Assembly: GCF_003441595.1 (NCBI RefSeq)
Contig: NZ_CP031848.1
Location: 1,178,001 to 1,242,000 of the forward strand
Length of the DNA: 64,000 bases
Direction: 5' to 3'
From: Marinobacter sp. Arc7-DN-1
GTDB taxonomy: Bacteria; Pseudomonadota; Gammaproteobacteria; Pseudomonadales; Oleiphilaceae
Below the pieces are notes generated by a model that saw only the letters and a list, made by a program, of their open reading frames with translations, made no database searches and was not told the DNA's origin. Positions 1-64,000 of the stretch are shown here, in pieces. The first letter of the stretch is position 1. Each line of letters starts with the position of its first letter. The position numbers and the translations under genes were made by a program.

Positions 1-2093
1 TCGTCTACGCGCTGGGCATTCTGGCCTCCAAACGAATCGCCCTTCAGCTGCACGCCCAACAGGTCGCCCTGGAGCCGCTCCTCCGCCTCGCGGAGGCGCC
101 GGGCTTCCAGTTGGCGGAGTTTCTCCCGGGTGAATACCGCGCCACGGGGAAAGGCATTAGCTGTAAGGCCACCGGCCCGTTCCAGCACTTGACGGAGGGT
201 TTCACCCTCACGAAAGGTGTATTGGCCGGGATACCGTACTTCGCCTTTCAGCGTTATGGTACGGTTGGTGCCGAACGACGGGACGGACTTGATGAGTAGC
301 CTGTCCCGGCTTTGCAGTTGCACATCGCTTTTCCCGAGCATGGCTTCAGCCAGGTCTACCTGAACGATTTCGGTTTGCTCAACACCGTTATCATCGGTGT
401 AGTGGCGGGCAAGCTCTGCGGAATACATGGAGGCGGAATCGGTGAGGCCGCCAGCCACGAAAATCGCGTCTTTTACGGTGCCGGTAGTTGGTAACGGGTA
501 TTCACCCGGGTAGCGAACCGGGCCTGAGATGCGCATGGTCTGTTGTGGCGAATAGGGGCCTGCTTGTGCTTTCAGGCGTTTGAGAACAGGTTCAAGCAGG
601 GCTTCACGCGTATTGCCCTGTGCCCGCGCGCTCCTTTTGTTCAGCTCTTCCCTTTTTTCGCTGGCAATATCCCGATTCTCTGGATCACCTTCGAGCCTAG
701 ATTTCACTTTTCCGATATCGGTGAAGAACAGCAGTTGATCTTTTTCCTGGAGCATGAGGTCTTCTGAACTGCCGGGGGAGGTTACCGCCTTCCGCAGCTC
801 CAGATTCACGACAGAAATTCGCTGAGTCTCAGGGTCTGTTCTCACAATGGCTGCGTAATTGGTATCAGCAAAGTCCAGCAGATCGGCATCCAGGTTCCGG
901 ATGATGGAACTGACCCGCATTCCCGGTACCCAGGCGAATTTACCCGTTCGGGTGGCAGCGCCTTTGATTTCCACGAACTGGCCAGTTACGTCGGCAATGG
1001 AGGCTACGGAAATCCAGTCACCGGATCTCACCCGGGCCTGCTTACCGGAATTCCGGGTCAGATCCGCTTCGGCAATAACGCGCAGGAAATCCTCGTTGGT
1101 TCGCTCAATTTTCGTGATCTGGGGATAGGCCTGGGGCGTTAGCCCGCCCGCCAGTTCAACAAGCTCCAGCAGGCTGGTGCCTTGTTCAATTTCATAAAGC
1201 GCTGGCCGGTAGACTTCTCCGTCAATACCAGCGCGGCTGCCAACTGCCGGAATAAAGATAACGTCGCCGGCCTGAAGGCGGGCATCGTCGGATGTGTCGC
1301 CTTCCAGGAGCAGATCATACAGGTCCAGGGTGCCGATCAGCTTGCCATTGCGTTTGTGCTGTACATTCCGCAAGGAACCGGTCTGTTTGATACCGCCGGA
1401 AACGTATAGGGCGTTAATAATCGTTGAGAGCGAGCTCACGCTGTAGGAGCCCGGGGTTCTGGCCTCACCCAGAACAAACACCCGGATACTGCGTAACTCC
1501 CCCAGTGAAACCGCGGCTTTCACCCCAATATACTGTTCGGAAACCAGCTGGATGATGTGATCACGAGTTTGCTGAAAGGTGAGCCCGGCAACCGATACCG
1601 GTCCACGCTCAGGAAAATCAATGGTGCCCTCCCGGGAGACTGGCAATTCCAGTTGCTGGTTCTGATTGCCCCAGAGCTGGACCTTCAGAACATCACCAGG
1701 GCCCATGGTGTATTCCGCCGGGACCGGAATCTCGGTTACGGGCGCGAAGGTGGTGGGAGAGCCGGCGAACAGATCGTAGCCAAAAGGCTCCAGGCCGTTA
1801 TTTTTCCTGGCAAATTCTTCGTCCTTTCTCGCCTGCTCTTCACCTGCCTTGCGGGCTTCCTGCTCACTTTCCTGAAGGGGCTTCACAACTTCCTGTGAAG
1901 GTTGTTGCGGGCGGGACTGGCTGGATGACCCGGTCAACTGGCTCAAGTCCACCCCGTATTGCTTTGCCAGGGCTTCCTGCTGGGCTTTGGGCAGGGATTT
2001 GAACTGTTCTATCTGTGCGGGAGTGATAGATTGGGCTGTGACTGCCATGGGGAGCAGGAGAGCCAGGGGGAGTAGTAGGGATTTCAAGTTCAC
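1..2093 (-). CDS. Polysaccharide export protein with SLBB domains (Wza-like), 3' end outside window
   Basis: I read one open frame on the minus strand from a GTG at 2093 to the window edge, about 697 codons. It starts with a signal peptide (NLKSLLLPLALLLPMAVTAQ), then a charged Gln/Glu-rich linker, then a polysaccharide-export domain (YTMGPGDVLKVQLWG) and repeated SLBB-type beta-grasp units (VFVLGEARTPGSYSVS, ISGPVRYPGEYPLP, LKGEVRYPGQYTFREG). The family forms the periplasmic/outer-membrane channel for capsule or exopolysaccharide. At more than 690 residues it is longer than E. coli Wza (about 380), resembling multi-SLBB export proteins. GTG at 2093 is preferred over ATG at 2048 because only it gives a full signal peptide. 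The Wzi and Wzz-like genes upstream fit the same pathway. Confidence 0.85.
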   Translation of the reverse strand, partial: MNLKSLLLPLALLLPMAVTAQSITPAQIEQFKSLPKAQQEALAKQYGVDLSQLTGSSSQSRPQQPSQEVVKPLQESEQEARKAGEEQARKDEEFARKNNGLEPFGYDLFAGSPTTFAPVTEIPVPAEYTMGPGDVLKVQLWGNQNQQLELPVSREGTIDFPERGPVSVAGLTFQQTRDHIIQLVSEQYIGVKAAVSLGELRSIRVFVLGEARTPGSYSVSSLSTIINALYVSGGIKQTGSLRNVQHKRNGKLIGTLDLYDLLLEGDTSDDARLQAGDVIFIPAVGSRAGIDGEVYRPALYEIEQGTSLLELVELAGGLTPQAYPQITKIERTNEDFLRVIAEADLTRNSGKQARVRSGDWISVASIADVTGQFVEIKGAATRTGKFAWVPGMRVSSIIRNLDADLLDFADTNYAAIVRTDPETQRISVVNLELRKAVTSPGSSEDLMLQEKDQLLFFTDIGKVKSRLEGDPENRDIASEKREELNKRSARAQGNTREALLEPVLKRLKAQAGPYSPQQTMRISGPVRYPGEYPLPTTGTVKDAIFVAGGLTDSASMYSAELARHYTDDNGVEQTEIVQVDLAEAMLGKSDVQLQSRDRLLIKSVPSFGTNRTITLKGEVRYPGQYTFREGETLRQVLERAGGLTANAFPRGAVFTREKLRQLEARRLREAEERLQGDLLGVQLKGDSFGGQNAQRVD

Positions 2094-2121
2094 AGGTTGA
2101 TGTTCCGGTTTGGGTATTGAA

Positions 2122-2217
2122 TTTTTTGCCACGGACACTCACGGACGCTCACGGACGGAAAAGAAAAAACACAGAAATTCTTTTGGGCTGTTGTCCGTGA
2201 GGGTCCGTGGCTAAAGA
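2122..2217. repeat. Family B palindromic element, copy 1 (CACGGAC repeats)
   Basis: The left arm reads TTTTGCCACGGACACTCACGG and the right arm ends GTCCGTGAGGGTCCGTGGC, so the arms are imperfect inverted repeats around an AAAGAAAAAACA core. Related copies lie at 5007-5099, 5891-5986 and, degenerate, 10030-10110. It sits just upstream of the export-protein start and could act as a terminator or structured leader, but only the repeat itself is visible. Confidence 0.8.
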
Positions 2218-2235
2218 ATCTTGAAGTTGGGGTCT

Positions 2236-2379
2236 GACCCCGTGGGGTCAGACCCCTTTTTCAGCTTTCATGACCCCGTGGGGTCAGACCCCTTTTTCAG
2301 CTTTCATGACCCCGTGGGGTCAGACCCCTTTTTCAGCTTTCATGACCCCGTGGGGTCAGACCCCTTTTTCAGCTTTCAG
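2236..2379. repeat. Four tandem 36-bp units of the GGGGTCAGACCCC palindrome
   Basis: A 36-bp unit (GACCCCGTGGGGTCAGACCCC followed by TTTTTCAGCTTTCAT) occurs four times in tandem and runs into the stop codon of the wzi-like gene. The first copy is preceded by GGGGTCT, so the first hairpin has perfect GGGGTCTGACCCC/GGGGTCAGACCCC arms. This is the family A hairpin amplified as a minisatellite at a gene 3' end. Confidence 0.9.
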
Positions 2380-3857
2380 AATCGGTAAGTCCATTCAGCG
2401 CCAAGGGACCACTGGTCTTTCTCGCCGCCAAGATATTCAATTTTCTTGTCGGTGGCCTGGAGGTTCAGGTCCAGCCAGCCGTTGAGCATTCGAGCGCCAT
2501 AACCAAGGTCGAGAACGGCTACGTTTTGGTCGCCTTCCGGCACGGTATAGACAATATCCTGGTTTTGGGTGACAGTACGGTTTCCGCCATCCTTATTGAG
2601 CCTTGCGTAGGTTATCTTCGCGCTGAGGTTTGTGCCGTCATCAAAGAAGTTGAACGCTCCGAAGGTGACTGCCTCGGCATCGCCATCAAAGCTGGCACCC
2701 ATGCTGCGACCGTAATAGCGGTAGCCGGAGCGATAGCGCGAGTGGTCGTAAGTGATGTTGGGCATGGCATCACCCAGGAAGTCATCGGCCAGTGTATTGG
2801 TGTATTCGATAAACCATTGCTGGTCAGCCTTAAAGAGCTGGGTTGTCCAGTCCGCCCCCAGAAGCCAGGACTTGCGGGCCGGGAAGGCGCCGGCTTCGTC
2901 TTCGCCCATCATTTGGGAATAAACACCCATGGATTGCTGGCCAATTCCAAAGCCATAGCGCGCGTCGATGCTTGCGAGCTGATTGCCCGGATCGTTTTCC
3001 TCAAGCTGCCCGTTATCCCGGCCAATCAGTGCATTCCAGAGCGTAGAGGTATTTTCCGGGTGCCCTTCACCACCAAACATGATGGCCCGGGATAAACCAA
3101 TGTCCAGTCCGCTTACCGGGCGAAACGTAAAGCGCATGCCGATCAGCTTTGCCTCTGGCACGGCCCTGTCGCTTTCGTATTGGCCGGCGAACGCGGTAAA
3201 TTGCCAGGGGCCGACCCACTGCAGCCAGTCCGTTTCCGGCGCGGCGCTGTTGTTGCGATTAAGCCAGAGTGCTGGCATCGGGCGGGCGTTATTGGAGAGG
3301 ATCAGGCTGGACTGCCAGCCCGGCCCCCACCAGCGGTCAATGGCTCCGGCACCAAACACCCAGTTGCCGGCTGCCGCGGCCAGATAGGAGCCGTCAAGGC
3401 GCAGTTCTTTGTCGTCATCGGTTTTAGGGGCATAAGCCGGCTTAAGCCCGAAGGCCCAGACTTCGCCTTGCCACTGGAGATTGATTGCCGTTCCGGCCTT
3501 CGCCAACGAATTCTGATCAAACCCCCGGGTGCCGGGAATCTCACTACTGCCATACAGGCTGTACTCGCCCCGAAAGCCTGGCTGGGCCTGCTCTTCCTTC
3601 TCAAAGCGGAGGTAGGCGGCGGCTGTCCCTACAGACGGTTGATCGGAGCTGACACTGGCCTCAAGACCGCTGTGCACCGCACTCCACATCAGCGGCCAGG
3701 TGCTGACGGTACGATCCATATGGCCTCGGTCTGCCAGCTTTTGTGCCGCAAAACGCGCCCGGGTATCTCCCGGCTCAAGCCAGGGGGCCGCCGAGAGAGG
3801 AACACTTGCCAGACACGCTACCGCCCCACCGACCAGGGCCCAGTGTTTTAAGGTCAT
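2376..3857 (-). CDS. Wzi-family capsule assembly outer-membrane protein
   Basis: 493 residues with a signal peptide (MTLKHWALVGGAVACLASVPLSA) and an alternating Tyr/Trp/Gly-rich beta-barrel pattern that ends in WTYRF, the aromatic C-terminus typical of outer-membrane barrels. E. coli Wzi is an 18-stranded barrel of about 480 residues that anchors capsule to the cell surface; length and overall pattern agree. It lies upstream of the SLBB export gene on the same strand, with a family B and a family A repeat between them. No enzyme role is expected. The family call rests on recognised sequence style, not on an alignment. Confidence 0.75.
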   Translation of the reverse strand: MTLKHWALVGGAVACLASVPLSAAPWLEPGDTRARFAAQKLADRGHMDRTVSTWPLMWSAVHSGLEASVSSDQPSVGTAAAYLRFEKEEQAQPGFRGEYSLYGSSEIPGTRGFDQNSLAKAGTAINLQWQGEVWAFGLKPAYAPKTDDDKELRLDGSYLAAAAGNWVFGAGAIDRWWGPGWQSSLILSNNARPMPALWLNRNNSAAPETDWLQWVGPWQFTAFAGQYESDRAVPEAKLIGMRFTFRPVSGLDIGLSRAIMFGGEGHPENTSTLWNALIGRDNGQLEENDPGNQLASIDARYGFGIGQQSMGVYSQMMGEDEAGAFPARKSWLLGADWTTQLFKADQQWFIEYTNTLADDFLGDAMPNITYDHSRYRSGYRYYGRSMGASFDGDAEAVTFGAFNFFDDGTNLSAKITYARLNKDGGNRTVTQNQDIVYTVPEGDQNVAVLDLGYGARMLNGWLDLNLQATDKKIEYLGGEKDQWSLGAEWTYRF

Positions 3858-4077
3858 AGAATAAAATTATCTGAAAGGCGACAGCGAAACAGCATAAGGA
3901 AGGGAACAACTCAATCCCAACTGTGTCCCTGTCGGTAAATGAATATGGTGTTTCAGAAGGGAGCAGATTTTACGGCATCGCCTGTGACAAGCAAGTGACA
4001 AAAAACCTAACACAAGGCGATTCAGAGAGTTATCTAAGTAAAGAATTGTTAAAACTTCAGAAATGCAAGGAATCCGC
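3858..4077. promoter_or_regulatory. AT-rich gap upstream of the wzi-like gene
   Basis: About 220 bp between the 3' end of the Wzz-like gene and the wzi-like start. It is visibly more AT-rich than the neighbouring genes (for example AAAGAATTGTTAAAAC) and probably holds the wzi-like promoter, but I could not single out a convincing -35/-10 pair or hairpin. Confidence 0.3.
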
Positions 4078-4836
4078 TCACATTTCGGTCAATTGCGCCT
4101 TCACCAGACTTGCGAACTCTGTAAGGAATGCGAGGAAAACACCTCCCATCAAACCCAGCAGGCCAGCCAACAGAACAATCAGGCTCCGCGCCGGCCCCTT
4201 ACGCTCCGCGCTTTCCCGGTTTACCGTCAGAACTTCCATTGGCCGCATAGAGTTGAGGGTAGCCTCAAGCGATAACCGCTTTTTGAAAGCCGCTGCAATG
4301 GCCGCCCCGGCATCCGTTGAACCTTCCAGCATTTTTATCGTTGAGGAAAGCGATTCGATTTGCCTCTCCAGATTCTGCTTCAGGCTCGATACAGCCGCCG
4401 ATTGCGCTTGCGAGAGCTCATCAATCAGCTGGGCATGGACCTGTTTAACGCCTTCCCTCTGAGACGGAGATGCCTCAGACACCATTCGGATCAGCCCGGT
4501 GTTCTCCGGATTCTCGAAGCGGACTTTGAACGGGATAGCCCCGTCATGCTCTGCGTGGTAAGTCGACTGATAGTCCGGCAGCCACCGATTTTCCAGTGTT
4601 GCAATGATAGCCGCCGGTTTTTCTATGTAGCTACCAGAGTCCTTCTCCGCCAGCTTGACCAGACTGACATAATCATATCTTTCCGGCATCAGCACCGCGT
4701 AGACAATTCCCGCCAGTAACGTTGAGAAAAGCACTGCGTAAAACACTCTCCGGCGCTTTAGAAAAGTAGTTGCCAGATCCACCAGACTGATTTCGTCGTC
4801 GTATTGAGGCTGATTTCGGCGATTATTGTCTTCCAT
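4078..4836 (-). CDS. Short Wzz-type chain-length determinant protein
   Basis: 252 residues with the two-transmembrane layout of polysaccharide co-polymerases: a cytoplasmic N-terminus (EISLVDLATTFLKRRRVF, the Wzz entry motif), TM1 at about 33-52, a periplasmic segment with a helical coiled-coil stretch (LKQNLERQIESLSSTIKMLEG) and TM2 at about 219-242 (SLIVLLAGLLGLMGG). It probably sets O-antigen or capsule chain length by working with a Wzy polymerase. It is shorter than E. coli WzzB (about 326). The ATG has a good upstream GAGGTGGA. It belongs with the export genes downstream on the same strand. Confidence 0.8.
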   Translation of the reverse strand: MEDNNRRNQPQYDDEISLVDLATTFLKRRRVFYAVLFSTLLAGIVYAVLMPERYDYVSLVKLAEKDSGSYIEKPAAIIATLENRWLPDYQSTYHAEHDGAIPFKVRFENPENTGLIRMVSEASPSQREGVKQVHAQLIDELSQAQSAAVSSLKQNLERQIESLSSTIKMLEGSTDAGAAIAAAFKKRLSLEATLNSMRPMEVLTVNRESAERKGPARSLIVLLAGLLGLMGGVFLAFLTEFASLVKAQLTEM

Positions 4837-4927
4837 TGGAAATCCACCTCACTTTAATCCGGCGAGCACCCGTAGCCTCATCATCAGCTGACCTTGCACT
4901 GAATCAGAGCTTTGCCGTGTGCGCTTG

Positions 4928-5007
4928 TTATATTTTTATAGCAGATACCGGTACTTTTACCCTCTGCTGCTTCTGCATCAAGTTGATCATTACAATCGGA
5001 CGTTCAT
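4928..5007 (-). pseudogene. Remnant of a second rfaH 3' end
   Basis: Read on the minus strand, this stretch encodes RPIVMINLMQKQQRVKVPVS followed by AIKI and TAA. It is nearly the same as the C-terminus of the rfaH gene 1 kb away (RAIVLINFMQKQQRVKVPVS then ALKT). Only about 25 codons remain, and a family B element starts exactly where the similarity stops. It is a truncated duplicate rather than a gene. Confidence 0.75.
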
Positions 5008-5099
5008 TTTTGCCACGGACACTCACGGACGCTCACGGACGGAAAAGAAAAAACAGAATTCTTTTGGGCTTTTGTCCGTGAGCGTCCGTGGCAAAAAAA
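5007..5099. repeat. Family B palindromic element, copy 2
   Basis: The best preserved copy: left arm TTTTTGCCACGGACACTCAC and right arm GTGAGCGTCCGTGGCAAAAA around GGAAAAGAAAAAACAG. It separates the rfaH remnant from the PIN-domain gene. Confidence 0.85.
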
Positions 5100-5113
5100 T
5101 AGTTTGTATGGAC

Positions 5114-5545
5114 TTACAACCCCCCGTGCCTGGACCAGAATTCGGCAGGCGTGATCACGGGGTAATGTTCCTTTAGCACCAGCAGGTCTTTATCACCGGT
5201 TATGAGGTAATCCACCGAGTGCGTCTGCATCCCTCTTATCAGGGTTCCGAGTACCGGTGTATCTTTGATGTCTCTCACTGATTCCGGCGGCAGTGCCGCC
5301 GGCTCAAGGATTTCAGCCAGCAACCCCAGAATGTCCACGAGGTCGTCTATTTCTGCCTCAGACATTCCATGCCGGCTTCGCAGCCTCGGCAATACTCTGC
5401 GAATTTCATCCAGAATATACTCGGAGAGATACACGTCGATGGCCCCACTGCGCCAAGCCTGCATAATTTTTCCAGGAACGCTGGCCGGGTAGGCCATGCC
5501 CGAAATGATTACATTGGTATCAATAACTGCCTGAATAGATGCCAT
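5114..5545 (-). CDS. PIN-domain putative toxin (COG1569 type)
   Basis: 143 residues. The PIN acidic signature is visible: VIDTNVIISG at the N-terminus (first Asp), an internal ILDEIRRVL with an acidic residue, and LITGDKDLL near residue 120. PIN proteins are Mg-dependent RNases and this subgroup is usually the toxin of a two-gene module. It follows a Phd/YefM-type antitoxin by about 15 bp on the same strand, which supports a VapBC-like unit. The cleavage target cannot be told from the sequence. Confidence 0.82.
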   Translation of the reverse strand: MASIQAVIDTNVIISGMAYPASVPGKIMQAWRSGAIDVYLSEYILDEIRRVLPRLRSRHGMSEAEIDDLVDILGLLAEILEPAALPPESVRDIKDTPVLGTLIRGMQTHSVDYLITGDKDLLVLKEHYPVITPAEFWSRHGGL

Positions 5546-5560
5546 CCCTGGTGCCTTTTA

Positions 5561-5845
5561 TTAGCTTCCGGAGCGCTCGTCGGCGATTGCACTTTCAATT
5601 TCCCTCATGCCTTCTTCCTGAGGCACTTCTGAAAAACCTTTCTCCAACCGCGAACTCAGCGCATCAAAGCGTTGCTCCATTCTGCGGATTCGGCCAAACA
5701 AACGGGCATCGACCAAAGCTGCCACCGGTTTACCGTCTTTCTTAATCAGGATGCTGTCGTGCCGGTACTGTACCTGGTTAATCATTTCGCCAAGGTTTTG
5801 CCGGAACTTCACTGCGCTGGTTTCTGTGATCATGAGCACCTCCAA
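5561..5845 (-). CDS. Phd/YefM-family antitoxin
   Basis: 94 residues. The N-terminal half, ITETSAVKFRQNLGEMINQV then SILIKKDGKPVAALVD, is the Phd/YefM DNA-binding fold. The C-terminal tail is acidic (EVPQEEGMREIESAIADE), as expected of a toxin-neutralising segment. It precedes the PIN toxin, the normal antitoxin-first order, and probably represses its own promoter. A later in-frame ATG (MITETS) at codon 5 is an alternative start. Confidence 0.82.
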   Translation of the reverse strand: MEVLMITETSAVKFRQNLGEMINQVQYRHDSILIKKDGKPVAALVDARLFGRIRRMEQRFDALSSRLEKGFSEVPQEEGMREIESAIADERSGS

Positions 5846-5890
5846 CCATATTAATCGTATTGATCATAGCACATTGGGATCACGTACAGC

Positions 5891-5986
5891 TTTTTTTGGC
5901 CACGGACACTCACGGACGGAAAAGAAAAAACAGTAATTCTATTGGGCTTTTGTCCGTGAGTGTCTGTGAGGGTCCGTGGCCAAAAA
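5891..5986. repeat. Family B palindromic element, copy 3
   Basis: Arms TTTTTGGCCACGGACACTCA and GAGGGTCCGTGGCCAAAAA around GGAAAAGAAAAAACAG. It abuts the rfaH stop codon at 5990. The outer arm bases differ from copy 2 in a matched way (TGGCC pairs with GGCCA), so pairing is kept. Confidence 0.85.
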
Positions 5987-5989
5987 TTA

Positions 5990-6517
5990 TCAGGTTTTCA
6001 AAGCAGATACCGGCACTTTTACCCGCTGCTGCTTCTGCATAAAGTTAATCAGCACGATCGCCCTCGCTTCGCCATCGTAAGCCTGAAAGATCGCATTAAT
6101 GCCTTCAAACGGGCCTTCGTTCAGCTGTACGGCCTGGCCCGGTTTGATACCGCCCTGCTCGGCCACCGAATAGAGGCTGTCTTTGATGTGCTGAATGACT
6201 TCATCACTGATTGCCGCGGGCTTGTTGGCAAAGCCGACGATTCTCAGCACACCGCGGGTGGAGCGCAGCTTTGCCCACATGGGGTCGGTCTGTTCCAGGT
6301 TCACGAACAGATAGCCCGGGAACAGGGGTTCGAGCTTTTTGCTTCGCTTGCCGGCCTTGATTTTTTCCACGGTGATTTTCGGAAAGAAGCAGGCAATATC
6401 CTGATTCTGGAGATTTGCGAGAGCGCGATCGCCTTGGGCGGGCTTGAGTTGGAGTGCATACCATGTCATGGGCGGTGAATGTACCAGTTCTTTGTTTTGA
6501 CGGAATAGGGATTTCAC
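5990..6517 (-). CDS. rfaH: RfaH-type transcription antiterminator (NusG paralogue)
   Basis: About 160-175 residues. It has the NusG N-terminal fold (TWYALQLKPAQGDRALANLQ, CFFPKI, LFPGYLFVNLE, RSTRGVLRIVGF) and a short C-terminal KOW-like domain (GPFEGINAIFQAYDGEARAI). RfaH recruits the ribosome and prevents early termination in long surface-polysaccharide operons that carry an ops element, so its place beside wza/wzi/wzz-like genes makes sense. The start is uncertain: GTG at 6517 gives the longest frame, while ATG at 6469 (MTWYALQL) matches the usual family N-terminus; neither has a strong ribosome site. Confidence 0.85.
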   Translation of the reverse strand: MKSLFRQNKELVHSPPMTWYALQLKPAQGDRALANLQNQDIACFFPKITVEKIKAGKRSKKLEPLFPGYLFVNLEQTDPMWAKLRSTRGVLRIVGFANKPAAISDEVIQHIKDSLYSVAEQGGIKPGQAVQLNEGPFEGINAIFQAYDGEARAIVLINFMQKQQRVKVPVSALKT

Positions 6518-6555
6518 GCATTTTGTTTGTGGTCTTTCAGCTTATAGCGCTTTTT

Positions 6556-7329
6556 TTAGCCACCCCGAAACCAGCCCCCCGAGGCAATGAAATGCGGATT
6601 CAGCAAGTCCTCTTTACCATACCGCAACGGCCTGCCCTCCAGGGTCTCCACCTTGCCACCGGCAGCCATTAATACTGCCTGAGCTGCGCCGGTGTCCCAC
6701 TCGCAGGTTGGCCCCAGGCGCGGGTAGATGTCGGCATGGCCTTCGGCGATGCGACAGAACTTGAGGGAGCTGCCGGCCTGTACCAGCTCATGCTCACCGA
6801 GCTTATCGATGAACGCTCTGGTTTCTTCGTTGAGGTGGTTTTTGCTGGCTACCACACGCTTTACTGCGGTGGGTTCCGCAACCCGTATACGGTGAACTCT
6901 GCCGGTGCGGTCGCGCCTATGGGCGCCCTCACCTACCACGCCCCAATAGGCTTCTTTCAGAGCTGGCGCGATCACGACGCCCATCACCGGCTCGCCGTCT
7001 TCGATCATGGCGATGTTAACGGTGAATTCACCGTTGCGCTGGGTGAATTCCTTGGTGCCGTCGATGGGGTCCACCAGCCAGAACCGGCGCCAGTGTTTGC
7101 GCTCTTCCCAGGGGATGTCCTTGCCTTCCTCGGAGAGGATGGGGATGTCCCGGCTGATGTTGCGCAGGCCATGGGTGATGATGTCATGGGCGGCGGTGTC
7201 GGCAGCGGTGATGGGCGAATCGTCGGCCTTGTAGCTCACCTTGAAATCCGACTGGTAAATATGCAGTACTTTCTCGCTGGCCTCGTCGGCTAATTTGATG
7301 ACATTGGGAAGGATGGAGCTGTAATGCAT
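6556..7329 (-). CDS. cysQ: 3'(2'),5'-bisphosphate nucleotidase CysQ
   Basis: 257 residues of the Li-sensitive, Mg-dependent phosphatase family. Motifs: an early ADDSPITAADTAAHD with the metal-binding acidic loop, ILSEEG, WLVDPIDGTKEF (the signature DPIDGT) and CEWDTGAAQAV near the C-terminus. CysQ removes the 3'-phosphate of PAP made during sulfate assimilation and other sulfotransfers. Length matches the family (about 250). Its position next to rfaH suggests a local housekeeping pair rather than a polysaccharide role. Confidence 0.92.
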   Translation of the reverse strand: MHYSSILPNVIKLADEASEKVLHIYQSDFKVSYKADDSPITAADTAAHDIITHGLRNISRDIPILSEEGKDIPWEERKHWRRFWLVDPIDGTKEFTQRNGEFTVNIAMIEDGEPVMGVVIAPALKEAYWGVVGEGAHRRDRTGRVHRIRVAEPTAVKRVVASKNHLNEETRAFIDKLGEHELVQAGSSLKFCRIAEGHADIYPRLGPTCEWDTGAAQAVLMAAGGKVETLEGRPLRYGKEDLLNPHFIASGGWFRGG

Positions 7330-7371
7330 GTTCGCGTCCTGCCTGTGAAATTTGTGGTCTACCCTGAATTT

Positions 7372-7737
7372 TCAGGGAACCAGATCGGAAAACAAAACAG
7401 ATTCTCCAGCGTGCCGGCTACCAAGCCTTTCGTCATCAGTCACAAGAGTGAGCCCATGGCAAATGGCAGTTGCGGAAATAATGCTATCCGGGAGCTTGAG
7501 CGACGTTGTTTGGCGAATCTCTATGGCTGCATCCTGTATCGGCTGCTCCAACTCAATGACAGGAATCTTATGAAGCACAGCTCTGAGCTGCTGCTCATCA
7601 GCATCGGTAAGCGATGGCCATGAAAGCAATTCAAGTTTGGTGATTACGGAAACGGCGTAGTAGTTGAGTGGCAGGGTCAGCTTGCGGTTGATTGCATAAA
7701 TGACTGCGTTGGTATCCAGCAGATATTTACCACTCAT
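7372..7737 (-). CDS. VapC-like PIN-domain toxin
   Basis: 121 residues with PIN motifs LLDTNAVIYAINR (first Asp), SVITKLELLSWP (Glu) and LPDSIISATAICHGLTLVTDD (last acidic cluster). VapC toxins are site-specific RNases that stop translation. The start overlaps the end of the upstream antitoxin gene by about 11 nt, showing translational coupling. It is unlike the other PIN protein in the window and so is a separate module. Confidence 0.85.
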   Translation of the reverse strand: MSGKYLLDTNAVIYAINRKLTLPLNYYAVSVITKLELLSWPSLTDADEQQLRAVLHKIPVIELEQPIQDAAIEIRQTTSLKLPDSIISATAICHGLTLVTDDERLGSRHAGESVLFSDLVP

Positions 7738-7951
7738 CCCTCATTTCCCTTTGAATCTTTACGGCATCACTTCCTTTGAACGCCTCAACGGTGCAGTCGC
7801 TCAGATCCAGCGATAATTCACTGGCACCTGAAGCACCCTCCTCTGGCACCATAATCAAAACCCGGGCGTGGCTGTTCTTAAGCTGGCGGTACCTCTCCGG
7901 GATCAGCAACACACCGTCTTTGATATCCGCTTCGAATTCAATCGCGTACAC
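7727..7951 (-). CDS. Small putative antitoxin partner of VapC-like toxin
   Basis: 74 residues, starting at a GTG behind a strong AGGAGG. The N-terminus, MYAIEFEADIKDGVLLIPER then YRQL, resembles the short beta-hairpin DNA-binding or DUF2281-like antitoxins; the C-terminus is charged (SDAVKIQREMRDEW). Position just ahead of, and overlapping, the toxin supports the antitoxin call. I do not recognise the exact family. Confidence 0.65.
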   Translation of the reverse strand: MYAIEFEADIKDGVLLIPERYRQLKNSHARVLIMVPEEGASGASELSLDLSDCTVEAFKGSDAVKIQREMRDEW

Positions 7952-8039
7952 CCTGGCCTCCTGTTATACCTTGCTCTATCGCCCTATCGCCCTCCCCATA
8001 GGAACGCTTTCATTGTCGCACTCCTTACCTGTTTTCTCC

Positions 8040-8125
8040 AGCAAACAGATGGGTGCTGAGGTCAATTTGGGGTCAGATGAAATTGGGGTCAGATGAAGTT
8101 TTCATCTGACCCCAATTTCAGGTTT
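8040..8125. repeat. Family A hairpin cluster (GATGAA type)
   Basis: Two left arms GGGGTCAGATGAA in tandem are followed by one right arm TTCATCTGACCCC, so one hairpin and one orphan half are present. Just downstream is a degenerate GGGGGCCAGAAGAAAG half of the other arm type. It lies between divergent modules (VapC-like and HipBA). Confidence 0.85.
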
Positions 8126-8170
8126 CCAGAGTATCAATTATAAGGAGGGGGCCAGAAGAAAGGTAGCCAT

Positions 8171-8242
8171 ACCCCACAGGGGTTAAATTGACATAATCCT
8201 CTTCAGGGTATAAATTTATTTTACCCCCTTTAAGGTATGAAT
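8171..8242 (+). promoter_or_regulatory. hipBA promoter with nested inverted repeats
   Basis: Seen: TTGACA at 8188-8193 with TATAAA at 8209-8214 (15-bp gap) or TAAATT at 8211-8216 (17-bp gap). Three inverted repeats sit on it: ACCCC-ACA-GGGGT at 8171-8183, GGGTATAA...TTTTACCC starting at 8206, and TACC...GGTA at 8222-8237. HipB-type repressors bind TATCC-N8-GGATA-like sites, so these are likely autoregulatory operators. AAGG at 8232-8235 favours a HipB start at 8243. Confidence 0.5.
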
Positions 8243-8491
8243 ATGAAAATCACCTCACCTGATGCGCTTGCCCAGGAAATAAAGAATGCCCGTAAGCGCC
8301 GGAAGCTCACCCAGCAGGTTGTTTCAGATCAGATTGGCGTGAAACAGGCCACCATATCCAGTTTTGAGAACCATCCGGAGCGAAGCCGGGTGGAAACACT
8401 GTTCAAGCTGCTGTCCGCTCTGGATCTTGAGCTGCGTGTGGCCAAGCGCGGCGACACGGAACAGGAAGCGAAATGGGATCAGGAGTGGTAA
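8243..8491 (+). CDS. hipB: HipB-like antitoxin, XRE helix-turn-helix
   Basis: 82-84 residues. A helix-turn-helix (KRRKLTQQVVSDQIGVKQAT then ISSFENHPERSRVETLFKLL) fills most of the protein, matching HipB. It binds the operators in front and neutralises HipA. An ATG at 8237 is two codons upstream, but AAGG ends only one base before it, so 8243 fits better. The hipA start follows after 3 nt, so the two are coupled. Confidence 0.85.
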   Translation: MKITSPDALAQEIKNARKRRKLTQQVVSDQIGVKQATISSFENHPERSRVETLFKLLSALDLELRVAKRGDTEQEAKWDQEW

Positions 8492-8494
8492 GGA

Positions 8495-9796
8495 ATGCCT
8501 GATTTGACCGTTGCCCTGAATGGCATCCAGGTAGGCAGACTGACCCTTGAGCGGTCTGGCGCCATGGCGTTTCAGTACCTTCCCGATTGGTTAAGCCGGC
8601 CGGGTGCCAGGGCTATCTCACTCTCGCTGCCCCTTGCACCCGCACCTTACCGTGGCGCAAAGGTTTATAACTTCTTCGATAACCTGCTGCCAGATTCCGA
8701 AGCAATCCGTTCGCGCATGCAGGCCCGGTTCGGGGCGCCAACACGGCATCCTTTTGACCTGCTCTCGAGCGTTGGCCGGGACTGTATTGGTGCAGTTCAA
8801 CTCTACCCTGAGACGTCTGAAATACCCGATGTCCGCTCCGTGACAGCTTCACCCCTGGATGCCTCAGCGGTGGAGAATATTCTCGGCAACTACCAGGATG
8901 CGCCCTTCGGAGTAGCGGGGGACCATGATTTCCGGATATCCCTTGCCGGTGCGCAAGAAAAAACTGCCTTGCTTTGGCACCGGAACCAGTGGTGTCTGCC
9001 TGCTGGCAGTACGCCCACCAGCCATATCTTTAAGCTCCCGATTGGATTTTTGAATCACAGCAATATGGACTTACGGGAAAGCAGCGAAAACGAATGGCTC
9101 TGCTTGCAGATTCTGAAGGCGTTTGGGCTGCCGGTTGCCAACGCACAGCTGGCTCGGTTCGGGAAGCAGAAAGTGCTGATTGTTGAACGATTCGATCGGC
9201 GTTGGTCGAGCGATAACACCTGGCTAATGCGCCTGCCTCAGGAGGATTTTTGCCAGTCTCTTGGTGTGGCGCCGGCCGCCAAATACGAAAGTGACGGTGG
9301 CCCCGGCATTCAGGACGCCATGACATTGTTGCTCGGATCTCAGGAGCCCACCAAGGATCGGGAGCTGTTTTTCAGGGCACAGATTCTCTTCTGGCTAATG
9401 GCTGCCATTGACGGCCACGCAAAAAACTTCAGCCTGTTTATAGAGCCAGGCTCCGCCTATCGGATGACACCATTGTACGATGTTATTTCGGCCTATCCGC
9501 TTATCGCTCAGGGAAGCATGGCCGCAGAGAAGGCAAAAATGGCGATGGCCCTGAAAGGCCGCAACCGCCATTACCATTGGGCTCGCATCCAGGCCCGGCA
9601 TTTTGTGAGCACCGCCCAACAGGTCGGTTTCTCTGCCGAGAAAGCAAAAAGCCTGATGAAAGACGTAGCCGAGCAAACCAGACCGGTTATTCAGTCTGTA
9701 GAGGCACGTCTTCCGGCGGACTTCCCTCCACGGGTCAGCGAACCGATTCTGAATGGCGTTGCGAGGCAATCCGAGGTGTTGTCCGCTCAGCTCTGA
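8495..9796 (+). CDS. hipA: HipA-like serine/threonine kinase toxin
   Basis: 433 residues, the usual HipA length. N-subdomain: FDNLLPDSEAIRSRMQARFG and FDLLSSVGRDCIGAVQLYP. Kinase core: FRISLAGAQEKTALL (P-loop-like region), SHIFKLPI, NEWLCLQILKAFGLPVA, VERFDRRW, then the catalytic and metal-binding segment AAIDGHAKNFSLF and LYDVISAYP. HipA phosphorylates GltX in E. coli and causes dormancy. The catalytic Asp of DGHAKN is present, so the enzyme looks active. Confidence 0.92.
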   Translation: MPDLTVALNGIQVGRLTLERSGAMAFQYLPDWLSRPGARAISLSLPLAPAPYRGAKVYNFFDNLLPDSEAIRSRMQARFGAPTRHPFDLLSSVGRDCIGAVQLYPETSEIPDVRSVTASPLDASAVENILGNYQDAPFGVAGDHDFRISLAGAQEKTALLWHRNQWCLPAGSTPTSHIFKLPIGFLNHSNMDLRESSENEWLCLQILKAFGLPVANAQLARFGKQKVLIVERFDRRWSSDNTWLMRLPQEDFCQSLGVAPAAKYESDGGPGIQDAMTLLLGSQEPTKDRELFFRAQILFWLMAAIDGHAKNFSLFIEPGSAYRMTPLYDVISAYPLIAQGSMAAEKAKMAMALKGRNRHYHWARIQARHFVSTAQQVGFSAEKAKSLMKDVAEQTRPVIQSVEARLPADFPPRVSEPILNGVARQSEVLSAQL

Positions 9797-9802
9797 TATA
9801 AA

Positions 9803-9835
9803 GGAGGGGTCAGAAGAAAGCTTTCTTCTGACCCC
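9803..9835. repeat. Family A hairpin (GAAGAA type) after hipA
   Basis: GGGGTCAGAAGAAAGC and GCTTTCTTCTGACCCC form a perfect palindrome. The leader around it (AAGGA before, CGGCTTCACCCACA after) is also found before the first beta-CASP gene, so the hairpin and its leader were duplicated together. Confidence 0.9.
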
Positions 9836-9945
9836 GGCTTCACCCACAAAAAAGAATCCCAACACGAAACTTCGCTTTAAAAAGTTCTCGAAACACGATC
9901 GTGACAAAACTCGACTCGGATGTTGAGGTGCAGGATTTGCTACAA
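9836..9945 (+). pseudogene. Internally deleted relic of a beta-CASP hydrolase gene
   Basis: CGGCTTCACCCACA and ACGAAACTTCGCTT match the leader and first codons of the full gene at 10235 (ATG changed to ACG). The sequence then jumps to AAAAAGTTCTCGAAACACGA, which matches an internal part of that gene (about 10572-10590). GGATGTTGAGGTGC near 9918 resembles the 3' end of the second copy at 17810-17822. Most of the gene is missing. Confidence 0.6.
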
Positions 9946-10234
9946 CACCAGGATGACAACCCCGAACAGGTTGGGTAATCACGTGTTTAAAGGTTTTTTT
10001 CCCGGATTTTATATCTGAACCAATGATTTATTGCCACGGACACTCACGGACCCACACGGACAAAAACTTTTTCTTTCTTTTTTCCGTCCGTGAGCCTCCG
10101 GGAAGCGTGGGGTCAGATCAATTTTTCATCTGACCCCATTTTCATAAGTCCATAGTATCATCTATAAAAAAGGGGTCAGAAGAAAGCGTTCTTCTGACCC
10201 CGGCTTCACCCACACCCAAAAGAAGGACCTGAAC
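9946..10234. repeat. Repeat-filled gap: degenerate family B copy and two family A hairpins
   Basis: 10030-10110 is a decayed family B element (GCCACGGACACTCACGGAC, later CCGTCCGTGAGCCTCCGG). 10110-10139 is a family A hairpin with a damaged left arm (GGGGTCAGATCAA against TTCATCTGACCCC). 10171-10200 is an intact GAAGAA-type hairpin. The leader CATAGTATCA before it recurs at 16411-16420 before the second beta-CASP gene. No gene is seen. Confidence 0.8.
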
Positions 10235-11596
10235 ATGAAACTTCGCTTCCTCGGCGGCACAGGAACAGTCACCGGCTCCCGCTACCTGCTCTCGGATGAC
10301 AAGCATCGGGTGCTGGTGGACTGCGGCATGTACCAGGGCGTGAAAACCCTGCGCCGGCGCAACTGGGCGAAGTTTCCGGTGGACCCGTCCACCATTGACG
10401 CGGTGGTGCTTACCCATGCCCATATTGACCACTCGGGCTACCTGCCTGCCCTGGTGAAGAACGGTTTCAAGGGCAAGGTGTACTGCACCAAGGCCACCCA
10501 CGCGCTGTGCAAGGTTCTGCTGCCGGATGCCGGCTTCCTGCAGGAGGAGGACGCGAAGTACGCCTTCCGCAAGAAGTTCTCGAAACACGAGAAGCCGGAG
10601 CCGCTGTTTACCGAGAAGGACGCCTGGGAGGCGCTCAAGCATTTTGAATCCCTGCACTATCACGAGACGTTCGAGCCGGTGAAAGGGTTCCAGGTAACCT
10701 TTACCCCGGCGGGGCATATTCTGGGCTCTTCCTGTGTGCACGTTCATCACCAGGGTGCTGACAGAACGGTGGTGTTCAGCGGTGACGTGGGGCGGCAGAA
10801 CGACATCATCATGCGGCCGCCGGAGCCGCTGCAGAAGGCCGATGTACTGGTGTGTGAATCCACCTATGGCGACCGGGCCCATGGCGAGAGCGATCCTGAA
10901 GCCGAGCTTGCGGACATCATCACCCGGACCGCCGGCCGCGGCGGCATCGTGCTTTTGCCTGCGTTTGCGGTTGGGCGGGCGCAGATGCTGCTGTATGTGA
11001 TTCACAAGATTATGGGAGACGGCAGGATCCCCAGACTGCCGGTATTTCTGAACAGCCCCATGGCCATCAAGGCCACGGAGATCTTTTGCAAGCACCATAA
11101 GGAACACAAGCTCAACGCGGCCCAGTGTGAGTTGATGGATGAGAAAACCGAGTTTGTGCGAACCGTGGAAGAATCCATCAAGCTGGACGCCGTGCGTTAC
11201 CCCTGCGTAATTATCTCCGCCAGCGGCATGGCCAGTGGCGGGCGGGTGCTGCACCACCTGAAAACCCTGCTGCCCAATCCCCGTAACAGCGTGGTTTTCG
11301 CTGGCTTCCAGGCGCCCGGTACCCGGGGTGATGCGCTGGTGAACGGCGCAGAGAAAGTGAAAATTCACGGTGAATACTGGCCGGTAAAGGCCGAGATTCA
11401 CAACATGGATTCACTTTCCGCGCACGGGGACTACAACGAGATTCTGGCCTGGCTGGAACAGGGCTCACTCAAGCCGGAGAAGGTGTACGTCACTCACGGG
11501 GAGATGGTGGCGAGTGACATGATGCGCAAGCGGATTCGGGAGAAATTTGGCTGGGATGCGGAGGTGCCGGAGTTGTTTGAGGAGGTGGAGATTTAG
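10235..11596 (+). CDS. Metallo-beta-lactamase fold beta-CASP RNase-like hydrolase, copy A
   Basis: 453 residues of the COG1236 (YSH1/CPSF-like) family. The metal site is HAHIDHSG near residue 70, followed by SGDVG and the beta-CASP region (FLNSPMAIKATEIF, VIISASGMASGGRVLHHL); the C-terminal RNA-specificity domain shows SLSAHGDYNEILAWL and VTHGE. Members process or degrade RNA. A second full copy lies at 16489-17850 with roughly 94% identical residues, and fragments lie at 9836 and 12672. A family A hairpin stands immediately upstream. Confidence 0.88.
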   Translation: MKLRFLGGTGTVTGSRYLLSDDKHRVLVDCGMYQGVKTLRRRNWAKFPVDPSTIDAVVLTHAHIDHSGYLPALVKNGFKGKVYCTKATHALCKVLLPDAGFLQEEDAKYAFRKKFSKHEKPEPLFTEKDAWEALKHFESLHYHETFEPVKGFQVTFTPAGHILGSSCVHVHHQGADRTVVFSGDVGRQNDIIMRPPEPLQKADVLVCESTYGDRAHGESDPEAELADIITRTAGRGGIVLLPAFAVGRAQMLLYVIHKIMGDGRIPRLPVFLNSPMAIKATEIFCKHHKEHKLNAAQCELMDEKTEFVRTVEESIKLDAVRYPCVIISASGMASGGRVLHHLKTLLPNPRNSVVFAGFQAPGTRGDALVNGAEKVKIHGEYWPVKAEIHNMDSLSAHGDYNEILAWLEQGSLKPEKVYVTHGEMVASDMMRKRIREKFGWDAEVPELFEEVEI

Positions 11597-11604
11597 CACG
11601 GCCC

Positions 11605-11642
11605 TGGGGTCAGATGAACTTTTCATCTGACCCCGTTTTCAT
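11605..11642. repeat. Family A hairpin (GATGAA type)
   Basis: GGGGTCAGATGAA-CTT-TTCATCTGACCCC lies between the convergent beta-CASP and MNT genes, where it could serve as a two-way terminator. Confidence 0.85.
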
Positions 11643-11652
11643 GCCCCCAATT

Positions 11653-11979
11653 TCAAAGAAGCCGAATACCTACACGCTTCACATGATCAAGTAACTCGTC
11701 GTTCTCAACCTGATGTTCCAGGGCAAGATCCACTTTCCAGGGCATCAGCAGGTCATCAATTTCCCCTTCAATCCGGTTAAACTCGCGCCAGGAGATTTCC
11801 GGAGCAATCAGCATCAGGTCTATGTCGGAGTTCGGACGGAAATTACCTTTGGCCCGCGAGCCATACAGGACCACACCCTGCACAACCGGGTGGCCCAGGA
11901 AAATACCTCTGAGGTTTTCCAGAACATAGTCAGGCAGGCCAGTTGACCGGCCCCCTAAGGCAGTTTCAGCCAATGTCAT
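11653..11979 (-). CDS. MNT nucleotidyltransferase (antitoxin of HEPN-MNT module)
   Basis: About 108 residues. The minimal nucleotidyltransferase motif is clear: VVLYGSRAKGNFRPNSDIDL (GS...DxD), with a third acidic residue in WKVDLALE. In HEPN-MNT modules this enzyme AMPylates and silences the HEPN RNase. ATG at 11979 has GAGG at a proper distance and overlaps the HEPN stop by 14 nt; a GTG at 11997 would extend it by six codons. Confidence 0.85.
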   Translation of the reverse strand: MTLAETALGGRSTGLPDYVLENLRGIFLGHPVVQGVVLYGSRAKGNFRPNSDIDLMLIAPEISWREFNRIEGEIDDLLMPWKVDLALEHQVENDELLDHVKRVGIRLL

Positions 11980-12394
11980 GTTTTTGGGCCTCTTCACCCA
12001 TACGCCGCCGGAATTCGGAAAAGAGTGGGTGGTAGAGTTGCAGGATATTCTTCAGAATCTCCCGGGCGGTTTCTTCGTTGTAGGTGTGGGAGGTGCGGTT
12101 CCGGTCTTTGAGCATGTGCATCCATTGCTCCCCCTCCTCAATCAGGCCGTTGGCGAACGCTTCCCGGATGGCATCCCTGGACCCCGTAATTCCAGAGTTC
12201 CCCTGCCACCGGAAATAATCACGAATGACATTCCACGCCAATTCGTAGGTATATTCGAACACCTGAATAACGCCCTGTTTTTCGAGCTCAGACAGCTCCC
12301 GGGAGTGGCTCAGAGCGACTGCCTCGTCCAGTTGCCGGTAGGCCTTGTCAAAATTGCTCAGGCGCTGCAACCACCGAATATCCTCATTAACCAT
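11966..12394 (-). CDS. HEPN-domain RNase-like toxin (HI0074 family)
   Basis: 142 residues, all-helical, of the nucleotidyltransferase-substrate-binding family. The HEPN signature R-x4-H is present as RNRTSH followed by TY (about residues 98-103), which in active toxins forms the RNase site and the tyrosine modified by the MNT partner. It is upstream of and overlaps the MNT gene, the normal order for this module. Confidence 0.85.
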   Translation of the reverse strand: MVNEDIRWLQRLSNFDKAYRQLDEAVALSHSRELSELEKQGVIQVFEYTYELAWNVIRDYFRWQGNSGITGSRDAIREAFANGLIEEGEQWMHMLKDRNRTSHTYNEETAREILKNILQLYHPLFSEFRRRMGEEAQKHDIG

Positions 12395-12671
12395 GCCTTA
12401 ATATCCCCTCGATGCCTTAGACAAAAGCCTATCACACTGCTCTCACCTGAACTCAACCGTTGCTAAATGCTTTGCCGTTATAGTAGCCGGCTTGGTGGAA
12501 TTCTGGCTACAGAACCGTGGCACCCCGGCGGCCGATAGGAACTGTGCCATTGGCTTGCGTTGCATCATCGAGACTTCGTGGAGGTTTGCGTTCTGGTTGT
12601 CTCGGGTTATGTAAAACGTTGGCCAGGAATACTAGTGCCTGTCCATGATTGTGTGTATCCATGATTATGCG
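12395..12671. other. Non-coding gap with one GTGCCTGTCC tag
   Basis: No convincing reading frame. AGTGCCTGTCC stands at 12634-12644, followed by CATGATTGTGTGTATCCATG, a pattern shared with the tags near 25.6 kb. The earlier part holds the divergent promoter region of the HEPN-MNT module, but no clear hexamers. Confidence 0.5.
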
Positions 12672-12701
12672 CCCGAGCTGTGCGAGGAGGTGGAGCTGTA
12701 G
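12672..12701 (+). pseudogene. Possible 3' tail of another beta-CASP gene
   Basis: The ten codons read PELCEEVEL and stop; the full genes end PELFEEVEI or PELFEEVEV and stop. Several codons differ synonymously, so this would come from a more distant homologue. It follows a GTGCCTGTCC tag. The match is short. Confidence 0.4.
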
Positions 12702-12708
12702 CCCTCCG

Positions 12709-13152
12709 TCAGATCACTGTACATGAATCTGGACTGAACACGTCGCTCCAGCGAGGGGCGGCACTCGGATCAATCTCGCACTGCCAGGTGCCGCCAGCGC
12801 TGCGTACAAATTTGAGTAAAACGCCCGCCAGGTTTGGGTGGGCATTGCCCCCCATGGTCACCTGAATGTGACCAGAACCGTCAGCGTTAACTACAGCGAT
12901 ATCTGTGGCGGCATCCCCCGTGGTGAGGTTTGAGGGGGTATACCCCAGCGCATTGTTGGTAACAGAGCCCGATCCGGACATTTGGGTTTCAAAGGACGTT
13001 TTATAGGTCGAAAGTTCTCCAACAGCCCTATTTACCTGAGCCTTCAACACATAACCCTGATAGGAAGGTATCGCGACAGCGGCCAGTATGCCGATGATGG
13101 CGACGACGATCATAAGTTCAATCAGGGTAAAGCCGGCGTTTTTTCGTTGCAT
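12709..13152 (-). CDS. Type IV pilin, stand-alone copy
   Basis: 147 residues. Class III signal [32 protein letters not shown], with Glu5 of the mature N-terminal helix, then a globular domain ending in a disulfide-loop style [20 protein letters not shown]. The prepilin peptidase PilD would cut after Gly7. It differs strongly from the pilA beside pilB and may be an alternative major pilin or a minor pilin. Just upstream is the 3' end of a pilin/O-antigen ligase gene (remnant at 13240-13425), so the ancestral order was ligase then pilin. Confidence 0.88.
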
Positions 13153-13239
13153 AATAATAAAAATTGCACCAGGGTTCAGATGTCTGTCACCTCGACTGAT
13201 GCAAAAGGCCGGCCAGATTATGCGTATCGCTCATAACCC

Positions 13240-13425
13240 ATTATTTTTGAGGCGGCATCTGGCTAAGATGCCGCGGAAAATACCCGTGAAACCAGAACCG
13301 GGGAAGGTGCCCGAGTGAGACTTCGTTCTGGTAATAATCAAGATCGTCAGCCATCGCCTGCCGGTATCTGAGCACTTCACCGAACCAAACCGTGCTGGCG
13401 ACGAGAAACACCGCAGTGAGGGCTG
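13240..13425 (-). pseudogene. 3' remnant of pilin/O-antigen ligase gene
   Basis: The minus strand encodes VFLVASTVWFGEVLRYRQAM onward to PRHLSQMPPQK and a stop, essentially the same as the C-terminus of the ligase copy ending at 23805. The similarity to the 23.7-24.0 kb region covers the pilin start, the spacer and this tail, and stops at about 13421, where sequence shared with the flank of the Rpn copies begins. Confidence 0.8.
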
Positions 13426-13469
13426 CGATAAGCTGCCCTCGTCAAATTGATGGTTTGCCGAAATCCAGA

Positions 13470-13940
13470 TCAGTGCCTGATCTCTGACCTTAATTGACTA
13501 ACTTCTTCCACAGCCAAACCAGCAATCTCGGCAATCACCAGGTCGCTCATCTCAGTACGTCTGATTAGATTGCGTGCAGCCTCCTTCCTGGCTTCATCTT
13601 GCCCTTCCTGACGCCCTTCCTGACGCCCCTCAAGCCGTTCTTTTTTTACCAGATTCTCCAGATTCTCTGCCAACATATCTCTGTCCTCCACCAAACTGTT
13701 CAGCTGATCCAGGTGGATCTCGGCTCCCAGCCGACTCAAATGCCGTTTGAGCCAGCGGGTAATGATTCTATCGGTACGGTCCTTGTTCGGGTCTGACTGG
13801 ATAATGGCAACCACCCGATCCACCGCCTGCTGTAACGCCTCCCAACTGTGGCCGGCATTCTCCACACCAAACACCCCACTTAACGGTGTCTGGCGCAAGC
13901 CCAGCTCCTCATCCGTATAGCGCCCTTCATCCACCAGGTC
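13470..13940 (-). pseudogene. Rpn/YhgA-type nuclease, N-terminally truncated copy 1
   Basis: 154 residues that match the C-terminal half of the full Rpn protein at 21756-22754 (DEGRYTDEELGLRQTPLSGV onward). The first about 165 residues, including the catalytic PD-(D/E)XK region, are missing, and the break falls at CACCAGGT, followed by GGAATACCAGTGCC tags. It has only two RQEG units where the full copy has six. Probably non-functional as a nuclease. Confidence 0.8.
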
Positions 13941-13941
13941 A

Positions 13942-14073
13942 GGAATACCAGTGCCCGAATACCAGTGCCTGTCCGTGATGATTCGTGATGATTACTACGT
14001 CCAAGATGATCGTGCAGGCTAGTGCCTGTCCACGCAGGCTTCCGCAGGCTTCAAAATTGCTGGCCAATGAGTT
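13942..14073. repeat. Family C GTGCCTGTCC tags
   Basis: A damaged tag (GTGCCCGAATACC) at 13951, then GTGCCTGTCC at 13965-13974 and again at 14022-14031, with short tandem GCAGGCTTCC words after the last one. They separate the truncated Rpn from the HigBA module. Confidence 0.75.
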
Positions 14074-14373
14074 TCATGCGGCCCGAGGTTGAACTTCTTT
14101 AGCCACTTGCGCGGCTTTGCTGATTTGAGCTCTGCGCAACTCAAACTCGATTTGCAAGTTTAGCCAAAAGCGCTCGCTGGTGCCGAAGTAACGAGCCAGG
14201 CGCAACGCCGTGTCTGCAGTGATACCGCGATTTTCGCGAACAATCTCGTTCATCCGGGTAGCCGGAACGTGAAGCGCTCCAGCCAACGCATTAACGCTCA
14301 TGCCCAACGGTTCCAGATACTCTTCCCGAAGAATTTCCCCCGGGTGAATGGGACGCATGCCATTGGATACCAT
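14074..14373 (-). CDS. higA: HigA-family antitoxin
   Basis: 99 residues. MRPIHPGEILREEYLEPLGM then SVNALAGALHVPATRMNEIV is the HigA opening and helix-turn-helix, followed by the typical ALRLARYFGTSERFWLNLQ. HigA binds and inhibits the HigB mRNase and represses the operon. It follows the toxin by 12 nt, the toxin-first order typical of higBA. Confidence 0.92.
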   Translation of the reverse strand: MVSNGMRPIHPGEILREEYLEPLGMSVNALAGALHVPATRMNEIVRENRGITADTALRLARYFGTSERFWLNLQIEFELRRAQISKAAQVAKEVQPRAA

Positions 14374-14385
14374 AACGCTTTCTCC

Positions 14386-14664
14386 TCAGTGGTAGTCAAC
14401 AATCTCAACATCTTCCGGCCCTTCTTTGGTCCACCGGAAGCACACCCTCCACTGGCGATTAATTCGAATGCTGTATTGGCCTTCCCGATCTCCGGCGAGC
14501 GCTTCCAGGCGATTGCCGGGCGGAGATTTCAAATCCTCTAAGGCTTCCGCTGCCGTCAGGATAATAAGCTTGCGCTCAGCAGCAGCCTTGACTGCCGAAA
14601 ATCGCCGGCTTTTCCCGGTCTTGAACAAGGTTTCAGTGTCTTTACAACGGAAGCTCTTAATCAT
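14386..14664 (-). CDS. higB: HigB/RelE-family toxin
   Basis: About 92 residues from MIKSFRCKDTETLF. RelE-superfamily features include the KSFRCKDTE opening, LKSPPGNRLEALAGDREGQY and a C-terminal RINRQWRVCFRW, close to HigB mRNases that cut translated mRNA on the ribosome. ATG at 14664 matches the family start. Upstream in-frame starts at 14673 and 14700 lie next to or inside a perfect palindrome that is likely the operator, so 14700 is unlikely. Confidence 0.88.
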   Translation of the reverse strand: MIKSFRCKDTETLFKTGKSRRFSAVKAAAERKLIILTAAEALEDLKSPPGNRLEALAGDREGQYSIRINRQWRVCFRWTKEGPEDVEIVDYH

Positions 14665-14678
14665 GGGCGCCATGATAT

Positions 14679-14698
14679 GACGTTTATCGTTAAACGTC
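14679..14698. promoter_or_regulatory. higBA operator palindrome
   Basis: GACGTTTA-TCGT-TAAACGTC is a perfect 8-bp inverted repeat directly ahead of higB, the right size and place for HigA binding. Confidence 0.6.
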
Positions 14699-14782
14699 AA
14701 ACTTTGAGCAACTGCGATGGATTACCAGTGCCTGCCCAAGATTTCCTGCCCTCGTCATATTGATGGTTTGCCGAAATCCAGA

Positions 14783-15297
14783 TCAGTGCCTGATCTCTGA
14801 CCTTAATTGACTGACTTCTTCCACAGCCAAACCAGCAATCTCGGCAATCACCTGGTCGCTCATCTCAGTACGTCTGATTAGATTGCGTGCAGCCTCCTTC
14901 CTGGCTTCATCTTGCCCTTCCTGACGCCCTTCCTGACGCCCTTCCTGACGCCCTTGCTGACGCCCTTCCTGACGCCCCTCAAGCCGTTCTTTTTTTACCA
15001 GATTCTCCAGATTCTCTGCCAACATATCTCTATCCTCCACCAAACTGTTCAGCTGATCCAGGTGGATCTCGGCTCCCAGCCGACTCAAATGCCGTTTGAG
15101 CCAGCGGGTAATGATTCTATCGGTACGGTCCTTGTTCGGGTCTGACTGGATAATCGCAACCACCCGATCCACCGCCTGCTGTAACGCCTCCCAACTGTGT
15201 CCGGCATTCTCCACGCCAAACACCCCACTTAACGGTGTCTGGCGCAAGCCCAGCTCCTCATCCGTATCACAGACTAGTGCCTGTCCATGATCAGTTC
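14783..15297 (-). pseudogene. Rpn/YhgA-type nuclease, truncated copy 2
   Basis: Matches the C-terminal half of the full Rpn at 21756-22754 with five RQEG-type units. The 5' end is cut in TATCACAGACTAGTGCCTG, so nuclease residues are absent. Its own front 117 bp are repeated once more (15301-15417), giving a longer chimeric frame to 15490 that reads through two tags. Flank on the 3' side is the same as for the other two copies (CCCTCGTCATATTGATGG). Confidence 0.8.
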
Positions 15298-15417
15298 GTG
15301 GTAACGCCTCCCAACTGTGGCCGGCATTCTCCACACCAAACACCCCACTTAACGGTGTCTGGCGCAAGCCCAGCTCCTCATCCGTATCACAGACTAGTGC
15401 CTGTCCATGATCAGTTC
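15181..15417. repeat. Tandem 120-bp duplication carrying Rpn fragment and tag
   Basis: 15181-15297 and 15301-15417 are almost the same (two substitutions noted), each made of an Rpn piece followed by CACAGACTAGTGCCTGTCC and ATGATCAGTTC. The tag is thus part of the duplicated unit. Confidence 0.85.
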
Positions 15418-15551
15418 CTATTAATGAGAAGGCGCTGCCAATTCTGGAACGGCTGAATCTGGACCCGGACCGGTGGTGCCATCGGGCCACGGCGTTTGAG
15501 AGCAGTTATCAGGATTACCGGGATCCTGGACGGCGGCGGCGAGCAGCCTAG
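15418..15551 (+). pseudogene. RAYT transposase, 3' fragment
   Basis: The plus strand encodes the last about 44 residues of the RAYT at 20444 (INEKALPILERLNLDPDRWC to the stop), and similarity continues into its 3' flank. It starts immediately after a GTGCCTGTCCATGATCAG tag. Confidence 0.85.
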
Positions 15552-15880
15552 CTTCCCCCTCTCCTTCTTTATAAAAGCCGTTTATCGGCATTCCCGCCGA
15601 GAACTTCGCTCGCCTGAAAATCGACCGTTTTCCAGAGTTCGCTGTGGAATGCCGGCGCAGTTTGCCATAACGCCTGATTATGCCAAACCAGAACGACAAA
15701 GGCCTGGGGGGCAGAAACCTCCGGGACTTTGGGAAGTCAGGTCAGGCGATGTTGACGATGTTGTGCCTGTCCAGGTCACAGTGAAGACGGGGTCAGAAGA
15801 AAGCTTTCTTCTGACCCCAATTTTGATGAGGCGGCTGAATCCGGGGTCAGATGAACTTTTCATCTGACCCCACTTTCAAA
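15552..15880. repeat. RAYT 3' flank, decayed hairpin, tag and two family A hairpins
   Basis: 15552-15640 matches the sequence after the complete RAYT (CTTCCCCCTCTCCTTCTTT). 15695-15737 is a damaged form of its AAAGGCCCGG/CCGGGCCTTT hairpin. GTGCCTGTCC is at 15763-15772. Family A hairpins lie at 15789-15820 (GAAGAA type) and 15842-15872 (GATGAA type). No gene. Confidence 0.75.
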
Positions 15881-15890
15881 TAACTGGCTG

Positions 15891-16082
15891 CTATGCCACC
15901 TGACTACAAAGCAAAGGCCAAGCTCCCTGCCTGGAAGCCTCCAGAATGACAACTTCGACTATCGTGCCATCATCTGCATAGCTGATATGCGTATTCCAAT
16001 CCTGAGAAACCTCTTTCACGATGGGCTTCTCTGAAAGGTGCAACACCATAATATCATCCGCCTCGTCATAGGTTGTTCTCAT
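15891..16082 (-). CDS. DUF2283 protein, putative antitoxin
   Basis: 63 residues: MRTTYDEADDIMVLHLSEKP is the typical DUF2283 opening (YDxxxDxLyI), followed by HISYADDGTIVEVVILEASR. These short proteins often accompany DUF4258 proteins. Its start overlaps the upstream stop in ATGA, showing coupling. The antitoxin role is inferred from this pairing. Confidence 0.75.
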   Translation of the reverse strand: MRTTYDEADDIMVLHLSEKPIVKEVSQDWNTHISYADDGTIVEVVILEASRQGAWPLLCSQVA

Positions 16083-16339
16083 CCCTCAACCTCCCAACTA
16101 AAGTGATGCATCACCGTCTTTACCACCAGCCTGTCTTCGAGCGCAACTGCAACACAGATCAGGTTATCACACCGGCCTTCAAATGCCTTGGCTACCCATA
16201 GCCGTTGATTATCCTGATACCGTATTTCGCCTGTTTCCATGAGCTCTGCGATTTCTGCGTCACTAACTCCTCTCTGAATCATGCGCTCGCTGGCATGGCG
16301 AGTAATGTATAGGTCCAACCCGAAACGCTGGCAATGCAT
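16079..16339 (-). CDS. DUF4258 protein, putative RelE-like toxin
   Basis: 86 residues. ITRHASERMIQRGVSDAEIA then ELMETGEIRY is the DUF4258 signature (H-A-xx-R-M-xx-R-G-I). DUF4258 is related to RelE/BrnT-type toxins, and with DUF2283 it is commonly seen as a mobile toxin-antitoxin-like pair. Four-nt overlap with the next gene. Confidence 0.75.
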   Translation of the reverse strand: MHCQRFGLDLYITRHASERMIQRGVSDAEIAELMETGEIRYQDNQRLWVAKAFEGRCDNLICVAVALEDRLVVKTVMHHFSWEVEG

Positions 16340-16432
16340 TATCTTGGTCCTCCTTGACCTGACGCAAAGCGACCTGCGATGAAAACCATCATCAGTCCCT
16401 ATTTTTACGCCATAGTATCACTGTTAAAGATG

Positions 16433-16462
16433 GGGTCAGAAGAACGCTTTCTTCTGACCCCG
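16433..16462. repeat. Family A hairpin upstream of beta-CASP copy B
   Basis: GGGGTCAGAAGAACGC and TTTCTTCTGACCCC. The leader CATAGTATCA before it and the spacing to the next start are the same as at copy A (10171), so hairpin and gene were copied together. Confidence 0.85.
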
Positions 16463-16488
16463 ATTTAATCAACGAAAAGGATCTCAAC

Positions 16489-17850
16489 ATGAAACTTCGC
16501 TTCCTCGGCGCCACAGGAACAGTCACCGGCTCCCGTTACCTGCTCTCGGATGAGAAGCATCGAGTACTGTTGGACTGCGGTATGTACCAGGGCGTGAAGA
16601 CCCTGCGCCGGCGCAACTGGGCGACGTTTCCGGTGGACCCATCCACCATTGATGCTGTGGTGCTCACTCATGCCCACATCGACCACTCCGGCTACCTGCC
16701 CGCCCTGGTGAAAAACGGCTTCAAAGGTAAAGTGTACTGCACCAAAGCCACCCATGCGCTGTGCAAGGTCCTGCTGCCAGACGCCGGTTTCCTTCAGGAG
16801 GAAGACGCCAAATACGCCTTCCGCAAAAAGTTCTCCAAGCACGAGAAGCCGGAGCCACTCTTTACCGAGAAAGACGCCTGGGAGGCCCTGAAGCATTTCG
16901 AATCCCTGCACTATCACGAAACGTTCGAGCCGGTAAAAGGGTTCCAGGTTACCTTTACACCGGCCGGCCACATTCTGGGCTCTTCCTGTGTACACGTTCA
17001 CCATAAAACCGACGACAGAACGGTGGTGTTCAGCGGTGACGTAGGGCGCCAGAACGACATCATCATGCGGCCACCAGAGCCACTGGCGAAGGCCGATGTG
17101 CTGGTATGCGAATCCACCTACGGTGATCGGGCACACGCCGACACCGATCCGGAAGCCGAACTTGCCGACATTATCACCCGCACAGCCGGGCGCGGCGGTA
17201 TTGTTCTGCTCCCGGCATTTGCCGTTGGCAGGGCACAGATGCTGCTGTATGTGATTCACAAGATCATGGGCGCCGGGAAGATTCCCAAACTGCCGGTGTT
17301 TTTGAACAGCCCCATGGCGATCAAGGCCACCGAGATCTTTTGCAAACACCACAAGGAACACAAGCTGAACGCTGCCCAGTGCGAACTGATGGACGAGAAA
17401 ACCGAATTTGTTCGCACTGTGGAGGAATCCATCGAGCTGGATTCCGTTCGATACCCCTGCGTGATTATCTCAGCCAGTGGCATGGCCAGCGGTGGACGGG
17501 TTTTGCACCACCTGAAGACTTTACTACCCAATCCGCGCAACAGTGTGGTGTTTGCTGGCTTCCAGGCGCCGGGTACTCGTGGAGATGCGCTGGTGAACGG
17601 GGCGAAGTCGGTGAAGATTCACGGTGAGTACTGGCCCGTGAAAGCTGAGGTTCATAATCTGGATTCACTCTCCGCGCATGGGGACTATAACGAGATTCTG
17701 GCCTGGCTGGAGCAAGGGTCGCTCAAGCCTGAGAAGGTATACATCACACACGGGGAGATGGTGGCGAGTGACGTTATGCGCAAGCGGATTCGGGAGAGGT
17801 TTGGATGGGATGTTGAGGTGCCGGAGTTGTTTGAGGAGGTGGAGGTTTAG
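16489..17850 (+). CDS. Metallo-beta-lactamase fold beta-CASP RNase-like hydrolase, copy B
   Basis: 453 residues, the same length as copy A, with all motifs kept (HAHIDHSG, SGDVG, SASGMASGG, SAHGD). I count roughly 25-30 amino-acid differences and many silent changes (for example ACTCATGCC against ACCCATGCC), so this is an established paralogue, not an assembly echo. Substitutions cluster in surface loops such as HHKTDDRT versus HHQGADRT. Function as for copy A: probable RNA-processing hydrolase of COG1236. Confidence 0.88.
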   Translation: MKLRFLGATGTVTGSRYLLSDEKHRVLLDCGMYQGVKTLRRRNWATFPVDPSTIDAVVLTHAHIDHSGYLPALVKNGFKGKVYCTKATHALCKVLLPDAGFLQEEDAKYAFRKKFSKHEKPEPLFTEKDAWEALKHFESLHYHETFEPVKGFQVTFTPAGHILGSSCVHVHHKTDDRTVVFSGDVGRQNDIIMRPPEPLAKADVLVCESTYGDRAHADTDPEAELADIITRTAGRGGIVLLPAFAVGRAQMLLYVIHKIMGAGKIPKLPVFLNSPMAIKATEIFCKHHKEHKLNAAQCELMDEKTEFVRTVEESIELDSVRYPCVIISASGMASGGRVLHHLKTLLPNPRNSVVFAGFQAPGTRGDALVNGAKSVKIHGEYWPVKAEVHNLDSLSAHGDYNEILAWLEQGSLKPEKVYITHGEMVASDVMRKRIRERFGWDVEVPELFEEVEV

Positions 17851-17905
17851 GCCAAGCATGCCCCTGACCATGTCCCGGTTTTATCTGTTGTTTTTGGATG
17901 CACAG

Positions 17906-17941
17906 CGTTATACGCTAACTACATTTAGTTAACGTATAACG
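17906..17941. promoter_or_regulatory. Inverted repeat ahead of the nucleotidyltransferase gene
   Basis: CGTTATACGCTAACT and AGTTAACGTATAACG are inverted arms with one mismatch and a 6-nt centre, ending 10 nt before the start codon. It is likely an operator or the promoter core; no separate repressor gene is adjacent. Confidence 0.55.
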
Positions 17942-17951
17942 CGAGTATTTC

Positions 17952-18992
17952 ATGATTCAGGAATTGTCCTTAACCGCTCAGACGCTTTACGCCGAACTTC
18001 TTGATCAGGTCCTCGCACTGGGAGTGGCTGAGCCCATGAGCCGGACCGGTGGGTCATTCATCAGAAAGGTCGTGAAAAACAAACCGTATGTGTATTTCCA
18101 GTTCCGGGAGCTGGGCCGGGCTTATCGGCAAGTCTTTATTGGCCCGGACAATGAGAAGACTCAAGCGTTGATCGATCGAATCAAGGAGCGCAACGAATCC
18201 CTGGCCGAACAGGAAGCGCGCATCATGGACCTTGCCCGGGCGTTCAATGCTGCGGGAGGATACGGGATGGATCACACCAGCCTGAAGGTTATTAAGGGCT
18301 TTGCAGACGCGGGAATCATGCGCCCAGGTGTGGGGCAGGCCACGCTGGTCGGCACCTACGCCTACAACCTGCTTGGGAATGTTCTCGGTGTGACCTGGCC
18401 AAGCAACATGCGGACACAGGATATCGATGTAGCTGCAGATATTCATATTGCAGTCGAGAAGCCCGATCTGACAGCGCCCGAGGCTCTGGACCAGCTGAGA
18501 ATGGGTTTTTTGCCAGTGCCCCAACTACGACATGATAATCCGAGCACCTCGTTCAAGATTCGCGGCAAACAGCTGACGGTGGACTTGCTGACTACCGGCA
18601 GCGGCAAAAATGAAAACCCAGTCAAAGTGCCGCTGTTCCAGTCGGAAGCCATGCCACTCCAACACATGAGCTTTCTGCTGGAAGTGACCGTGCCAACGGT
18701 CGCTTTTGATCGCAAGCATATCGCGCTTGTGAACGTTCCCGATCCGATCCGCTTTGCGATCCACAAGCTACTTGTATCGCAAATTCGCCCAATGGCTTTC
18801 AGAGCCAAGGCCGCCAAGGATATCGCGCAGGCATCGACGATCCTGGAGGTATGCACGGATCAATCTCCGGATTTGGTAAGAGATGCGCTGGATGAAGCAA
18901 TAGCCATGGGAAGCAAAGTGGAACGTTATCTGGTTAACGCCTGCCGAAAGGCCGACATGCCCGATGAATTCATGGCGATGATCGAGGGGTAA
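17952..18992 (+). CDS. GSU2403-family nucleotidyltransferase-fold protein
   Basis: 346 residues. The nucleotidyltransferase core is seen as GTYAYNLLGNVLG followed by TQDIDVAADIHIAV (DxD), with DLLTTG further on as the third acidic strand. The N-terminus is helical (AQTLYAELLDQVLALGVAEP). This family (NTP_transf_8) is of unknown physiological role; other stand-alone enzymes of the fold serve in toxin-antitoxin or abortive-infection systems, which fits its place in this island. The substrate is unknown. Confidence 0.75.
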   Translation: MIQELSLTAQTLYAELLDQVLALGVAEPMSRTGGSFIRKVVKNKPYVYFQFRELGRAYRQVFIGPDNEKTQALIDRIKERNESLAEQEARIMDLARAFNAAGGYGMDHTSLKVIKGFADAGIMRPGVGQATLVGTYAYNLLGNVLGVTWPSNMRTQDIDVAADIHIAVEKPDLTAPEALDQLRMGFLPVPQLRHDNPSTSFKIRGKQLTVDLLTTGSGKNENPVKVPLFQSEAMPLQHMSFLLEVTVPTVAFDRKHIALVNVPDPIRFAIHKLLVSQIRPMAFRAKAAKDIAQASTILEVCTDQSPDLVRDALDEAIAMGSKVERYLVNACRKADMPDEFMAMIEG

Positions 18993-19016
18993 GGGCATGT
19001 CAGGCTGAGCCAGAAT

Positions 19017-19046
19017 GGGGTCAGAAGAACTTTTCTTCTGACCCCA
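19017..19046. repeat. Family A hairpin (GAAGAA type)
   Basis: GGGGTCAGAAGAA-CTT-TTCTTCTGACCCC, directly at the 3' end of the ccdB remnant. Confidence 0.85.
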
Positions 19047-19049
19047 TTT

Positions 19050-19205
19050 TCAAAAGCCCAAAAACAGCATGTCCAACGCCGAGGAAATTTCATCTTGCTG
19101 CTCAGCAAGGCTACCAGCTCCAAACCGCAATTCGCCTTCAGGCACAGCCGCCATATACTGAGTGGCCATTACTAATTCCTGGCCGTCGACGATAAATACA
19201 GGATT
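19050..19205 (-). pseudogene. ccdB: CcdB toxin remnant (C-terminal 51 residues)
   Basis: Directly overlapping the ccdA stop, the minus strand reads NPVFIVDGQELVMATQYMAA then VPEGELRFGAG and ends LDMLFLGF. This aligns with the CcdB C-terminus (the IDGHSYVLMT and LMFWGI regions of F-plasmid CcdB). There is no start codon and the N-terminal half is absent, so the gyrase poison cannot be made whole. Gyrase-contacting residues lie in this C-terminal tail. Confidence 0.75.
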
Positions 19206-19459
19206 CAGCCCCTGCGCAGGGAACGGCGCCGTGCGAGAGGCAAACCGTTAGCTTCAACATATGCGTTCGAGCTCGCGAGTGCTCTGGCATTATCTTTCAA
19301 CCACTTCTTCTGCTTATGAAGCTTCACGGCCTCCGCGATCCCTGCCTCTGCTGCCCGCGAAACATTGATTCCCAGAATTTTTGCCTCTTTGAGAAGGGCG
19401 CTATCCAGCGATAGGTTCGTTGGCTTTCGTATGGATTTGGCAGTTTCAGCGGCTTGCAT
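19205..19459 (-). CDS. ccdA: CcdA-like antitoxin
   Basis: 84 residues. The N-terminal ribbon-helix-helix is KPTNLSLDSALLKEAKILGI then NVSRAAEAGIAEAV; the C-terminal WLKDNARALASSNAYVEANG is the CcdA toxin-binding tail. With the toxin broken it is an orphan antitoxin, able to protect against an incoming CcdB. GAGGG stands ahead of the ATG. Confidence 0.85.
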   Translation of the reverse strand: MQAAETAKSIRKPTNLSLDSALLKEAKILGINVSRAAEAGIAEAVKLHKQKKWLKDNARALASSNAYVEANGLPLARRRSLRRG

Positions 19460-19522
19460 GGCTCAGCCCTCGCGCGAAGTGGCACATCAATTATATGCGC
19501 ATCTTTTTTTGCGCATCAATTC

Positions 19523-19600
19523 GGAAGGAAGGCTGTGCCAAGGAAGGCTGTGCCTGTCCAAGGAAGGCTGTGCCTGTCAGGAAGGCTGTGCCTGTCCATT
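19523..19600. repeat. Tandem AAGGAAGGCTGTGCCTGTC repeats (family C)
   Basis: A unit of about 18-20 bp, GGAAGGCTGTGCC(TGTCC), occurs four times in tandem between ccdA and the second higA. GTGCCTGTCC or a close form stands at 19550, 19570 and 19588. Confidence 0.85.
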
Positions 19601-19638
19601 ATCTATATGCCTGTAGCCACTGCCTGTGGCCCAAACGA

Positions 19639-19941
19639 TCAAAGCGGAATGGCGTGATGAGTTCCGTCAGGAAGCTCAATATCCAAACGGACTTTCGCAC
19701 CCGCACTCTCGACGTATCGTTTAATGGATGATAGCTTCAAGTCTTTACCGGCTTTTTCCATATTCGCGATCGTAGGCTGGGTTACACCCATGGCTTCCGC
19801 CAAATCTTTCTGGGTTTTCTGCAACAAAGCACGCACTTCACTGAGTCGAATCTCCAAAAGAATGCGATCTGCTTTGATCTGCGCTCGCCTGACAACGTCT
19901 GGCTTTTCATTAGCCAGCAGTGCGTCCAAAGAATTCGCCAT
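19639..19941 (-). CDS. HigA-like XRE antitoxin, second module
   Basis: 100 residues with a helix-turn-helix in the middle (LLQKTQKDLAEAMGVTQPTI then ANMEKAGKDLKLSSIKRYVE). The N-terminal part (RRAQIKADRILLEIRLSEVR) probably contacts the toxin. It follows the toxin by one base, so the pair is tightly coupled. It is unrelated in detail to the higA at 14074. Confidence 0.85.
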   Translation of the reverse strand: MANSLDALLANEKPDVVRRAQIKADRILLEIRLSEVRALLQKTQKDLAEAMGVTQPTIANMEKAGKDLKLSSIKRYVESAGAKVRLDIELPDGTHHAIPL

Positions 19942-19942
19942 A

Positions 19943-20296
19943 TCAATTGCCTCCCTTGAGCTCTTCCAAATGGGCGGTGAATTCTCGATCTGCCACTGGA
20001 ATCATCTCATCGTAAAACCGTTTGTCTTTACCCGATTTCTCGCCAGCACAGAGAATTATGCCAGTGCGAGATGGATCAAATGCAAAAAACGCCCGAATGG
20101 GTCTGCCTTTGCTCTGAACCCTAAGCTCTTTCATATTGCTATGTTCAGATCCATAAACGCTGTCGGCGTGTGGCCGGGATAGCATCGGACCTTTCTCTTT
20201 TAACACCAGTATCGCCGCCAGGACATTCTCTCTGTCCGCATCGCCAAGCGAGTGGTACCAATCGTCAAACCGGTGAGTTGTTTTAATATTCCACAT
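19943..20296 (-). CDS. HigB/Gp49-like RelE-superfamily toxin
   Basis: 117 residues: FDDWYHSLGDADRENVLAAI, PHADSVYGSEHSNMKELRVQ then SKGRPIRAFFAFDPSRTGII with Arg-rich core, and a Lys-rich C-terminal DKRFYDEMIPVADREF. This is the DUF891 (Gp49/HigB-like) type of mRNA interferase. A palindrome, TATAGCT-CTGA-AGCTATA, lies just upstream (20311-20328). Confidence 0.87.
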   Translation of the reverse strand: MWNIKTTHRFDDWYHSLGDADRENVLAAILVLKEKGPMLSRPHADSVYGSEHSNMKELRVQSKGRPIRAFFAFDPSRTGIILCAGEKSGKDKRFYDEMIPVADREFTAHLEELKGGN

Positions 20297-20310
20297 TAAG
20301 CCACCCAGAT

Positions 20311-20328
20311 TATAGCTCTGAAGCTATA
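20311..20328. promoter_or_regulatory. Operator palindrome of second HigBA module
   Basis: TATAGCT-CTGA-AGCTATA, a perfect 7-bp inverted repeat 15 nt before the toxin start, in the divergent region shared with the transposase gene. Confidence 0.55.
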
Positions 20329-20443
20329 TCTACTGCAATCTATATGCACGCGATGCTCACATCTATTGCTGTTTATTTATACAGCTGTATACTTGTACAT
20401 AAAGGCTATACTGTCAACAGTCACGGAAGACAAGGATTTCACC

Positions 20444-21409
20444 ATGCCAAAAGCCAGAGCAGAGCTGGTCAGCGTTTCAGATACGCCCTTCTACCACGTG
20501 ATCTCACGTTGCGTTCGCCGAACCTTTCTGTGCGGTCAAGACCACACTACAGGGCGTTGCTACGAGCACCGGCGGGGCTGGATTGAGGAGCGAATACGGC
20601 TGCTGGCGTCGGTATTTGCAGTAGATGTGGCCGCTTACGCGGTGATGTCGAACCACTACCACCTGGTGGTGAAACTCAGCCCGGATGAAGTGGAACCGTG
20701 GAATATGGATGAAGTACTGGCACGCTGGTGCAGCCTCCACAAGGGACCGCCACTGGTTCAGCGGTATCAGCGGGGCGATGAGCTGTGCGCTGCAGAACTT
20801 CGGCGGGTTAACGATTATGCGGAAACCTTCCGGCAGCGGCTCGCGGATTTGAGCTGGTTTATGAAATGCCTGAATGAGCCAATTGCGAGGCAAGCCAACC
20901 GGGAAGACGAATGTACCGGACATTTCTGGGAAAGTAGGTTCAAGTCTCAAGCCTTAGACACCGAAGAAGCCCTCCTCTCCTGCATGGCCTATGTGGACCT
21001 GAACCCCATCCGGGCTGCCATGGCCAAAACGCCGGAAACTTCCGACCACACCAGCATTAAAGAACGTATTCATCCCACCTTTGATCTGGCAGAAGCCGTT
21101 GCAAGACAAACGGAACAGCAGACGTTGAACGATTTTTCCGTGCCACTGAAACCGCTGCTGGGTTTTGAAAGCGTGATTCGGAATGGCTTTCAACGCGGCA
21201 TCCTGTTCAGTTTTGAAGATTATCTGGAACTGGTTGATTGCACTGGTCGGGTCATCCGGAGTGACAAACGCGGCGCTATTGATGAGAAGGCGCTGCCAAT
21301 TCTGGAACGGCTGAATCTGGACCCGGACCGGTGGTGCCACCGGGCCACGGCGTTTGAGAGCAGTTATCAGGATTACCGAGATCCTGGACGGCGGCGACGA
21401 GCGGCCTAG
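20444..21409 (+). CDS. REP-associated tyrosine transposase (RAYT), complete
   Basis: 321 residues. The Y1/HUH core is intact: FYHVISRCVRRTFLCG, the His-U-His motif SNHYHLVVKL, and a candidate catalytic tyrosine in CMAYVDLNPIRAAM. A C-terminal extension follows (GFESVIRNGFQRGILFSFED). RAYTs are single-domain nickases that act on REP hairpins. ATG at 20444 is preferred (CAAGGA upstream); an upstream ATG-like start would add 26 unrelated residues. Two broken copies lie at 15418 and 22873. The hairpin families in this window are natural substrate candidates. Confidence 0.9.
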   Translation: MPKARAELVSVSDTPFYHVISRCVRRTFLCGQDHTTGRCYEHRRGWIEERIRLLASVFAVDVAAYAVMSNHYHLVVKLSPDEVEPWNMDEVLARWCSLHKGPPLVQRYQRGDELCAAELRRVNDYAETFRQRLADLSWFMKCLNEPIARQANREDECTGHFWESRFKSQALDTEEALLSCMAYVDLNPIRAAMAKTPETSDHTSIKERIHPTFDLAEAVARQTEQQTLNDFSVPLKPLLGFESVIRNGFQRGILFSFEDYLELVDCTGRVIRSDKRGAIDEKALPILERLNLDPDRWCHRATAFESSYQDYRDPGRRRRAA

Positions 21410-21626
21410 CTTCCCCCTCTCCTTCTTTTAAAAGCCGTTTATCGGCCATGCCTGCCGAGGATTTCGCTTGCCTGAACGTTGCTGATGACCGGAATTATCA
21501 CTGGAATGTCGGGCATTTTTACCGTAACGCCTGAATAAACGCAGTGAAACCGAAAGCCAGAAACGACAAAGGCCCGGGGGTCGGAGCCGCCGGGCCTTTT
21601 GGGTTCTGGCCAGGCTAGTGCCTGTC
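21410..21626. repeat. RAYT 3' flank with hairpin and GTGCCTGTC end
   Basis: After the stop comes CTTCCCCCTCTCCTTCTTTT, then a stem AAAGGCCCGG (21568-21577)/CCGGGCCTTT (21590-21599), then CCAGGCTAGTGCCTGTC. The same order (flank, hairpin, GTCAGG, GTGCCTGTC) follows the fragment at 15418 and, with a cut hairpin, the copy at 22873, so it marks the right end of a RAYT unit. Confidence 0.8.
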
Positions 21627-21639
21627 TGTCCAAGCCTCC

Positions 21640-21735
21640 GCTGATAGGAGGGTATCGCGACAGCGGCCAATATGCCGATGATGGCGACGAGAAACACCGC
21701 AGTGAGGGCTGCGATAAGCTGCCCTCGTCATATTG
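21640..21735 (-). pseudogene. pilA/ligase chimeric scrap
   Basis: On the minus strand the sequence runs from a ligase piece (VFLVA) into pilin ([14 protein letters not shown]). The join lies in GGCGACGA, a word present in both parent genes (pilin near 13101, ligase near 13405). Beyond it comes the GATAAGCTGCCCTCGTC flank of the Rpn copies. Confidence 0.75.
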
Positions 21736-21755
21736 ATGGTTTGCCGAAATCCAGA

Positions 21756-22754
21756 TCAGTGCCTGGTCTCTGACCTTAATTGACTAACTTCTTCCACAGC
21801 CAAACCAGCAATCTCGGCAATCACCTGGTCGCTCATCTCAGTACGTCTGATTAGATTGCGTGCAGCCTCCTTCCTGGCTTCATCTTGCCCTTCCTGACGC
21901 CCTTCCTGACGCCCTTCCTGACGCCCTTCCTGACGCCCTTGCTGACGCCCTTCCTGACGCCCCTCAAGCCGTTCTTTTTTTACCAGATTCTCCAGATTCT
22001 CTGCCAACATATCTCTGTCCTCCACCAAACTGTTCAGCTGATCCAGGTGGATCTCGGCTCCAAGCCGACTCAAATGCCGCTTGAGCCAGCGGGTAATGAT
22101 TCTATCGGTACGGTCCTTGTTCGGGTCTGACTGGATAATCGCAACCACCCGATCCACCGCCTGCTGTAACGCCTCCCAACTGTGACCGGCATTCTCCACA
22201 CCAAACACCCCACTTAACGGTGTCTGGCGCAAGCCCAGCTCCTCATCCGTATAGCGCCCTTCATCCACCAGGTAATACCGCAAATGTGGTTGATAGACAC
22301 GCAGGAAACCCGGTGGTTCCGGCTGAACCAGCTCATACACATCCTGCCGGGCAGTCCACCGTTGCGATCCATTGTACAACACGATGGGGAATACCGGAGG
22401 TAATCCACCACCTGGCGTTGTCACCCTGGTTTTCAACAGGTGGTCATAAAAACAGGCCACATAGTGCATCAACCGGATAGGCATGGTGTGATCCACGCGA
22501 GACTGGAACTCCAGCAGAATATACAAATACACTTGCTGGGGCACACCCTCCCAGGTGATGTCCACCGACCACACCACGTCTTCAAACTTCTCTTCAAACA
22601 ACGGGGTAATGTAATTGCCGCTATGGTTTGTGAGGGTACGGAAGTCCATCAGCTCACCAATCTCAGAAGGTGCAAATCCTTCAATTAATTGCTGGACAAA
22701 TTCCGGATGGCTGAACAGCTCCTTGTAACCGGTGTCGTGGTGATTCGTTGCCAT
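21756..22754 (-). CDS. Rpn/YhgA-type recombination-promoting nuclease, full copy
   Basis: 332 residues. The N-terminus has DTGYKELFSHPEFVQQLIEG and the PD-(D/E)XK-like core VVWSVDITWEGVPQQVYLYI then LLEFQSRVD (Asp, Glu-x-Gln). The middle matches the YhgA-like family, and the C-terminus carries six RQEG-type units from a 12-bp repeat, followed by a three-helix end (RTEMSDQVIAEIAGLAVEEV). Rpn proteins cut DNA and stimulate RecA-independent recombination in E. coli, notable in an island so full of duplications. Two truncated copies lie at 13470 and 14783. Confidence 0.88.
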   Translation of the reverse strand: MATNHHDTGYKELFSHPEFVQQLIEGFAPSEIGELMDFRTLTNHSGNYITPLFEEKFEDVVWSVDITWEGVPQQVYLYILLEFQSRVDHTMPIRLMHYVACFYDHLLKTRVTTPGGGLPPVFPIVLYNGSQRWTARQDVYELVQPEPPGFLRVYQPHLRYYLVDEGRYTDEELGLRQTPLSGVFGVENAGHSWEALQQAVDRVVAIIQSDPNKDRTDRIITRWLKRHLSRLGAEIHLDQLNSLVEDRDMLAENLENLVKKERLEGRQEGRQQGRQEGRQEGRQEGRQEGQDEARKEAARNLIRRTEMSDQVIAEIAGLAVEEVSQLRSETRH

Positions 22755-22872
22755 GGGGTCTCCTGTCTCAATACCTGAAGTCTACCACAGCCACTGACCA
22801 CCACCTCACCGATGAACCAGTAACCTAACGGGCGAGACCGATACCCTATCTACCGGCAGTGCGTAACAGATT

Positions 22873-23472
22873 CACCTGGTTGTCAAACTCAGCCCAGACC
22901 GCAGCCGGTTGGCAGACCTCAGTTGGTTTATGAAGTGCCTGAACGAGCCCATTGCTCGCCAAGCGAACCGGGAAGACAACTGTACCGGCCACTTTTGGGA
23001 AAGCCGATTCAAGTCCTATCCACTGGACACCGAAGAAGCCGTACTGTCCTGCATGGCGTATGTCGACCTGAACCCGATTCGGGCGGCCATTGCCGATACC
23101 CCCGAAGCCTCAGACCACACCAGCCTCAAGGAGCGAATCCAACCCAGCTTTAATCTGGCCGAGGCCATTCAGAACCAGATCGAACAACAAGCCCTGAATA
23201 ACTTCTGCGTACCGCCGAAACCCTTACTGGGCTTTGAGGGCGTCATTCGCAACGGGCCTCAGCGGGGCATCCTGTTTGGTTTTGAATATTATCTGGAACT
23301 GGTGGATTGCACCGGGCGGATCAGCCGCAGCGACAAGCGCGGTGTAATCGATGAGAAAGCCCTGCCGATACTGGAACGGTTGAACCTGGATCCAGGGCGA
23401 TGGTGCGAGCGGGCCACGCGCTTTGAGGCGACATACCAGGATTACCGCAAGGAACGCCGACGGGCGGCCTGA
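22873..23472 (+). pseudogene. RAYT transposase, second copy, 5' truncated and internally deleted
   Basis: The frame reads HLVVKLSPDRSRLADLSWFM and on to the normal C-terminus. Compared with the complete RAYT it lacks everything before the second His of HYH, and about 50 residues between SPD and RLADLSW. The tyrosine region (CMAYVDLNPIRAA) is intact. About three-quarters of the remaining residues match, so it is older than the fragment at 15418. It cannot be an active nickase. Confidence 0.85.
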
Positions 23473-23632
23473 GCCCTTTCCTTTCAAACCTTTCTTCTTC
23501 AGGACCGGCCACAGGCTGGGAATCGACCGTGGGCGATGGCCGGGCTTTGATGGCCATCAATGGCAGAACGCGGAGTTCTCAGCGCGGTGTAGGCCGAGTT
23601 TTTAACGTAACGTTGAAATATGCGTACCCAGA

Positions 23633-23700
23633 AACGACAAAGGCCCGGAGGTGGAATACCAGTGCCTGTCGGAATACCAGTGCCTGTCCAAGATTTCCGG
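23633..23700. repeat. Half hairpin and two family C tags
   Basis: AAACGACAAAGGCCCGGAG is the left half of the RAYT 3' hairpin; the right half is missing, replaced by GTGGAATACCAGTGCCTGTC and a second GAATACCAGTGCCTGTCC, then AAGATTTCC. A pilin/ligase fragment begins right after. Confidence 0.75.
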
Positions 23701-23716
23701 CGTTTTTTCGTTGCAT
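23700..23716 (-). pseudogene. pilA start fragment downstream of the ligase
   Basis: CGGCGTTTTTTCGTTGCAT is the reverse complement of the first six codons (MQRKNA) of the pilin at 13152. The match continues upstream through spacer into the ligase 3' end, proving the original order ligase-pilin. The rest of the pilin has been lost at the tag. Confidence 0.75.
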
Positions 23717-23804
23717 AATAATAAAAATTGCACCTGAGTTCAGATGTCTATTACCTCGACTGAGGCAAAAGACCGGCCAGATTATGCGTATCGCTCATAA
23801 CCCA

Positions 23805-25300
23805 TTATTTTTGAGGCGGCATCTGGCTGAGATGCCTCGGAAAATACCCGTGAAACCAGAACCGGGGAAGGTGGCCGAGTGAGACTTCGTTCTGGTAATA
23901 ATCAAGATCGTCAGCCATCGCCTGCCGGTATCTGAGCACTTCACCGAACCAAACCGTGCTGGCGACGAGAAACACCACAGTGAGGGCGTATCCCGCCATT
24001 CTTGGGAGCCTTGACTGAGTGGCATAGGCGGCCATTGTTGGTTGCGCGGGTTCCGGTTTCATGAGCGCCCAGAAAACCGTAAGTATTGCCACCCCCACTA
24101 ACATGGACCCTGGTGCGATGAACACCGCCGACACCCCGGCGTGAACCAGAGCGGACAACACCGAGGCCGTGAACGCCACCAATAACAGACCGCTGGGGGC
24201 CTGACCGGCCCGAACCACTGCAACCTGACGCCACCAATGTCGCAACGCAAAACAGCACAGGAGAGCCAGGCCCACTATGGAAATCCACCCATACTCCGCT
24301 GCCCACATCAGGTACATGTTGTGAGGGTGCCCAAACTTCCGGGATGCCCGGTAAGCGTCTGTCAGAATGTCATGGGTCAGCCACGATTGGGGGCCCATGC
24401 CGAACGGGAAGTGCAGTAAACTCATAGCCCAGGCTTCTTTGCCATAAGGGCATACGACCAGAGCTGTCAGCCTTGAGCCCACGAACCTGAATCTCATCGA
24501 ACACGAGGCTGGGAATAACCACTGACAGGATGAGCCAGGCGACCAGACCGTAAACCGCAAATCTGGCGAACAACTTTATCCAGGGCAGAGCCGCTCTTCC
24601 AAAGCAGGCCCACACCAGAACAAAACCAAAGAGCAAGCCAACCATGGAGCCACGGGACGATGACAGGAAACAGCAGCCACCACCATATAGCGCCCGTAAA
24701 TGCTGCACCCAGCCGCCAGAGCCTGTTTCGTTTACAGGCACAACCAGAAGAAATAATGGAAACAGCGGTACCACCCAGGTCGCTATGTGGCTCCAGTAAC
24801 GGATATTTACAAAGCCCCACGGAATAATCTGGTCGAGCCGGGAGAAATCGTCGGTAATGGCGAACAGATAAACGTAATCGTCATCGCTGCATAGAAGAAA
24901 CAGGCTACTGCAGCCACCACTACCAGCGCCTGAGCGGCCTCCCGAGCCAGGCCCTCTGTTCGGATAACGTAGCCACTGATGCCAAAGGCGAGGAAATAAA
25001 GCGCATAAAACACCGGCTCCACCAGATAAAAAGGCCCGGAGTGATATTGCAGCACGGCAAGGAGGAAGCTGAATACCAGCAGGAGAAACGGCCATAGCTC
25101 TGGCACTATGGACGCCAGCTGCCCGTTATATGACAGCCTCCCAAGCCCCAGGACAATCGCGGCAATCAGCAACAACGAGAGCAAAACCCGCTGATCCGCA
25201 TAAGCGCCAAAGACCGATGGAATAAAGTCGGCCAAAGAGGACTGAACCGAATAACAGAGCGAAAACCGGAACCCAAAACCGGGGAAAGATTTGTTTTCAT
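23805..25300 (-). pseudogene. Pilin/O-antigen ligase (Wzy_C), copy 1, frameshifted
   Basis: Matches copy 2 (25972-27233) nearly base for base and adds the missing C-terminus (VFLVASTVWFGEVLRYRQAM to SQMPPQK). The start region, the middle and the SSSRGS region are out of frame because of about eight single-base gains or losses, for example CTTCTTTG for CTTCTTG (24445), GGAAACAG for GGAACAG, ACAGGCAC for ACAGGGCAC and AAACG for AAACCG. Only about one substitution was seen in the coding part. Either a very young pseudogene or uncorrected homopolymer errors. Confidence 0.85.
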
Positions 25301-25392
25301 TTTTTGCGCGTGGCGAGAACAGGAATTAAAGAACAGCGGAATATTATCGACGATTTGCTGTTCCTCTAATCTGACTAAACTTCCGAACAGGC

Positions 25393-25521
25393 TCAGGGCT
25401 GTCGAAAGCAAAGGCACGGGCCAAGGGCTTGCTCGCCCTGACGATAATTAATGCCCCCTGGCCGCTTTTCCACCAGTTGAGACAACCGGTTTTTTTCATC
25501 GTGCATGTTAACCGTTTTCAT
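25393..25521 (-). pseudogene. Phd/YefM antitoxin N-terminal remnant, copy 1
   Basis: Behind AAGAAGG the minus strand encodes MKTVNMHDEKNRLSQLVEKR, a standard Phd/YefM opening, then unrelated residues and a stop (42 codons). The C-terminal toxin-binding part and any toxin are missing. The same piece recurs at 27328-27456 and, shorter, at 25724-25761. Confidence 0.65.
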
Positions 25522-25650
25522 CGCCTTCTTGAGATCGCGTAGCTCAGTTTTATTGGCTTAATCCGACTGCACCAGCAAAGATGAGTCTTGACGCCGACGC
25601 GAATTCATTCTTTGGCCTGCTATATTAAGTTGTGCCTGTCCATGATTGTT
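25489..25650. repeat. 160-bp direct repeat, unit 1 of 3
   Basis: CGGTTTTTTTCATCGTGCAT through TATATTAAGTTGTGCCTGTC and CATGATTGTT is repeated at 25727-25890 and 27421-27586 with only a few changes. Each unit carries the phd start and ends in a tag. Confidence 0.9.
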
Positions 25651-25723
25651 GTGCCTGTCCATGATTGTTGGTGCCTGTCCATGATTGCTGTGAGGTCAGG
25701 TTAGTGCCTGTCCATGATCAGAT
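25632..25723. repeat. Array of four GTGCCTGTCCATGATT tags
   Basis: GTGCCTGTCC at 25632, 25651, 25671 and 25704, the first three separated by ATGATTGTT or ATGATTGTTG, the last ending ATGATCAGATC. The last one abuts a truncated phd start. Confidence 0.9.
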
Positions 25724-25726
25724 CAT

Positions 25727-25890
25727 CGGTTTTTTTCATCGTGCATGTTAACCGTTTTCATCGCCTTCTTGAGATCGCGTAGCTCAGTTTTATTGGCTTA
25801 ATCCGACTGCACCAGCAAAGATGAGTCTTGACGCCGACGCGAATTCATTCTTTGGTCCCCTATATTAAGTTGTGCCTGTCCATGATTGTT
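25727..25890. repeat. 160-bp direct repeat, unit 2 of 3, with phd start fragment
   Basis: Almost the same as unit 1. The phd frame (ATG at 25761 on the minus strand) stops after MKTVNMHDEKNR because the repeat is cut exactly at the tag on its left side. Confidence 0.88.
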
Positions 25891-25972
25891 CGGGTTAGTG
25901 TTCGGGTTAGTGCCTGTCCATGATCAGATCTACATGATTGTTCGGGTTAGTGCCTGTCCATGATCAGATCTC
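25872..25972. repeat. Array of family C tags bordering ligase copy 2
   Basis: GTGCCTGTCC at 25872, 25910 and 25950, with CGGGTTAG words between. The last, with ATGATCAGATC, stands directly against the truncated 3' end of ligase copy 2. Confidence 0.9.
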
Positions 25973-27233
25973 TTGGTTGCGCGGGTTCCGGTTTCATGAG
26001 CGCCCAGAAAACCGTAAGTATTGCCACCCCCACTAACATGGACCCTGGTGCGATGAACACCGCCGACACCCCGGCGTGAACCAGAGCGGACAACACCGAG
26101 GCCGTGAACGCCACCAATAACAGACCGCTGGGGGCCTGACCGGCCCGAACCACTGCAACCTGACGCCACCAATGTCGCAACGCAAAACAGCACAGGAGAG
26201 CCAGGCCCACTATGGAAATCCACCCATACTCCGCTGCCCACATCAGGTACATGTTGTGAGGGTGCCCAAACTTCCGGGATGCCCGGTAAGCGTCTGTCAG
26301 AATGTCATGGGTCAGCCACGATTGGGGGCCCATGCCGAACGGGAAGTGCAGTAAACTCATAGCCCAGGCTTCTTGCCATAAGGGCATACGACCAGAGCTG
26401 TCAGCCTTGAGCCCACGAACCTGAATCTCATCGAACACGAGGCTGGGAATAACCACTGACAGGATGAGCCAGGCGACCAGACCGTAAACCGCAAATCTGG
26501 CGAACAACTTTATCCAGGGCAGAGCCGCTCTTCCAAAGCAGGCCCACACCAGAACAAAACCAAAGAGCAAGCCAACCATGGAACCACGGGACGATGACAG
26601 GAACAGCAGCCACCACCATATAGCGCCCGTAAATGCTGCACCCAGCCGCCAGAGCCTGTTTCGTTTACAGGGCACAACCAGAAGAAATAATGGAAACAGC
26701 GGTACCACCCAGGTCGCTATGTGGCTCCAGTAACGGATATTTACAAAGCCCCACGGAATAATCTGGTCGAGCCGGGAGAAATCGTCGGTAATGGCGAACA
26801 GATAAACCGTAATCGTCATCGCTGCATAGAAGAAACAGGCTACTGCAGCCACCACTACCAGCGCCTGAGCGGCCTCCCGAGCCAGGCCCTCTGTTCGGAT
26901 AACGTAGCCACTGATGCCAAAGGCGAGGAAATAAAGCGCATAAAACACCGGCTCCACCAGATAAAAAGGCCCGGAGTGATATTGCAGCACGGCAAGGAGG
27001 AAGCTGAATACCAGCAGGAGAAACGGCCATAGCTCTGGCACTATGGACGCCAGCTGCCCGTTATATGACAGCCTCCCAAGCCCCAGGACAATCGCGGCAA
27101 TCAGCAACAACGAGAGCAAAACCCGCTGATCCGCATAAGCGCCAAAGACCGATGGAATAAAGTCGGCAAAGAGGACTGAACCGAATAACAGAGCGAAAAC
27201 CGGAACCAAAACCGGGAAAGATTTGTTTTTCAT
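25947..27233 (-). pseudogene. Pilin/O-antigen ligase (Wzy_C), copy 2, 3' truncated
   Basis: 428 codons, open from MKNKSFPVLVPVFALLFGSV, with about ten hydrophobic segments and the Wzy_C loop motifs SSSRGSMVGLLFG and FGHPHNMYLMWAAEYG. Such ligases move O-units or oligosaccharide onto lipid A core or, when near pilins, onto pilin. The last true residues are KPEPAQP; then the frame enters a family C tag (RDLIMDRH) and stops. About 60 C-terminal residues present in copy 1 are missing, so activity is doubtful. Neither copy is whole. Confidence 0.85.
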
Positions 27234-27327
27234 TTTTTGCGCGTGGCCGAGAACAGGAATTAAAGAACAGCGGAATATTATCGACGATTTGCTGTTCCTC
27301 TAATCTGACTAAACTTTCCGAACAGGC

Positions 27328-27456
27328 TCAGGGCTGTCGAAAGCAAAGGCACGGGCCAAGGGCTTGCTCGCCCTGACGATAATTAATGCCCCCTGGCCGC
27401 TTTTCCACCAGTTGAGACAATCGGTTTTTTTCATCGTGCATGTTAACTGTTTTCAT
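27328..27456 (-). pseudogene. Phd/YefM antitoxin N-terminal remnant, copy 2
   Basis: Same as the remnant at 25393: MKTVNMHDEKNRLSQLVEK..., 42 codons, just upstream of ligase copy 2. One base in the start region differs (GTTAACTG for GTTAACCG). Confidence 0.6.
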
Positions 27457-27586
27457 CGCCTTCTTGAGATCGCGTAGCTCAGTTTTATTGGCTTAATCCG
27501 ACTGCACCAGCAAAGATGAGTCTTGACGCCGACGCGAATTCATTCTTTGGCCTGCTATATTAAGTTGTGCCTGTCCATGATTGTTC
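27421..27586. repeat. 160-bp direct repeat, unit 3 of 3
   Basis: TCGGTTTTTTTCATCGTGCA through GTTGTGCCTGTCCATGATTG. With unit 1 it bounds the duplicated ligase segment, so the duplication unit is about 1.9 kb. Confidence 0.88.
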
Positions 27587-27617
27587 GATGATTGTTCGAA
27601 TATTGGGTAACGCATGC

Positions 27618-27654
27618 ACCAAAAGCCCGAGAAATAAATCATCGGGCTTTTGGT
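27618..27654. terminator. 13-bp perfect hairpin
   Basis: ACCAAAAGCCCGA and TCGGGCTTTTGGT with an 11-nt loop. The strong stem with A/T outer ends resembles a two-way terminator. No gene ends directly beside it. Confidence 0.6.
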
Positions 27655-27670
27655 GGATCAGGTCAGATCA

Positions 27671-27785
27671 GTGCCTGTCCATGATCACAGGCACCTGTCC
27701 ATGATCAGATCTAGAAACGACAAAGGCCCGGAGATCGAAACCTCCGGGCCTTTGGGGATCGGGTCAGGCTATGTTGTGCCTGCCC
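27671..27785. repeat. Family C tags flanking a RAYT-type hairpin
   Basis: GTGCCTGTCCATGATCA at 27671, a variant GCACCTGTCCATGATCAG at 27691, then AAAGGCCCGGAG (27722-27733)/CTCCGGGCCTTT (27742-27753), a perfect 12-bp stem, then GTCAGGC and GTGCCTGCCC at 27776. This is the RAYT right-end hairpin without the gene, bounded by tags on both sides, next to the pilA 3' end. Confidence 0.8.
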
Positions 27786-27877
27786 ATAATTCATTCACAA
27801 TTTATTATACATGTCCATGATGATCGTTATTTACAGAATCATTATGTCCAGCAATATTATTATTTCCTTCAATGCTA

Positions 27878-28369
27878 TTACTGGCACCCTGTAGGACGCA
27901 GATTGGCTGGCGCTGTTGTGGCACAAGTCCAAGTGCCGTTGGCAGTACGTGTCCATGTGAGGGTTGACGGGCCAGCTTGTAGAACCGCTGCGGCATTATT
28001 ACCAAACGTTGCGGTGATTGTCGAGGTTGCAGTCAAAGGATCTGGCAACTGAGGCACACCAGTTCCCACAGGGATGGCAAGAGCACCAGCACCCTGGATA
28101 GCACCAGTTATAAGGTTGGACCCCGTCGCGCCCGAATCACACTGACCGGCACCAGTACCCAGAACAAGACGGCCATCATTGATACAAGCCTCCACCGCAG
28201 TTTTCACCGCACCGGTCTCTTGCATTACACGTGTAACTTGAGATCTGGCAATGTAGTTCTGATACTGCGGAATAGCCACTGCCGCCAAAATACCAATAAT
28301 CGCAACAACGATCATCAGTTCGATCAGGGTAAAACCCTTCTGAGCGTGATTCATTTGAATGTTCTTCAT
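27878..28369 (-). CDS. pilA: Major type IV pilin PilA
   Basis: 163 residues. Prepilin leader [12 protein letters not shown] before [20 protein letters not shown], hydrophobic helix, and a globular domain with [15 protein letters not shown] and a C-terminal [17 protein letters not shown] disulfide loop. It lies divergent from pilBCD, the classic arrangement in pseudomonads and Marinobacter. A sigma-54 type promoter stands about 95 bp upstream. Confidence 0.93.
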
Positions 28370-28859
28370 TATTGACCTCTGTGTTTGTCGTTGATCAACT
28401 CTGTCTGGCCCGGGGCCGGTGGAGCCGTGCCCCGTGACCGGTGTTTTGAGCCTGCCAGAGTTAATGCACCGGCTGTGCCAATATTGATGAAGTGCAAATT
28501 TCCTGGAAATACGTCAATTATTTCAGCACCCTGCAAGGCTTTGTGAGCCAGGTCACACCTCGGTAGGTGGCGGCTTTAGCTGCCCGGTGGCGTCAGTGGG
28601 TGACAAATTTGGTCACCGGTTTTAGTCGCCACAGGTGCACTACGGCTGAAAATGGGGTCAGAAGAAGGCTCCAAGGCTGAAAGTGGGGTCAGAAGAATGA
28701 AAGTGGGGTCAGAAGAAGGCTTTCTTCTGACCCCGGGGTTTGACGGCTGGGGTTGGCGCCAGGGCAATCAGCTTTCCAAACGCTTTCTAGCCATCTAAAC
28801 TCACTGCAATTGACAAAACACCGGTTTCAGTAACTTAGGCTGCGTTCCTTATTCAATTT
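28370..28859. repeat. pilA-pilB intergenic region with family A cluster
   Basis: 490 bp. Besides the sigma-54 site, it holds three left arms GGGGTCAGAAGAA at 28653-28717 spaced by GCTGAAAGT words and one right arm TTCTTCTGACCCC ending near 28736, so one hairpin and two orphan halves. No pilB promoter was pinned down. Confidence 0.75.
28465..28480 (-). promoter_or_regulatory. Sigma-54 promoter of pilA
   Basis: On the minus strand TGGCAC-AGCCG-GTGCA matches the -24/-12 consensus TGGCAC-N5-TTGCA at ten of eleven bases. pilA in Pseudomonas is RpoN-dependent and PilSR-activated; the position about 95 bp from the start codon agrees. Confidence 0.7.
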
Positions 28860-30575
28860 ATGTCTACCAACAAAAGCAATATCACGCTTACCGGCCTTGC
28901 GAGGCGCTTCGTGGACGACGGGCTCCTTGACGAGGCAACGGCAAAAGACGCTTTTCTCCAGGCGTCTCAGAACCGGATTCCTTTAATCACCTACCTCACC
29001 CAGAACAGTCTGGCAGACAGCTCCAGGCTTGCATTTTCAGCAGCTATGGAATTCGGGGTTTCGGTTCTGGATCTTTCCGCCTTCCTGCCGGAAATGATGC
29101 CCGAGAAGGTGGTAGACGAGAAACTGATCCGAAAGCACAACGCTCTCCCACTCTACAAACGCGGGAATCGTTTGTTCATTGCGGTTTCAGACCCGACGAA
29201 CATCCAGGCGCTGGATGAAATCAAGTTCAACACAGGCTTGAGCACTGACGCCATTCTGGTCGACGACGCCAAACTGAGAGAGGCCATCGACAAGTATCTG
29301 GAATCCCAGGACACCACGATGGGAGACCTGGACGACTCGGACCTTGAAGGCGTTGAAACCGAAGGCGGCGAGCAGGAAGACGATGGCGCGGTAACCGCAA
29401 GCGAAGTTGATGATGCGCCCATTGTTAAGTACGTGAACAAGATGCTGCTCGATGCCATTCGTGGTGGCGCCTCGGATGTTCACTTCGAGCCTTACGAGAA
29501 GATCTATCGTGTGCGCTACCGCACCGACGGCATTCTGAAAGAGGTCTCCCATCCTTCCATCAAGCTGGCACCCAAAATTTCGGCCCGCGTAAAGATCATG
29601 GCCCAGTTGGACATTTCCGAGCGCCGGGTGCCTCAGGACGGCCGGATCAAGATGAAGCTGTCGAAAACCAAGGCGATCGATTTCCGGGTGAACACACTGC
29701 CCACCCTCTGGGGCGAGAAAATCGTTTTGCGGATTCTGGATCCGAGCCAGGCCAAGCTCGGCATTGATGTGCTTGGGTATGAGGAAGACCAGAAAAAACT
29801 GTACATGGATGCCCTTGCTCAGCCCCAGGGTATGATTCTGGTCACCGGCCCGACCGGGTCCGGTAAGACGGTTTCCCTCTATACCGGGCTGAACATTCTG
29901 AACACGCCGGGTATCAATATTTCCACGGCGGAAGACCCGGCGGAAATCAACCTTGAGGGCATCAACCAGGTAAACGTGAACACCAGGGTGGGCCTTGGCT
30001 TCGCCGAGGCCCTGCGAGCCTTCCTGCGCCAGGACCCGGATGTGATCATGGTGGGTGAGATCCGGGATCTGGAAACCGCAAACATTGCCATCAAGGCGGC
30101 ACAAACCGGCCACCTTGTTCTTTCAACACTCCACACCAACAGCGCGGCGGAAACCCTCACGCGGATGATGAACATGGGTGTACCCTCGTTCAACATTGCC
30201 ACGTCGGTTAGCTTGATTATTGCCCAGCGCCTGGGCCGGAGGCTGTGTAATTCCTGCAAACAGGCTGCGGACATTCCGAAAGACGTGCTTTTGGCGGAAG
30301 GGTTCACACAGGAACAAATTGATACAGGCTTCACGTTGTACCGCCCCAAGGGCTGTGATAAATGCAATGGAGGATATAAAGGCCGCGTCGGTATTTACGA
30401 GGTGGTCAAGATTACCGACGAGCTGGCGAATATGATTATGGAAGAAGCCAGCTCCATCAAAATTGCAAAGCAGGCTCAGGCAGAGGGCTTCCGGACATTG
30501 CGGCAATCCGCTCTTCGCAAAGTTGTTGAGGGGGTTACCAGTCTTGAGGAAGCCAACCGCGTGACGAAGGATTAA
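28860..30575 (+). CDS. pilB: Type IV pilus assembly ATPase PilB
   Basis: 571 residues. N-terminal MshEN-like domain, then the secretion ATPase core: ASDVHFEPYEK, Walker A GPTGSGKTVS (about 334), Asp box, Walker B DPDVIMVGEIRD, His box (LSTLHTNSA), and a zinc-binding tetracysteine CNSCK...CDKCNGG. PilB powers pilus extension in the cytoplasm. It starts the pilBCD-coaE operon. Confidence 0.96.
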   Translation: MSTNKSNITLTGLARRFVDDGLLDEATAKDAFLQASQNRIPLITYLTQNSLADSSRLAFSAAMEFGVSVLDLSAFLPEMMPEKVVDEKLIRKHNALPLYKRGNRLFIAVSDPTNIQALDEIKFNTGLSTDAILVDDAKLREAIDKYLESQDTTMGDLDDSDLEGVETEGGEQEDDGAVTASEVDDAPIVKYVNKMLLDAIRGGASDVHFEPYEKIYRVRYRTDGILKEVSHPSIKLAPKISARVKIMAQLDISERRVPQDGRIKMKLSKTKAIDFRVNTLPTLWGEKIVLRILDPSQAKLGIDVLGYEEDQKKLYMDALAQPQGMILVTGPTGSGKTVSLYTGLNILNTPGINISTAEDPAEINLEGINQVNVNTRVGLGFAEALRAFLRQDPDVIMVGEIRDLETANIAIKAAQTGHLVLSTLHTNSAAETLTRMMNMGVPSFNIATSVSLIIAQRLGRRLCNSCKQAADIPKDVLLAEGFTQEQIDTGFTLYRPKGCDKCNGGYKGRVGIYEVVKITDELANMIMEEASSIKIAKQAQAEGFRTLRQSALRKVVEGVTSLEEANRVTKD

Positions 30576-30577
30576 GC

Positions 30578-31798
30578 ATGGCAGAGAAAGCGCAGAAGCT
30601 GGAATCGTACGTTTGGGAAGGGAAGGATCGGAAGGGTAACAAGTCCAAGGGTGAGCTTACCGGGTCAAACCTTGCGCTTGTAAAAGCGCAACTCAGGAAG
30701 CAGGGCATTATTCCGGATAAGGTCAGAAAAAAACCCAAACCGCTGTTTGGCGGCAGCAAGAAGATCACGCCGTTTGATATCGCGATGCTGACCCGGCAGC
30801 TGGCAACCATGATGAAAGCCGGTGTGCCTCTGGTTCAGAGCTTTGACATTGTTGCGGATGGCCTGGAGAACAAGGGGCTTCAGGAACTGGTGATGAGTAT
30901 CCGGAATGATATTGCTTCGGGTACCAGTTTTGCCGGGGCTCTTCGTAAGCATCCCAAGCATTTTGACGACTTATATTGCAACCTGGTGGATTCGGGTGAG
31001 AAGGCCGGTGCGCTCGAGACGATGCTCGACCGGATTGCCACCTATCTTGAAAAAACCGAGCTTTTGAAGAAGAAAGTTAAAAAGGCAATGACCTACCCGA
31101 TTGCCGTTGTCGTGGTGGCAATTATTGTTACGGCCATCCTTCTGGTGAAAGTTGTGCCTCAGTTTGAGAGCCTGTTCCAGGGTTTCGGCGCGGAGTTGCC
31201 GGTGTTTACTCAGATGGTTGTGCACTTGTCTGAGTGGATGCAGAGTTGGTGGTTTGTCGTTCTCCTTGGAATCATCGGCACAATTTTTCTATTTAAAGAG
31301 GCTGTTCGCCGGTCCCAGAAATTCTCGGACCTTGTCGATAAATACGTCCTGAAACTGCCTGTCGTCGGCGAAATCCTCGACAAATCCGCCGTCGCAAAAT
31401 TCGGCCGTGTTCTCTCTACCACCTTTGCTGCAGGTGTTCCCCTGGTGGATGCGCTTAATTCCGTGGCTGGCGCTACAGGTAATGCGGTTTACCGCGATGC
31501 CATCGACCGCATCAAGAACGATGTCTCCAGCGGTACCCAGTTGCAGGCTTCGATGCGCCAGCAGGATGTTTTTCCGGTTATGGCGGTTCAGCTGACGGCG
31601 ATCGGTGAGGAATCCGGTAACCTGGATGAGATGCTGGCCAAGGTGGCGGAGCATTATGAGGCAGTGGTGGACGATATGGTTGATAACCTCACCGCGCTGA
31701 TGGAGCCGATGATTATGGCGGTTCTGGGTGTGCTGGTGGGTGGTTTGATTATTGCGATGTATCTGCCGATCTTCCAGATGGGGCAGGTTGTTGGTTAG
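30578..31798 (+). CDS. pilC: Type IV pilus inner-membrane platform protein PilC
   Basis: 406 residues, two T2SF domains each followed by transmembrane helices: DIAMLTRQLATMMKAGVPLV and KFGRVLSTTFAAGVPLVDAL mark the two repeats; TM segments near 175, 225 and 380. PilC couples the PilB motor to pilin assembly. Starts 2 bp after the pilB stop. Confidence 0.96.
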   Translation: MAEKAQKLESYVWEGKDRKGNKSKGELTGSNLALVKAQLRKQGIIPDKVRKKPKPLFGGSKKITPFDIAMLTRQLATMMKAGVPLVQSFDIVADGLENKGLQELVMSIRNDIASGTSFAGALRKHPKHFDDLYCNLVDSGEKAGALETMLDRIATYLEKTELLKKKVKKAMTYPIAVVVVAIIVTAILLVKVVPQFESLFQGFGAELPVFTQMVVHLSEWMQSWWFVVLLGIIGTIFLFKEAVRRSQKFSDLVDKYVLKLPVVGEILDKSAVAKFGRVLSTTFAAGVPLVDALNSVAGATGNAVYRDAIDRIKNDVSSGTQLQASMRQQDVFPVMAVQLTAIGEESGNLDEMLAKVAEHYEAVVDDMVDNLTALMEPMIMAVLGVLVGGLIIAMYLPIFQMGQVVG

Positions 31799-31802
31799 TG
31801 AA

Positions 31803-31945
31803 AATGGGGTCTGATGAAAATGGGGTCTGATGAAAACTTCATCTGACCCCGGGTTCGAAATAGGGGTCAGAAGAAAGCGTTCTTCTGACCCCGAGTTCAC
31901 GTAAAAGTGGGGTCAGATGAAGGCTTTCATCTGACCCCGAGTTCG
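31803..31945. repeat. Three family A hairpins inside the pil operon
   Basis: In order: two GGGGTCTGATGAA left arms with one TTCATCTGACCCC; a GAAGAA-type hairpin (31864-31892); and a GATGAA-type hairpin (31909-31938). They sit between pilC and pilD, so they either weaken transcription into pilD or stabilise the pilBC message. Confidence 0.88.
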
Positions 31946-31968
31946 CCAAGCTGCTTTTCGGTCAATTG

Positions 31969-32844
31969 ATGCTTACTTTGGATACCTTTCTTTCTACCCC
32001 CTGGCTGCTTTACCTTACCGTTACCCTGGTTTCCCTCTGCATCGGCAGCTTCCTGAATGTTGTGATTCTGAGGCTGCCGAAGATGATGCACCAGGACTGG
32101 CGCTGCCAGTGCGAGGAGTTTCTGGAGTTGCCTGAGAAGCAGCGCAAGCAGGACGAGCGTATAACTCTTTCCAGGCCGGCTTCCACCTGCCCCTCCTGCG
32201 GCCATGGCATTCGTGCCTGGGAAAACATTCCGGTGGTGAGCTATCTGGTGCTTCGGGGCAGGTGTGCCTCCTGCAAGGCTCGGATTTCGCCCCGCTATCC
32301 GCTGATTGAGACGGTAACCGCGGTGTTTTCCGTGGTTACGGTCGCCCTGCTTGGGGCCAATGAGTCTGCGCTTTGGGCGTTGTTGCTGGTGTGGGCTTTG
32401 GTGGCCCTTACCGTGATTGATTTCGATACCCAGCTGCTGCCGGATAACATCACCCTGCCCCTGATGTGGCTGGGGCTGGTGCTGAATTATTTTGGTGTGC
32501 TGACGGACTTTACCAGTGCCTTCTGGGGCGCGGTGGCTGGCTATCTTTCCCTGTGGTCGGTTTACTGGCTGTTCAAGCTGGTGACCGGGAAGGAAGGCAT
32601 GGGGCATGGCGACTTCAAGTTGCTGGCCGCTCTGGGTGCCTGGCTGGGGTGGCAGCTGTTGCCGGCGGTGATTCTGCTTTCCTCGGTGGTTGGTGCGGTT
32701 GTGGGTATCAGCCTGATGGTGTTCAAGAAGCATGGGCGGGAAGTGCCGATTCCGTTCGGGCCTTATCTGGCTACGGCGGGGTTGCTTTGCCTTTGGTTTG
32801 GTAGTGAGATTCAGGGGTTCTGGTTTGGGTTTTTGGGGGTTTGA
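31969..32844 (+). CDS. pilD: Prepilin peptidase / methyltransferase PilD
   Basis: 291 residues. Polytopic membrane protein with the cysteine pairs CPSCGH and CASCKA in the cytoplasmic loop and the two catalytic aspartates VIDFDTQLLPD and MGHGDFKLLA (GxGD protease). It cuts and N-methylates the pilins in this window. ATG at 31969 is preferred to the TTG three bases earlier. Confidence 0.95.
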   Translation: MLTLDTFLSTPWLLYLTVTLVSLCIGSFLNVVILRLPKMMHQDWRCQCEEFLELPEKQRKQDERITLSRPASTCPSCGHGIRAWENIPVVSYLVLRGRCASCKARISPRYPLIETVTAVFSVVTVALLGANESALWALLLVWALVALTVIDFDTQLLPDNITLPLMWLGLVLNYFGVLTDFTSAFWGAVAGYLSLWSVYWLFKLVTGKEGMGHGDFKLLAALGAWLGWQLLPAVILLSSVVGAVVGISLMVFKKHGREVPIPFGPYLATAGLLCLWFGSEIQGFWFGFLGV

Positions 32845-32985
32845 TTTTGGGGTCTGACGGGGTAGGTGCTGGTGAAAATGGGGTCAGAGCAAAATCGCTT
32901 GGCGATTTTGGTCTGACCCCGGCCGGCCAAGGGGTCTGACCAAAAACTCCCTGAGTTTTTGCTCTGACCCCATTTTCAGCGGGAG
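32845..32985. repeat. Two reciprocal asymmetric family A hairpins
   Basis: Hairpin 1: GGGGTCAGAGC-AAAATCG...CGATTTT-GGTCTGACCCC. Hairpin 2: GGGGTCTGACC-AAAAACTC...GAGTTTTT-GCTCTGACCCC. Outer ends are the family A ends, inner stems are new and self-complementary. The AGAGC/GGTCT pair of the first appears inverted as AGACC/GCTCT in the second. Confidence 0.85.
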
Positions 32986-32993
32986 TAAAGGAT

Positions 32994-33593
32994 TTGCAAA
33001 TTGTTGGACTGACAGGTGGCATCGGCTCCGGTAAGTCAACGGTGGCGCGCCTGTTTGGGGATCTGGGGGTGCACTGGGTGGATGCCGATGATGTGGCCCG
33101 GGAGGTTGTTGAACCGGGCACGCCTGCGCTGGCGCGGATTGCGGAGCATTTTGGCGAGGGGATTTTGACTGCCGAGGGTGCTTTGGATCGGGGCCAGCTT
33201 CGTACCATCGTCTTTCAGGAGCCCGAAGAGCGGGCTTGGCTTGAGTCGCTGTTGCATCCGATCATTCGGGAAGAACTGATTCGGCAGTTACATCCGGACA
33301 ATTACCAGCTTCCCTATGTGCTTCTGGTCTCCCCTCTCCTCCTCGAGACCGACCAACACGAACTCGTTGATCGCATTGTCGTGATCGATGTCCCCACAGA
33401 TGTCCAGATCGAACGCACCATGGCCCGGGACACGAACTCCCGTGAGCAGGTTGAGCGGATTATTGCGGCGCAGATGCCGCGGGAGCAGCGGCTTGGGCGT
33501 GCGGACGCTATAATTGACAATAACCGCCCTTTGGATGAGGTGGCGCGCCAGGTGCGTGAGCTGCATGAACGATTGTTGGTGGATTTTGGCTGA
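32994..33593 (+). CDS. coaE: Dephospho-CoA kinase
   Basis: 199 residues. Walker A GLTGGIGSGKSTVARLFGDL, then WVDADDVAREVVEPGTPAL, the family VSPLLLET segment and RDTNSREQVERIIAAQM. CoaE adds the last phosphate in coenzyme A synthesis. The TTG at 32994 gives LQIVGLTGGIGSGKS; it commonly follows pilD in this group. Confidence 0.94.
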   Translation: MQIVGLTGGIGSGKSTVARLFGDLGVHWVDADDVAREVVEPGTPALARIAEHFGEGILTAEGALDRGQLRTIVFQEPEERAWLESLLHPIIREELIRQLHPDNYQLPYVLLVSPLLLETDQHELVDRIVVIDVPTDVQIERTMARDTNSREQVERIIAAQMPREQRLGRADAIIDNNRPLDEVARQVRELHERLLVDFG

Positions 33594-34680
33594 CGGGTCT
33601 TTCCGCTTCCGGCTTGCAGGTCTGGCGGCTGCGTTCACTCTGACTTTCCCTTCTCCCAGCTACAGCATCGAGCGGGTGTTTGAGGTGAAGGAGCGATCTG
33701 TGGCCGAGATTCTGTCGCCGGAGGCCCTGCCTATTGGGTTTTACACCTTTGAGCCGGATGAGTATTGGGCAGAGCCCAGGGATTCGTATTGGCTGAAATT
33801 CAGTAACTGGGTTCTGCGCCAGGAGCGCGTCCAGGGCCCCAGAATCCAGTCCCTGGGCCAGTGGGCAGACCGAACGCTTTCAGGCAGCAACTACGATCTT
33901 CCCAATAATGAAAGCTACCTGCGCATTGGTTTTGCCACCGAGTCGGAATATGGAGATCCGGCGCAGTTTAAGCCGGAGGCGCGGTTCCGGCTGGATATTC
34001 CGACAACCAAGCAAAAACTTCGGCTGGTTATTGAGAGCGAAAGCGAGGAGCTGATTCCCCTCGAGGAACGCCAGCGCTACCGGCAACTTACCGAGCCTGA
34101 ACGCTCAGACACTGAAGCCACGGGCGCCCTGCGTTACCTGACGGAGGTGGGTGACGCCATCAATTTCTCCAATGACGTGGGTGTGCGCCTGCGGATTCCC
34201 GCGGATGCCTTCTGGCGGGCGACGGCGAAGAAGCGGTGGCGGCTGGACGACAAGTGGGTTCTGAACGCGCAGCAACGCTTTTATTATTTCCACCAGGATG
34301 GCTGGGGGGAGCGAACCTGGATTGATGCCGGGCGGCCGGTGGGGAAAGGCTGGTACTTTCGGTCCTCATCCGAGCTGGAATGGGTGCACCGGGACCGGAA
34401 ATTTGTGGCTGCGCAGATTTTCAGCCTGCGAAAGCGTACAAATAACCGGCTGGTTGTCACGCCCCGGCTGGGGGTGCTGGGCGAAAGCCAGCCTTCCTGG
34501 CGCACCACCTCGGTGTTCGGGGACCTGACCTTTCGGTACCGGCTGCACAGCAACTGGCTGTATGCCGAGCTGATTCCGGCGCTGGAATTCCCCAGGGAGG
34601 AGAGCTCCAAGGACCGGGCTTCGGTGATTTTCCGGGTGGAGATGTTTTTCTCCGGTATTATTGAAGGTGATCGCCTTTGA
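33565..34680 (+). CDS. Predicted secreted protein of unknown function downstream of coaE
   Basis: Up to 371 residues. From a TTG at 33586 (behind GGTGGA) the product would begin LADGSFRFRLAGLAAAFTLT, a signal peptide; ATG at 33565 is an alternative. Either way it overlaps the coaE stop, so it is in the operon. The mature part is rich in Trp, Arg and Tyr with beta-strand periodicity (WVLNAQQRFYYFHQDGWGER), suggesting an outer-membrane barrel. No family recognised. Confidence 0.7.
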   Translation: MNDCWWILADGSFRFRLAGLAAAFTLTFPSPSYSIERVFEVKERSVAEILSPEALPIGFYTFEPDEYWAEPRDSYWLKFSNWVLRQERVQGPRIQSLGQWADRTLSGSNYDLPNNESYLRIGFATESEYGDPAQFKPEARFRLDIPTTKQKLRLVIESESEELIPLEERQRYRQLTEPERSDTEATGALRYLTEVGDAINFSNDVGVRLRIPADAFWRATAKKRWRLDDKWVLNAQQRFYYFHQDGWGERTWIDAGRPVGKGWYFRSSSELEWVHRDRKFVAAQIFSLRKRTNNRLVVTPRLGVLGESQPSWRTTSVFGDLTFRYRLHSNWLYAELIPALEFPREESSKDRASVIFRVEMFFSGIIEGDRL

Positions 34681-34683
34681 AGC

Positions 34684-34857
34684 AGGGGGCAGAAGAACGC
34701 TTTCTTCTGACTCCGGGTTAAGCTGAAAGAGGGGTCAGATGAAGGTTTTCTTCTGACTCCGGGTTAAGCTGAAAGAGGGGTCAGATGAAGGTTTTCATCT
34801 GACCCCGGGTTAGACGCTGAACATGGGGTCAGAAGACGGCGTTCTTCTGACCCCGGA
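34684..34857. repeat. Cluster of four family A hairpins including a mismatched hybrid
   Basis: A decayed GAAGAA hairpin (ends GGGGGCAG and TGACTCC), a hybrid with a GATGAA left arm and a TTCTTC right arm, a matched GATGAA hairpin and a GAAGAC/TTCTTC hairpin. Spacer GGGTTAAGCTGAAAGAGG is repeated. The hybrid shows arm types can be mixed. Confidence 0.85.
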
Positions 34858-34886
34858 GTTTGCGGTGTTCCGTTCCGGAGTTTTAG

Positions 34887-35633
34887 ATGTCCCGACACCC
34901 CTCAAAACCTGCCGCCGAGGCCCTCACGCTCACCCCGGTTGCCATTACCCGTTCCTGCTTCCGGGACAAGTTCGGGGTGCCGCGCCAGCCGGGGCTGACC
35001 CGCCATGCCCGGGCCGATCTGGTCATCCAGTCGCCGTTTGACCGGGAGGATGCGTTCCGGGGTCTGGAGACCGCCAGCCATCTGTGGCTCACCTTTCAGT
35101 TTCATGAGGCGGTGCGTGCCGAGTGGCGGCCGGTGGTGCGCCCTCCCCGGCTTGGCGGTAACCGGAAGATGGGCGTGTTTGCCAGCCGTTCGCCATTTCG
35201 TCCCAACAGTCTTGGCCTGTCGGTGGTTCGCAATGAGGGGCTTTTGCGGGTAGATGGCCAGCTCATTCTTCGCATCAGCGATCATGACCTGATCGACGGC
35301 ACACCGATTCTCGATATCAAGCCCTACCTGCCCTTTGCCGATTCCGTGCCGGAGGCCACCCTGGGCTGGGCCGATTCACCGCCCACTGAAGAAAGGCTGG
35401 AGGTGGTGTTCCTGCCAGAAGCGGAGCAGCAGATCCTCGAGCTGCCACCGGAACACTACCCGGCATTGCGCCCCCTGATTGAGGATGTCGTGGGTTATGA
35501 CCCGCGCCCTTCCTTTCGCCGGGGGCGGGAGGAAGATCGCATTTACGGTGCCCACCTGTACGACCTGAATGTGCGCTTCCGATTTGTGAATGATCGTTCA
35601 TGGAAACGTGTCGAAGTGCTAACGGTCTGTTAA
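34887..35633 (+). CDS. trmO: tRNA (N6-threonylcarbamoyladenosine37-N6)-methyltransferase TrmO
   Basis: 248 residues of the TsaA/TrmO family: LTPVAITRSCFRDKFGVPRQ, LETASHLWLTFQFHEA, RPPRLGGNRKMGVFASRSPF, RPNSLGLSVVR, ISDHDLIDGTPILDIKPYLP. TrmO methylates t6A37 of some threonine tRNAs using SAM. Length suits the long proteobacterial form. Confidence 0.94.
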   Translation: MSRHPSKPAAEALTLTPVAITRSCFRDKFGVPRQPGLTRHARADLVIQSPFDREDAFRGLETASHLWLTFQFHEAVRAEWRPVVRPPRLGGNRKMGVFASRSPFRPNSLGLSVVRNEGLLRVDGQLILRISDHDLIDGTPILDIKPYLPFADSVPEATLGWADSPPTEERLEVVFLPEAEQQILELPPEHYPALRPLIEDVVGYDPRPSFRRGREEDRIYGAHLYDLNVRFRFVNDRSWKRVEVLTVC

Positions 35634-35676
35634 ACTCCCTCTGGTGATTTTGTAGTCGACACAGGGAATTTGTGCC

Positions 35677-38028
35677 TTGCCTTCAAAGCAGCTATTCGAA
35701 CGATTGGGAATACGGCCATTGGCGGCAAGACTGCTCGCCTATGTATTGCTGTTCAGCCTTCTCTTATCCCTGGTGGCCACCGGCGTTCAGCTGATCGGCG
35801 AGTTTGAGCGCCGGAAGGCTGATCTGCTGAGTAATCAGACACGGGCCGCCGAACTGGTCTCCGGTAGCATGAGTAACAACATCTGGCTGATGAATTTCAG
35901 CGAGGTGGCCAACAGCCTGGATGACATGAAAGCGGTGCCCGCGATCCAGTATGCCCGGGTGGTCACCACCACTGGCGAGGAATTCAGCACCGGAACCTAT
36001 CCGGACGGCCGCGTTATCTCCCAGACCTTTCCCCTGGTGTTTGACCGCTCCACCATCCGCAGCCCCGAGAATGTGGGCACGCTGACCGTCACCTCCTCCA
36101 TTGACCAGATCTACGCAGAGCTCTGGAACCGGGCGCTATTGAACCTGTTGTTCCAGTCCATTGTGGTGATGCTGGGTACCCTGGGATTATTGGTGATTGT
36201 TCGCCTGACCCTGTCCCGGCACCTGGAATCCATGGCCGACTACGCGGCACGGCTGAACCTGGATGCTCTGGTGGACCCGCTGAAGCTGAAACGCAAGGCC
36301 CTGAAAACGCCGGACGAACTCTCCGAGCTGGAACAGGCCCTGAACAAGATGCGCCTGCAGATTCTGGAAGACACCCGCTCCCTGCGCCAGACCACCATCC
36401 AGTCCCAGGACGAGCGGGATGAGGCGGTTCGGGCCAATCACGCCAAGAACCAGTTCCTGGCCAATGTCAGCCACGAACTGAGAACCCCCCTGCAATCGGT
36501 TCTGGGGTACGCCAACCTGCTGACGGACACGCCTCTGGATCAGGAACAGCGGGAGTATGTGCAAACGCTGCTGAGCGCCTCGGAGAGCCTTTCCGCCATC
36601 ATCAACGACCTGCTGGACATTTCCAGCATGGAAGCCGGAAAACTGGTGCTGGATGACATTCCCTTTGATCTGCGGGAAACCCTGAACGATCTGGTGCATA
36701 TGCTCGGCGCGCGGGCCCGGGAGAAAAGGCTGGCCCTGGAGCTGCGCATCGACGAGAACCTGCCCTGGGCTTTGAAGGGCGACCCGGTGCGGATTCGCCA
36801 GATCCTGCTTAACCTCACCTCCAACGCTATCAAGTTTACCGATTCCGGCCATGTGCTGATCAGCATTGAGATGCTGGGCCGCCGGGACGACCAGGCCCGG
36901 ATTCGCTTGGCGGTGGAAGATACTGGCGTCGGCATCAATCCGGAAGACGTGCCTCTGGTTTATGAGCCTTATGTGCAGTTGGGCCAGCAGTTCCAGCGCC
37001 AGCTCCCCGGCGCCGGTCTGGGTCTGACCATTTGCCGGCAGCTGGTGAACCTGATGGACGGCTCGCTGGATCTGGAGAGCCGGCCCGGCGAAGGCTCCAC
37101 GTTCTGGATAGAACTAACCCTGCCAGTTGCCCCGGAGAACGCCACCCGCGTTCGGCCGGATACCCGGATGGTGAGGAATCGCCGGATTCTGGTGGTGGAC
37201 TCCTACGAGCTCTCCCGCAAGATCACCCTGGAAATGCTGTCGCGCCACGAGGTGCACATTGAGGCGGTGAAGTCTGCCGGTGAGGCACTGACGTCCCTGC
37301 GCACGGCGTTTGATGGCCTGCAGCCGTTCGACGCCATTATTCTGGACGGCTTTGTGCCGGATATGGACAGCGACCTGCTGTGCCGGCAGATCCGCAGCAA
37401 CCCGCTGTGGGCGGATATGCGCCTGCTGATTCTCTCGTCCAACCCCCAGCGGGGCGATGCCGAGCATTTCCGCCAGGCAGGCGCGGATGCCTTCCTCAGC
37501 AAATCACTGCGGGAATCCTGCCTGACACCGATTCTGAACCAGTTGTTTGCGGATGCCGCCAGGCAGGACCGGCGCTTCCTGACCCGTTTCTCCCTGCAGG
37601 CGGTAACCGATACCGCCCGGCGGCGCGAGTTGCCCTGCGGCCGCATGAAGGTGCTTTTGGTGGAAGACAACCCGGTAAACCGCACGCTTACCCGCCGGCT
37701 TCTGGAGAAGCTGGGTTGTGATGTGATGACGGCCAACGACGGCGAGGCCGCCGCCAGCCTGTGGCAATGGCACCCGTTCGACCTGATCTTCATGGATTGT
37801 GTGATGCCCCGCGTGGACGGTTTTGAGGCTACGCGCAGGCTCCGGGAATGGGAACAGGGACATAATCGGGAACGGATTCCGGTGGTAGCCCTGACCGCCA
37901 GCGCCATGGAAGAAGATGAGGAACGCTGCCGCCGTTCCGGCATGGATTTGTTTGTTGCCAAGCCTGTCAATATTGAAATGCTACGGGCAGTACTGGAACA
38001 ATACTGTAAAGCGTCCGCCGCCTCCTGA
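35677..38028 (+). CDS. Hybrid sensor histidine kinase with two receiver domains (BarA/GacS-like)
   Basis: 783 residues. TM1 near 20-38, a periplasmic sensor of about 120 residues, TM2 near 155-172, a dimerisation helix with NQFLANVSHELRTPLQSVLG (phosphorylated His), an ATPase domain (NAIKFTDSG, DTGVGINPED, GAGLGLTICRQL), a first receiver (ILVVDSYELSRK, IILDGFVPD) and a second receiver (VLLVEDNPVNRT, LIFMDCVMPRVDG). TTG start at 35677 with AGGGA 9 nt ahead. No Hpt domain, so a separate phosphotransfer partner is expected. Confidence 0.92.
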   Translation: MPSKQLFERLGIRPLAARLLAYVLLFSLLLSLVATGVQLIGEFERRKADLLSNQTRAAELVSGSMSNNIWLMNFSEVANSLDDMKAVPAIQYARVVTTTGEEFSTGTYPDGRVISQTFPLVFDRSTIRSPENVGTLTVTSSIDQIYAELWNRALLNLLFQSIVVMLGTLGLLVIVRLTLSRHLESMADYAARLNLDALVDPLKLKRKALKTPDELSELEQALNKMRLQILEDTRSLRQTTIQSQDERDEAVRANHAKNQFLANVSHELRTPLQSVLGYANLLTDTPLDQEQREYVQTLLSASESLSAIINDLLDISSMEAGKLVLDDIPFDLRETLNDLVHMLGARAREKRLALELRIDENLPWALKGDPVRIRQILLNLTSNAIKFTDSGHVLISIEMLGRRDDQARIRLAVEDTGVGINPEDVPLVYEPYVQLGQQFQRQLPGAGLGLTICRQLVNLMDGSLDLESRPGEGSTFWIELTLPVAPENATRVRPDTRMVRNRRILVVDSYELSRKITLEMLSRHEVHIEAVKSAGEALTSLRTAFDGLQPFDAIILDGFVPDMDSDLLCRQIRSNPLWADMRLLILSSNPQRGDAEHFRQAGADAFLSKSLRESCLTPILNQLFADAARQDRRFLTRFSLQAVTDTARRRELPCGRMKVLLVEDNPVNRTLTRRLLEKLGCDVMTANDGEAAASLWQWHPFDLIFMDCVMPRVDGFEATRRLREWEQGHNRERIPVVALTASAMEEDEERCRRSGMDLFVAKPVNIEMLRAVLEQYCKASAAS

Positions 38029-38076
38029 ACCGGTGGCAAGGACATCCAGTAACGTTTCCAATACCTGAAGGCAGCC

Positions 38077-38265
38077 ATGAACGTTGAATGCCCAACCTGT
38101 AAAAAATCCGTGGAATGGACGGAATCCAACCCCTGGCGCCCGTTCTGTTCGGAGCGCTGCAAGATGATCGATCTGGGGGCCTGGGCCAACGAGGAATACC
38201 GGGTACCGGCCGAGAACGTATCGCCAGAGGACCTGGACCAGGGCGGAGAAAACACCCGGCACTGA
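38077..38265 (+). CDS. yacG: DNA gyrase inhibitor YacG
   Basis: 62 residues with the four zinc-binding cysteines CPTCKK...PFCSERC and the family tail [16 protein letters not shown]. YacG binds GyrB and blocks DNA binding. In many gammaproteobacteria it follows coaE in the pil operon. Confidence 0.95.
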
Positions 38266-38388
38266 ATTCCTGAATCCAAAAACAGAAACAAGAGGTTAAC
38301 GGGGACTTACCGGCTTTTAAGTTGAGTGGCCTCAGGCGCCCCGTTACCATACCGCCAAATCAATGAATAACTTACCGAAGGTGCACAC

Positions 38389-38949
38389 ATGAAAGCGTCC
38401 CGGATTTCCCTGATGATTCTCTCCCTGGCTGCCGCGCCCGCGTTTGCAGGTGATGTTGACCTGAGCCTTACCAATGATTCGGTGAAAGGCCAGGTGAATT
38501 TCTTCGGCACCAACAACGATCTCCAGTTGGGCACCGGCTACACTTACCGAGAAGGCGGCCGCGACATTTTCAACGTGGATTTCCATGCTCAGGGTCGTAC
38601 CGCCCTGGGTAACCTGCCCACCACCGCCGGTATCGGTATGCGTGGCATCTACTGGGACCAGAGCCGGGCTGACGGCGGTGCCATTGGGCTTGGCGGTTTT
38701 GCCACCGTCAACATTCCGAACGTGCCGGGCCTGTCTTTCACCGGTGGTTTGCATTACGCCCCCAGCATTCTCTCCTTCGGCGACTCCGACGACATGACCA
38801 GCCTGGAGCTGAGGGGCAGCTATCGGGTGATCCGCAATGCCGAAGTGTTTGCCGGTTACCGTTACCTGAACACCGAGCTTGATCGCCCGCTGCGCGGTGA
38901 CGTGAACCTGGACGAAGGTGTCATGGCCGGCATGAAAATCTTCTTCTGA
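38389..38949 (+). CDS. YfaZ-family outer-membrane protein
   Basis: 186 residues. Signal peptide MKASRISLMILSLAAAPAFA, then GDVDLSLTNDSVKGQVNFFG and alternating strands, ending MAGMKIFF with a terminal Phe. YfaZ proteins are small predicted barrels of unknown substrate. A clear terminator follows. Confidence 0.8.
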   Translation: MKASRISLMILSLAAAPAFAGDVDLSLTNDSVKGQVNFFGTNNDLQLGTGYTYREGGRDIFNVDFHAQGRTALGNLPTTAGIGMRGIYWDQSRADGGAIGLGGFATVNIPNVPGLSFTGGLHYAPSILSFGDSDDMTSLELRGSYRVIRNAEVFAGYRYLNTELDRPLRGDVNLDEGVMAGMKIFF

Positions 38950-38966
38950 TTCCAGCCTTTCTGTAT

Positions 38967-39008
38967 CGGGCGCCTCCTCTCTCAACGGGAAACAGGCGCC
39001 CGTTTCAT
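38967..39008 (+). terminator. Rho-independent terminator after the YfaZ-like gene
   Basis: CGGGCGCCT (38967-38975) and AGGCGCCCG (38994-39002) form a 9-bp stem, followed by TTTC. Confidence 0.75.
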
Positions 39009-39103
39009 TGCTTTTTCGTGGCCCTTTCGTGCTTTTCCTCACGCTTTCCCGAGAATCCGACTGTTAGACTGTTTGCCTGTTAATTCTGCACGGATAGCCA
39101 GGC

Positions 39104-41275
39104 ATGCGATTCACTTTCGGTTTACTGCTCTGCTGCACACTGCTGCTCACCGCCGGATGCGGGAGCGGTGAGAGTGCCATTGAAGGAGCGCGCAACCAGC
39201 CCAACGACTTCGCCGGCAACAAAAATCCGGTAACCGACTTCAGCTCTGGCAGTACCGGCGACTCCACCAACGCCGGCGGCCTGGAAACCGACGAAGTCCG
39301 GGTTACCATGGAAGTGCCGGATGGCGTAACCGGCACTGGCGAATCAACCCGCCGTAACCTGAGAATCGTGCAACCAGACAGGGTGAGTGTTTACTACACC
39401 AACCCGGCCCTGCAGGTCCTGGACGAGCCCGCGATTTCCACCCGTACCGACAGCGAAGGCTTCACGATCATCAAGTTCACGGAGGGATTGCCCCTGGGCC
39501 CGGACGTCATCATTGATGCGGTTTATGGTAACACCCGCATGCGGGCCCTCGCCGCCGATGCCGACCGGGATGTGAAGGTGAACCCCTTCTCCGAGTACCT
39601 GGTGCGAAACGCCCTGAGCAGCTACACCGCCGGGGAATTCCAGGCCATTCTGGACTGTGTGGCCGATGCCAACGGTGAGCTGTGCCTGAACAAGTATGTG
39701 TGGTCCACCCTGGCCGACCAGGTTCACGACTTTGAGATCGACATTCCCTCCGGGGCCGACCTTCAGGATGCCCTGGACTTACTCTCCGCGCGGGGCGATT
39801 TCGCCCGTTACGTGAGCGCCATGGCCGGCTACGCGTTGCTGGGTGCGTCGTCCTCGGGCAAGATAAGCGCCAGCTCGGCGGACTACAACTCTATCTTCCT
39901 GGGCATCGAGCTGGGCCAGACCTTTTTGGAGCCCTCCCTGGCCGGCTCTGGCCAGTGGGGTGTTCGCACGACTCAGGAGGAAGTGCTGGAAGACACAAGC
40001 GGCATTGGCTATGTCTACCCGGCCCTGACCCTAGCCAGCTTTGATGCCTTCAATATCCGGGTCACGTCCCTGGCCAGTGACATTCCCTATGATCGTGAAG
40101 CGCTGATTCATCAGAAGGGCAATAATTTCTTTGAGCGCGGTTCGGATAACTGGGAGCGCAACACGCACTCCTCATCCCCGGGCGCCGCCACCCTGCTGGA
40201 AGACACTCGCCTGCTGGCCGGCCGTGCCCTGTTCCAGAGCATTACCGGCCGCGGCAGCTCAAAGATCATGGGCTGGACCCGCAACCCTTACTACCTCAAT
40301 GCCTTCACCAGCCTGCCTGTGGACGATACCACGGGGCCAGACCGGGTAATCAGCGGGTATTTCAGCGCAGGCAAGGCCATCGAGCTGGAGGCCGAAGGCG
40401 ACCAGTTACGGCGGCTCGGCACCCTGGAAGACCAGTATCTGTCAGTGCTCGAGATCAACCTGCTGCGCAAGGAAGGTTTCGACGCCAGCTCACTCAATGG
40501 CCGGAATTACAACATGCTTTACCTGGCAACCCGCTTCAGCGAGGCGGCGGTACCGATGGCGATTGAAACCGGGCTCGGCCAGTGGCAGATCGACTCGGGC
40601 ACCGTCAGCCAGTCCCAGACTTTCACGACCGTGCGCCGGGGCAATGCCGGCGGCGTGTCCACCAACGATACCGGCACGCGCACGGAATCCTGGACCCTTA
40701 GCAGCCGCACCTCAACGCTGAGCAAGGGCGAAGTGGACATTGGCCGGCTGAACCTGGACATAACCACCGCTTCAGGGGACTTCGAACAACCGGACATCGG
40801 CATCGGCGCCAGCACCCCTGATGGTACTCTGATGGCCTTCAACCTGGACGACAGCCCGCTAGGGGATGGATTGCTGATCGCCGCGGAGCAGACCGCCAAC
40901 AGCGCACCTTCCGCCGGCCAGTTCCGGCTGCAGGGTGTTGCGCTGGGACTGGCGCCGGATACCAACCGGCTCCGGCATTTCGACAATGCCCTGCTGACCA
41001 TCAACTCCTCCACGACAGCAACATTCTCGCCCATTGCCCTGGCCAGCAGCCATTCCGTAAACAATGAGACGGTGACAACGCCGGAACTTCAGGAGGATCC
41101 GGACATTGCCCTGACCTACACCCGGACCGGTGATGGCCGGGTCCGGTTCAGTGCCGGCAATCTGGTGCTCGAGGGCTTCCACACAGGCAGTCAGAACCAG
41201 TTCTACCTGAGGTTCCGGACCACGGAAGGCAACGAGGAACAGGCCGGCCTGGTCATCGCCACCCGCCTGCCCTGA
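39104..41275 (+). CDS. Large predicted lipoprotein of unknown function
   Basis: 723 residues. Lipobox LLLTAGC in the first 20 residues predicts an acylated Cys. After a Ser/Gly-rich linker (GSTGDSTNAGGLETDEVRVT) a carboxypeptidase-regulatory-like beta domain may follow (VRVTMEVPDGVTGTGESTRR), then a helical middle and a beta-rich C-terminus (TEEGNEEQ-type strand pattern near the end). No enzyme motif or family was recognised. Confidence 0.75.
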   Translation: MRFTFGLLLCCTLLLTAGCGSGESAIEGARNQPNDFAGNKNPVTDFSSGSTGDSTNAGGLETDEVRVTMEVPDGVTGTGESTRRNLRIVQPDRVSVYYTNPALQVLDEPAISTRTDSEGFTIIKFTEGLPLGPDVIIDAVYGNTRMRALAADADRDVKVNPFSEYLVRNALSSYTAGEFQAILDCVADANGELCLNKYVWSTLADQVHDFEIDIPSGADLQDALDLLSARGDFARYVSAMAGYALLGASSSGKISASSADYNSIFLGIELGQTFLEPSLAGSGQWGVRTTQEEVLEDTSGIGYVYPALTLASFDAFNIRVTSLASDIPYDREALIHQKGNNFFERGSDNWERNTHSSSPGAATLLEDTRLLAGRALFQSITGRGSSKIMGWTRNPYYLNAFTSLPVDDTTGPDRVISGYFSAGKAIELEAEGDQLRRLGTLEDQYLSVLEINLLRKEGFDASSLNGRNYNMLYLATRFSEAAVPMAIETGLGQWQIDSGTVSQSQTFTTVRRGNAGGVSTNDTGTRTESWTLSSRTSTLSKGEVDIGRLNLDITTASGDFEQPDIGIGASTPDGTLMAFNLDDSPLGDGLLIAAEQTANSAPSAGQFRLQGVALGLAPDTNRLRHFDNALLTINSSTTATFSPIALASSHSVNNETVTTPELQEDPDIALTYTRTGDGRVRFSAGNLVLEGFHTGSQNQFYLRFRTTEGNEEQAGLVIATRLP

Positions 41276-41367
41276 CGAGCTCTGGGCCAGGCGGTAAAAT
41301 CCAACAGGCAGACGCCTCCGTATAACCTGTTATAATTCTTGCCATATCGACTTTGACGAGAGGTTTT

Positions 41368-42303
41368 ATGTCTGCAGGTAAACGGGCGATGTTGCTGATG
41401 GCCCCCTTGATTGCGTTTGCGATCGGGGGCGGTTTCTATGTGCCACCGGAGGGTGGCGGGCAGAGCCGGTATGGCAACAGTGGATCAGAGCCCGCCCTGT
41501 CCTCCCTGCCGCCTTTGCCGGACTGGGCCAATGACGATCTGCCGGATTTTTCCAGGTACCGCGACACCACCGAGAAGAAAGCGGCGTTCTTCTCGTTTCT
41601 TTACCCTCGCATTGTTCTGGCCAACTCACGAATCCTTATTGAGCGCGACTACCTCGACAGCCTTGCCGGTAAGGAAGAATTGACCAGCAAGGAATACCGC
41701 TGGCTGGCCCGGCAGTCCGAGCGGCTGAGAGTGGATGCTGAACCCGGCAGTAAGGAGCAGTTAACGCTGCTGCGCAAGCGGCTGGATGTGATTCCGCCCT
41801 CGCTGATTCTGGCCCAGGCCGCCAATGAATCCGCCTGGGGCACCTCCCGCTTTGCCATCAAAGGCAACAACCTGTTCGGCCAGTGGTGCTTCTCGAAGGG
41901 CTGCGGCCTGGTACCACTTGGTCGTGCCGAGGGCGCAAGCCACGAGGTCGCCAGTTTCCCCTCGCCCTATCGCTCGGTGCGGGCCTATATCCAGAACCTG
42001 AACCGCCACCCCACCTACCAGCTGCTGAGAGACGTAAGGCTGAGGGATCGCCGCAACAATGGGCCACTCTCCGGCCTGGAGCTTGCCGAAGGCCTGCTTG
42101 GCTATTCCGAGCGTGGTGAGGAGTACGTAGAGGAGATCCGGGCGATGATTCACTACAACAATCTGGAATTTTATGACGACGACTTCCGGAGCGTGATCCG
42201 TGACCTGTCTCCGGACAGCCTTGAGCAACTGGCCTCTACCAAGGTGGAAACCGGACTGTTACCCCGCCAGTCATCACTGAGCAGTAACCCGGCTGAAGGT
42301 TAA
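41368..42303 (+). CDS. Bax-like glucosaminidase-domain protein
   Basis: 311 residues. A hydrophobic N-terminal anchor (MLLMAPLIAFAIGGGFYVPP), then the glucosaminidase core VIPPSLILAQAANESAWGTS, GNNLFGQWCFSKGCGLVP, YRSVRAYIQNLNRHPTYQLL and ALERGEEYVEEIR-like end. The catalytic Glu of NESAWG is present. The E. coli homologue Bax is thought to cut peptidoglycan. ATG at 41368 behind GAGAGG is preferred over TTG at 41353. Confidence 0.85.
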   Translation: MSAGKRAMLLMAPLIAFAIGGGFYVPPEGGGQSRYGNSGSEPALSSLPPLPDWANDDLPDFSRYRDTTEKKAAFFSFLYPRIVLANSRILIERDYLDSLAGKEELTSKEYRWLARQSERLRVDAEPGSKEQLTLLRKRLDVIPPSLILAQAANESAWGTSRFAIKGNNLFGQWCFSKGCGLVPLGRAEGASHEVASFPSPYRSVRAYIQNLNRHPTYQLLRDVRLRDRRNNGPLSGLELAEGLLGYSERGEEYVEEIRAMIHYNNLEFYDDDFRSVIRDLSPDSLEQLASTKVETGLLPRQSSLSSNPAEG

Positions 42304-42305
42304 AG

Positions 42306-42412
42306 CTGAAAATGGGGTCTGACCCCAGGGGGTCAAAAGCTGAAAATGGGGTCTGACCCCAGGGGGAAAGCTGAAAATGGGGTCTGACCCCAGGGGGTCA
42401 GACCCCTTCTTC
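42306..42412. repeat. Tandem GCTGAAAATGGGGTCTGACCCC units
   Basis: GCTGAAAATGGGGTCTGACC followed by CCAGGGGG occurs three times between the convergent Bax-like and LuxR genes, the last one completed by GGGGTCAGACCCC. Another local amplification of family A. Confidence 0.88.
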
Positions 42413-45125
42413 ATAGCAACCCAAGTTCGCGGGCACGCACTGTAGCCTGGGTGCGGGATTTTACTTCCAGCTTGGCGTTAATCCGCCGGGCGTGGGTTTT
42501 CACGGTATGCAGGGAAATGTGCAGTCTGTCGGCGATTTCCTGATTCGAGAGCCCTTTGGCAATCAGCTCCAGCACACCCTGCTCACGCTCACTGATCGGT
42601 TCCGCCAGAGCCTCGGCACCGCCGGCCTTCGGTTTCAATTCGAAAAGATTTCCCAGGGCCTCCTTGAAGGGGCCCTCCAGAAGCTGACCAAAGCCCTTCT
42701 CCATCAGCTCCTGAAGCTCTCCACGTAATTCCGAAAACGGGCTGATAAAGTGCTCGCGGGCGGCTTCGAGAACGACGGCGGACAGAACCTTCTGGGCAAC
42801 CACCGGGCCTTTTTCATCCTGAACGATGACCGCTTCGAGCAACCGCATATGCAGTTCAACGCCCCATGGAATCGTGCCCTCGTAACGTTCACGAATGCCC
42901 TGCAGGGTTTCCCTGGCGCGGATCAGGTCGCCACGGGCCAGATCAATCCGAACCTGCAGGCAATCCAGCAGGCCCGGCATCATCGGGAACAGTTCCGGCA
43001 CGCAGCCTGCCTCCCGGTAGGGTGCAAGCTTGCTGACCGCCTGGCCAGCGCTGTCGATCTGATTCTGGGCCAACCAGCAACTGGCCTTGAGGGCTTCGAG
43101 AACCGGCACAAACAGCGATTCATCCACTTGCCAGGAATGCATGGTGCGCTCGGCCCGGCCAATCCAGACAAAGGCGTCTTCCAGCCGGCCCTGGGCTCGG
43201 CACATCAGTACCCGGATGGTCATCGCCAGCAGCAGGCCCAGATCCCGGGTCTGTTCGGCGTGCCGGCCACAGGTTACCAGCAGCCGGTCGGCTTCTGCTT
43301 CCCGGCCCTGGTGCCAGAGCACCAATACCAGATTCAACTGAAGCCGGGTTTCGCCAATCCGTGCCGGCCGGGCCAGCTCCTGCATGGCAGTATCCAGGCC
43401 GGTGCGCAACAGTTGCTCGGCGTGTTTGAGAGCGCCTTTGCCCAACTCGATGCGGGCATGGGCGTAAACCGCCAGCGCTTCCGAGCCGGAATCGCCGGCT
43501 TCGCGGGCAAGCCTGGCAGCCCTCCGGTTGGCTTCCCGGGCCTCCTGGAAGCGGCCGGCCGCGCACAGGGCACTGGAGCGCACCATTTGGGTTACCAGTT
43601 GCCCCTGGGTACTGAGCTCACCTTCCTTTCCGCCTTCCTTTAGTGCCCTGTCGGCCATTTCCAGGGCCGGACCCACGCTGCCCTCACCCCTGAGAATAAA
43701 AGCTTTGAGAGCACAGATCCGTGCCGCATGCTCTTCCCGATCGGACTCCGGCAGACCTTCAATAAGGGCTCGCGCCTGACGGAACTGGCCGCCAATGGCA
43801 TGAACCCAGCTGTAAACAATTCTCAGGCGGGCACTGCGCTCAAGAAGCTGGGCCGGCAAGCTCTTGCGAAGTCTGAGCAGTGACGCCGTATCCTGCCCCA
43901 GCAGCAAGGCCTCGGAGCCCTCGGAGGCGATTCGGATAACCTCATCAGCATCTCCGGCCAACAGCGCATACTTGAGGGCTTCCGGAAACTGATCCCGCAC
44001 ACCGAACCAGCGACTGGCCTGAAGCATTCGCCCGGCGTAGCCTGCCATCATGGGCGCTCTCAGCCATTCCTGCATCAGGGGGTTAAGCCGGTACCACCGT
44101 CCCCGGCCTGGCATGGGCTTGAGAGGAAGACCTCGATCAACGGCCTGGGAGGGAACGAAACCGGAATCCGGCAACAGCGACTCAAGGGCCAGGAACAGCT
44201 CATCGGAACACAGTTCCAGCTCGGCAATACCGCGCAAGGATCGAAGCTGTCCCGGTGTGAGACCACCAAGCACCGATTCTTTCAGGAACCGCTCCACACC
44301 CGCCGTTTCCTGTATCGGTTTTCTCTCCGGATTCCGTGCTACTTCACGGCGATAGAGCGCCAGTGGCGTTGCCCAGCCTTCGGTGATGTCGTACAGGTTG
44401 TCTACAGCCACGCTGGTCAGTTGGCTCCCTGCCATGGCCGGCAGGAAGAATTCGAAGGTTTCTGAGCGCGAGAACTCCAGTGCTTCGGTGCCAATTCGGG
44501 TAAAGCGGTTTTCAAGCTCGAGACCGTGGGTTTCAAAAGGCAGTGCCTTTCGGGAAATAAGTACGATCGAGGTGCCAGCGGGAAAGTCTGCAACCAGTTG
44601 TTGCAGCAGTTCGACCACGGCCGGGTTGCCCAGATTCTGAAGGTTGTCCAAAACCAGAACCCTTGGCTGCCCGGCACTCTTGCGGGCCAGCGCCACCTGC
44701 ATCATCGCCAGGGTATCGGAGAAGGTGGCGCCACTTTGGTACCCCTGCTCCGGCGTCTCGGGCAGATTCAGGGCGATAGCGAGCAGCGTCAGAAAGCGCG
44801 ACGGTGCGTTGTCCTGGGCATTCAGCGCAATCCAACGGGTCTGGTCGCCCGATACTCCGGAGCCGCCGAGGGCGCTGACCACCGCATGGGATTTGCCATA
44901 ACCACAAGGCGCTTCAATAAACAGAACACTGCTGGAGTTCAGCGCTTCGGCAATCTTGCGGTCGAGCTTCGGCCGTGCCAGAGAGCCCGGCGGAACGGCG
45001 GGAATCTGCACCCTTTGCCTGAGCAAGTCCCTGACCAGTTCACCCCGCTGAAGACCACTGTTCGCTGACTGGAATTCATCGTTGGCTGCACAGCCATCAT
45101 TGAATGGTTTCACGCACTGCCCCAT
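42411..45125 (-). CDS. MalT-like ATP-dependent LuxR-family regulator
   Basis: 904 residues. N-terminal STAND NTPase with Walker A EAPCGYGKSHAVVSALGG and RVLVLDNLQNLGNP (Walker B-like), a central helical repeat region of TPR type, and a C-terminal helix-turn-helix KGLSNQEIADRLHISLHTVK then THARRINAKLEVKSRT. Such regulators bind ATP and an inducer before activating sigma-70 promoters. It is followed on the same strand by nothing, and preceded by the DUF1329/DUF1302 pair it may control. Confidence 0.92.
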   Translation of the reverse strand: MGQCVKPFNDGCAANDEFQSANSGLQRGELVRDLLRQRVQIPAVPPGSLARPKLDRKIAEALNSSSVLFIEAPCGYGKSHAVVSALGGSGVSGDQTRWIALNAQDNAPSRFLTLLAIALNLPETPEQGYQSGATFSDTLAMMQVALARKSAGQPRVLVLDNLQNLGNPAVVELLQQLVADFPAGTSIVLISRKALPFETHGLELENRFTRIGTEALEFSRSETFEFFLPAMAGSQLTSVAVDNLYDITEGWATPLALYRREVARNPERKPIQETAGVERFLKESVLGGLTPGQLRSLRGIAELELCSDELFLALESLLPDSGFVPSQAVDRGLPLKPMPGRGRWYRLNPLMQEWLRAPMMAGYAGRMLQASRWFGVRDQFPEALKYALLAGDADEVIRIASEGSEALLLGQDTASLLRLRKSLPAQLLERSARLRIVYSWVHAIGGQFRQARALIEGLPESDREEHAARICALKAFILRGEGSVGPALEMADRALKEGGKEGELSTQGQLVTQMVRSSALCAAGRFQEAREANRRAARLAREAGDSGSEALAVYAHARIELGKGALKHAEQLLRTGLDTAMQELARPARIGETRLQLNLVLVLWHQGREAEADRLLVTCGRHAEQTRDLGLLLAMTIRVLMCRAQGRLEDAFVWIGRAERTMHSWQVDESLFVPVLEALKASCWLAQNQIDSAGQAVSKLAPYREAGCVPELFPMMPGLLDCLQVRIDLARGDLIRARETLQGIRERYEGTIPWGVELHMRLLEAVIVQDEKGPVVAQKVLSAVVLEAAREHFISPFSELRGELQELMEKGFGQLLEGPFKEALGNLFELKPKAGGAEALAEPISEREQGVLELIAKGLSNQEIADRLHISLHTVKTHARRINAKLEVKSRTQATVRARELGLL

Positions 45126-45290
45126 TTAAATCCGGCCTGAACTGCCTTACACCGCCGGAAAAGTGGATCTTTGCACTGACTTTTGAGTGGCGACCGGCAT
45201 CAGGTACGCCTTTAGTATGAGAAGAAGGTTAAACCAATTGAGGGGCGGGCTGCAAAATTTTGACGTGAAAGGATTTTAAAGCGTGTTAAA

Positions 45291-45320
45291 AAAACGGCGG
45301 GCCCGAGGGCCCGCCGTTTT
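45291..45320 (-). terminator. Strong terminator after the DUF1329 gene
   Basis: AAAACGGCGGGCCC and GGGCCCGCCGTTTT are perfect 14-bp arms with a 2-nt gap, followed on the minus strand by seven T residues. Confidence 0.88.
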
Positions 45321-45341
45321 CATCTGGCTGCAGAACAGCGC

Positions 45342-46703
45342 TTAACGGGTGCCGGCCCGGCGCAGTGCCGCGGGCGAATAATCCCTGGCACGACGATCCA
45401 CACCAAAGGTGTAGGGGTTTTCTTCTTCGTTGGTCAGGCCAAGAGCCAGGTAACGGCCAGAGAGCAGATCGTACAGGGTCTCGATGGCATACCAGGGAAC
45501 CACCTGATCGTAGAACTGCATGGCGTGGGCTTCGGCAACACGCCAGAGCTCCCCACGGCCATCGTAATGGTCAATAACCGACGCCTGCCAGGAGTCTTCA
45601 TCAATGTAGAAGTCGCGCTGGGCATAGACGTGGCGCTCGCCCTTTTTCAAGGTGGCGCGGACATGCCATACGCGGTGCAGCTCATAGCGGGTAAAATCCT
45701 GATTGATGTGGCCAGGCTTGATGATCTGGTCGTAGGCCAGACTCCGATCAACCAGCTTGTAGGCGTTGTACGGAATGTACATTTCCTTCTTGCCAACCAG
45801 CTCCCAGTTGTAGCGATCCGGTGCGCCGTTGAACATGTCAAAGTTATCGGACGTACGCATACCGTCAGAAGCGGTACCCGGTCCGTCATAGGCTACCTGG
45901 GGTGCACGCCGAACCCGGCGCTGACCAGCATTGTAAACCCAGGCACGACGTGGTTCCTCAACCTGGTCAATGGTTTCGTGAACCAGCAGTACGTTACCCG
46001 CCAGACGAGCCGGGCCGGTAATAGCCTGCTTGAAGTAGAACAGAACGTTCGGATCGTCGCCCGGGCTGTAATCTTCGAGGTAGGTGCGCCAGGTCAGCTC
46101 GTCCTGGAATTTCACAACGGAGAAGTCACCACTCTCGGTCGGCGTTACCTGGCCGACGTTACGCTGGACAGAACCACCCCGATAGCGGGTAATGTGGTTC
46201 CAGATCGCTTCCAGGCCATTCTGAGGGATCGGGAAGGGGGTAGCAGACTGGTAGTTGCCCAGGCCATTACCATCCTTGATGAGCTCAACGGTGGTTGCAT
46301 TCTCAACGGTCTGCTCCATAACTTCCTTCGGATAGGCCGCAGAACGGTGGGTTTCATACACCGGCATGAAATAATCGTTGTAACGCTTGATCATCGCAAC
46401 CTGCCCCGGGGACAGTTTGTCTTTGTACTGATCAACGTTGCTCTGGTCGATGGTGAACTTCGGCTCTTCGTTGGGGTACGGATTTACGTATATGCCGTCA
46501 CCCTTGTAGTTGGCCGGAGGGGTAGTCAACCCACCTGTCCACGGGGGGATTTCACCGCCATTGCCGGCTTTCATCGCGCCCATCGGTGTCAGCGAATCAC
46601 CCAGCTTGGCCGCTTCTTCAGCAGAAACCGCACCCCAGGCCTGGCCGGCAAAAATGCTCGCTGCCAGAACGCCTGTGGCCAGTAGTTTCTTGTTCAGTTT
46701 CAT
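45342..46703 (-). CDS. DUF1329 outer-membrane-associated protein
   Basis: 453 residues with signal peptide MKLNKKLLATGVLAASIFAG and the DUF1329 body (EEAAKLGDSLTPMGAMKAGN, GGIPPWTGGL, WHVRATLKKGERHVYAQRDF then YIDEDSW). The fold resembles LolA/LolB lipid binders. These genes nearly always pair with DUF1302 and with a MalT-like regulator, and are linked with uptake or efflux of hydrophobic compounds. It follows the DUF1302 gene by 33 bp. Confidence 0.9.
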   Translation of the reverse strand: MKLNKKLLATGVLAASIFAGQAWGAVSAEEAAKLGDSLTPMGAMKAGNGGEIPPWTGGLTTPPANYKGDGIYVNPYPNEEPKFTIDQSNVDQYKDKLSPGQVAMIKRYNDYFMPVYETHRSAAYPKEVMEQTVENATTVELIKDGNGLGNYQSATPFPIPQNGLEAIWNHITRYRGGSVQRNVGQVTPTESGDFSVVKFQDELTWRTYLEDYSPGDDPNVLFYFKQAITGPARLAGNVLLVHETIDQVEEPRRAWVYNAGQRRVRRAPQVAYDGPGTASDGMRTSDNFDMFNGAPDRYNWELVGKKEMYIPYNAYKLVDRSLAYDQIIKPGHINQDFTRYELHRVWHVRATLKKGERHVYAQRDFYIDEDSWQASVIDHYDGRGELWRVAEAHAMQFYDQVVPWYAIETLYDLLSGRYLALGLTNEEENPYTFGVDRRARDYSPAALRRAGTR

Positions 46704-46736
46704 TTAAATTCCCTCGTTCAACGAATTCGTACCGGA

Positions 46737-48656
46737 TCAGAATGAGTATGAAATGCTGGCAGTCACGTAATCGCGGTCGGTCAACTCATTATACGGCTTT
46801 CCGTCAAAATAGTTCGTGTAACCGATATCGGCACTGATAACGTTCTGGTAAACCGCTTCCACGGACAGGCCAATCGCCTTGCTGCCCTCGTTGAATGCTC
46901 CGCCGGGCTGCGGGCTGTAACCTTTGACATCGTGGCTCCAGGCCAGTTGTGGTAACAGGTTTATACCGGCAAACGCATCGAGATAACTCCACACAAACCG
47001 GGCGCGGTAGCCCCAGGAGAAATCGGTAGTGAAGCCTTCATTGTTGCAGTAGTTGGTATTGATGTTAAGGGCCTGACCTGTCTGCCCGGACCCCTCACAC
47101 GCCCCGCCCGGAAGCTGACCTATGCCAAACGTGCCTGACCTGCCATAACGGGCGGCGTCGTAATCGGGCAGGCCGTGTACGTAAGTCGCGCCAAACTCAG
47201 TAACCAGGGTAAGGCGGTCCGCCCCCATTACCTGCTCAAAGAACCTGATGAGCGTAAACTGTGCCTGGGAAACACCGTATTCATCGTACCCCTGAACGGC
47301 CTGACCGTTAAGAGACTGTCCGCCAGCCTGCGCCTCGCGAAGAACCTGGAGCTGGCTTGCCGGCAATCCGGTTTCCGGGTTTACGACCTCGTTGCCGCCA
47401 TAAAGCAGCTCAAAGGCGTTCCACTGCAGCGGCAGCTTGTCGCGGTAGGAGTATTCAGCGCCGAGCGACCACCCGCCCGGAGTGATCGTGTTGATGCTCA
47501 CCCCATAGAGGTTTATGTTTTCAGGGTACTCAATGAAGTAAAGCGGCAGGTTCTGGCCATTGTCCGGATCACGGACGACACCGCTGACATACGGCAGGCG
47601 GCTGTTGTACTTGATGTAGTAGAGGCCAAGCTCTGACTCATTCAATTGCGGCAAAAACCAGCGCATGGCAACGCCAAACTGATCCTTGGCATCCGCCTGC
47701 CTGTCTCCGACACGATCTGCAACCAGGCCTTGTGCAAGTGCCTGTGAATCAGGCAACTGACCGGCAAGCAGAACCGGGCCACAATCCTCGGCTGCGAAAT
47801 CGTTGGTTGAGAAGAAGGTTCCGCAGTTATCCGGGCGAACTGGCTCCCAGTCGGTCTGTACGAAGGTTTCCACGGTAAGGCTTTCAGTCACACCGGCAGA
47901 CATATAAAACATTTCGACCGGCAGGAGCGCGTCTTTAATCTCGGAGCCCGGCGCCCGGAAAGCGGGGACATCGATAGGGTTGATGATGTTGATGCCGCCC
48001 TGGATAAAGGTACTTTCGCCCCAGCTGAGAACCTGCTTGCCATAACGCAGGCTGACCGGAATCTCGCCAAAGTACCAGTCCGAGAACACATAGGCGTCCA
48101 GAATCTCACCACCGGAAGCATAGTCCTTGGCATATTGATTCAGCTCGCGGCGCTGACCGACAAAATCAACGGCACGGCTTTCATCTTTCAGTTCAAAATC
48201 ATACCAGTAGCGGCCTCGGAGCAAACCACCAACACGGGTAAGGAAAGAGCTGTCGACGTTGTAATTGAGGTAAAGCTCGCTGTTACCCTTGACGATTTTG
48301 GAGTAGGTGTCGCCCTTGTCGAAGTTCAGGTTGCCGTCGTCGTAGTTGTTGGTGGAGGCACCGATGTTTTCCAGGGGGCCGCCTGGAGCGTATTCGGGGC
48401 CAAGGTTACCCTGGGCAATGAGGCGTTTGTCGCGATCTTCGACCCGCCAACCGGCACCTGCGGACAGCGTGGTGTTGAACTGGGCTTCCACATCTCCCAC
48501 GTAAAACGAATAGGCGGCTGCCTGACCGGACATACCGGCTGCAACGGCCACGGCCAGCGGTAATTTGGTCCAACGCTGCCATTGGTGTATTTTTCTTGTC
48601 ATTGGAAGGCTACTCCATTGTTGTTCTGAGTCGCTGCTCTGATTATTGGTATTCAC
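46737..48656 (-). CDS. DUF1302 outer-membrane protein
   Basis: 639 residues. After a long basic N-terminus comes a signal sequence (WTKLPLAVAVAAGMSGQAAA), then FYVGDVEAQFNTTLSAGAGW, typical of DUF1302, and a beta-barrel pattern ending ASISYSF with the terminal Phe. A later Met (MTRKIHQWQR) 18 codons in may be the true start. It probably forms a pore for hydrophobic substrates with DUF1329. Confidence 0.9.
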   Translation of the reverse strand: MNTNNQSSDSEQQWSSLPMTRKIHQWQRWTKLPLAVAVAAGMSGQAAAYSFYVGDVEAQFNTTLSAGAGWRVEDRDKRLIAQGNLGPEYAPGGPLENIGASTNNYDDGNLNFDKGDTYSKIVKGNSELYLNYNVDSSFLTRVGGLLRGRYWYDFELKDESRAVDFVGQRRELNQYAKDYASGGEILDAYVFSDWYFGEIPVSLRYGKQVLSWGESTFIQGGINIINPIDVPAFRAPGSEIKDALLPVEMFYMSAGVTESLTVETFVQTDWEPVRPDNCGTFFSTNDFAAEDCGPVLLAGQLPDSQALAQGLVADRVGDRQADAKDQFGVAMRWFLPQLNESELGLYYIKYNSRLPYVSGVVRDPDNGQNLPLYFIEYPENINLYGVSINTITPGGWSLGAEYSYRDKLPLQWNAFELLYGGNEVVNPETGLPASQLQVLREAQAGGQSLNGQAVQGYDEYGVSQAQFTLIRFFEQVMGADRLTLVTEFGATYVHGLPDYDAARYGRSGTFGIGQLPGGACEGSGQTGQALNINTNYCNNEGFTTDFSWGYRARFVWSYLDAFAGINLLPQLAWSHDVKGYSPQPGGAFNEGSKAIGLSVEAVYQNVISADIGYTNYFDGKPYNELTDRDYVTASISYSF

Positions 48657-48914
48657 GATGTATTGGAGGCTTCATGCACAGTGCTCGTGATGTTGGCACT
48701 ATAGCTAACGCCTTCGGGCGCTTTGATCAGTCAAAAGTATGATTTTGCTCTCACAGCTCGTTTACCGCCGGGTTTCGTCGCACAGAATCACTATAGACAA
48801 CAATTTTGGTTGCAACCACTTTGGTTTTGGTGGTTTTTCTCGGCGCTTTACCCGGGGGTTTCCGGCATGGGGGAAGCACCGAGGAGGTGAATCTCTCTCC
48901 TCACAAATCCGGGC
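48657..48914. promoter_or_regulatory. Upstream region of DUF1302-DUF1329 operon
   Basis: 258 bp with AT-rich patches and repeated TTTGGTT words near 48810-48830. The promoter is expected here, and perhaps a MalT-like activator site, but no clear hexamers were found. Confidence 0.35.
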
Positions 48915-50099
48915 TTAGAGCATCTCGATAGCCATGGCGGTGGCTTCACCACCACCGATACACAGCGCTGCGATGCCTTTCTTTTTGCCGTAGCGCCGGA
49001 GGGCGTACATCAGGGTTACCAGCAGGCGCGAGCCGGTGGAGCCGACTGGGTGGCCCTGGGCGCAGGCGCCGCCGTGGATGTTGACTTTCTCGGGATCCAG
49101 GCCAAGCTCGCGGATTGGCATCATGGCAACCATGGCAAAGGCTTCGTTGATTTCGAACAGGTCGACGTCTTCCTTGCTCCAGCCGGTTTTACCGAACAGG
49201 GTTTCGATGGCGCCAACCGGGGCGCAGGTGAACTCGGAGGGATGCTGAGACTGGGTGCTGTGGCCGACGATGCGGGCCAGGGGCCTGAGGCCGCGTTTTT
49301 CGGCTTCGGATTCACGCATCAGAACGAGTGCGGAGGCGCCGTCTGAGATGGAGGAGGCGTTGGCGGCGGTTACTGTGCCGTCTTTGGCGAACGCCGGTCG
49401 CAGACTCGGGATCTTTTCGATGTTGGCGTTGTGGGGTTGTTCATCGTCTTCGACCACCACGTCACCTTTGCGGGTTTTTACGGTAACCGGGACGATTTCG
49501 TCCTTCAGCAGGCCCTCTTCGATGGCTTTCTTGGCGCGAGTGAGGGAGGTAATGGCGTACTCGTCCATTTCTTCGCGGGTGTAGCCTTTCTTATCCGCCA
49601 TTTCCTGGGCAAAGGCGCCCATCAGCCGACCGGTTTCGGCATCTTCCAGGCCATCCAGGAACATGTGATCCTGCGGCGCCTGGCCCGGCCCCATGCGGTA
49701 ACCGCCGCGGACACCCTGCAGGATGTAGGGAGCGTTCGACATGCTCTCCATACCACCGGCGACCACGATGTCGTTGCTGCCGGCCTTGATGAGGTCGTGG
49801 GCGAACATGGCGGCTTTCATACCGGAGCCGCAGAGTTTGTTGACGGTGGTGGCGCCGGTGCTATCCGGAAGACCCGCCTTACGCATGGCCTGCCGGGCCG
49901 GCCCCTGTTTCAGACCAGCGGGCAGGACATTACCCATGATCACTTCCTGCACATCGGCAGGCTGCAAGCCGGCACGCTTCACCGCCTCGGCGATGGTGAT
50001 GGCCCCCAGGTCAGTGGCGCTAACATCGGCCAGGCTGCCCTGAAAACCGCCCATGGGGGTGCGGGTGCCGCTTACGATGACTACATTGTCTGTGCTCAT
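48915..50099 (-). CDS. Acetyl-CoA C-acetyltransferase (thiolase)
   Basis: 394 residues. Active-site Cys in NKLCGSGMKAA (about 88), NEAFAMVAM, the His loop GGACAQGHPVGSTGSRLLVT and the final Cys of AALCIGGGEATAMAI. Biosynthetic-type thiolases join two acetyl-CoA for PHB or mevalonate, or run in reverse for ketone and fatty-acid use. It is alone on its strand segment, with a family A cluster just upstream. Confidence 0.93.
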   Translation of the reverse strand: MSTDNVVIVSGTRTPMGGFQGSLADVSATDLGAITIAEAVKRAGLQPADVQEVIMGNVLPAGLKQGPARQAMRKAGLPDSTGATTVNKLCGSGMKAAMFAHDLIKAGSNDIVVAGGMESMSNAPYILQGVRGGYRMGPGQAPQDHMFLDGLEDAETGRLMGAFAQEMADKKGYTREEMDEYAITSLTRAKKAIEEGLLKDEIVPVTVKTRKGDVVVEDDEQPHNANIEKIPSLRPAFAKDGTVTAANASSISDGASALVLMRESEAEKRGLRPLARIVGHSTQSQHPSEFTCAPVGAIETLFGKTGWSKEDVDLFEINEAFAMVAMMPIRELGLDPEKVNIHGGACAQGHPVGSTGSRLLVTLMYALRRYGKKKGIAALCIGGGEATAMAIEML

Positions 50100-50116
50100 T
50101 CTGAATCTCTCCTAAA

Positions 50117-50187
50117 AGTGGGGTCAGATGAAAATGGGGTCAGATGAAATTTTCATCTGACCCCATTTTCATCTGACCCCGATTTCA
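50117..50187. repeat. Family A cluster (GATGAA type) upstream of thiolase
   Basis: GGGGTCAGATGAAAAT twice in tandem, one full hairpin GGGGTCAGATGAAA/TTTCATCTGACCCC and an extra right arm CATTTTCATCTGACCCC. It lies between zapE and the thiolase start. Confidence 0.87.
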
Positions 50188-51318
50188 CGGTTTGTGGGGT
50201 GCTTCGAGGTATTCCCGGGACTGCATTTCCAGCAGGCGGGATTCGGTGCGCTCGAATTCGAAGCTCAGGCGGCCTCCGGTGTAGAGTTCGGTGATGGGGG
50301 CGGCGGCTGAGATGATAACCTTGACGTTTCGGTCGTAAAATTCGTCAATCATGTTAATGAAACGGCGGGCCTGGTCGTCTTTCTCTTTGCCCAGCACGGG
50401 CACGTTGCTGACGATGATGGCGTGGAACTGCCGGGCCATTTCGATGTAATCATTCTGGCTGCGGGGGCCGTCGCAAACGTCTTTGAAATCAAACCAGACC
50501 ACGTCGTCCGCGTGGGCCTGGGCCGGGATTTTGCGGCCGTTGATTTCCATGGTTTTACTGTGTTTCCCGGCTTCAACCGCCAGTCCATCAAAGCTTTTCC
50601 GGAGGCTGACGTCTGCTTCCTTATCCAGGGGCGAGTGGAACAGCTCCGCCTGCTCGAGGGTTCGCAGGCGGTAATCCACGCCGCCGTCGACATTGACCAC
50701 ATCCGTGTGCTTTTTGACCAGCTCGATGGCAGGCAGGAACCGGGCCCGCTGGAGGCCATCCTTGTACAGGCCATCCGGGACGATGTTGGAGGTGCACACC
50801 AGGGTCACGCCCCGGCTGAACAGGCCGTCCATCAGGGTGGCGAGGATCATGGCGTCGCCGATATCCGAGACGAAAAATTCGTCGAAACAGATCACCCGGG
50901 TTTCGTCGGCGAACGTCCTGGAAACCAGCTCCAGGGGGTTCTTCTCGCCCTTGAGGGATTTGAGTTCGTTGTGGACACGCTGCATGAAGCGGTGAAAGTG
51001 AACCCGCATCTTGCGATTGAACGGCAGGGATTCGTAGAAGGTGTCCATCAGGTAGGTTTTACCGCGGCCTACCCCGCCCCAGAAATACAGGCCCTTAACC
51101 GGCTCTTCCCGGCCTTTTTTCAGTTTGCGGCGCAGTTTGGTCATTGCCTTGTCACGATCGCTTTCCGCTTCAACCAGTTTGTCGTACAGTGACTGCAGGC
51201 GCTTGACGGCATCTTCCTGGGCCGGGTCCTTCTGAAAATCCGGGCGTTCAAGATCCTTCTGGTAACGTTGCCAGGGGGTCTGGGTCGCACTGGTTTCGGA
51301 GGACATCGCAGCTGTCAT
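50185..51318 (-). CDS. zapE: Cell-division ATPase ZapE (AFG1 family)
   Basis: About 377 residues from MTAAMSSETSATQTPWQRYQ. Walker A GGVGRGKTYLMD, Walker B VICFDEFFVSD, sensor CTSNIVPDGLY, and the AFG1 tail AAPITELYTGGRLSFEFERT. ZapE binds FtsZ under stress in E. coli. The frame is open up to 51432 but the family start lies at 51318. Confidence 0.93.
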   Translation of the reverse strand: MTAAMSSETSATQTPWQRYQKDLERPDFQKDPAQEDAVKRLQSLYDKLVEAESDRDKAMTKLRRKLKKGREEPVKGLYFWGGVGRGKTYLMDTFYESLPFNRKMRVHFHRFMQRVHNELKSLKGEKNPLELVSRTFADETRVICFDEFFVSDIGDAMILATLMDGLFSRGVTLVCTSNIVPDGLYKDGLQRARFLPAIELVKKHTDVVNVDGGVDYRLRTLEQAELFHSPLDKEADVSLRKSFDGLAVEAGKHSKTMEINGRKIPAQAHADDVVWFDFKDVCDGPRSQNDYIEMARQFHAIIVSNVPVLGKEKDDQARRFINMIDEFYDRNVKVIISAAAPITELYTGGRLSFEFERTESRLLEMQSREYLEAPHKP

Positions 51319-51522
51319 CAAGGTATTCCCGGAAGTTGGTCGTAAATTTGGGCGCCGTATTGTCTCGCATTTGACAAATTTTCGCCACGTTGCGCGCCAT
51401 AGGAGCAATACGACGATTGGCGCAGGCCACAATCATGGGATGATGGCGCCCGGGGCGTTATACTCGTACTACAAGGGCTTGAAGGGCTTGGCTCACTATT
51501 AGGTAAAAGGACGACACAGCAT

Positions 51523-51963
51523 ATGACAAACCTGATTCTGGCAGCGATTGCCGCATTGGTTGTTGGCATTGTCATCGGGGTATTCGTTGGCCGTTCCGGG
51601 CAGGGGACGACACTTCGCCAGCGCCGGGCGGAACAGCAGATTGAGGAACTGAAAAGCGAGTACACGCGCTACCAGGCCCAGGTGAATGAGCATTTCATGG
51701 AGTCGGCCCATTTACTGCGCCGGTTCAATGATGTCTATCGGGATGTGAACCAGCATTTGGCCCGTGGAGCCAACCGTCTTTGCAATGACGAGGACTGGAT
51801 GGAGGAACTGGCGCAGGAGACTTCCAGGAAGCGTCTGGAGGAAGTTCGCGAGGATGGTGTCGAGCCGCCCCGGGATTATGCTCCCAAGTCGGATCCGAAG
51901 GATTCCGGGACGCTGGCCGAAGACTTCGGGCTCAAAAAGGGTGACAAGGCTCAGCAGGCTTGA
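51523..51963 (+). CDS. zapG: Cell-envelope protein ZapG/YhcB (DUF1043)
   Basis: 146 residues: one N-terminal transmembrane helix with glycine motif (LILAAIAALVVGIVIGVFVG), then a coiled coil (RAEQQIEELKSEYTRYQAQV) and an acidic, disordered tail. YhcB links envelope growth and division. Divergent from zapE as in related genomes. Confidence 0.9.
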   Translation: MTNLILAAIAALVVGIVIGVFVGRSGQGTTLRQRRAEQQIEELKSEYTRYQAQVNEHFMESAHLLRRFNDVYRDVNQHLARGANRLCNDEDWMEELAQETSRKRLEEVREDGVEPPRDYAPKSDPKDSGTLAEDFGLKKGDKAQQA

Positions 51964-52004
51964 TGCCCTGAACTGTATAAGACTGCGGATTTGGTGCTTG
52001 CGCG

Positions 52005-52112
52005 GAGCGGGATGGGCCTGCCAAAACCCGCTCCTTGCGGCACGTCCCTGTGGCGCTTGAGCTCCGCCATCCATGGCTCCGCACAGTTTTGGCAGGCCCA
52101 TCCCGCCCCGCT
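52005..52112. repeat. Family D long inverted-repeat element, copy 1
   Basis: A perfect 21-bp arm at 52007-52027 (GCGGGATGGGCCTGCCAAAA...) is inverted at 52086-52106, with a 58-nt centre. The centre contains CCGCT, CTGTGGCGCTTG and GCCATCCATGG, shared in relaxed form with the elements around hisC. It sits between convergent genes and is a likely two-way terminator. Confidence 0.85.
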
Positions 52113-52166
52113 CGTTCTGACACATCTGCTATTCGCCTTGGTTCCCAGGTCTTATTTCCGTGAACT

Positions 52167-52215
52167 TGGGGTCAGATGAAAGCTTTCATCTGACCCCGTA
52201 TTCGACCCCGTATTC
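52167..52215. repeat. Family A hairpin with extra right-end duplication
   Basis: GGGGTCAGATGAAAGC/TTTCATCTGACCCC followed by two GACCCCGTATTCG words. Confidence 0.8.
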
Positions 52216-52219
52216 GCCG

Positions 52220-52963
52220 CTATACCGGGTTATCGCAATCGATGAATTTGTGCGTTATGCCAAACTCATTAGCCAGCGCCTTCCCGAGAGCCTGCACACC
52301 ATAACGCTCTGTGGCGTGATGACCAGCTGCATAATAGTGGATACCACACTCTCTGGCTGTATGGGTCGTCGGCTCGGAGATTTCACCGCTGATGTAGGCG
52401 TCCAGGCCCGCATCCAGCGCGGTATTTATAAATCCCTGCGCAGCGCCGGTACACCAACCTACGCGTTTGATCGTAGCCGGCCCCTCGCCAACCCAGAGCG
52501 GTTCGCGGTGCAGTCGCCTTGCGAGATGGAGACCGAATTTCTCCGGAGACATTGCCTCCTCAAGCTCACCTTCCCAAACCAGACCGCCTAATGGGCGGGG
52601 CTTTTTGATGCTCAGGACGTCTGCCAACTGGCGGTTGTTACCGTATTCGGGATGGTCATCCAGCGGGAGATGGTAGGCAACGAGGTTGATATCGTTGTCC
52701 AGCAGTTGCTTCAGACGCTCGCGCTTCATGCCCTGGATTCGTTGATCCTCACCTTTCCAGAAGTAGCCATGGTGAACGAGGATCATATCTGCGTTCGCCT
52801 CAATGGCGGCTTCAATCAGCGCTTTTGAGGCGGTTACACCGGAGATAATGGTGTTGATTTCAGACTTGCCTTCAACTTGAAGGCCATTGGGACAGTAATC
52901 CTGGAAGTTCTCTGGCTGCAGCCATTCGTTGATTTTACTCAGGATGTCGTTTCGTTCAGCCAT
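52220..52963 (-). CDS. Nif3-family dinuclear-metal protein (YbgI/DUF34)
   Basis: 247 residues from MAERNDILSKINEWLQPENF. Family motifs YCPNGLQVEG, ANADMILVHHGYFWKGEDQR, KRLKQLLDNDINLVAYHLPL and a late HYYAAGHHATERYGVQAL supply the His/Glu metal ligands. Role still debated. The longer frame to 53065 runs through a family D element, so the ATG at 52963 behind GGAG is the start. Confidence 0.9.
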   Translation of the reverse strand: MAERNDILSKINEWLQPENFQDYCPNGLQVEGKSEINTIISGVTASKALIEAAIEANADMILVHHGYFWKGEDQRIQGMKRERLKQLLDNDINLVAYHLPLDDHPEYGNNRQLADVLSIKKPRPLGGLVWEGELEEAMSPEKFGLHLARRLHREPLWVGEGPATIKRVGWCTGAAQGFINTALDAGLDAYISGEISEPTTHTARECGIHYYAAGHHATERYGVQALGKALANEFGITHKFIDCDNPV

Positions 52964-53000
52964 TAGTGCTCCGCTCCGGACTATTTCAGAGAAGTTCGAC

Positions 53001-53110
53001 GAGCAAGGCAGGCTGCCCTTTCCGGGAATGTAGAGGGCCATGGATGGCCCGAAACAAGCGCACATGGATGTGCTCGTAGCGGTTCCCGGAAAGGGCTGCC
53101 TGCCTTGCTC
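53001..53110. repeat. Family D element, copy 2, downstream of hisC
   Basis: 28-bp arms at 53001-53028 and 53083-53110 with one mismatch, starting GAGCAAGGCAGG. The 54-nt centre is the reverse complement of the centre at 54229-54282 with one base changed. Confidence 0.9.
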
Positions 53111-53129
53111 TACCCGCTAACTCCGAAGG

Positions 53130-54182
53130 CTAAAGGGTTTCGAGGCCAGCAATCAACGCCTCATTCTGCTCGACCGTGCCAATGGTGATTCGCAGGAATT
53201 CGCTAATTCGTGGCTTGTTGAAGTGCCGGACAATAATGCCCTGCTCCCTCAGGCCCTTGGCCAAAACTTCGCCAGCCTGCTCTTTATGACGGGCAAAAAC
53301 GAAGTTTGCCTTTGAGGGTAACACCTCGAACCCAAGACCTTCGAGGGCGGCGGTTACACGCTCGCGCTCGGAAATCACGCCGTCACAGCACGTGCGGAAC
53401 CAGGCCTCGTCTTCGTAGGCCGCTTGGGCACCAGCAAGGGCCAGACGATCCAGCGGGTAGCTGTTGAAGCTGTTTTTAACCCGGTTCAGGGCTTCAATCA
53501 GGTCCGGGTGCCCTACGGCAAAACCGACTCTCAGGCCGGCGAGAGAGCGGGCCTTGGAGAGGGTTTGGGAAACCAACAGGTTCGGGTACTGGTCGACCAA
53601 AGTAATCGCGCTCTCGCCACCAAAATCAATGTAGGCCTCATCCACGACAACTACCCGGTCGGGATTGGCGATCAGAATTTCTTCGACATGCTGCAATCCG
53701 AGGTAACGGCCAGTCGGGGCGTTCGGATTCGGGAAGATGACGCCGCCATTGGGCTGCTTGTAGTCTTCCGGGTTGATCTCGAAGCTGTCGGTGAGCGGAA
53801 CCGCCTTGCTCGGGATATCGTAGAGCCCGCAATACACCGGATAGAAACTGTAGGTAACGTCCGGAAACAGGACGGGGTCGCCGTGCTGGAACAGGCCGTA
53901 GAAAATGTGGGCCAGGACTTCGTCGGAGCCGTTGCCCAGGAATACCTGCCCGGGCTTGATGCCGTGGTAGGCGGCAATCGTCTGGCGCAGGCTTTCACCT
54001 TCCGGGTCCGGGTAGAGGCGGAGGTTGTCGTTCAGTTCAGCCTGGATGGCTTCGATGACTTTTGGTGAGGGGCCGAAGGGGTTTTCGTTGGTGTTCAGCT
54101 TCACCAGATTGGCCATTTTTGGCTGTTCGCCAGGGACATACGGGACCAGGTCGTTTACCAGGGGGCTCCAGAATTTACTCAT
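53130..54182 (-). CDS. hisC: Histidinol-phosphate aminotransferase
   Basis: 350 residues of class II PLP aminotransferases: [52 protein letters not shown] and the PLP lysine [17 protein letters not shown]. Makes histidinol phosphate from imidazole-acetol phosphate. It sits after hisG-hisD, though family D elements now lie on both sides, which may uncouple it from the operon. Confidence 0.95.
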
Positions 54183-54200
54183 TTTTGGCTCCGAGTAGAC

Positions 54201-54310
54201 GGCAGGTGGGCGAGGCTCCGCCCGGGAACCGCTACGAGCACATCCATGTGCGCTTGTTTCGGGTCATCCATGGCCCTCTACATTCCCGGGCGGAGCCTCG
54301 CCCACCTGCC
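54201..54310. repeat. Family D element, copy 3, upstream of hisC
   Basis: Perfect 28-bp arms at 54201-54228 and 54283-54310, starting GGCAGGTGGGCGAGGCTCCG. The centre (CCGCTACGAGCACATCCATG...) contains the nested palindromes CACATCCATGTG and CCATCCATGG. It lies opposite in orientation to copy 2. Confidence 0.92.
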
Positions 54311-54334
54311 TGCAAACTTCGTGAACATGGGGTC

Positions 54335-54376
54335 ATGAACATGGGGTCAGAAGAACGCGTTCTTCTGACCCCGAGG
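54335..54376. repeat. Family A hairpin (GAAGAA type)
   Basis: GGGGTCAGAAGAACGC and GTTCTTCTGACCCC; a short ATGGGGTCATGAAC half copy precedes it. Confidence 0.85.
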
Positions 54377-54386
54377 TCCGATCACA

Positions 54387-55691
54387 TTACTCTTTGATTC
54401 GATACTCCGCCGACCGGGCATGGGCCGTTAACCCTTCACCCCGGGCCAGCACTGACGCCACACGCCCCATACGATCGGCACCTTCGGCACTGAAACCAAT
54501 GATGGAGGACCGCTTCTGGAAGTCATAGACGCCCAGAGGCGAGGAGAACCGCGCAGTGCCGCTGGTAGGCAGAACATGGTTCGGGCCAGCGCAGTAGTCG
54601 CCGAGGGCCTCAGCGGTGTAACGGCCCATGAAGATAGCGCCGGCGTGGCGGATGTCTTCGAGCATGGCTTCGGGGTCTTCCACCGAGAGCTCAAGGTGTT
54701 CCGGGGCGATGCGGTTGGAGACAGCCGCGGCTTCTTTCAGGTCGGCGACCTGAATAAGCGCGGCGCGGTCGGTCATGGAGGTGCGGATGATATCGGCTCG
54801 CTCCAAGGTGGGCAGCAATTTGTTGATGCTGGCTTCGACCGCATCGAGGAAAGCCGCGTCCGGGCTGACCAGGATGGACTGGGCCTGTTCGTCGTGTTCG
54901 GCCTGAGAAAAGAGGTCCATGGCGATCCAGTCCGGGTCGGTTCTGCCATCGCAGATTACCAGGATTTCCGAGGGGCCTGCGATCATGTCGATGCCGACAA
55001 CGCCGAAGACTTCCCGCTTGGCGGTCGCAACGAAGATATTGCCCGGGCCTACGATTTTATCGACAGCCGGGATGGTTTCGGTGCCATAGGCCAGGGCGCC
55101 CACTGCCTGAGCCCCGCCCACGGTGAAGACACGGTCAACACCTGCAATTGCAGCAGAAGCCAAGACCATGTCGTTCACTACACCATCGGGCGTTGGAACA
55201 ACCATGATCACTTCGCTCACACCGGCAACTTTCGCCGGAATGGCGTTCATCAGTACCGAGGACGGATAAGCCGCCTTACCGCCGGGCACATACAACCCGG
55301 CCCGATCCAGCGGCGTGACCTTCTGGCCAAGCACGGTGCCGTCTTCGTCCTCATACTGCCAGGACTTCTGGTTCTGCCGCTCGTGGTAATCCCGAACCCG
55401 CTCGGCCGCTTTCTCAAGAGCCACGCGTTGGTCCTGGGGAATCGCTTCCAGCGCTTGCTGCAAACGGCTCTGGTCCATTTCCAGCTCGGCGACAGAATCA
55501 ACCTTCAAACGATCAAACTTTTCGGTAAATTCCAGAACCGCCTGATCGCCGCGGGTTTTCACCTCATGCAGGATATGACGCACCGACTCGTTCACCTGAT
55601 GATCAACGCTGTCGTCCCAGGCCAGCAGTTTGGCCAGAGAACTGTCGAAGTCACTGTTTGAGGTGTTCAGTCGTTTGATGCTAACGGTCAT
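54387..55691 (-). CDS. hisD: Histidinol dehydrogenase
   Basis: 434 residues: [84 protein letters not shown] and [12 protein letters not shown], covering the zinc and NAD sites. Two-step oxidation of histidinol to histidine. Confidence 0.96.
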
Positions 55692-55751
55692 AATTTAAAT
55701 CCTGCTCTGGATTGTTGGCTTGCCGCCGCCGGATACCCGCCGGCAGAAATT

Positions 55752-55786
55752 TCCGGGGTCAGAAGAAGGCTTTCTTCTGACCCTTA
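55752..55786. repeat. Family A hairpin, right end decayed
   Basis: GGGGTCAGAAGAAGGC/TTTCTTCTGACCCT between hisG and hisD. Confidence 0.82.
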
Positions 55787-55813
55787 CTTCCACAGGGCTT
55801 CCCAGGCCAGCTC

Positions 55814-56461
55814 CTACTCAGGAGCCCGGCGTTTCTCAACCGCAGCAGCCATCTTTTCGATTATGGGGTTAATACGCTTATGTTTCATCTTCATGGACGC
55901 GCGATTGACCACTAATCGACTACTGATATGCTCAATTAACTCACGGGGTTCAAGGCCGTTTGCCTTCAAAGTATTACCCGTATCAACAATATCCACGATT
56001 TCATCAGCCAGCCCCAGAATCGGCGCCAGCTCCATCGCACCGTAGAGCTTGATGATGTCGGCCTGGCGCCCCTGTGCCGAATAATACCGGCGAGCCAGGT
56101 TCACAAACTTGGTAGCCACCTTGATACGACCGGGCGGCGGAGTCTGGTCTTTCGGGCCAGCCGTCATCAGGCGGCAACGGGAAATGTTCAGATCCAGAGG
56201 CTCGTAAAGCCCCTCCCCACCATGCTCCATCAGAACATCCTTGCCCGTCACACCAAGATCCGCACCACCGTACTGCACATAGGTCGGCACGTCGGTTGCG
56301 CGGATGATCAGCACCCGCACGCCGGGATCAGTCGTCGGAAACACCAGTTTGCGGGATTTCTTGATGTCGTCGACCAGCTCGATGCCGGCTTCCGCCAGCA
56401 GCGGCAGGGTTTCTTCCAGGATTCGTCCCTTCGACAAGGCGATTGTGATGGAATCTGTCAT
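55814..56461 (-). CDS. hisG: ATP phosphoribosyltransferase, short form
   Basis: 215 residues, the short form without a regulatory domain, which needs a HisZ subunit (not in this window). Motifs [56 protein letters not shown] and [17 protein letters not shown] at 56461 behind GGAAGAA is the family start; a longer frame upstream overlaps the murA end. Confidence 0.95.
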
Positions 56462-56490
56462 GGATTCTTCCGGTTTCCCGTTGATGTCTT

Positions 56491-58024
<1,534 letters not shown>

Positions 58025-58131
58025 AGAAAATCCTCGGGGGTTTTGACATCAGGGGCGGGATTGTAACCAATTCCGAAGCCCGGGTCAGCTTTACTGTCCT
58101 GTAACCAAAGGGACCGGAACCGGAGGGATGA

Positions 58132-58464
58132 TCAGTGGGCGGGGTGCGCGGATTCGGGGCCGAAGCCGGCAAGCTGGTCTTCCAGGTTGCTCAGGGCAGC
58201 CAATGAAACCAAACGGCCACTGACGCCCCGGAATGACAGTGAAATACCCGCCTGATGCGCCAGTCGCTGCCAGCAGAGCAACATGGACAAGACAACACTG
58301 TGGGCGGTGACCAGACCGTCCAGATCGACAACCAGATTTCCGGACGCGGTGCCGATCAGCTTTTCGCCCTGATTTCTCAGGGCCACGACGGTATCCGCGC
58401 TCACTTCCCCGGTAACAATCAGAACGCCATCCGCCAGTTCAACCCGCGGCGCCCCGGAGGTCAT
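58132..58464 (-). CDS. mlaB: MlaB, STAS-domain subunit of the phospholipid transporter
   Basis: 110 residues. STAS fold: GVLIVTGEVSADTVVALRNQ, NLVVDLDGLVTAHSVVLSML and SFRGVSGRLVSLAALSNLED. MlaB binds MlaF and stabilises the MlaFEDB complex. Overlaps mlaC by 4 nt. Confidence 0.88.
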   Translation of the reverse strand: MTSGAPRVELADGVLIVTGEVSADTVVALRNQGEKLIGTASGNLVVDLDGLVTAHSVVLSMLLCWQRLAHQAGISLSFRGVSGRLVSLAALSNLEDQLAGFGPESAHPAH

Positions 58465-59114
58465 GACTTGTCCACTTTTTGGTCGAAGTTCAGGGACTTG
58501 GCGGCGTCACTCCAGCCGTCGATCACTGCCTGAATCTGGCCCCGGTTCTCTTCCATTTCCTGGCTGAACCGATCCCGGAAGGCCAGCCCGATGTTCACGC
58601 CTTCAACAATGACGTTCTCCATCAGCCAGCGACCATTGCCGGTCTTGTACATGGAATAGGTCACCGGGTACCGGTTACCGGAAGCACTGATCACTTCCAT
58701 CTGGACCGACGCCCGGTCGTCGCTCTGCGGGTTGATGGTGGCTTCCTTAACCTTGATCTGGAAGTCCTCGGCGTTCACCAGCGCCTGGGCGTAGCTGTCG
58801 AACAGGCTGCGCTTGAACGCGACCACAAACTCGTCCCGCTGTTCGGGCGTGGTCTGGCGCGCATAACGCCCCATGACCCGGGCGGCGATACGACGGAAGT
58901 CCACAAAGTCGGTCAGCGCCTGATCCATGCTTTTATAGAAGGCCTCGGGATCCCTCTCGTAGAGACCCCGCTCATTATTAAGCTTTTCGACCAGCCGCTG
59001 AGTGTTCTCATCCACATAGTCGCGGAGATCTTCAGCCTCGCCAGCCTGAACAGGCGCTACCAGAAACAGTGCCATTAAAAAGCCAACGAGAATGTGGTGT
59101 TTCAGTGCAGACAT
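58461..59114 (-). CDS. mlaC: MlaC, periplasmic phospholipid carrier
   Basis: About 217 residues. Signal peptide MSALKHHILVGFLMALFLVA, then the Tol-Tol-Ttg2 domain (FVDFRRIAARVMGRYARQTT, YAQALVNAEDFQIKVKEATI, WLMENVIVEGVNIGLAFRDR). Shuttles lipid between MlaA and MlaD. ATG at 59114 behind AGGAGA. Confidence 0.93.
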   Translation of the reverse strand: MSALKHHILVGFLMALFLVAPVQAGEAEDLRDYVDENTQRLVEKLNNERGLYERDPEAFYKSMDQALTDFVDFRRIAARVMGRYARQTTPEQRDEFVVAFKRSLFDSYAQALVNAEDFQIKVKEATINPQSDDRASVQMEVISASGNRYPVTYSMYKTGNGRWLMENVIVEGVNIGLAFRDRFSQEMEENRGQIQAVIDGWSDAAKSLNFDQKVDKS

Positions 59115-59130
59115 CAGGGTCTCCTGTCGA

Positions 59131-59589
59131 TTAGTTCCCGGCCCGGCCCGAAGCAAAGTTACTGATCAGTCGCTCAAGGTTCATGGCCGACTGGGTCGAG
59201 TAGAAAGTATCACCTTCTTTGAGCGACTCCATTTCGGCGCCGATCGATATATCAATGTACTGTTCTCCGAGCAGGCCGGATGTACGTATAACCGCGGAAC
59301 TGTCAGCCGGAATATTATCGACGTCAGAGTGAATCGACATCTTGACCCTCGCCTGAAAGGTCTCCTTGTTCAGGGTGATGGATTCGATAGTCCCAACAGT
59401 GACGCCCGCCATGGATACACGGCCACGAGGCGTCAGCCCGCCGGAATCGTTGAAGTTGGCATAGATGGTGTAGGTGCTTTCAGCGGATTTCGCCGACAAA
59501 CCGCTTACCTGCAGCGCCAGAACCAGCAGGGCTGCAACGCCTGCGATCATGAACAGGCCAACAATGATTTCAGTCGTTCTTTGTGCCAT
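59131..59589 (-). CDS. mlaD: MlaD, MCE-domain substrate-binding subunit
   Basis: 152 residues: a TM helix (TTEIIVGLFMIAGVAALLVL), the MCE domain (FNDSGGLTPRGRVSMAGVTV, VIRTSGLLGEQYIDIS) and a short C-terminal helix. Forms a hexameric ring on MlaFEDB. ATG at 59589 (MAQRTTEI) is the family start; a TTG upstream overlaps mlaE. Confidence 0.94.
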   Translation of the reverse strand: MAQRTTEIIVGLFMIAGVAALLVLALQVSGLSAKSAESTYTIYANFNDSGGLTPRGRVSMAGVTVGTIESITLNKETFQARVKMSIHSDVDNIPADSSAVIRTSGLLGEQYIDISIGAEMESLKEGDTFYSTQSAMNLERLISNFASGRAGN

Positions 59590-59623
59590 TTCCGGCTCCG
59601 GTAATGTCTCGTTAATCGATGGT

Positions 59624-60406
59624 TCAGAAATCGCCAAACATGACAGCGGTCAGTACAAAATCCAGCCCCAGCACAGCCAGAGACGAGTACACCACAGTCT
59701 TGGTCGTCGCGGAGCTGATGCCTGCCGATGTCGGCACACAGTCGTAGCCCTGGTAAACAGCGATCCAGGTGCAGACAAAGCCGAATACGACACTTTTAAT
59801 CATGCCATTGAGCACGTCGTCAACGAAATCCACCGACGACTGCATGTTGCCCCAGAATGAGCCCTCAAACACGCCCAGCCAGTCTACGCCCACCAGCATG
59901 CCGCCCCAGATACCGATAACGGAGAAAATGGCGGCAAGCACCGGCATGGCAATAAAGCCGGCCCACAACCGGGGCGCCACCACACGGCGCAGCGGATCGA
60001 CCCCCATCATTTCCATGCTGGACAACTGTTCAGTGGCCTTCATCAAGCCGATTTCCGCCGTCAGGGCGGAGCCGGCGCGGCCCGCGAACAGCAGCGCAGT
60101 CACCACGGGGCCCAGTTCACGCACCAGGGTCAGGGCAATCATCTGGCCGATGGCGGCTTCGGAGCCGTAATCACTGAGAATGGTGTAACCCTGCAGCGCC
60201 AGCACCATACCGATGAAAAGGCCAGAGACCACAATAATCGGCAGCGACAGGACACCAACCGCGTACAGCTGTTTCATCAACAGCGGAAAACCGGTTGCCG
60301 GCCTTGGCACGCCCCCCAGCACACCCGCAAGGAAGCGGCCTGAACGGCCAAACGACGAGACAGTATCCAGGCCAAGGCGCCCGAATGCGGCGATTCTTTC
60401 GATCAA
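59624..60406 (-). CDS. mlaE: MlaE, permease of the phospholipid transporter
   Basis: 260 residues, five predicted TM helices, with the conserved [20 protein letters not shown] then [20 protein letters not shown] motif and an amphipathic N-terminus. Overlaps mlaF by 4 nt. Confidence 0.94.
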
Positions 60407-61215
60407 GACACACCCCCGGAAAGTCCGAAATCCCTGGCGGCACCCTCTGCCGGATAATGAAAAGGCACGGGGCCATCCGGCTGCCCCTGAAGAAACTGCT
60501 GCACCTGCCCTGAGGGATGTTCCCGGAGCTGGTCCGGCGTGCCTTCGCCAATCACCTTGCCATCGGCGATGATGCAGGCGTAATGGCAGATGCTCAGGGA
60601 TTCCGGCACATCGTGGGAAACCAGCACACTGGTCAGCCCCATGGAGCTGTTCAGATCCCGGATCAGTTTGACCAGAACGCCCATGGCGATAGGATCCTGG
60701 CCGGCAAAAGGCTCGTCGTACATGATCAGTTCCGGATCCAGCGCAATGCTTCTCGCCAGGGCGACCCGTCGGGTCATGCCTCCGGACAGTTCCGAGGGCA
60801 TCAGATGCCTGGCACCACGCAGCCCGACGGCTTCCAGCTTCATCAGAACGATATCCCGGATCATGTCTTCCGGAAGGCTGGTGTGCACGCGCAGGGGAAA
60901 GGCAACGTTCTCGAATACGCTCAGATCGGTGAACAGGGCACCGCTCTGGAACAACATGCCCATTTTTTCCCGGAATGCATAGAGGGCCTTGCGCTTGAGC
61001 CTGGGCACCTCGTGGCCATCCACCACCACACTGCCGGAATCGGGCCGGAGTTGACCGCCGATCAGGCGCAGGAGTGTGGTTTTACCAGTGCCGCTGGGGC
61101 CCATGATGGCGGTAATCCTGCCCCGGGGAATATCCAGGCTGACACCGTCGAAAATCCGGCGCCCGGAGCGGGAAAAGACAACGTCCCTGAGCAATATGTA
61201 AGCCGATGAATCCAT
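60403..61215 (-). CDS. mlaF: MlaF, ATPase of the phospholipid transporter
   Basis: 270 residues. Walker [15 protein letters not shown], signature [20 protein letters not shown], Walker [14 protein letters not shown] and VLVSHDV switch. Drives lipid movement across the envelope to keep outer-membrane asymmetry. First gene of the minus-strand mla-murA-his run. Confidence 0.95.
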
Positions 61216-61350
61216 AGTCCTTACCTTTCAAAGAGGGGCTACATTATGCCAAGGAGCGCCTAAGCTCAATCCAAAGAACCCAAAATGTACTGATAGCAAT
61301 GATCAGTTTGACTGAACTTTCGGTAACCGGGCATCGTTGCCGGGCGAAAA

Positions 61351-61359
61351 TGATATACT
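61351..61359 (+). promoter_or_regulatory. Extended -10 promoter of kdsD
   Basis: TGATATACT (TGn plus TATACT) 45 nt ahead of kdsD, in the divergent gap with mlaF. No good -35 at 17 bp, as usual for extended -10 promoters. Confidence 0.45.
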
Positions 61360-61403
61360 CCTCCGACCATTTCCAATGTCTTAACAGCCAGGCCCCAAGC
61401 CCG

Positions 61404-62384
61404 ATGAACGAACAGACTCCGACCGATTTCCGAACGCCCGCCCTGCGTGCCATCCGCATCGAGCGAGACGCCATCAACGCTCTTGAGAGCCGTATCGACG
61501 ATCATTTTACCCGGGCCTGTGAAGTTATTATGAAGTGCACGGGCCGCGTGGTGGTTACCGGCATGGGCAAGTCCGGCCACATCGGGAACAAGATCGCCGC
61601 AACCCTGGCCAGCACCGGCACGCCCTCGTTCTTCGTTCATCCGGGCGAGGCAAGCCACGGCGACATGGGTATGATTACCTCTCAAGACGTGGTTATCGCC
61701 ATTTCCAACAGTGGCAACACCAGCGAGGTGGTCACCATTCTGCCACTGATCAAACGGATGGGCGCCCCGTTGATCAGTATGACCGGCAATGCGAATTCCA
61801 CCCTGGCACGGGAAGCCGTGGCCAATCTGGATGTCAGCGTACAGGTAGAAGCCTGCCCCCTGGGCCTGGCACCCACGTCATCCACCACCGCAACCCTGGT
61901 GATGGGCGATGCCCTCGCGGTCGCCCTGCTTGAGGCCAGAGGTTTCAGCGCCGAAGATTTTGCCTTTTCCCATCCGGGCGGAAGCCTGGGCCGGCGGCTA
62001 TTGCTGCGGGTCTCTGACATCATGCATACCGGTGATCGCATTCCGGTTGTCAGCGAAAGCACGCCCCTCAGCGGTGCCCTGCTGGAAATCTCCCGCAAGG
62101 GCCTCGGCATGACCACTGTCGTTGATGAACAGGGCGCGCTTGCAGGAATATTTACGGACGGCGACCTTCGCCGGACTCTGGACCGCTCAGTAGACATCCA
62201 CAATACGCCCATCCATGAGGTGATGACCCGGCATGGAAAAACCATCCAGGCCGATCATCTCGCGGCAGAAGCATTGAACGTGATGGAAGAAATGAAGATC
62301 AACGCCCTGCCGGTTACCGATGAGAGCGGCGCCCTGATCGGCGCCATTAACATGCACGACCTGCTGCGGGCCGGGGTTATCTGA
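61404..62384 (+). CDS. kdsD: D-arabinose-5-phosphate isomerase
   Basis: 326 residues: SIS domain (GMGKSGHIGNKIAATLASTG, AISNSGNTSEVVTILPLIK, LAPTSSTTATLVMGDALAVA), two CBS repeats after residue 200 (RVSDIMHTGDRIPVV, LNVMEEMKINALPVTD). First step of Kdo synthesis for LPS. ATG at 61404 (MNEQTPTDF) is the family start. Confidence 0.95.
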   Translation: MNEQTPTDFRTPALRAIRIERDAINALESRIDDHFTRACEVIMKCTGRVVVTGMGKSGHIGNKIAATLASTGTPSFFVHPGEASHGDMGMITSQDVVIAISNSGNTSEVVTILPLIKRMGAPLISMTGNANSTLAREAVANLDVSVQVEACPLGLAPTSSTTATLVMGDALAVALLEARGFSAEDFAFSHPGGSLGRRLLLRVSDIMHTGDRIPVVSESTPLSGALLEISRKGLGMTTVVDEQGALAGIFTDGDLRRTLDRSVDIHNTPIHEVMTRHGKTIQADHLAAEALNVMEEMKINALPVTDESGALIGAINMHDLLRAGVI

Positions 62385-62385
62385 T

Positions 62386-62946
62386 ATGCAGAATGAATGG
62401 CCCGAATCCCTGCTGGCGAAAGCGGCGCAGATCCGCCTGATTGCCCTTGATGTCGACGGCATCATGAGCGACGGCAAGCTCTACTTCAGCGCCACCGGCG
62501 ATGAGCTCAAGGCGTTCAACATTCTCGACGGCCTGGGCCTGAAACAGTTGATGGCTGCGGGCATAACTGTCGCTGTCATCACCGGGCGCAAGTCGCCACT
62601 GACGGAAAAACGCATGCGGGACCTCGGTATCCCGCACCTGATGCAGGGACGAGAGGACAAGAAAGCAGCCCTGCAGGAACTGGCGAGTACCATGAACATC
62701 CGCCCGGAAGCGATCGCCTACATGGGCGACGATCTGCCAGACTTGCCAGCCCTGACGTTTGCAGGCCTTGGAATCACAGTGCCCAACGGATACTGGCTGG
62801 TCCGGCAGCAGGCGGATTACTGTACCCGGGCCCAGGGAGGAAACGGCGCCGTGAGGGAGGCTTGCGACCTGCTGCTTAGCGCCCACGGAAAGCTGGACGC
62901 AGCGCTGGCCCCCTACCTGGGGCCTGATCAGGAGGCTGGCACGTGA
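62386..62946 (+). CDS. kdsC: 3-deoxy-D-manno-octulosonate-8-phosphate phosphatase
   Basis: 186 residues of the HAD family without cap: LIALDVDGIMSDGKLYF (DxD), AVITGRKSP, GREDKKAALQELA and MGDDLPDLPAL. Removes phosphate from Kdo8P. Starts 1 bp after kdsD and overlaps lptC by 4 nt. Confidence 0.95.
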   Translation: MQNEWPESLLAKAAQIRLIALDVDGIMSDGKLYFSATGDELKAFNILDGLGLKQLMAAGITVAVITGRKSPLTEKRMRDLGIPHLMQGREDKKAALQELASTMNIRPEAIAYMGDDLPDLPALTFAGLGITVPNGYWLVRQQADYCTRAQGGNGAVREACDLLLSAHGKLDAALAPYLGPDQEAGT

Positions 62947-63536
62947 ACTGGCTCCCGGACCGGCCCCGGCTGCAAACGCTGGCACTGGCGGGTACCATTG
63001 TCGCGGCGGTGTTTTTGCTATGGCGAAGTGATGAGCCTCCGGTTATCGACCGGCAGGCCGCCGATCTGAGAGGCGATACCGAACCCGACGGATTCGTGGT
63101 CAATGGCAAGTACACCGCGTTCGATGAAGCCGGCAACCCCAAGGTCAGTTTTACCAGCCCGCGGATAGAGCAGTTCGAGGAAGGCAACCTGGCCACCCTG
63201 GAATCGCCGAGAGCCGAGCTCTACAGCGGTACCGGGGGCGCCGACAGTCTGCCCTGGATTGTGGAAGCCGAAAATGGCAGCCTCCTGCAAAATGAAAACC
63301 TGCTTTACCTGACCGGCAAGGTCCGGGTACTCCGACGTGTTGGCGGTCGGGACACCACCCTGACAACACCAACCCTGACCCTGGACAACGACCGGGGCCT
63401 GGCATACACAGACGCACCCGTAGAGATACGCGACGTGACAGGCACCACTCGTGCCACAGGCATGAAAGCGTGGATCGACGAGCGGATTCTGGAACTGAAC
63501 TCCCAGGTGGAAGGACACTATGAAACCGGAAACTAA
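62943..63536 (+). CDS. lptC: LptC, LPS export protein
   Basis: 197 residues. A single N-terminal TM helix (LQTLALAGTIVAAVFLLW), then the beta-jellyroll (VNGKYTAFDEAGNPKVSFTS, LLYLTGKVRVLRR, YTDAPVEI). Anchors the periplasmic LPS bridge to LptB2FG. GTG start overlaps the kdsC stop. Confidence 0.92.
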   Translation: MNWLPDRPRLQTLALAGTIVAAVFLLWRSDEPPVIDRQAADLRGDTEPDGFVVNGKYTAFDEAGNPKVSFTSPRIEQFEEGNLATLESPRAELYSGTGGADSLPWIVEAENGSLLQNENLLYLTGKVRVLRRVGGRDTTLTTPTLTLDNDRGLAYTDAPVEIRDVTGTTRATGMKAWIDERILELNSQVEGHYETGN

Positions 63537-64000
63537 CCGATACCGGGGCCTGATGGCTGCCCTGCTGACCGTCGCCATGGCCGGGCCGGCGGCAGCTTTC
63601 GAGCTTGATTCTGATATTCCCATCAAGGTAACCGCAGACAACGCCCGCCTCGACGACGGCCAGGGTATCGCCACCTACACCGGCGATGTAGAGCTGGAAC
63701 AGGGCGAGACCCATCTGAGCGCGGAGCGTGTGGTTCTGTACCGCGACGAAAACGGCCTGAACCGGATTGAAGCCTTCGGAAGCCCGGCCCGTTACCGCCA
63801 GCCAACCCGTGAGGGCGAAGGTGAAACCGACGCCAGGGCGCTGAATATTACCTGGTCGGCCACTGACCAGCGTCTGATCTTTGAACGGCAAGCGGTCATC
63901 GAACAGAATGGCAACCTGTTCCGGGGCGATGTCATCCATTATGATACCGTCCGCCGGGTCGTAACTGCCCAAGGCGGCGCCGATACCGGTGAAGGATCCG
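63520..64000 (+). CDS. lptA: LptA, periplasmic LPS bridge protein, cut by window end
   Basis: Open from ATG at 63520, overlapping lptC by 17 nt, to the window edge (160 codons). Signal peptide RYRGLMAALLTVAMAGPAAA, then SDIPIKVTADNARLDDGQGI, YTGDVELEQGETHLSAERVV and YDTVRRVVTAQGGA, the OstA/LptA jellyroll repeat. Polymerises between LptC and LptD to carry LPS to the outer membrane. Confidence 0.93.
   Translation, partial: MKPETNRYRGLMAALLTVAMAGPAAAFELDSDIPIKVTADNARLDDGQGIATYTGDVELEQGETHLSAERVVLYRDENGLNRIEAFGSPARYRQPTREGEGETDARALNITWSATDQRLIFERQAVIEQNGNLFRGDVIHYDTVRRVVTAQGGADTGEGS

What the first reader, a model, noticed from the sequence alone, without database searches (positions are those of the whole stretch)
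53001..54310. Long inverted repeats with a fixed centre and unrelated arms flank hisC
Seen: elements at 53001-53110 and 54201-54310 have 54-nt centres that differ by one base (in opposite orientation), yet their 28-bp arms are different sequences that each pair almost perfectly with themselves. A third, more distant one is at 52005-52112. Normal decay would break arms before the centre changed. So the arms must be rewritten as a pair: by palindrome correction during replication, or because each insertion copies an arm sequence. I know of no described family with this behaviour. Nested words CATCCATG and ACATCCATGT lie in the centre.
Basis: partly seen in the sequence, partly recalled or inferred. 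Interest (0 to 1): 0.75.

Follow-up and report, generated by a model that had tools for sequence, protein, structure and literature searches.

The report
Dispersed twin-hairpin RNA repeats around hisC
The three palindromes near hisC are copies of a repeat, present about a hundred times in this marine bacterium, whose one strand folds into a long stem carrying two hairpins shaped like docking sites for the regulator protein CsrA; the stem sequences drift but stay paired largely step by step, so no special 'paired rewriting' is needed to explain most of them.

Summary
Observation confirmed, interpretation mostly not. The window (Marinobacter) holds three copies of a dispersed, mostly intergenic repeat (52002-52111, 53001-53110, 54201-54310); the genome holds about 103. 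On one strand each folds as a long outer stem (the arms) around two hairpins whose loops read A-N-G-G-A-Y; CATCCATG is the complement of such a loop. The closest described family is the Rfam TwoAYGGAY RNA, in one Rfam clan with RsmZ; no copy here reaches its cut-off. The arms stay paired specifically on that strand (G-T 60, A-C 8 in 101 own-genome copies). Where intergenics have hardly changed between species, one-sided arm changes outnumber two-sided ones 38 to 6; six of eight sites lacking an element show no arm beyond chance; the arms share a consensus. So arms are inherited and drift mainly by stepwise compensation; paired rewriting (template switching, already described) is at most a minor part. 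Loop evolution fits CsrA's known site: N differs in 27% of comparisons, A, G, G and A in 1.4-2.4%. Two sites 23-25 nt apart suit one CsrA dimer. Transcription, CsrA binding and the way of spreading are inferred, not shown; orientation relative to genes is near random, so a single-stranded-DNA role remains a rival.

The parts
54201..54310 (-). element 1, folded strand is minus; arms 54283-54310 (5' on that strand) and 54201-54228, centre 54229-54282
   Evidence: 113.5 bits
54265..54272 (-). hairpin 1 loop with closing pair, CATGGATG
54239..54250 (-). hairpin 2 CACATGGATGTG (ACA-N-GGA-N-GU type)
53001..53110 (+). element 2, folded strand is plus; arms 53001-53028 and 53083-53110, centre 53029-53082; antisense to hisC and to the gene at 52220-52963
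   Evidence: 115.1 bits
53039..53046 (+). hairpin 1 loop with closing pair, CATGGATG
53061..53072 (+). hairpin 2 CACATGGATGTG
52002..52111 (-). element 3 (other core subfamily); arms 52086-52111 and 52002-52027
   Evidence: TwoAYGGAY 32.8 bits; 77.3 bits
52068..52075 (-). hairpin 1 loop with closing pair, CATGGATG
52041..52052 (-). hairpin 2 CACAGGGACGTG
54387..55691 (-). hisD (434 aa; name recalled)
52220..52963 (-). Nif3-like protein gene (name recalled)

Best explanation
The elements are members of a dispersed, mostly intergenic repeat family of Marinobacter and scattered other Gammaproteobacteria. One strand folds into an outer stem of about 28 bp (the arms) that presents two hairpins with A-N-G-G-A-Y loops, mostly 23-25 nt apart. 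SHOWN by sequence: the pairing, its strand specificity, the loop constraint, the copy number, and presence/absence at orthologous sites. INFERRED: the folded strand works as RNA, its two loops hold one CsrA dimer (a small CsrA decoy or docking site), and about 100 copies add up to a distributed titration site. The arms only have to be a stem, so their sequence is largely free. New copies bring their arms with them; afterwards the arms drift mainly by single substitutions, tolerated first as G-U pairs or weak mismatches and then compensated, and recombination between species swaps old diverged versions of an intergenic region, which makes many base pairs differ at once.
For: Stem: on A1 (24 own copies, chosen for at least 22 of 26 paired arm positions) 25 of 26 arm pairs show changes on both sides; whole-structure covariation score 0.771 against 0.178 shuffled. 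Strand: non-Watson-Crick arm pairs are G-T 60, A-C 8, other 39 in 101 own copies (p 6e-11), and 87 against 11 in 105 of 109 copies, own and relatives, found by their centre alone. Loops: in ortholog comparisons the loop N changed in 78 of 286, A/G/G/A in 5, 4, 7 of 286 and 4 of 285, rest of centre 229 of 4718. 95 of 103 own copies have two or more ANGGA loops with closing pairs, 93 of these 95 spaced 23-25 nt. 69 of 103 match at least 10 of 12 letters of the SELEX consensus RUACARGGAUGU on the folded strand, 0 of 103 on the other, 19 of 2060 shuffled centres. The consensus, GGA in hairpin loops, and bridging over 10-63 nt come from passages of PMC7652899. One csrA gene is present and its product keeps R44. 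Rfam lists TwoAYGGAY and PrrB/RsmZ under one clan, CL00106; TwoAYGGAY was proposed to bind CsrA (PMC4333381, passages). Stepwise change.
Against: No expression or binding data. Orientation relative to co-directional genes is not clearly biased (++ 38 / -- 24 own, p 0.10; 16/16, 18/19, 20/19 in three relatives), and the strand asymmetry holds for copies antisense to both neighbours (12:1 and 33:7), so host mRNAs cannot be the only carrier; no promoter was shown. MFE folding alone gives two GGA loops in only 70 of 103 own copies, and both strands of the window elements fold about equally well. Most SELEX ligands of CsrA had four or fewer contiguous pairs, unlike this very stable outer stem. Two-sided changes exceed a simple stepwise expectation in the low-divergence class (6 against about 1.6 to 3, my hand estimate; p 0.006 to 0.08), and the concerted term is supported in two of three comparisons. 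Adjacent double changes are enriched (24 vs 15.4, 25 vs 15.5, 30 vs 16.2), though uneven rates along the arm could do this.
Confidence: 0.6

Rival explanations
1. Single-stranded DNA element: the same strand folds as ssDNA and is the substrate of a transposase or similar enzyme; loops and stem are conserved for mobility, and there is no RNA function.
For: Copies are mostly intergenic, presence/absence differs between species, several lie in back-to-back pairs with the minus copy first, orientation to genes is near random, and G-T is also better tolerated than A-C in DNA (recalled). Another genome (G190) has ten copies near-identical in arms and flanks.
Against: The free N inside an otherwise fixed A-N-G-G-A and the match to the CsrA SELEX consensus are not expected of a transposon end; no target duplication was established and no partner enzyme was searched for.
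Confidence: 0.2
2. Concerted rewriting: palindrome correction by template switching during replication copies one arm onto the other, and this dominates arm evolution.
For: 90, 100 and 98 two-sided Watson-Crick changes in 1368, 1183 and 1522 ortholog pairs; 39, 43 and 45 of them are transversions, which cannot pass through G-U. Concerted term 2dlnL 15.0 and 10.4 in two comparisons. Adjacent doubles enriched. Mechanism in print (PMC8794818, abstract and one section).
Against: One-sided changes dominate in the little-changed class (38 to 6). Two-sided changes concentrate at sites whose unpaired flanks are about as diverged and follow shared versions across species. 2dlnL 0.04 in the third comparison. 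It does not explain G-T over A-C.
Confidence: 0.12
3. REP/BIME-like mRNA stabiliser or terminator stem without a dedicated protein partner.
For: Mostly intergenic, strong stems, in operons (hisD-hisC) and between convergent genes.
Against: T-rich stretch just downstream in 2 of 103 copies on either strand, against 5% of random places; loop constraint unexplained; 24 of 62 co-directional copies are antisense.
Confidence: 0.06
4. The centre inserts into pre-existing hairpins, or each insertion copies target DNA into an arm.
For: A hisD-hisC site with arms but no centre exists (L137).
Against: Six of eight sites lacking an element show no arm match beyond chance, and closely spaced hisD-hisC sites hold no palindrome. 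L137 fits deletion between the TTCCCGGGAA repeats that both arm ends carry (inference). Arms share a consensus.
Confidence: 0.02

Closest known systems
TwoAYGGAY RNA (Rfam RF01731; table row in PMC2864571)
   Same: Two hairpins with AYGGAY loops on a long, poorly conserved outer stem, same strand; full-length model match of window element 3 and 43 own-genome places at E<=1, none in 14 control genomes.
   Different: No copy reaches the gathering score (best 42.6 of 43 bits), and the own-genome search listed 43 places where model R1 finds about 103. Here the element is a many-copy repeat; the passages seen call the motif a probable RNA or one of unknown function.
CsrA/RsmA-sequestering sRNAs (PrrB/RsmZ RF00166, same Rfam clan CL00106)
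   Same: ANGGA in hairpin loops, spacing that one dimer can bridge.
   Different: Two sites per copy and many dispersed copies, instead of one locus with many sites; RF00166 itself finds nothing over its cut-off in this genome (best 18.1 of 44 bits).
REP/BIME elements (features recalled)
   Same: Extragenic, dispersed, palindromic, some in inverted pairs.
   Different: Longer, with two conserved protein-site-like loops; the REP tetranucleotide and a RAYT gene were not searched for.
Template-switch maintenance of RNA stems (PMC8794818)
   Different: Not needed for most changes here.

Membership tests
TwoAYGGAY RNA (RF01731) | two hairpins with AYGGAY terminal loops | tested here: met
   95 of 103 own copies have two or more ANGGA hexaloops with closing pairs; the loop N is any base, so many loops are ANGGAY rather than AYGGAY
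TwoAYGGAY RNA (RF01731) | score at or above Rfam gathering threshold | tested here: not met
   window 0 matches; own genome 0 of 43 over cut-off; 16 loci of other genera 0
TwoAYGGAY RNA (RF01731) | external stem enclosing both hairpins | tested here: met
   26 arm pairs, 98.7% paired, 25 with changes on both sides, in 24 copies preselected for pairing
TwoAYGGAY RNA (RF01731) | tandem G-A pairs in one stem (passage in PMC4333381) | tested here: inconclusive
   GGA/GGA or GA/GA opposed in many copies, plain helix in others, by eye
CsrA-binding RNA | ANGGA in hairpin loops under constraint | tested here: met
   N 27%, A/G/G/A 1.4-2.4% substituted
CsrA-binding RNA | csrA gene in the genome | tested here: met
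CsrA-binding RNA | transcribed and bound by CsrA | not testable with these tools
   no RNA-seq or binding data
CsrB/RsmZ sRNA | many GGA sites in one autonomous transcript | tested here: not met
   two loops in 93 of 103 elements; no RF00166 match over cut-off; CsrB RF00018 and RsmY not searched
MITE / transposon-derived repeat | presence/absence at orthologous sites | tested here: met
   direction (gain or loss) not proven at each site
MITE / transposon-derived repeat | defined ends and target-site duplication | tested here: inconclusive
   weak tails (CCAAA, AGGCTA on the right; AAGTTT, GACTAT on the left); no duplication established
REP/BIME | partner RAYT transposase and REP tetranucleotide | not tested
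   not searched
intrinsic terminator | T-run after the stem | tested here: not met
   at least 5 T in 8 of the first 13 nt downstream: 2 of 103 on either strand, 150 of 3000 random places

The most novel reading that the evidence does not exclude
A mobile or formerly mobile repeat family has seeded about a hundred ready-made CsrA-dimer binding hairpins across the genomes of nearly a whole genus (a match in 122 of 124 Marinobacter genomes; 105, 86, 94 and 80 matches in the four searched more fully) and patchily across the class (47 of 369, own genome included, a lower bound): a dispersed counterpart of the CsrB/RsmZ sponge, either a selfish repeat that exploits CsrA or a domesticated one that buffers it.
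Probability: 0.35. Interest if true: 0.8.

Novelty: new variant of a known kind. Interest (0 to 1): 0.55.

Why it matters
If the elements bind CsrA, a global regulator's free level would depend on a hundred dispersed repeats whose number differs between species; I found no report of this in the searches, most of whose papers I saw only as listings. They also give a rare large natural experiment on how RNA stems keep pairing: about a hundred 28-bp stems per genome, many alignable between species.

Tried and rejected
Considered and rejected: arms made anew at each insertion, and a centre inserted into older hairpins; a terminator; membership of TwoAYGGAY proper (threshold not met). My own first reading, that 90 two-sided changes prove concerted rewriting, was dropped: those changes sit at sites whose unpaired flanks are about as diverged and whose versions are shared across species. 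TATATC, a possible promoter-like word, was found 6 times in 103 left flanks and not pursued. RF00166 gave only sub-threshold matches, as in 8 of 14 control genomes. The paper search for the string CATCCATG is uninformative: 2,826 papers hold it and 20 titles were seen. PMC5864184, which shared several search words, was opened by passages; it describes three CsrA-sequestering sRNAs at one Alteromonas locus, and no dispersed repeat appears in the passages shown.

Limits: the gene caller was home-made and was checked only against the printed part of the window (50-57 kb). The 5% flank threshold for the two classes was set after seeing the data. The three species comparisons share genomes and are not independent. 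Model R1 may score G-U pairs more kindly than A-C, so the centre-only set is the cleaner strand test; its seed pattern fixed parts of the loops, so the loop claim rests, where the query copy was chosen by the A-N-GGA pattern and only the partner copy is free of that choice. Rows dropped before counts: from 112 matches in overlapping loci to 106 unique, then two elements read on both strands and one partial match (103), then two copies shorter than 95 nt (101); 4 of 109 with weak arms; the 44 place counts keep the two double-read rows. G001 and G019 elements compared are those in fetched stretches, not all matches.

Full report
What is there. The two palindromes around hisC and the third one beyond the next gene are real and are copies of one element. 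Their arms pair 28 of 28, 27 of 28 and 25 of 26. The two large copies are inverted copies of each other over 68 nt with one difference, so the shared part includes the innermost 7 bp of the arms. A covariance model built from 24 own-genome copies (the two large window copies among them) finds three and only three elements in the 64 kb at E<=0.01, and RNA folding is 7 to 10 standard deviations better than shuffles on either strand.

How many. The window lies in a single-contig genome of 4.30 Mb. Its closest named hisC relatives are Marinobacter, 75 to 92% identical over the nine listed. A 110-nt query gave 44 matches in the own genome, 32 of them at E below 1e-9, the query itself included. The model found 105 matches at E<=0.01 among the 150 candidates scored; after removing duplicates and a fragment 103 elements were studied. 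In the genus 122 of 124 genomes have at least one match at E<=0.001, with at most 31 candidates scored per genome. In a sample of the class 47 of 369, own genome included, have one at E<=1e-6, with only 10 candidates scored per genome, so this is a lower bound.

Which strand. The words CATCCATG and ACATCCATGT are complements of CATGGATG and ACATGGATGT. On that other strand each element reads: 5' arm, hairpin with loop A-N-G-G-A-Y, spacer, second hairpin with loop A-N-G-G-A-Y, 3' arm (a few copies deviate). Non-Watson-Crick pairs in the arms tell which strand folds. In 101 own copies there are 60 G-T against 8 A-C pairs on the AYGGAY strand, 39 other mismatches and 2748 Watson-Crick pairs (p 6e-11). 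In 105 of 109 copies found by their centre alone it is 87 against 11. In 35 matches from other genera it is 21 against 7 (p 0.013). A feature selected only as double-stranded DNA should show no such asymmetry (inference). The asymmetry is also present in copies antisense to both neighbours (12:1 own, 33:7 in three relatives), so it belongs to the element and not only to the host mRNA; in the relatives it is stronger in sense copies (53:2, p 0.03), in the own genome not (33:3, p 1).

What the loops say. Among orthologous copies in three Marinobacter species the loop letters differed as follows: A 5 of 286, N 78 of 286, G 4 of 286, G 7 of 286, A 4 of 285, last letter 24 of 285 (22 of the 24 C/T), closing pair 5 of 572, rest of the centre 229 of 4718. 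The pattern A-N-G-G-A with a free N is the CsrA/RsmA site (ANGGA in PMC9788540, passages; SELEX consensus RUACARGGAUGU, GGA in hairpin loops in 51 of 55 ligands, and bridging of two sites 10 to 63 nt apart in PMC7652899, passages). Of 103 own copies, 69 match that 12-letter consensus at 10 or more positions on the folded strand, 0 of 103 on the other strand, and 19 of 2060 shuffled centres. The exact 12-mer occurs three times in the genome, two of them inside elements (one search compared). Ninety-five of 103 have two or more such loops; of the 95 GGA spacings 93 are 23-25 nt and two are 37 nt. Plain MFE folding shows two GGA loops in 70 of 103 copies, so the two-hairpin fold is not always the computed optimum. 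The genome has one csrA match, and its 65-residue product keeps R44, a residue tested in CsrA.

How the arms change. At the hisC-nif3 site the element is present in 32 of 38 Marinobacter stretches with diverged arms that still pair. At the hisD-hisC site it is present in some and absent in others, where the genes are 0 to 8 nt apart or, in three, 34 to 63 nt; L048, L134, L136 and L137 have longer intergenics with no complete element. In 48 orthologous elements of two species (G001, G019), 90 of 1368 arm pairs differ on both sides and remain Watson-Crick, 84 differ on one side. Three further results argue otherwise. First, in the class where the flanks have hardly changed (5% or less) one-sided changes lead, 9, 13 and 16 against 1, 3 and 2 two-sided in the three comparisons (1652 pairs in all). 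Second, two-sided changes are found mainly where the unpaired flanks are also diverged (0-20 nt outside the arms: 22 to 25% against 1.6 to 2.8%). Such diverged versions are shared across species without regard to one tree, for example nearly identical in G019 and G107 and about 10 to 15% different in G001 (L270), while other intergenic regions without an element differ by 0 to 3.7% (9 regions), 1.1 to 9.9% (7) and 1.1 to 8.2% (5) in the three comparisons. I read this as old versions exchanged by recombination. Third, a 16-state model of single substitutions under selection, with the age of each site free, gives costs of G-U 2.5-3.0, A-C 3.2-4.1 and other 3.4-4.1 in scaled units; adding a concerted term improves fit by 2dlnL 15.0, 10.4 and 0.04, the first two sharing genome G001. 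So a template-switch contribution is possible (adjacent double changes are also enriched; transversions make up 39 of 90, 43 of 100 and 45 of 98 double changes) but is not required for most changes.

Where arms come from. Left arms of 101 own copies share a consensus (gggGGGgGGGgagggCcTTCCAAAAC, 16 bits over 26 columns), and the closest pair of arms matches at 23 of 26 positions, reached by 2% of 200 column-shuffled sets. In a genome of another family (G190, a fragmented assembly) ten copies are near-identical in arms and in the flanks printed. Of eight sites lacking an element that is present in a relative, six show arm matches of 5 to 8 nt, the range of random windows, and two show 10 and 13 nt where the junction lies in or beside another element; the clearest is L218 against L386, about 210 nt against 2. 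Arms therefore seem to travel with the centre and diverge later. One species keeps the arms of the hisD-hisC element without the centre (L137), as expected from deletion between the TTCCCGGGAA repeats at the inner ends of both arms; another (L136) shows an internal deletion (the mechanisms are inferred).

What it works like and what it is. The architecture is that of the TwoAYGGAY RNA: window element 3 matches that model over its full length (32.8 bits, E 0.012), 43 places in the genome match at E<=1 and none of 14 control genomes does, but none reaches the cut-off of 43 bits (best 42.6). I therefore call it a relative, not a member. The 2010 description rates that motif a probable RNA that is probably not cis-regulatory (PMC2864571, table row), whereas Rfam types it as cis-regulatory; a later paper proposed CsrA binding for its core (PMC4333381, passages); the present Rfam copy places it in clan CL00106 with PrrB/RsmZ. 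That such elements form a family of about 100 dispersed copies per genome was not found in the searches (7 papers hold the name, 5 listed, 3 opened by passages).

What remains open. Neither transcription nor CsrA binding is shown. Copies lie in both orientations relative to co-directional genes (38 sense, 24 antisense in the own genome, p 0.10; 16/16, 18/19, 20/19 in three relatives), so either they have their own transcription or the folded form that matters is single-stranded DNA. How they spread is unknown.

Noticed in passing
window, e.g. 52161-52198 and 54336-54373: GGGGTCAGA palindromes (GGGGTCAGATGAAAGCTTTCATCTGACCCC type): 54 half-sites in 64 kb against 0.67 expected; a second, REP-like repeat family, two copies of which lie next to the elements.
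   Followed up: no
L044, L052, L126, L129, L149, L151; own genome L026 near 1671081: A long form of the element in which hairpin 2 carries a structured insert of roughly 75-100 nt (ATGAAGC..GCTTCAT, CAGCAATC..GATTGCTG, GGACCCGC..GCGGG); no Rfam match for the one tested, L129.
   Followed up: partly
G000, G001, G019, G107: Several elements occur as back-to-back pairs about 150-285 nt apart (start to start); in the pairs I noted the minus-strand copy comes first.
   Followed up: no
G001/G019/G107 intergenic regions: Intergenic regions that carry an element exist as nearly identical or strongly diverged versions shared across species, while the few element-free ones examined differ by 0-10%.
   Followed up: partly
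L044 6040-6187: In a metagenome-assembled Marinobacter contig half an element interrupts hisC near the contig end; possibly an assembly artefact.
   Followed up: no
G190 contigs C188, C412, C326 and others: Ten copies near-identical in arms and in the flanks printed: the element seems to sit inside a larger, recently amplified repeat, or the assembly repeats a region.
   Followed up: no
window 50698-50709, minus strand: A fourth CACANGGAYGTG word lies inside the gene at 50185-51306 and is not part of an element by model R1.
   Followed up: no
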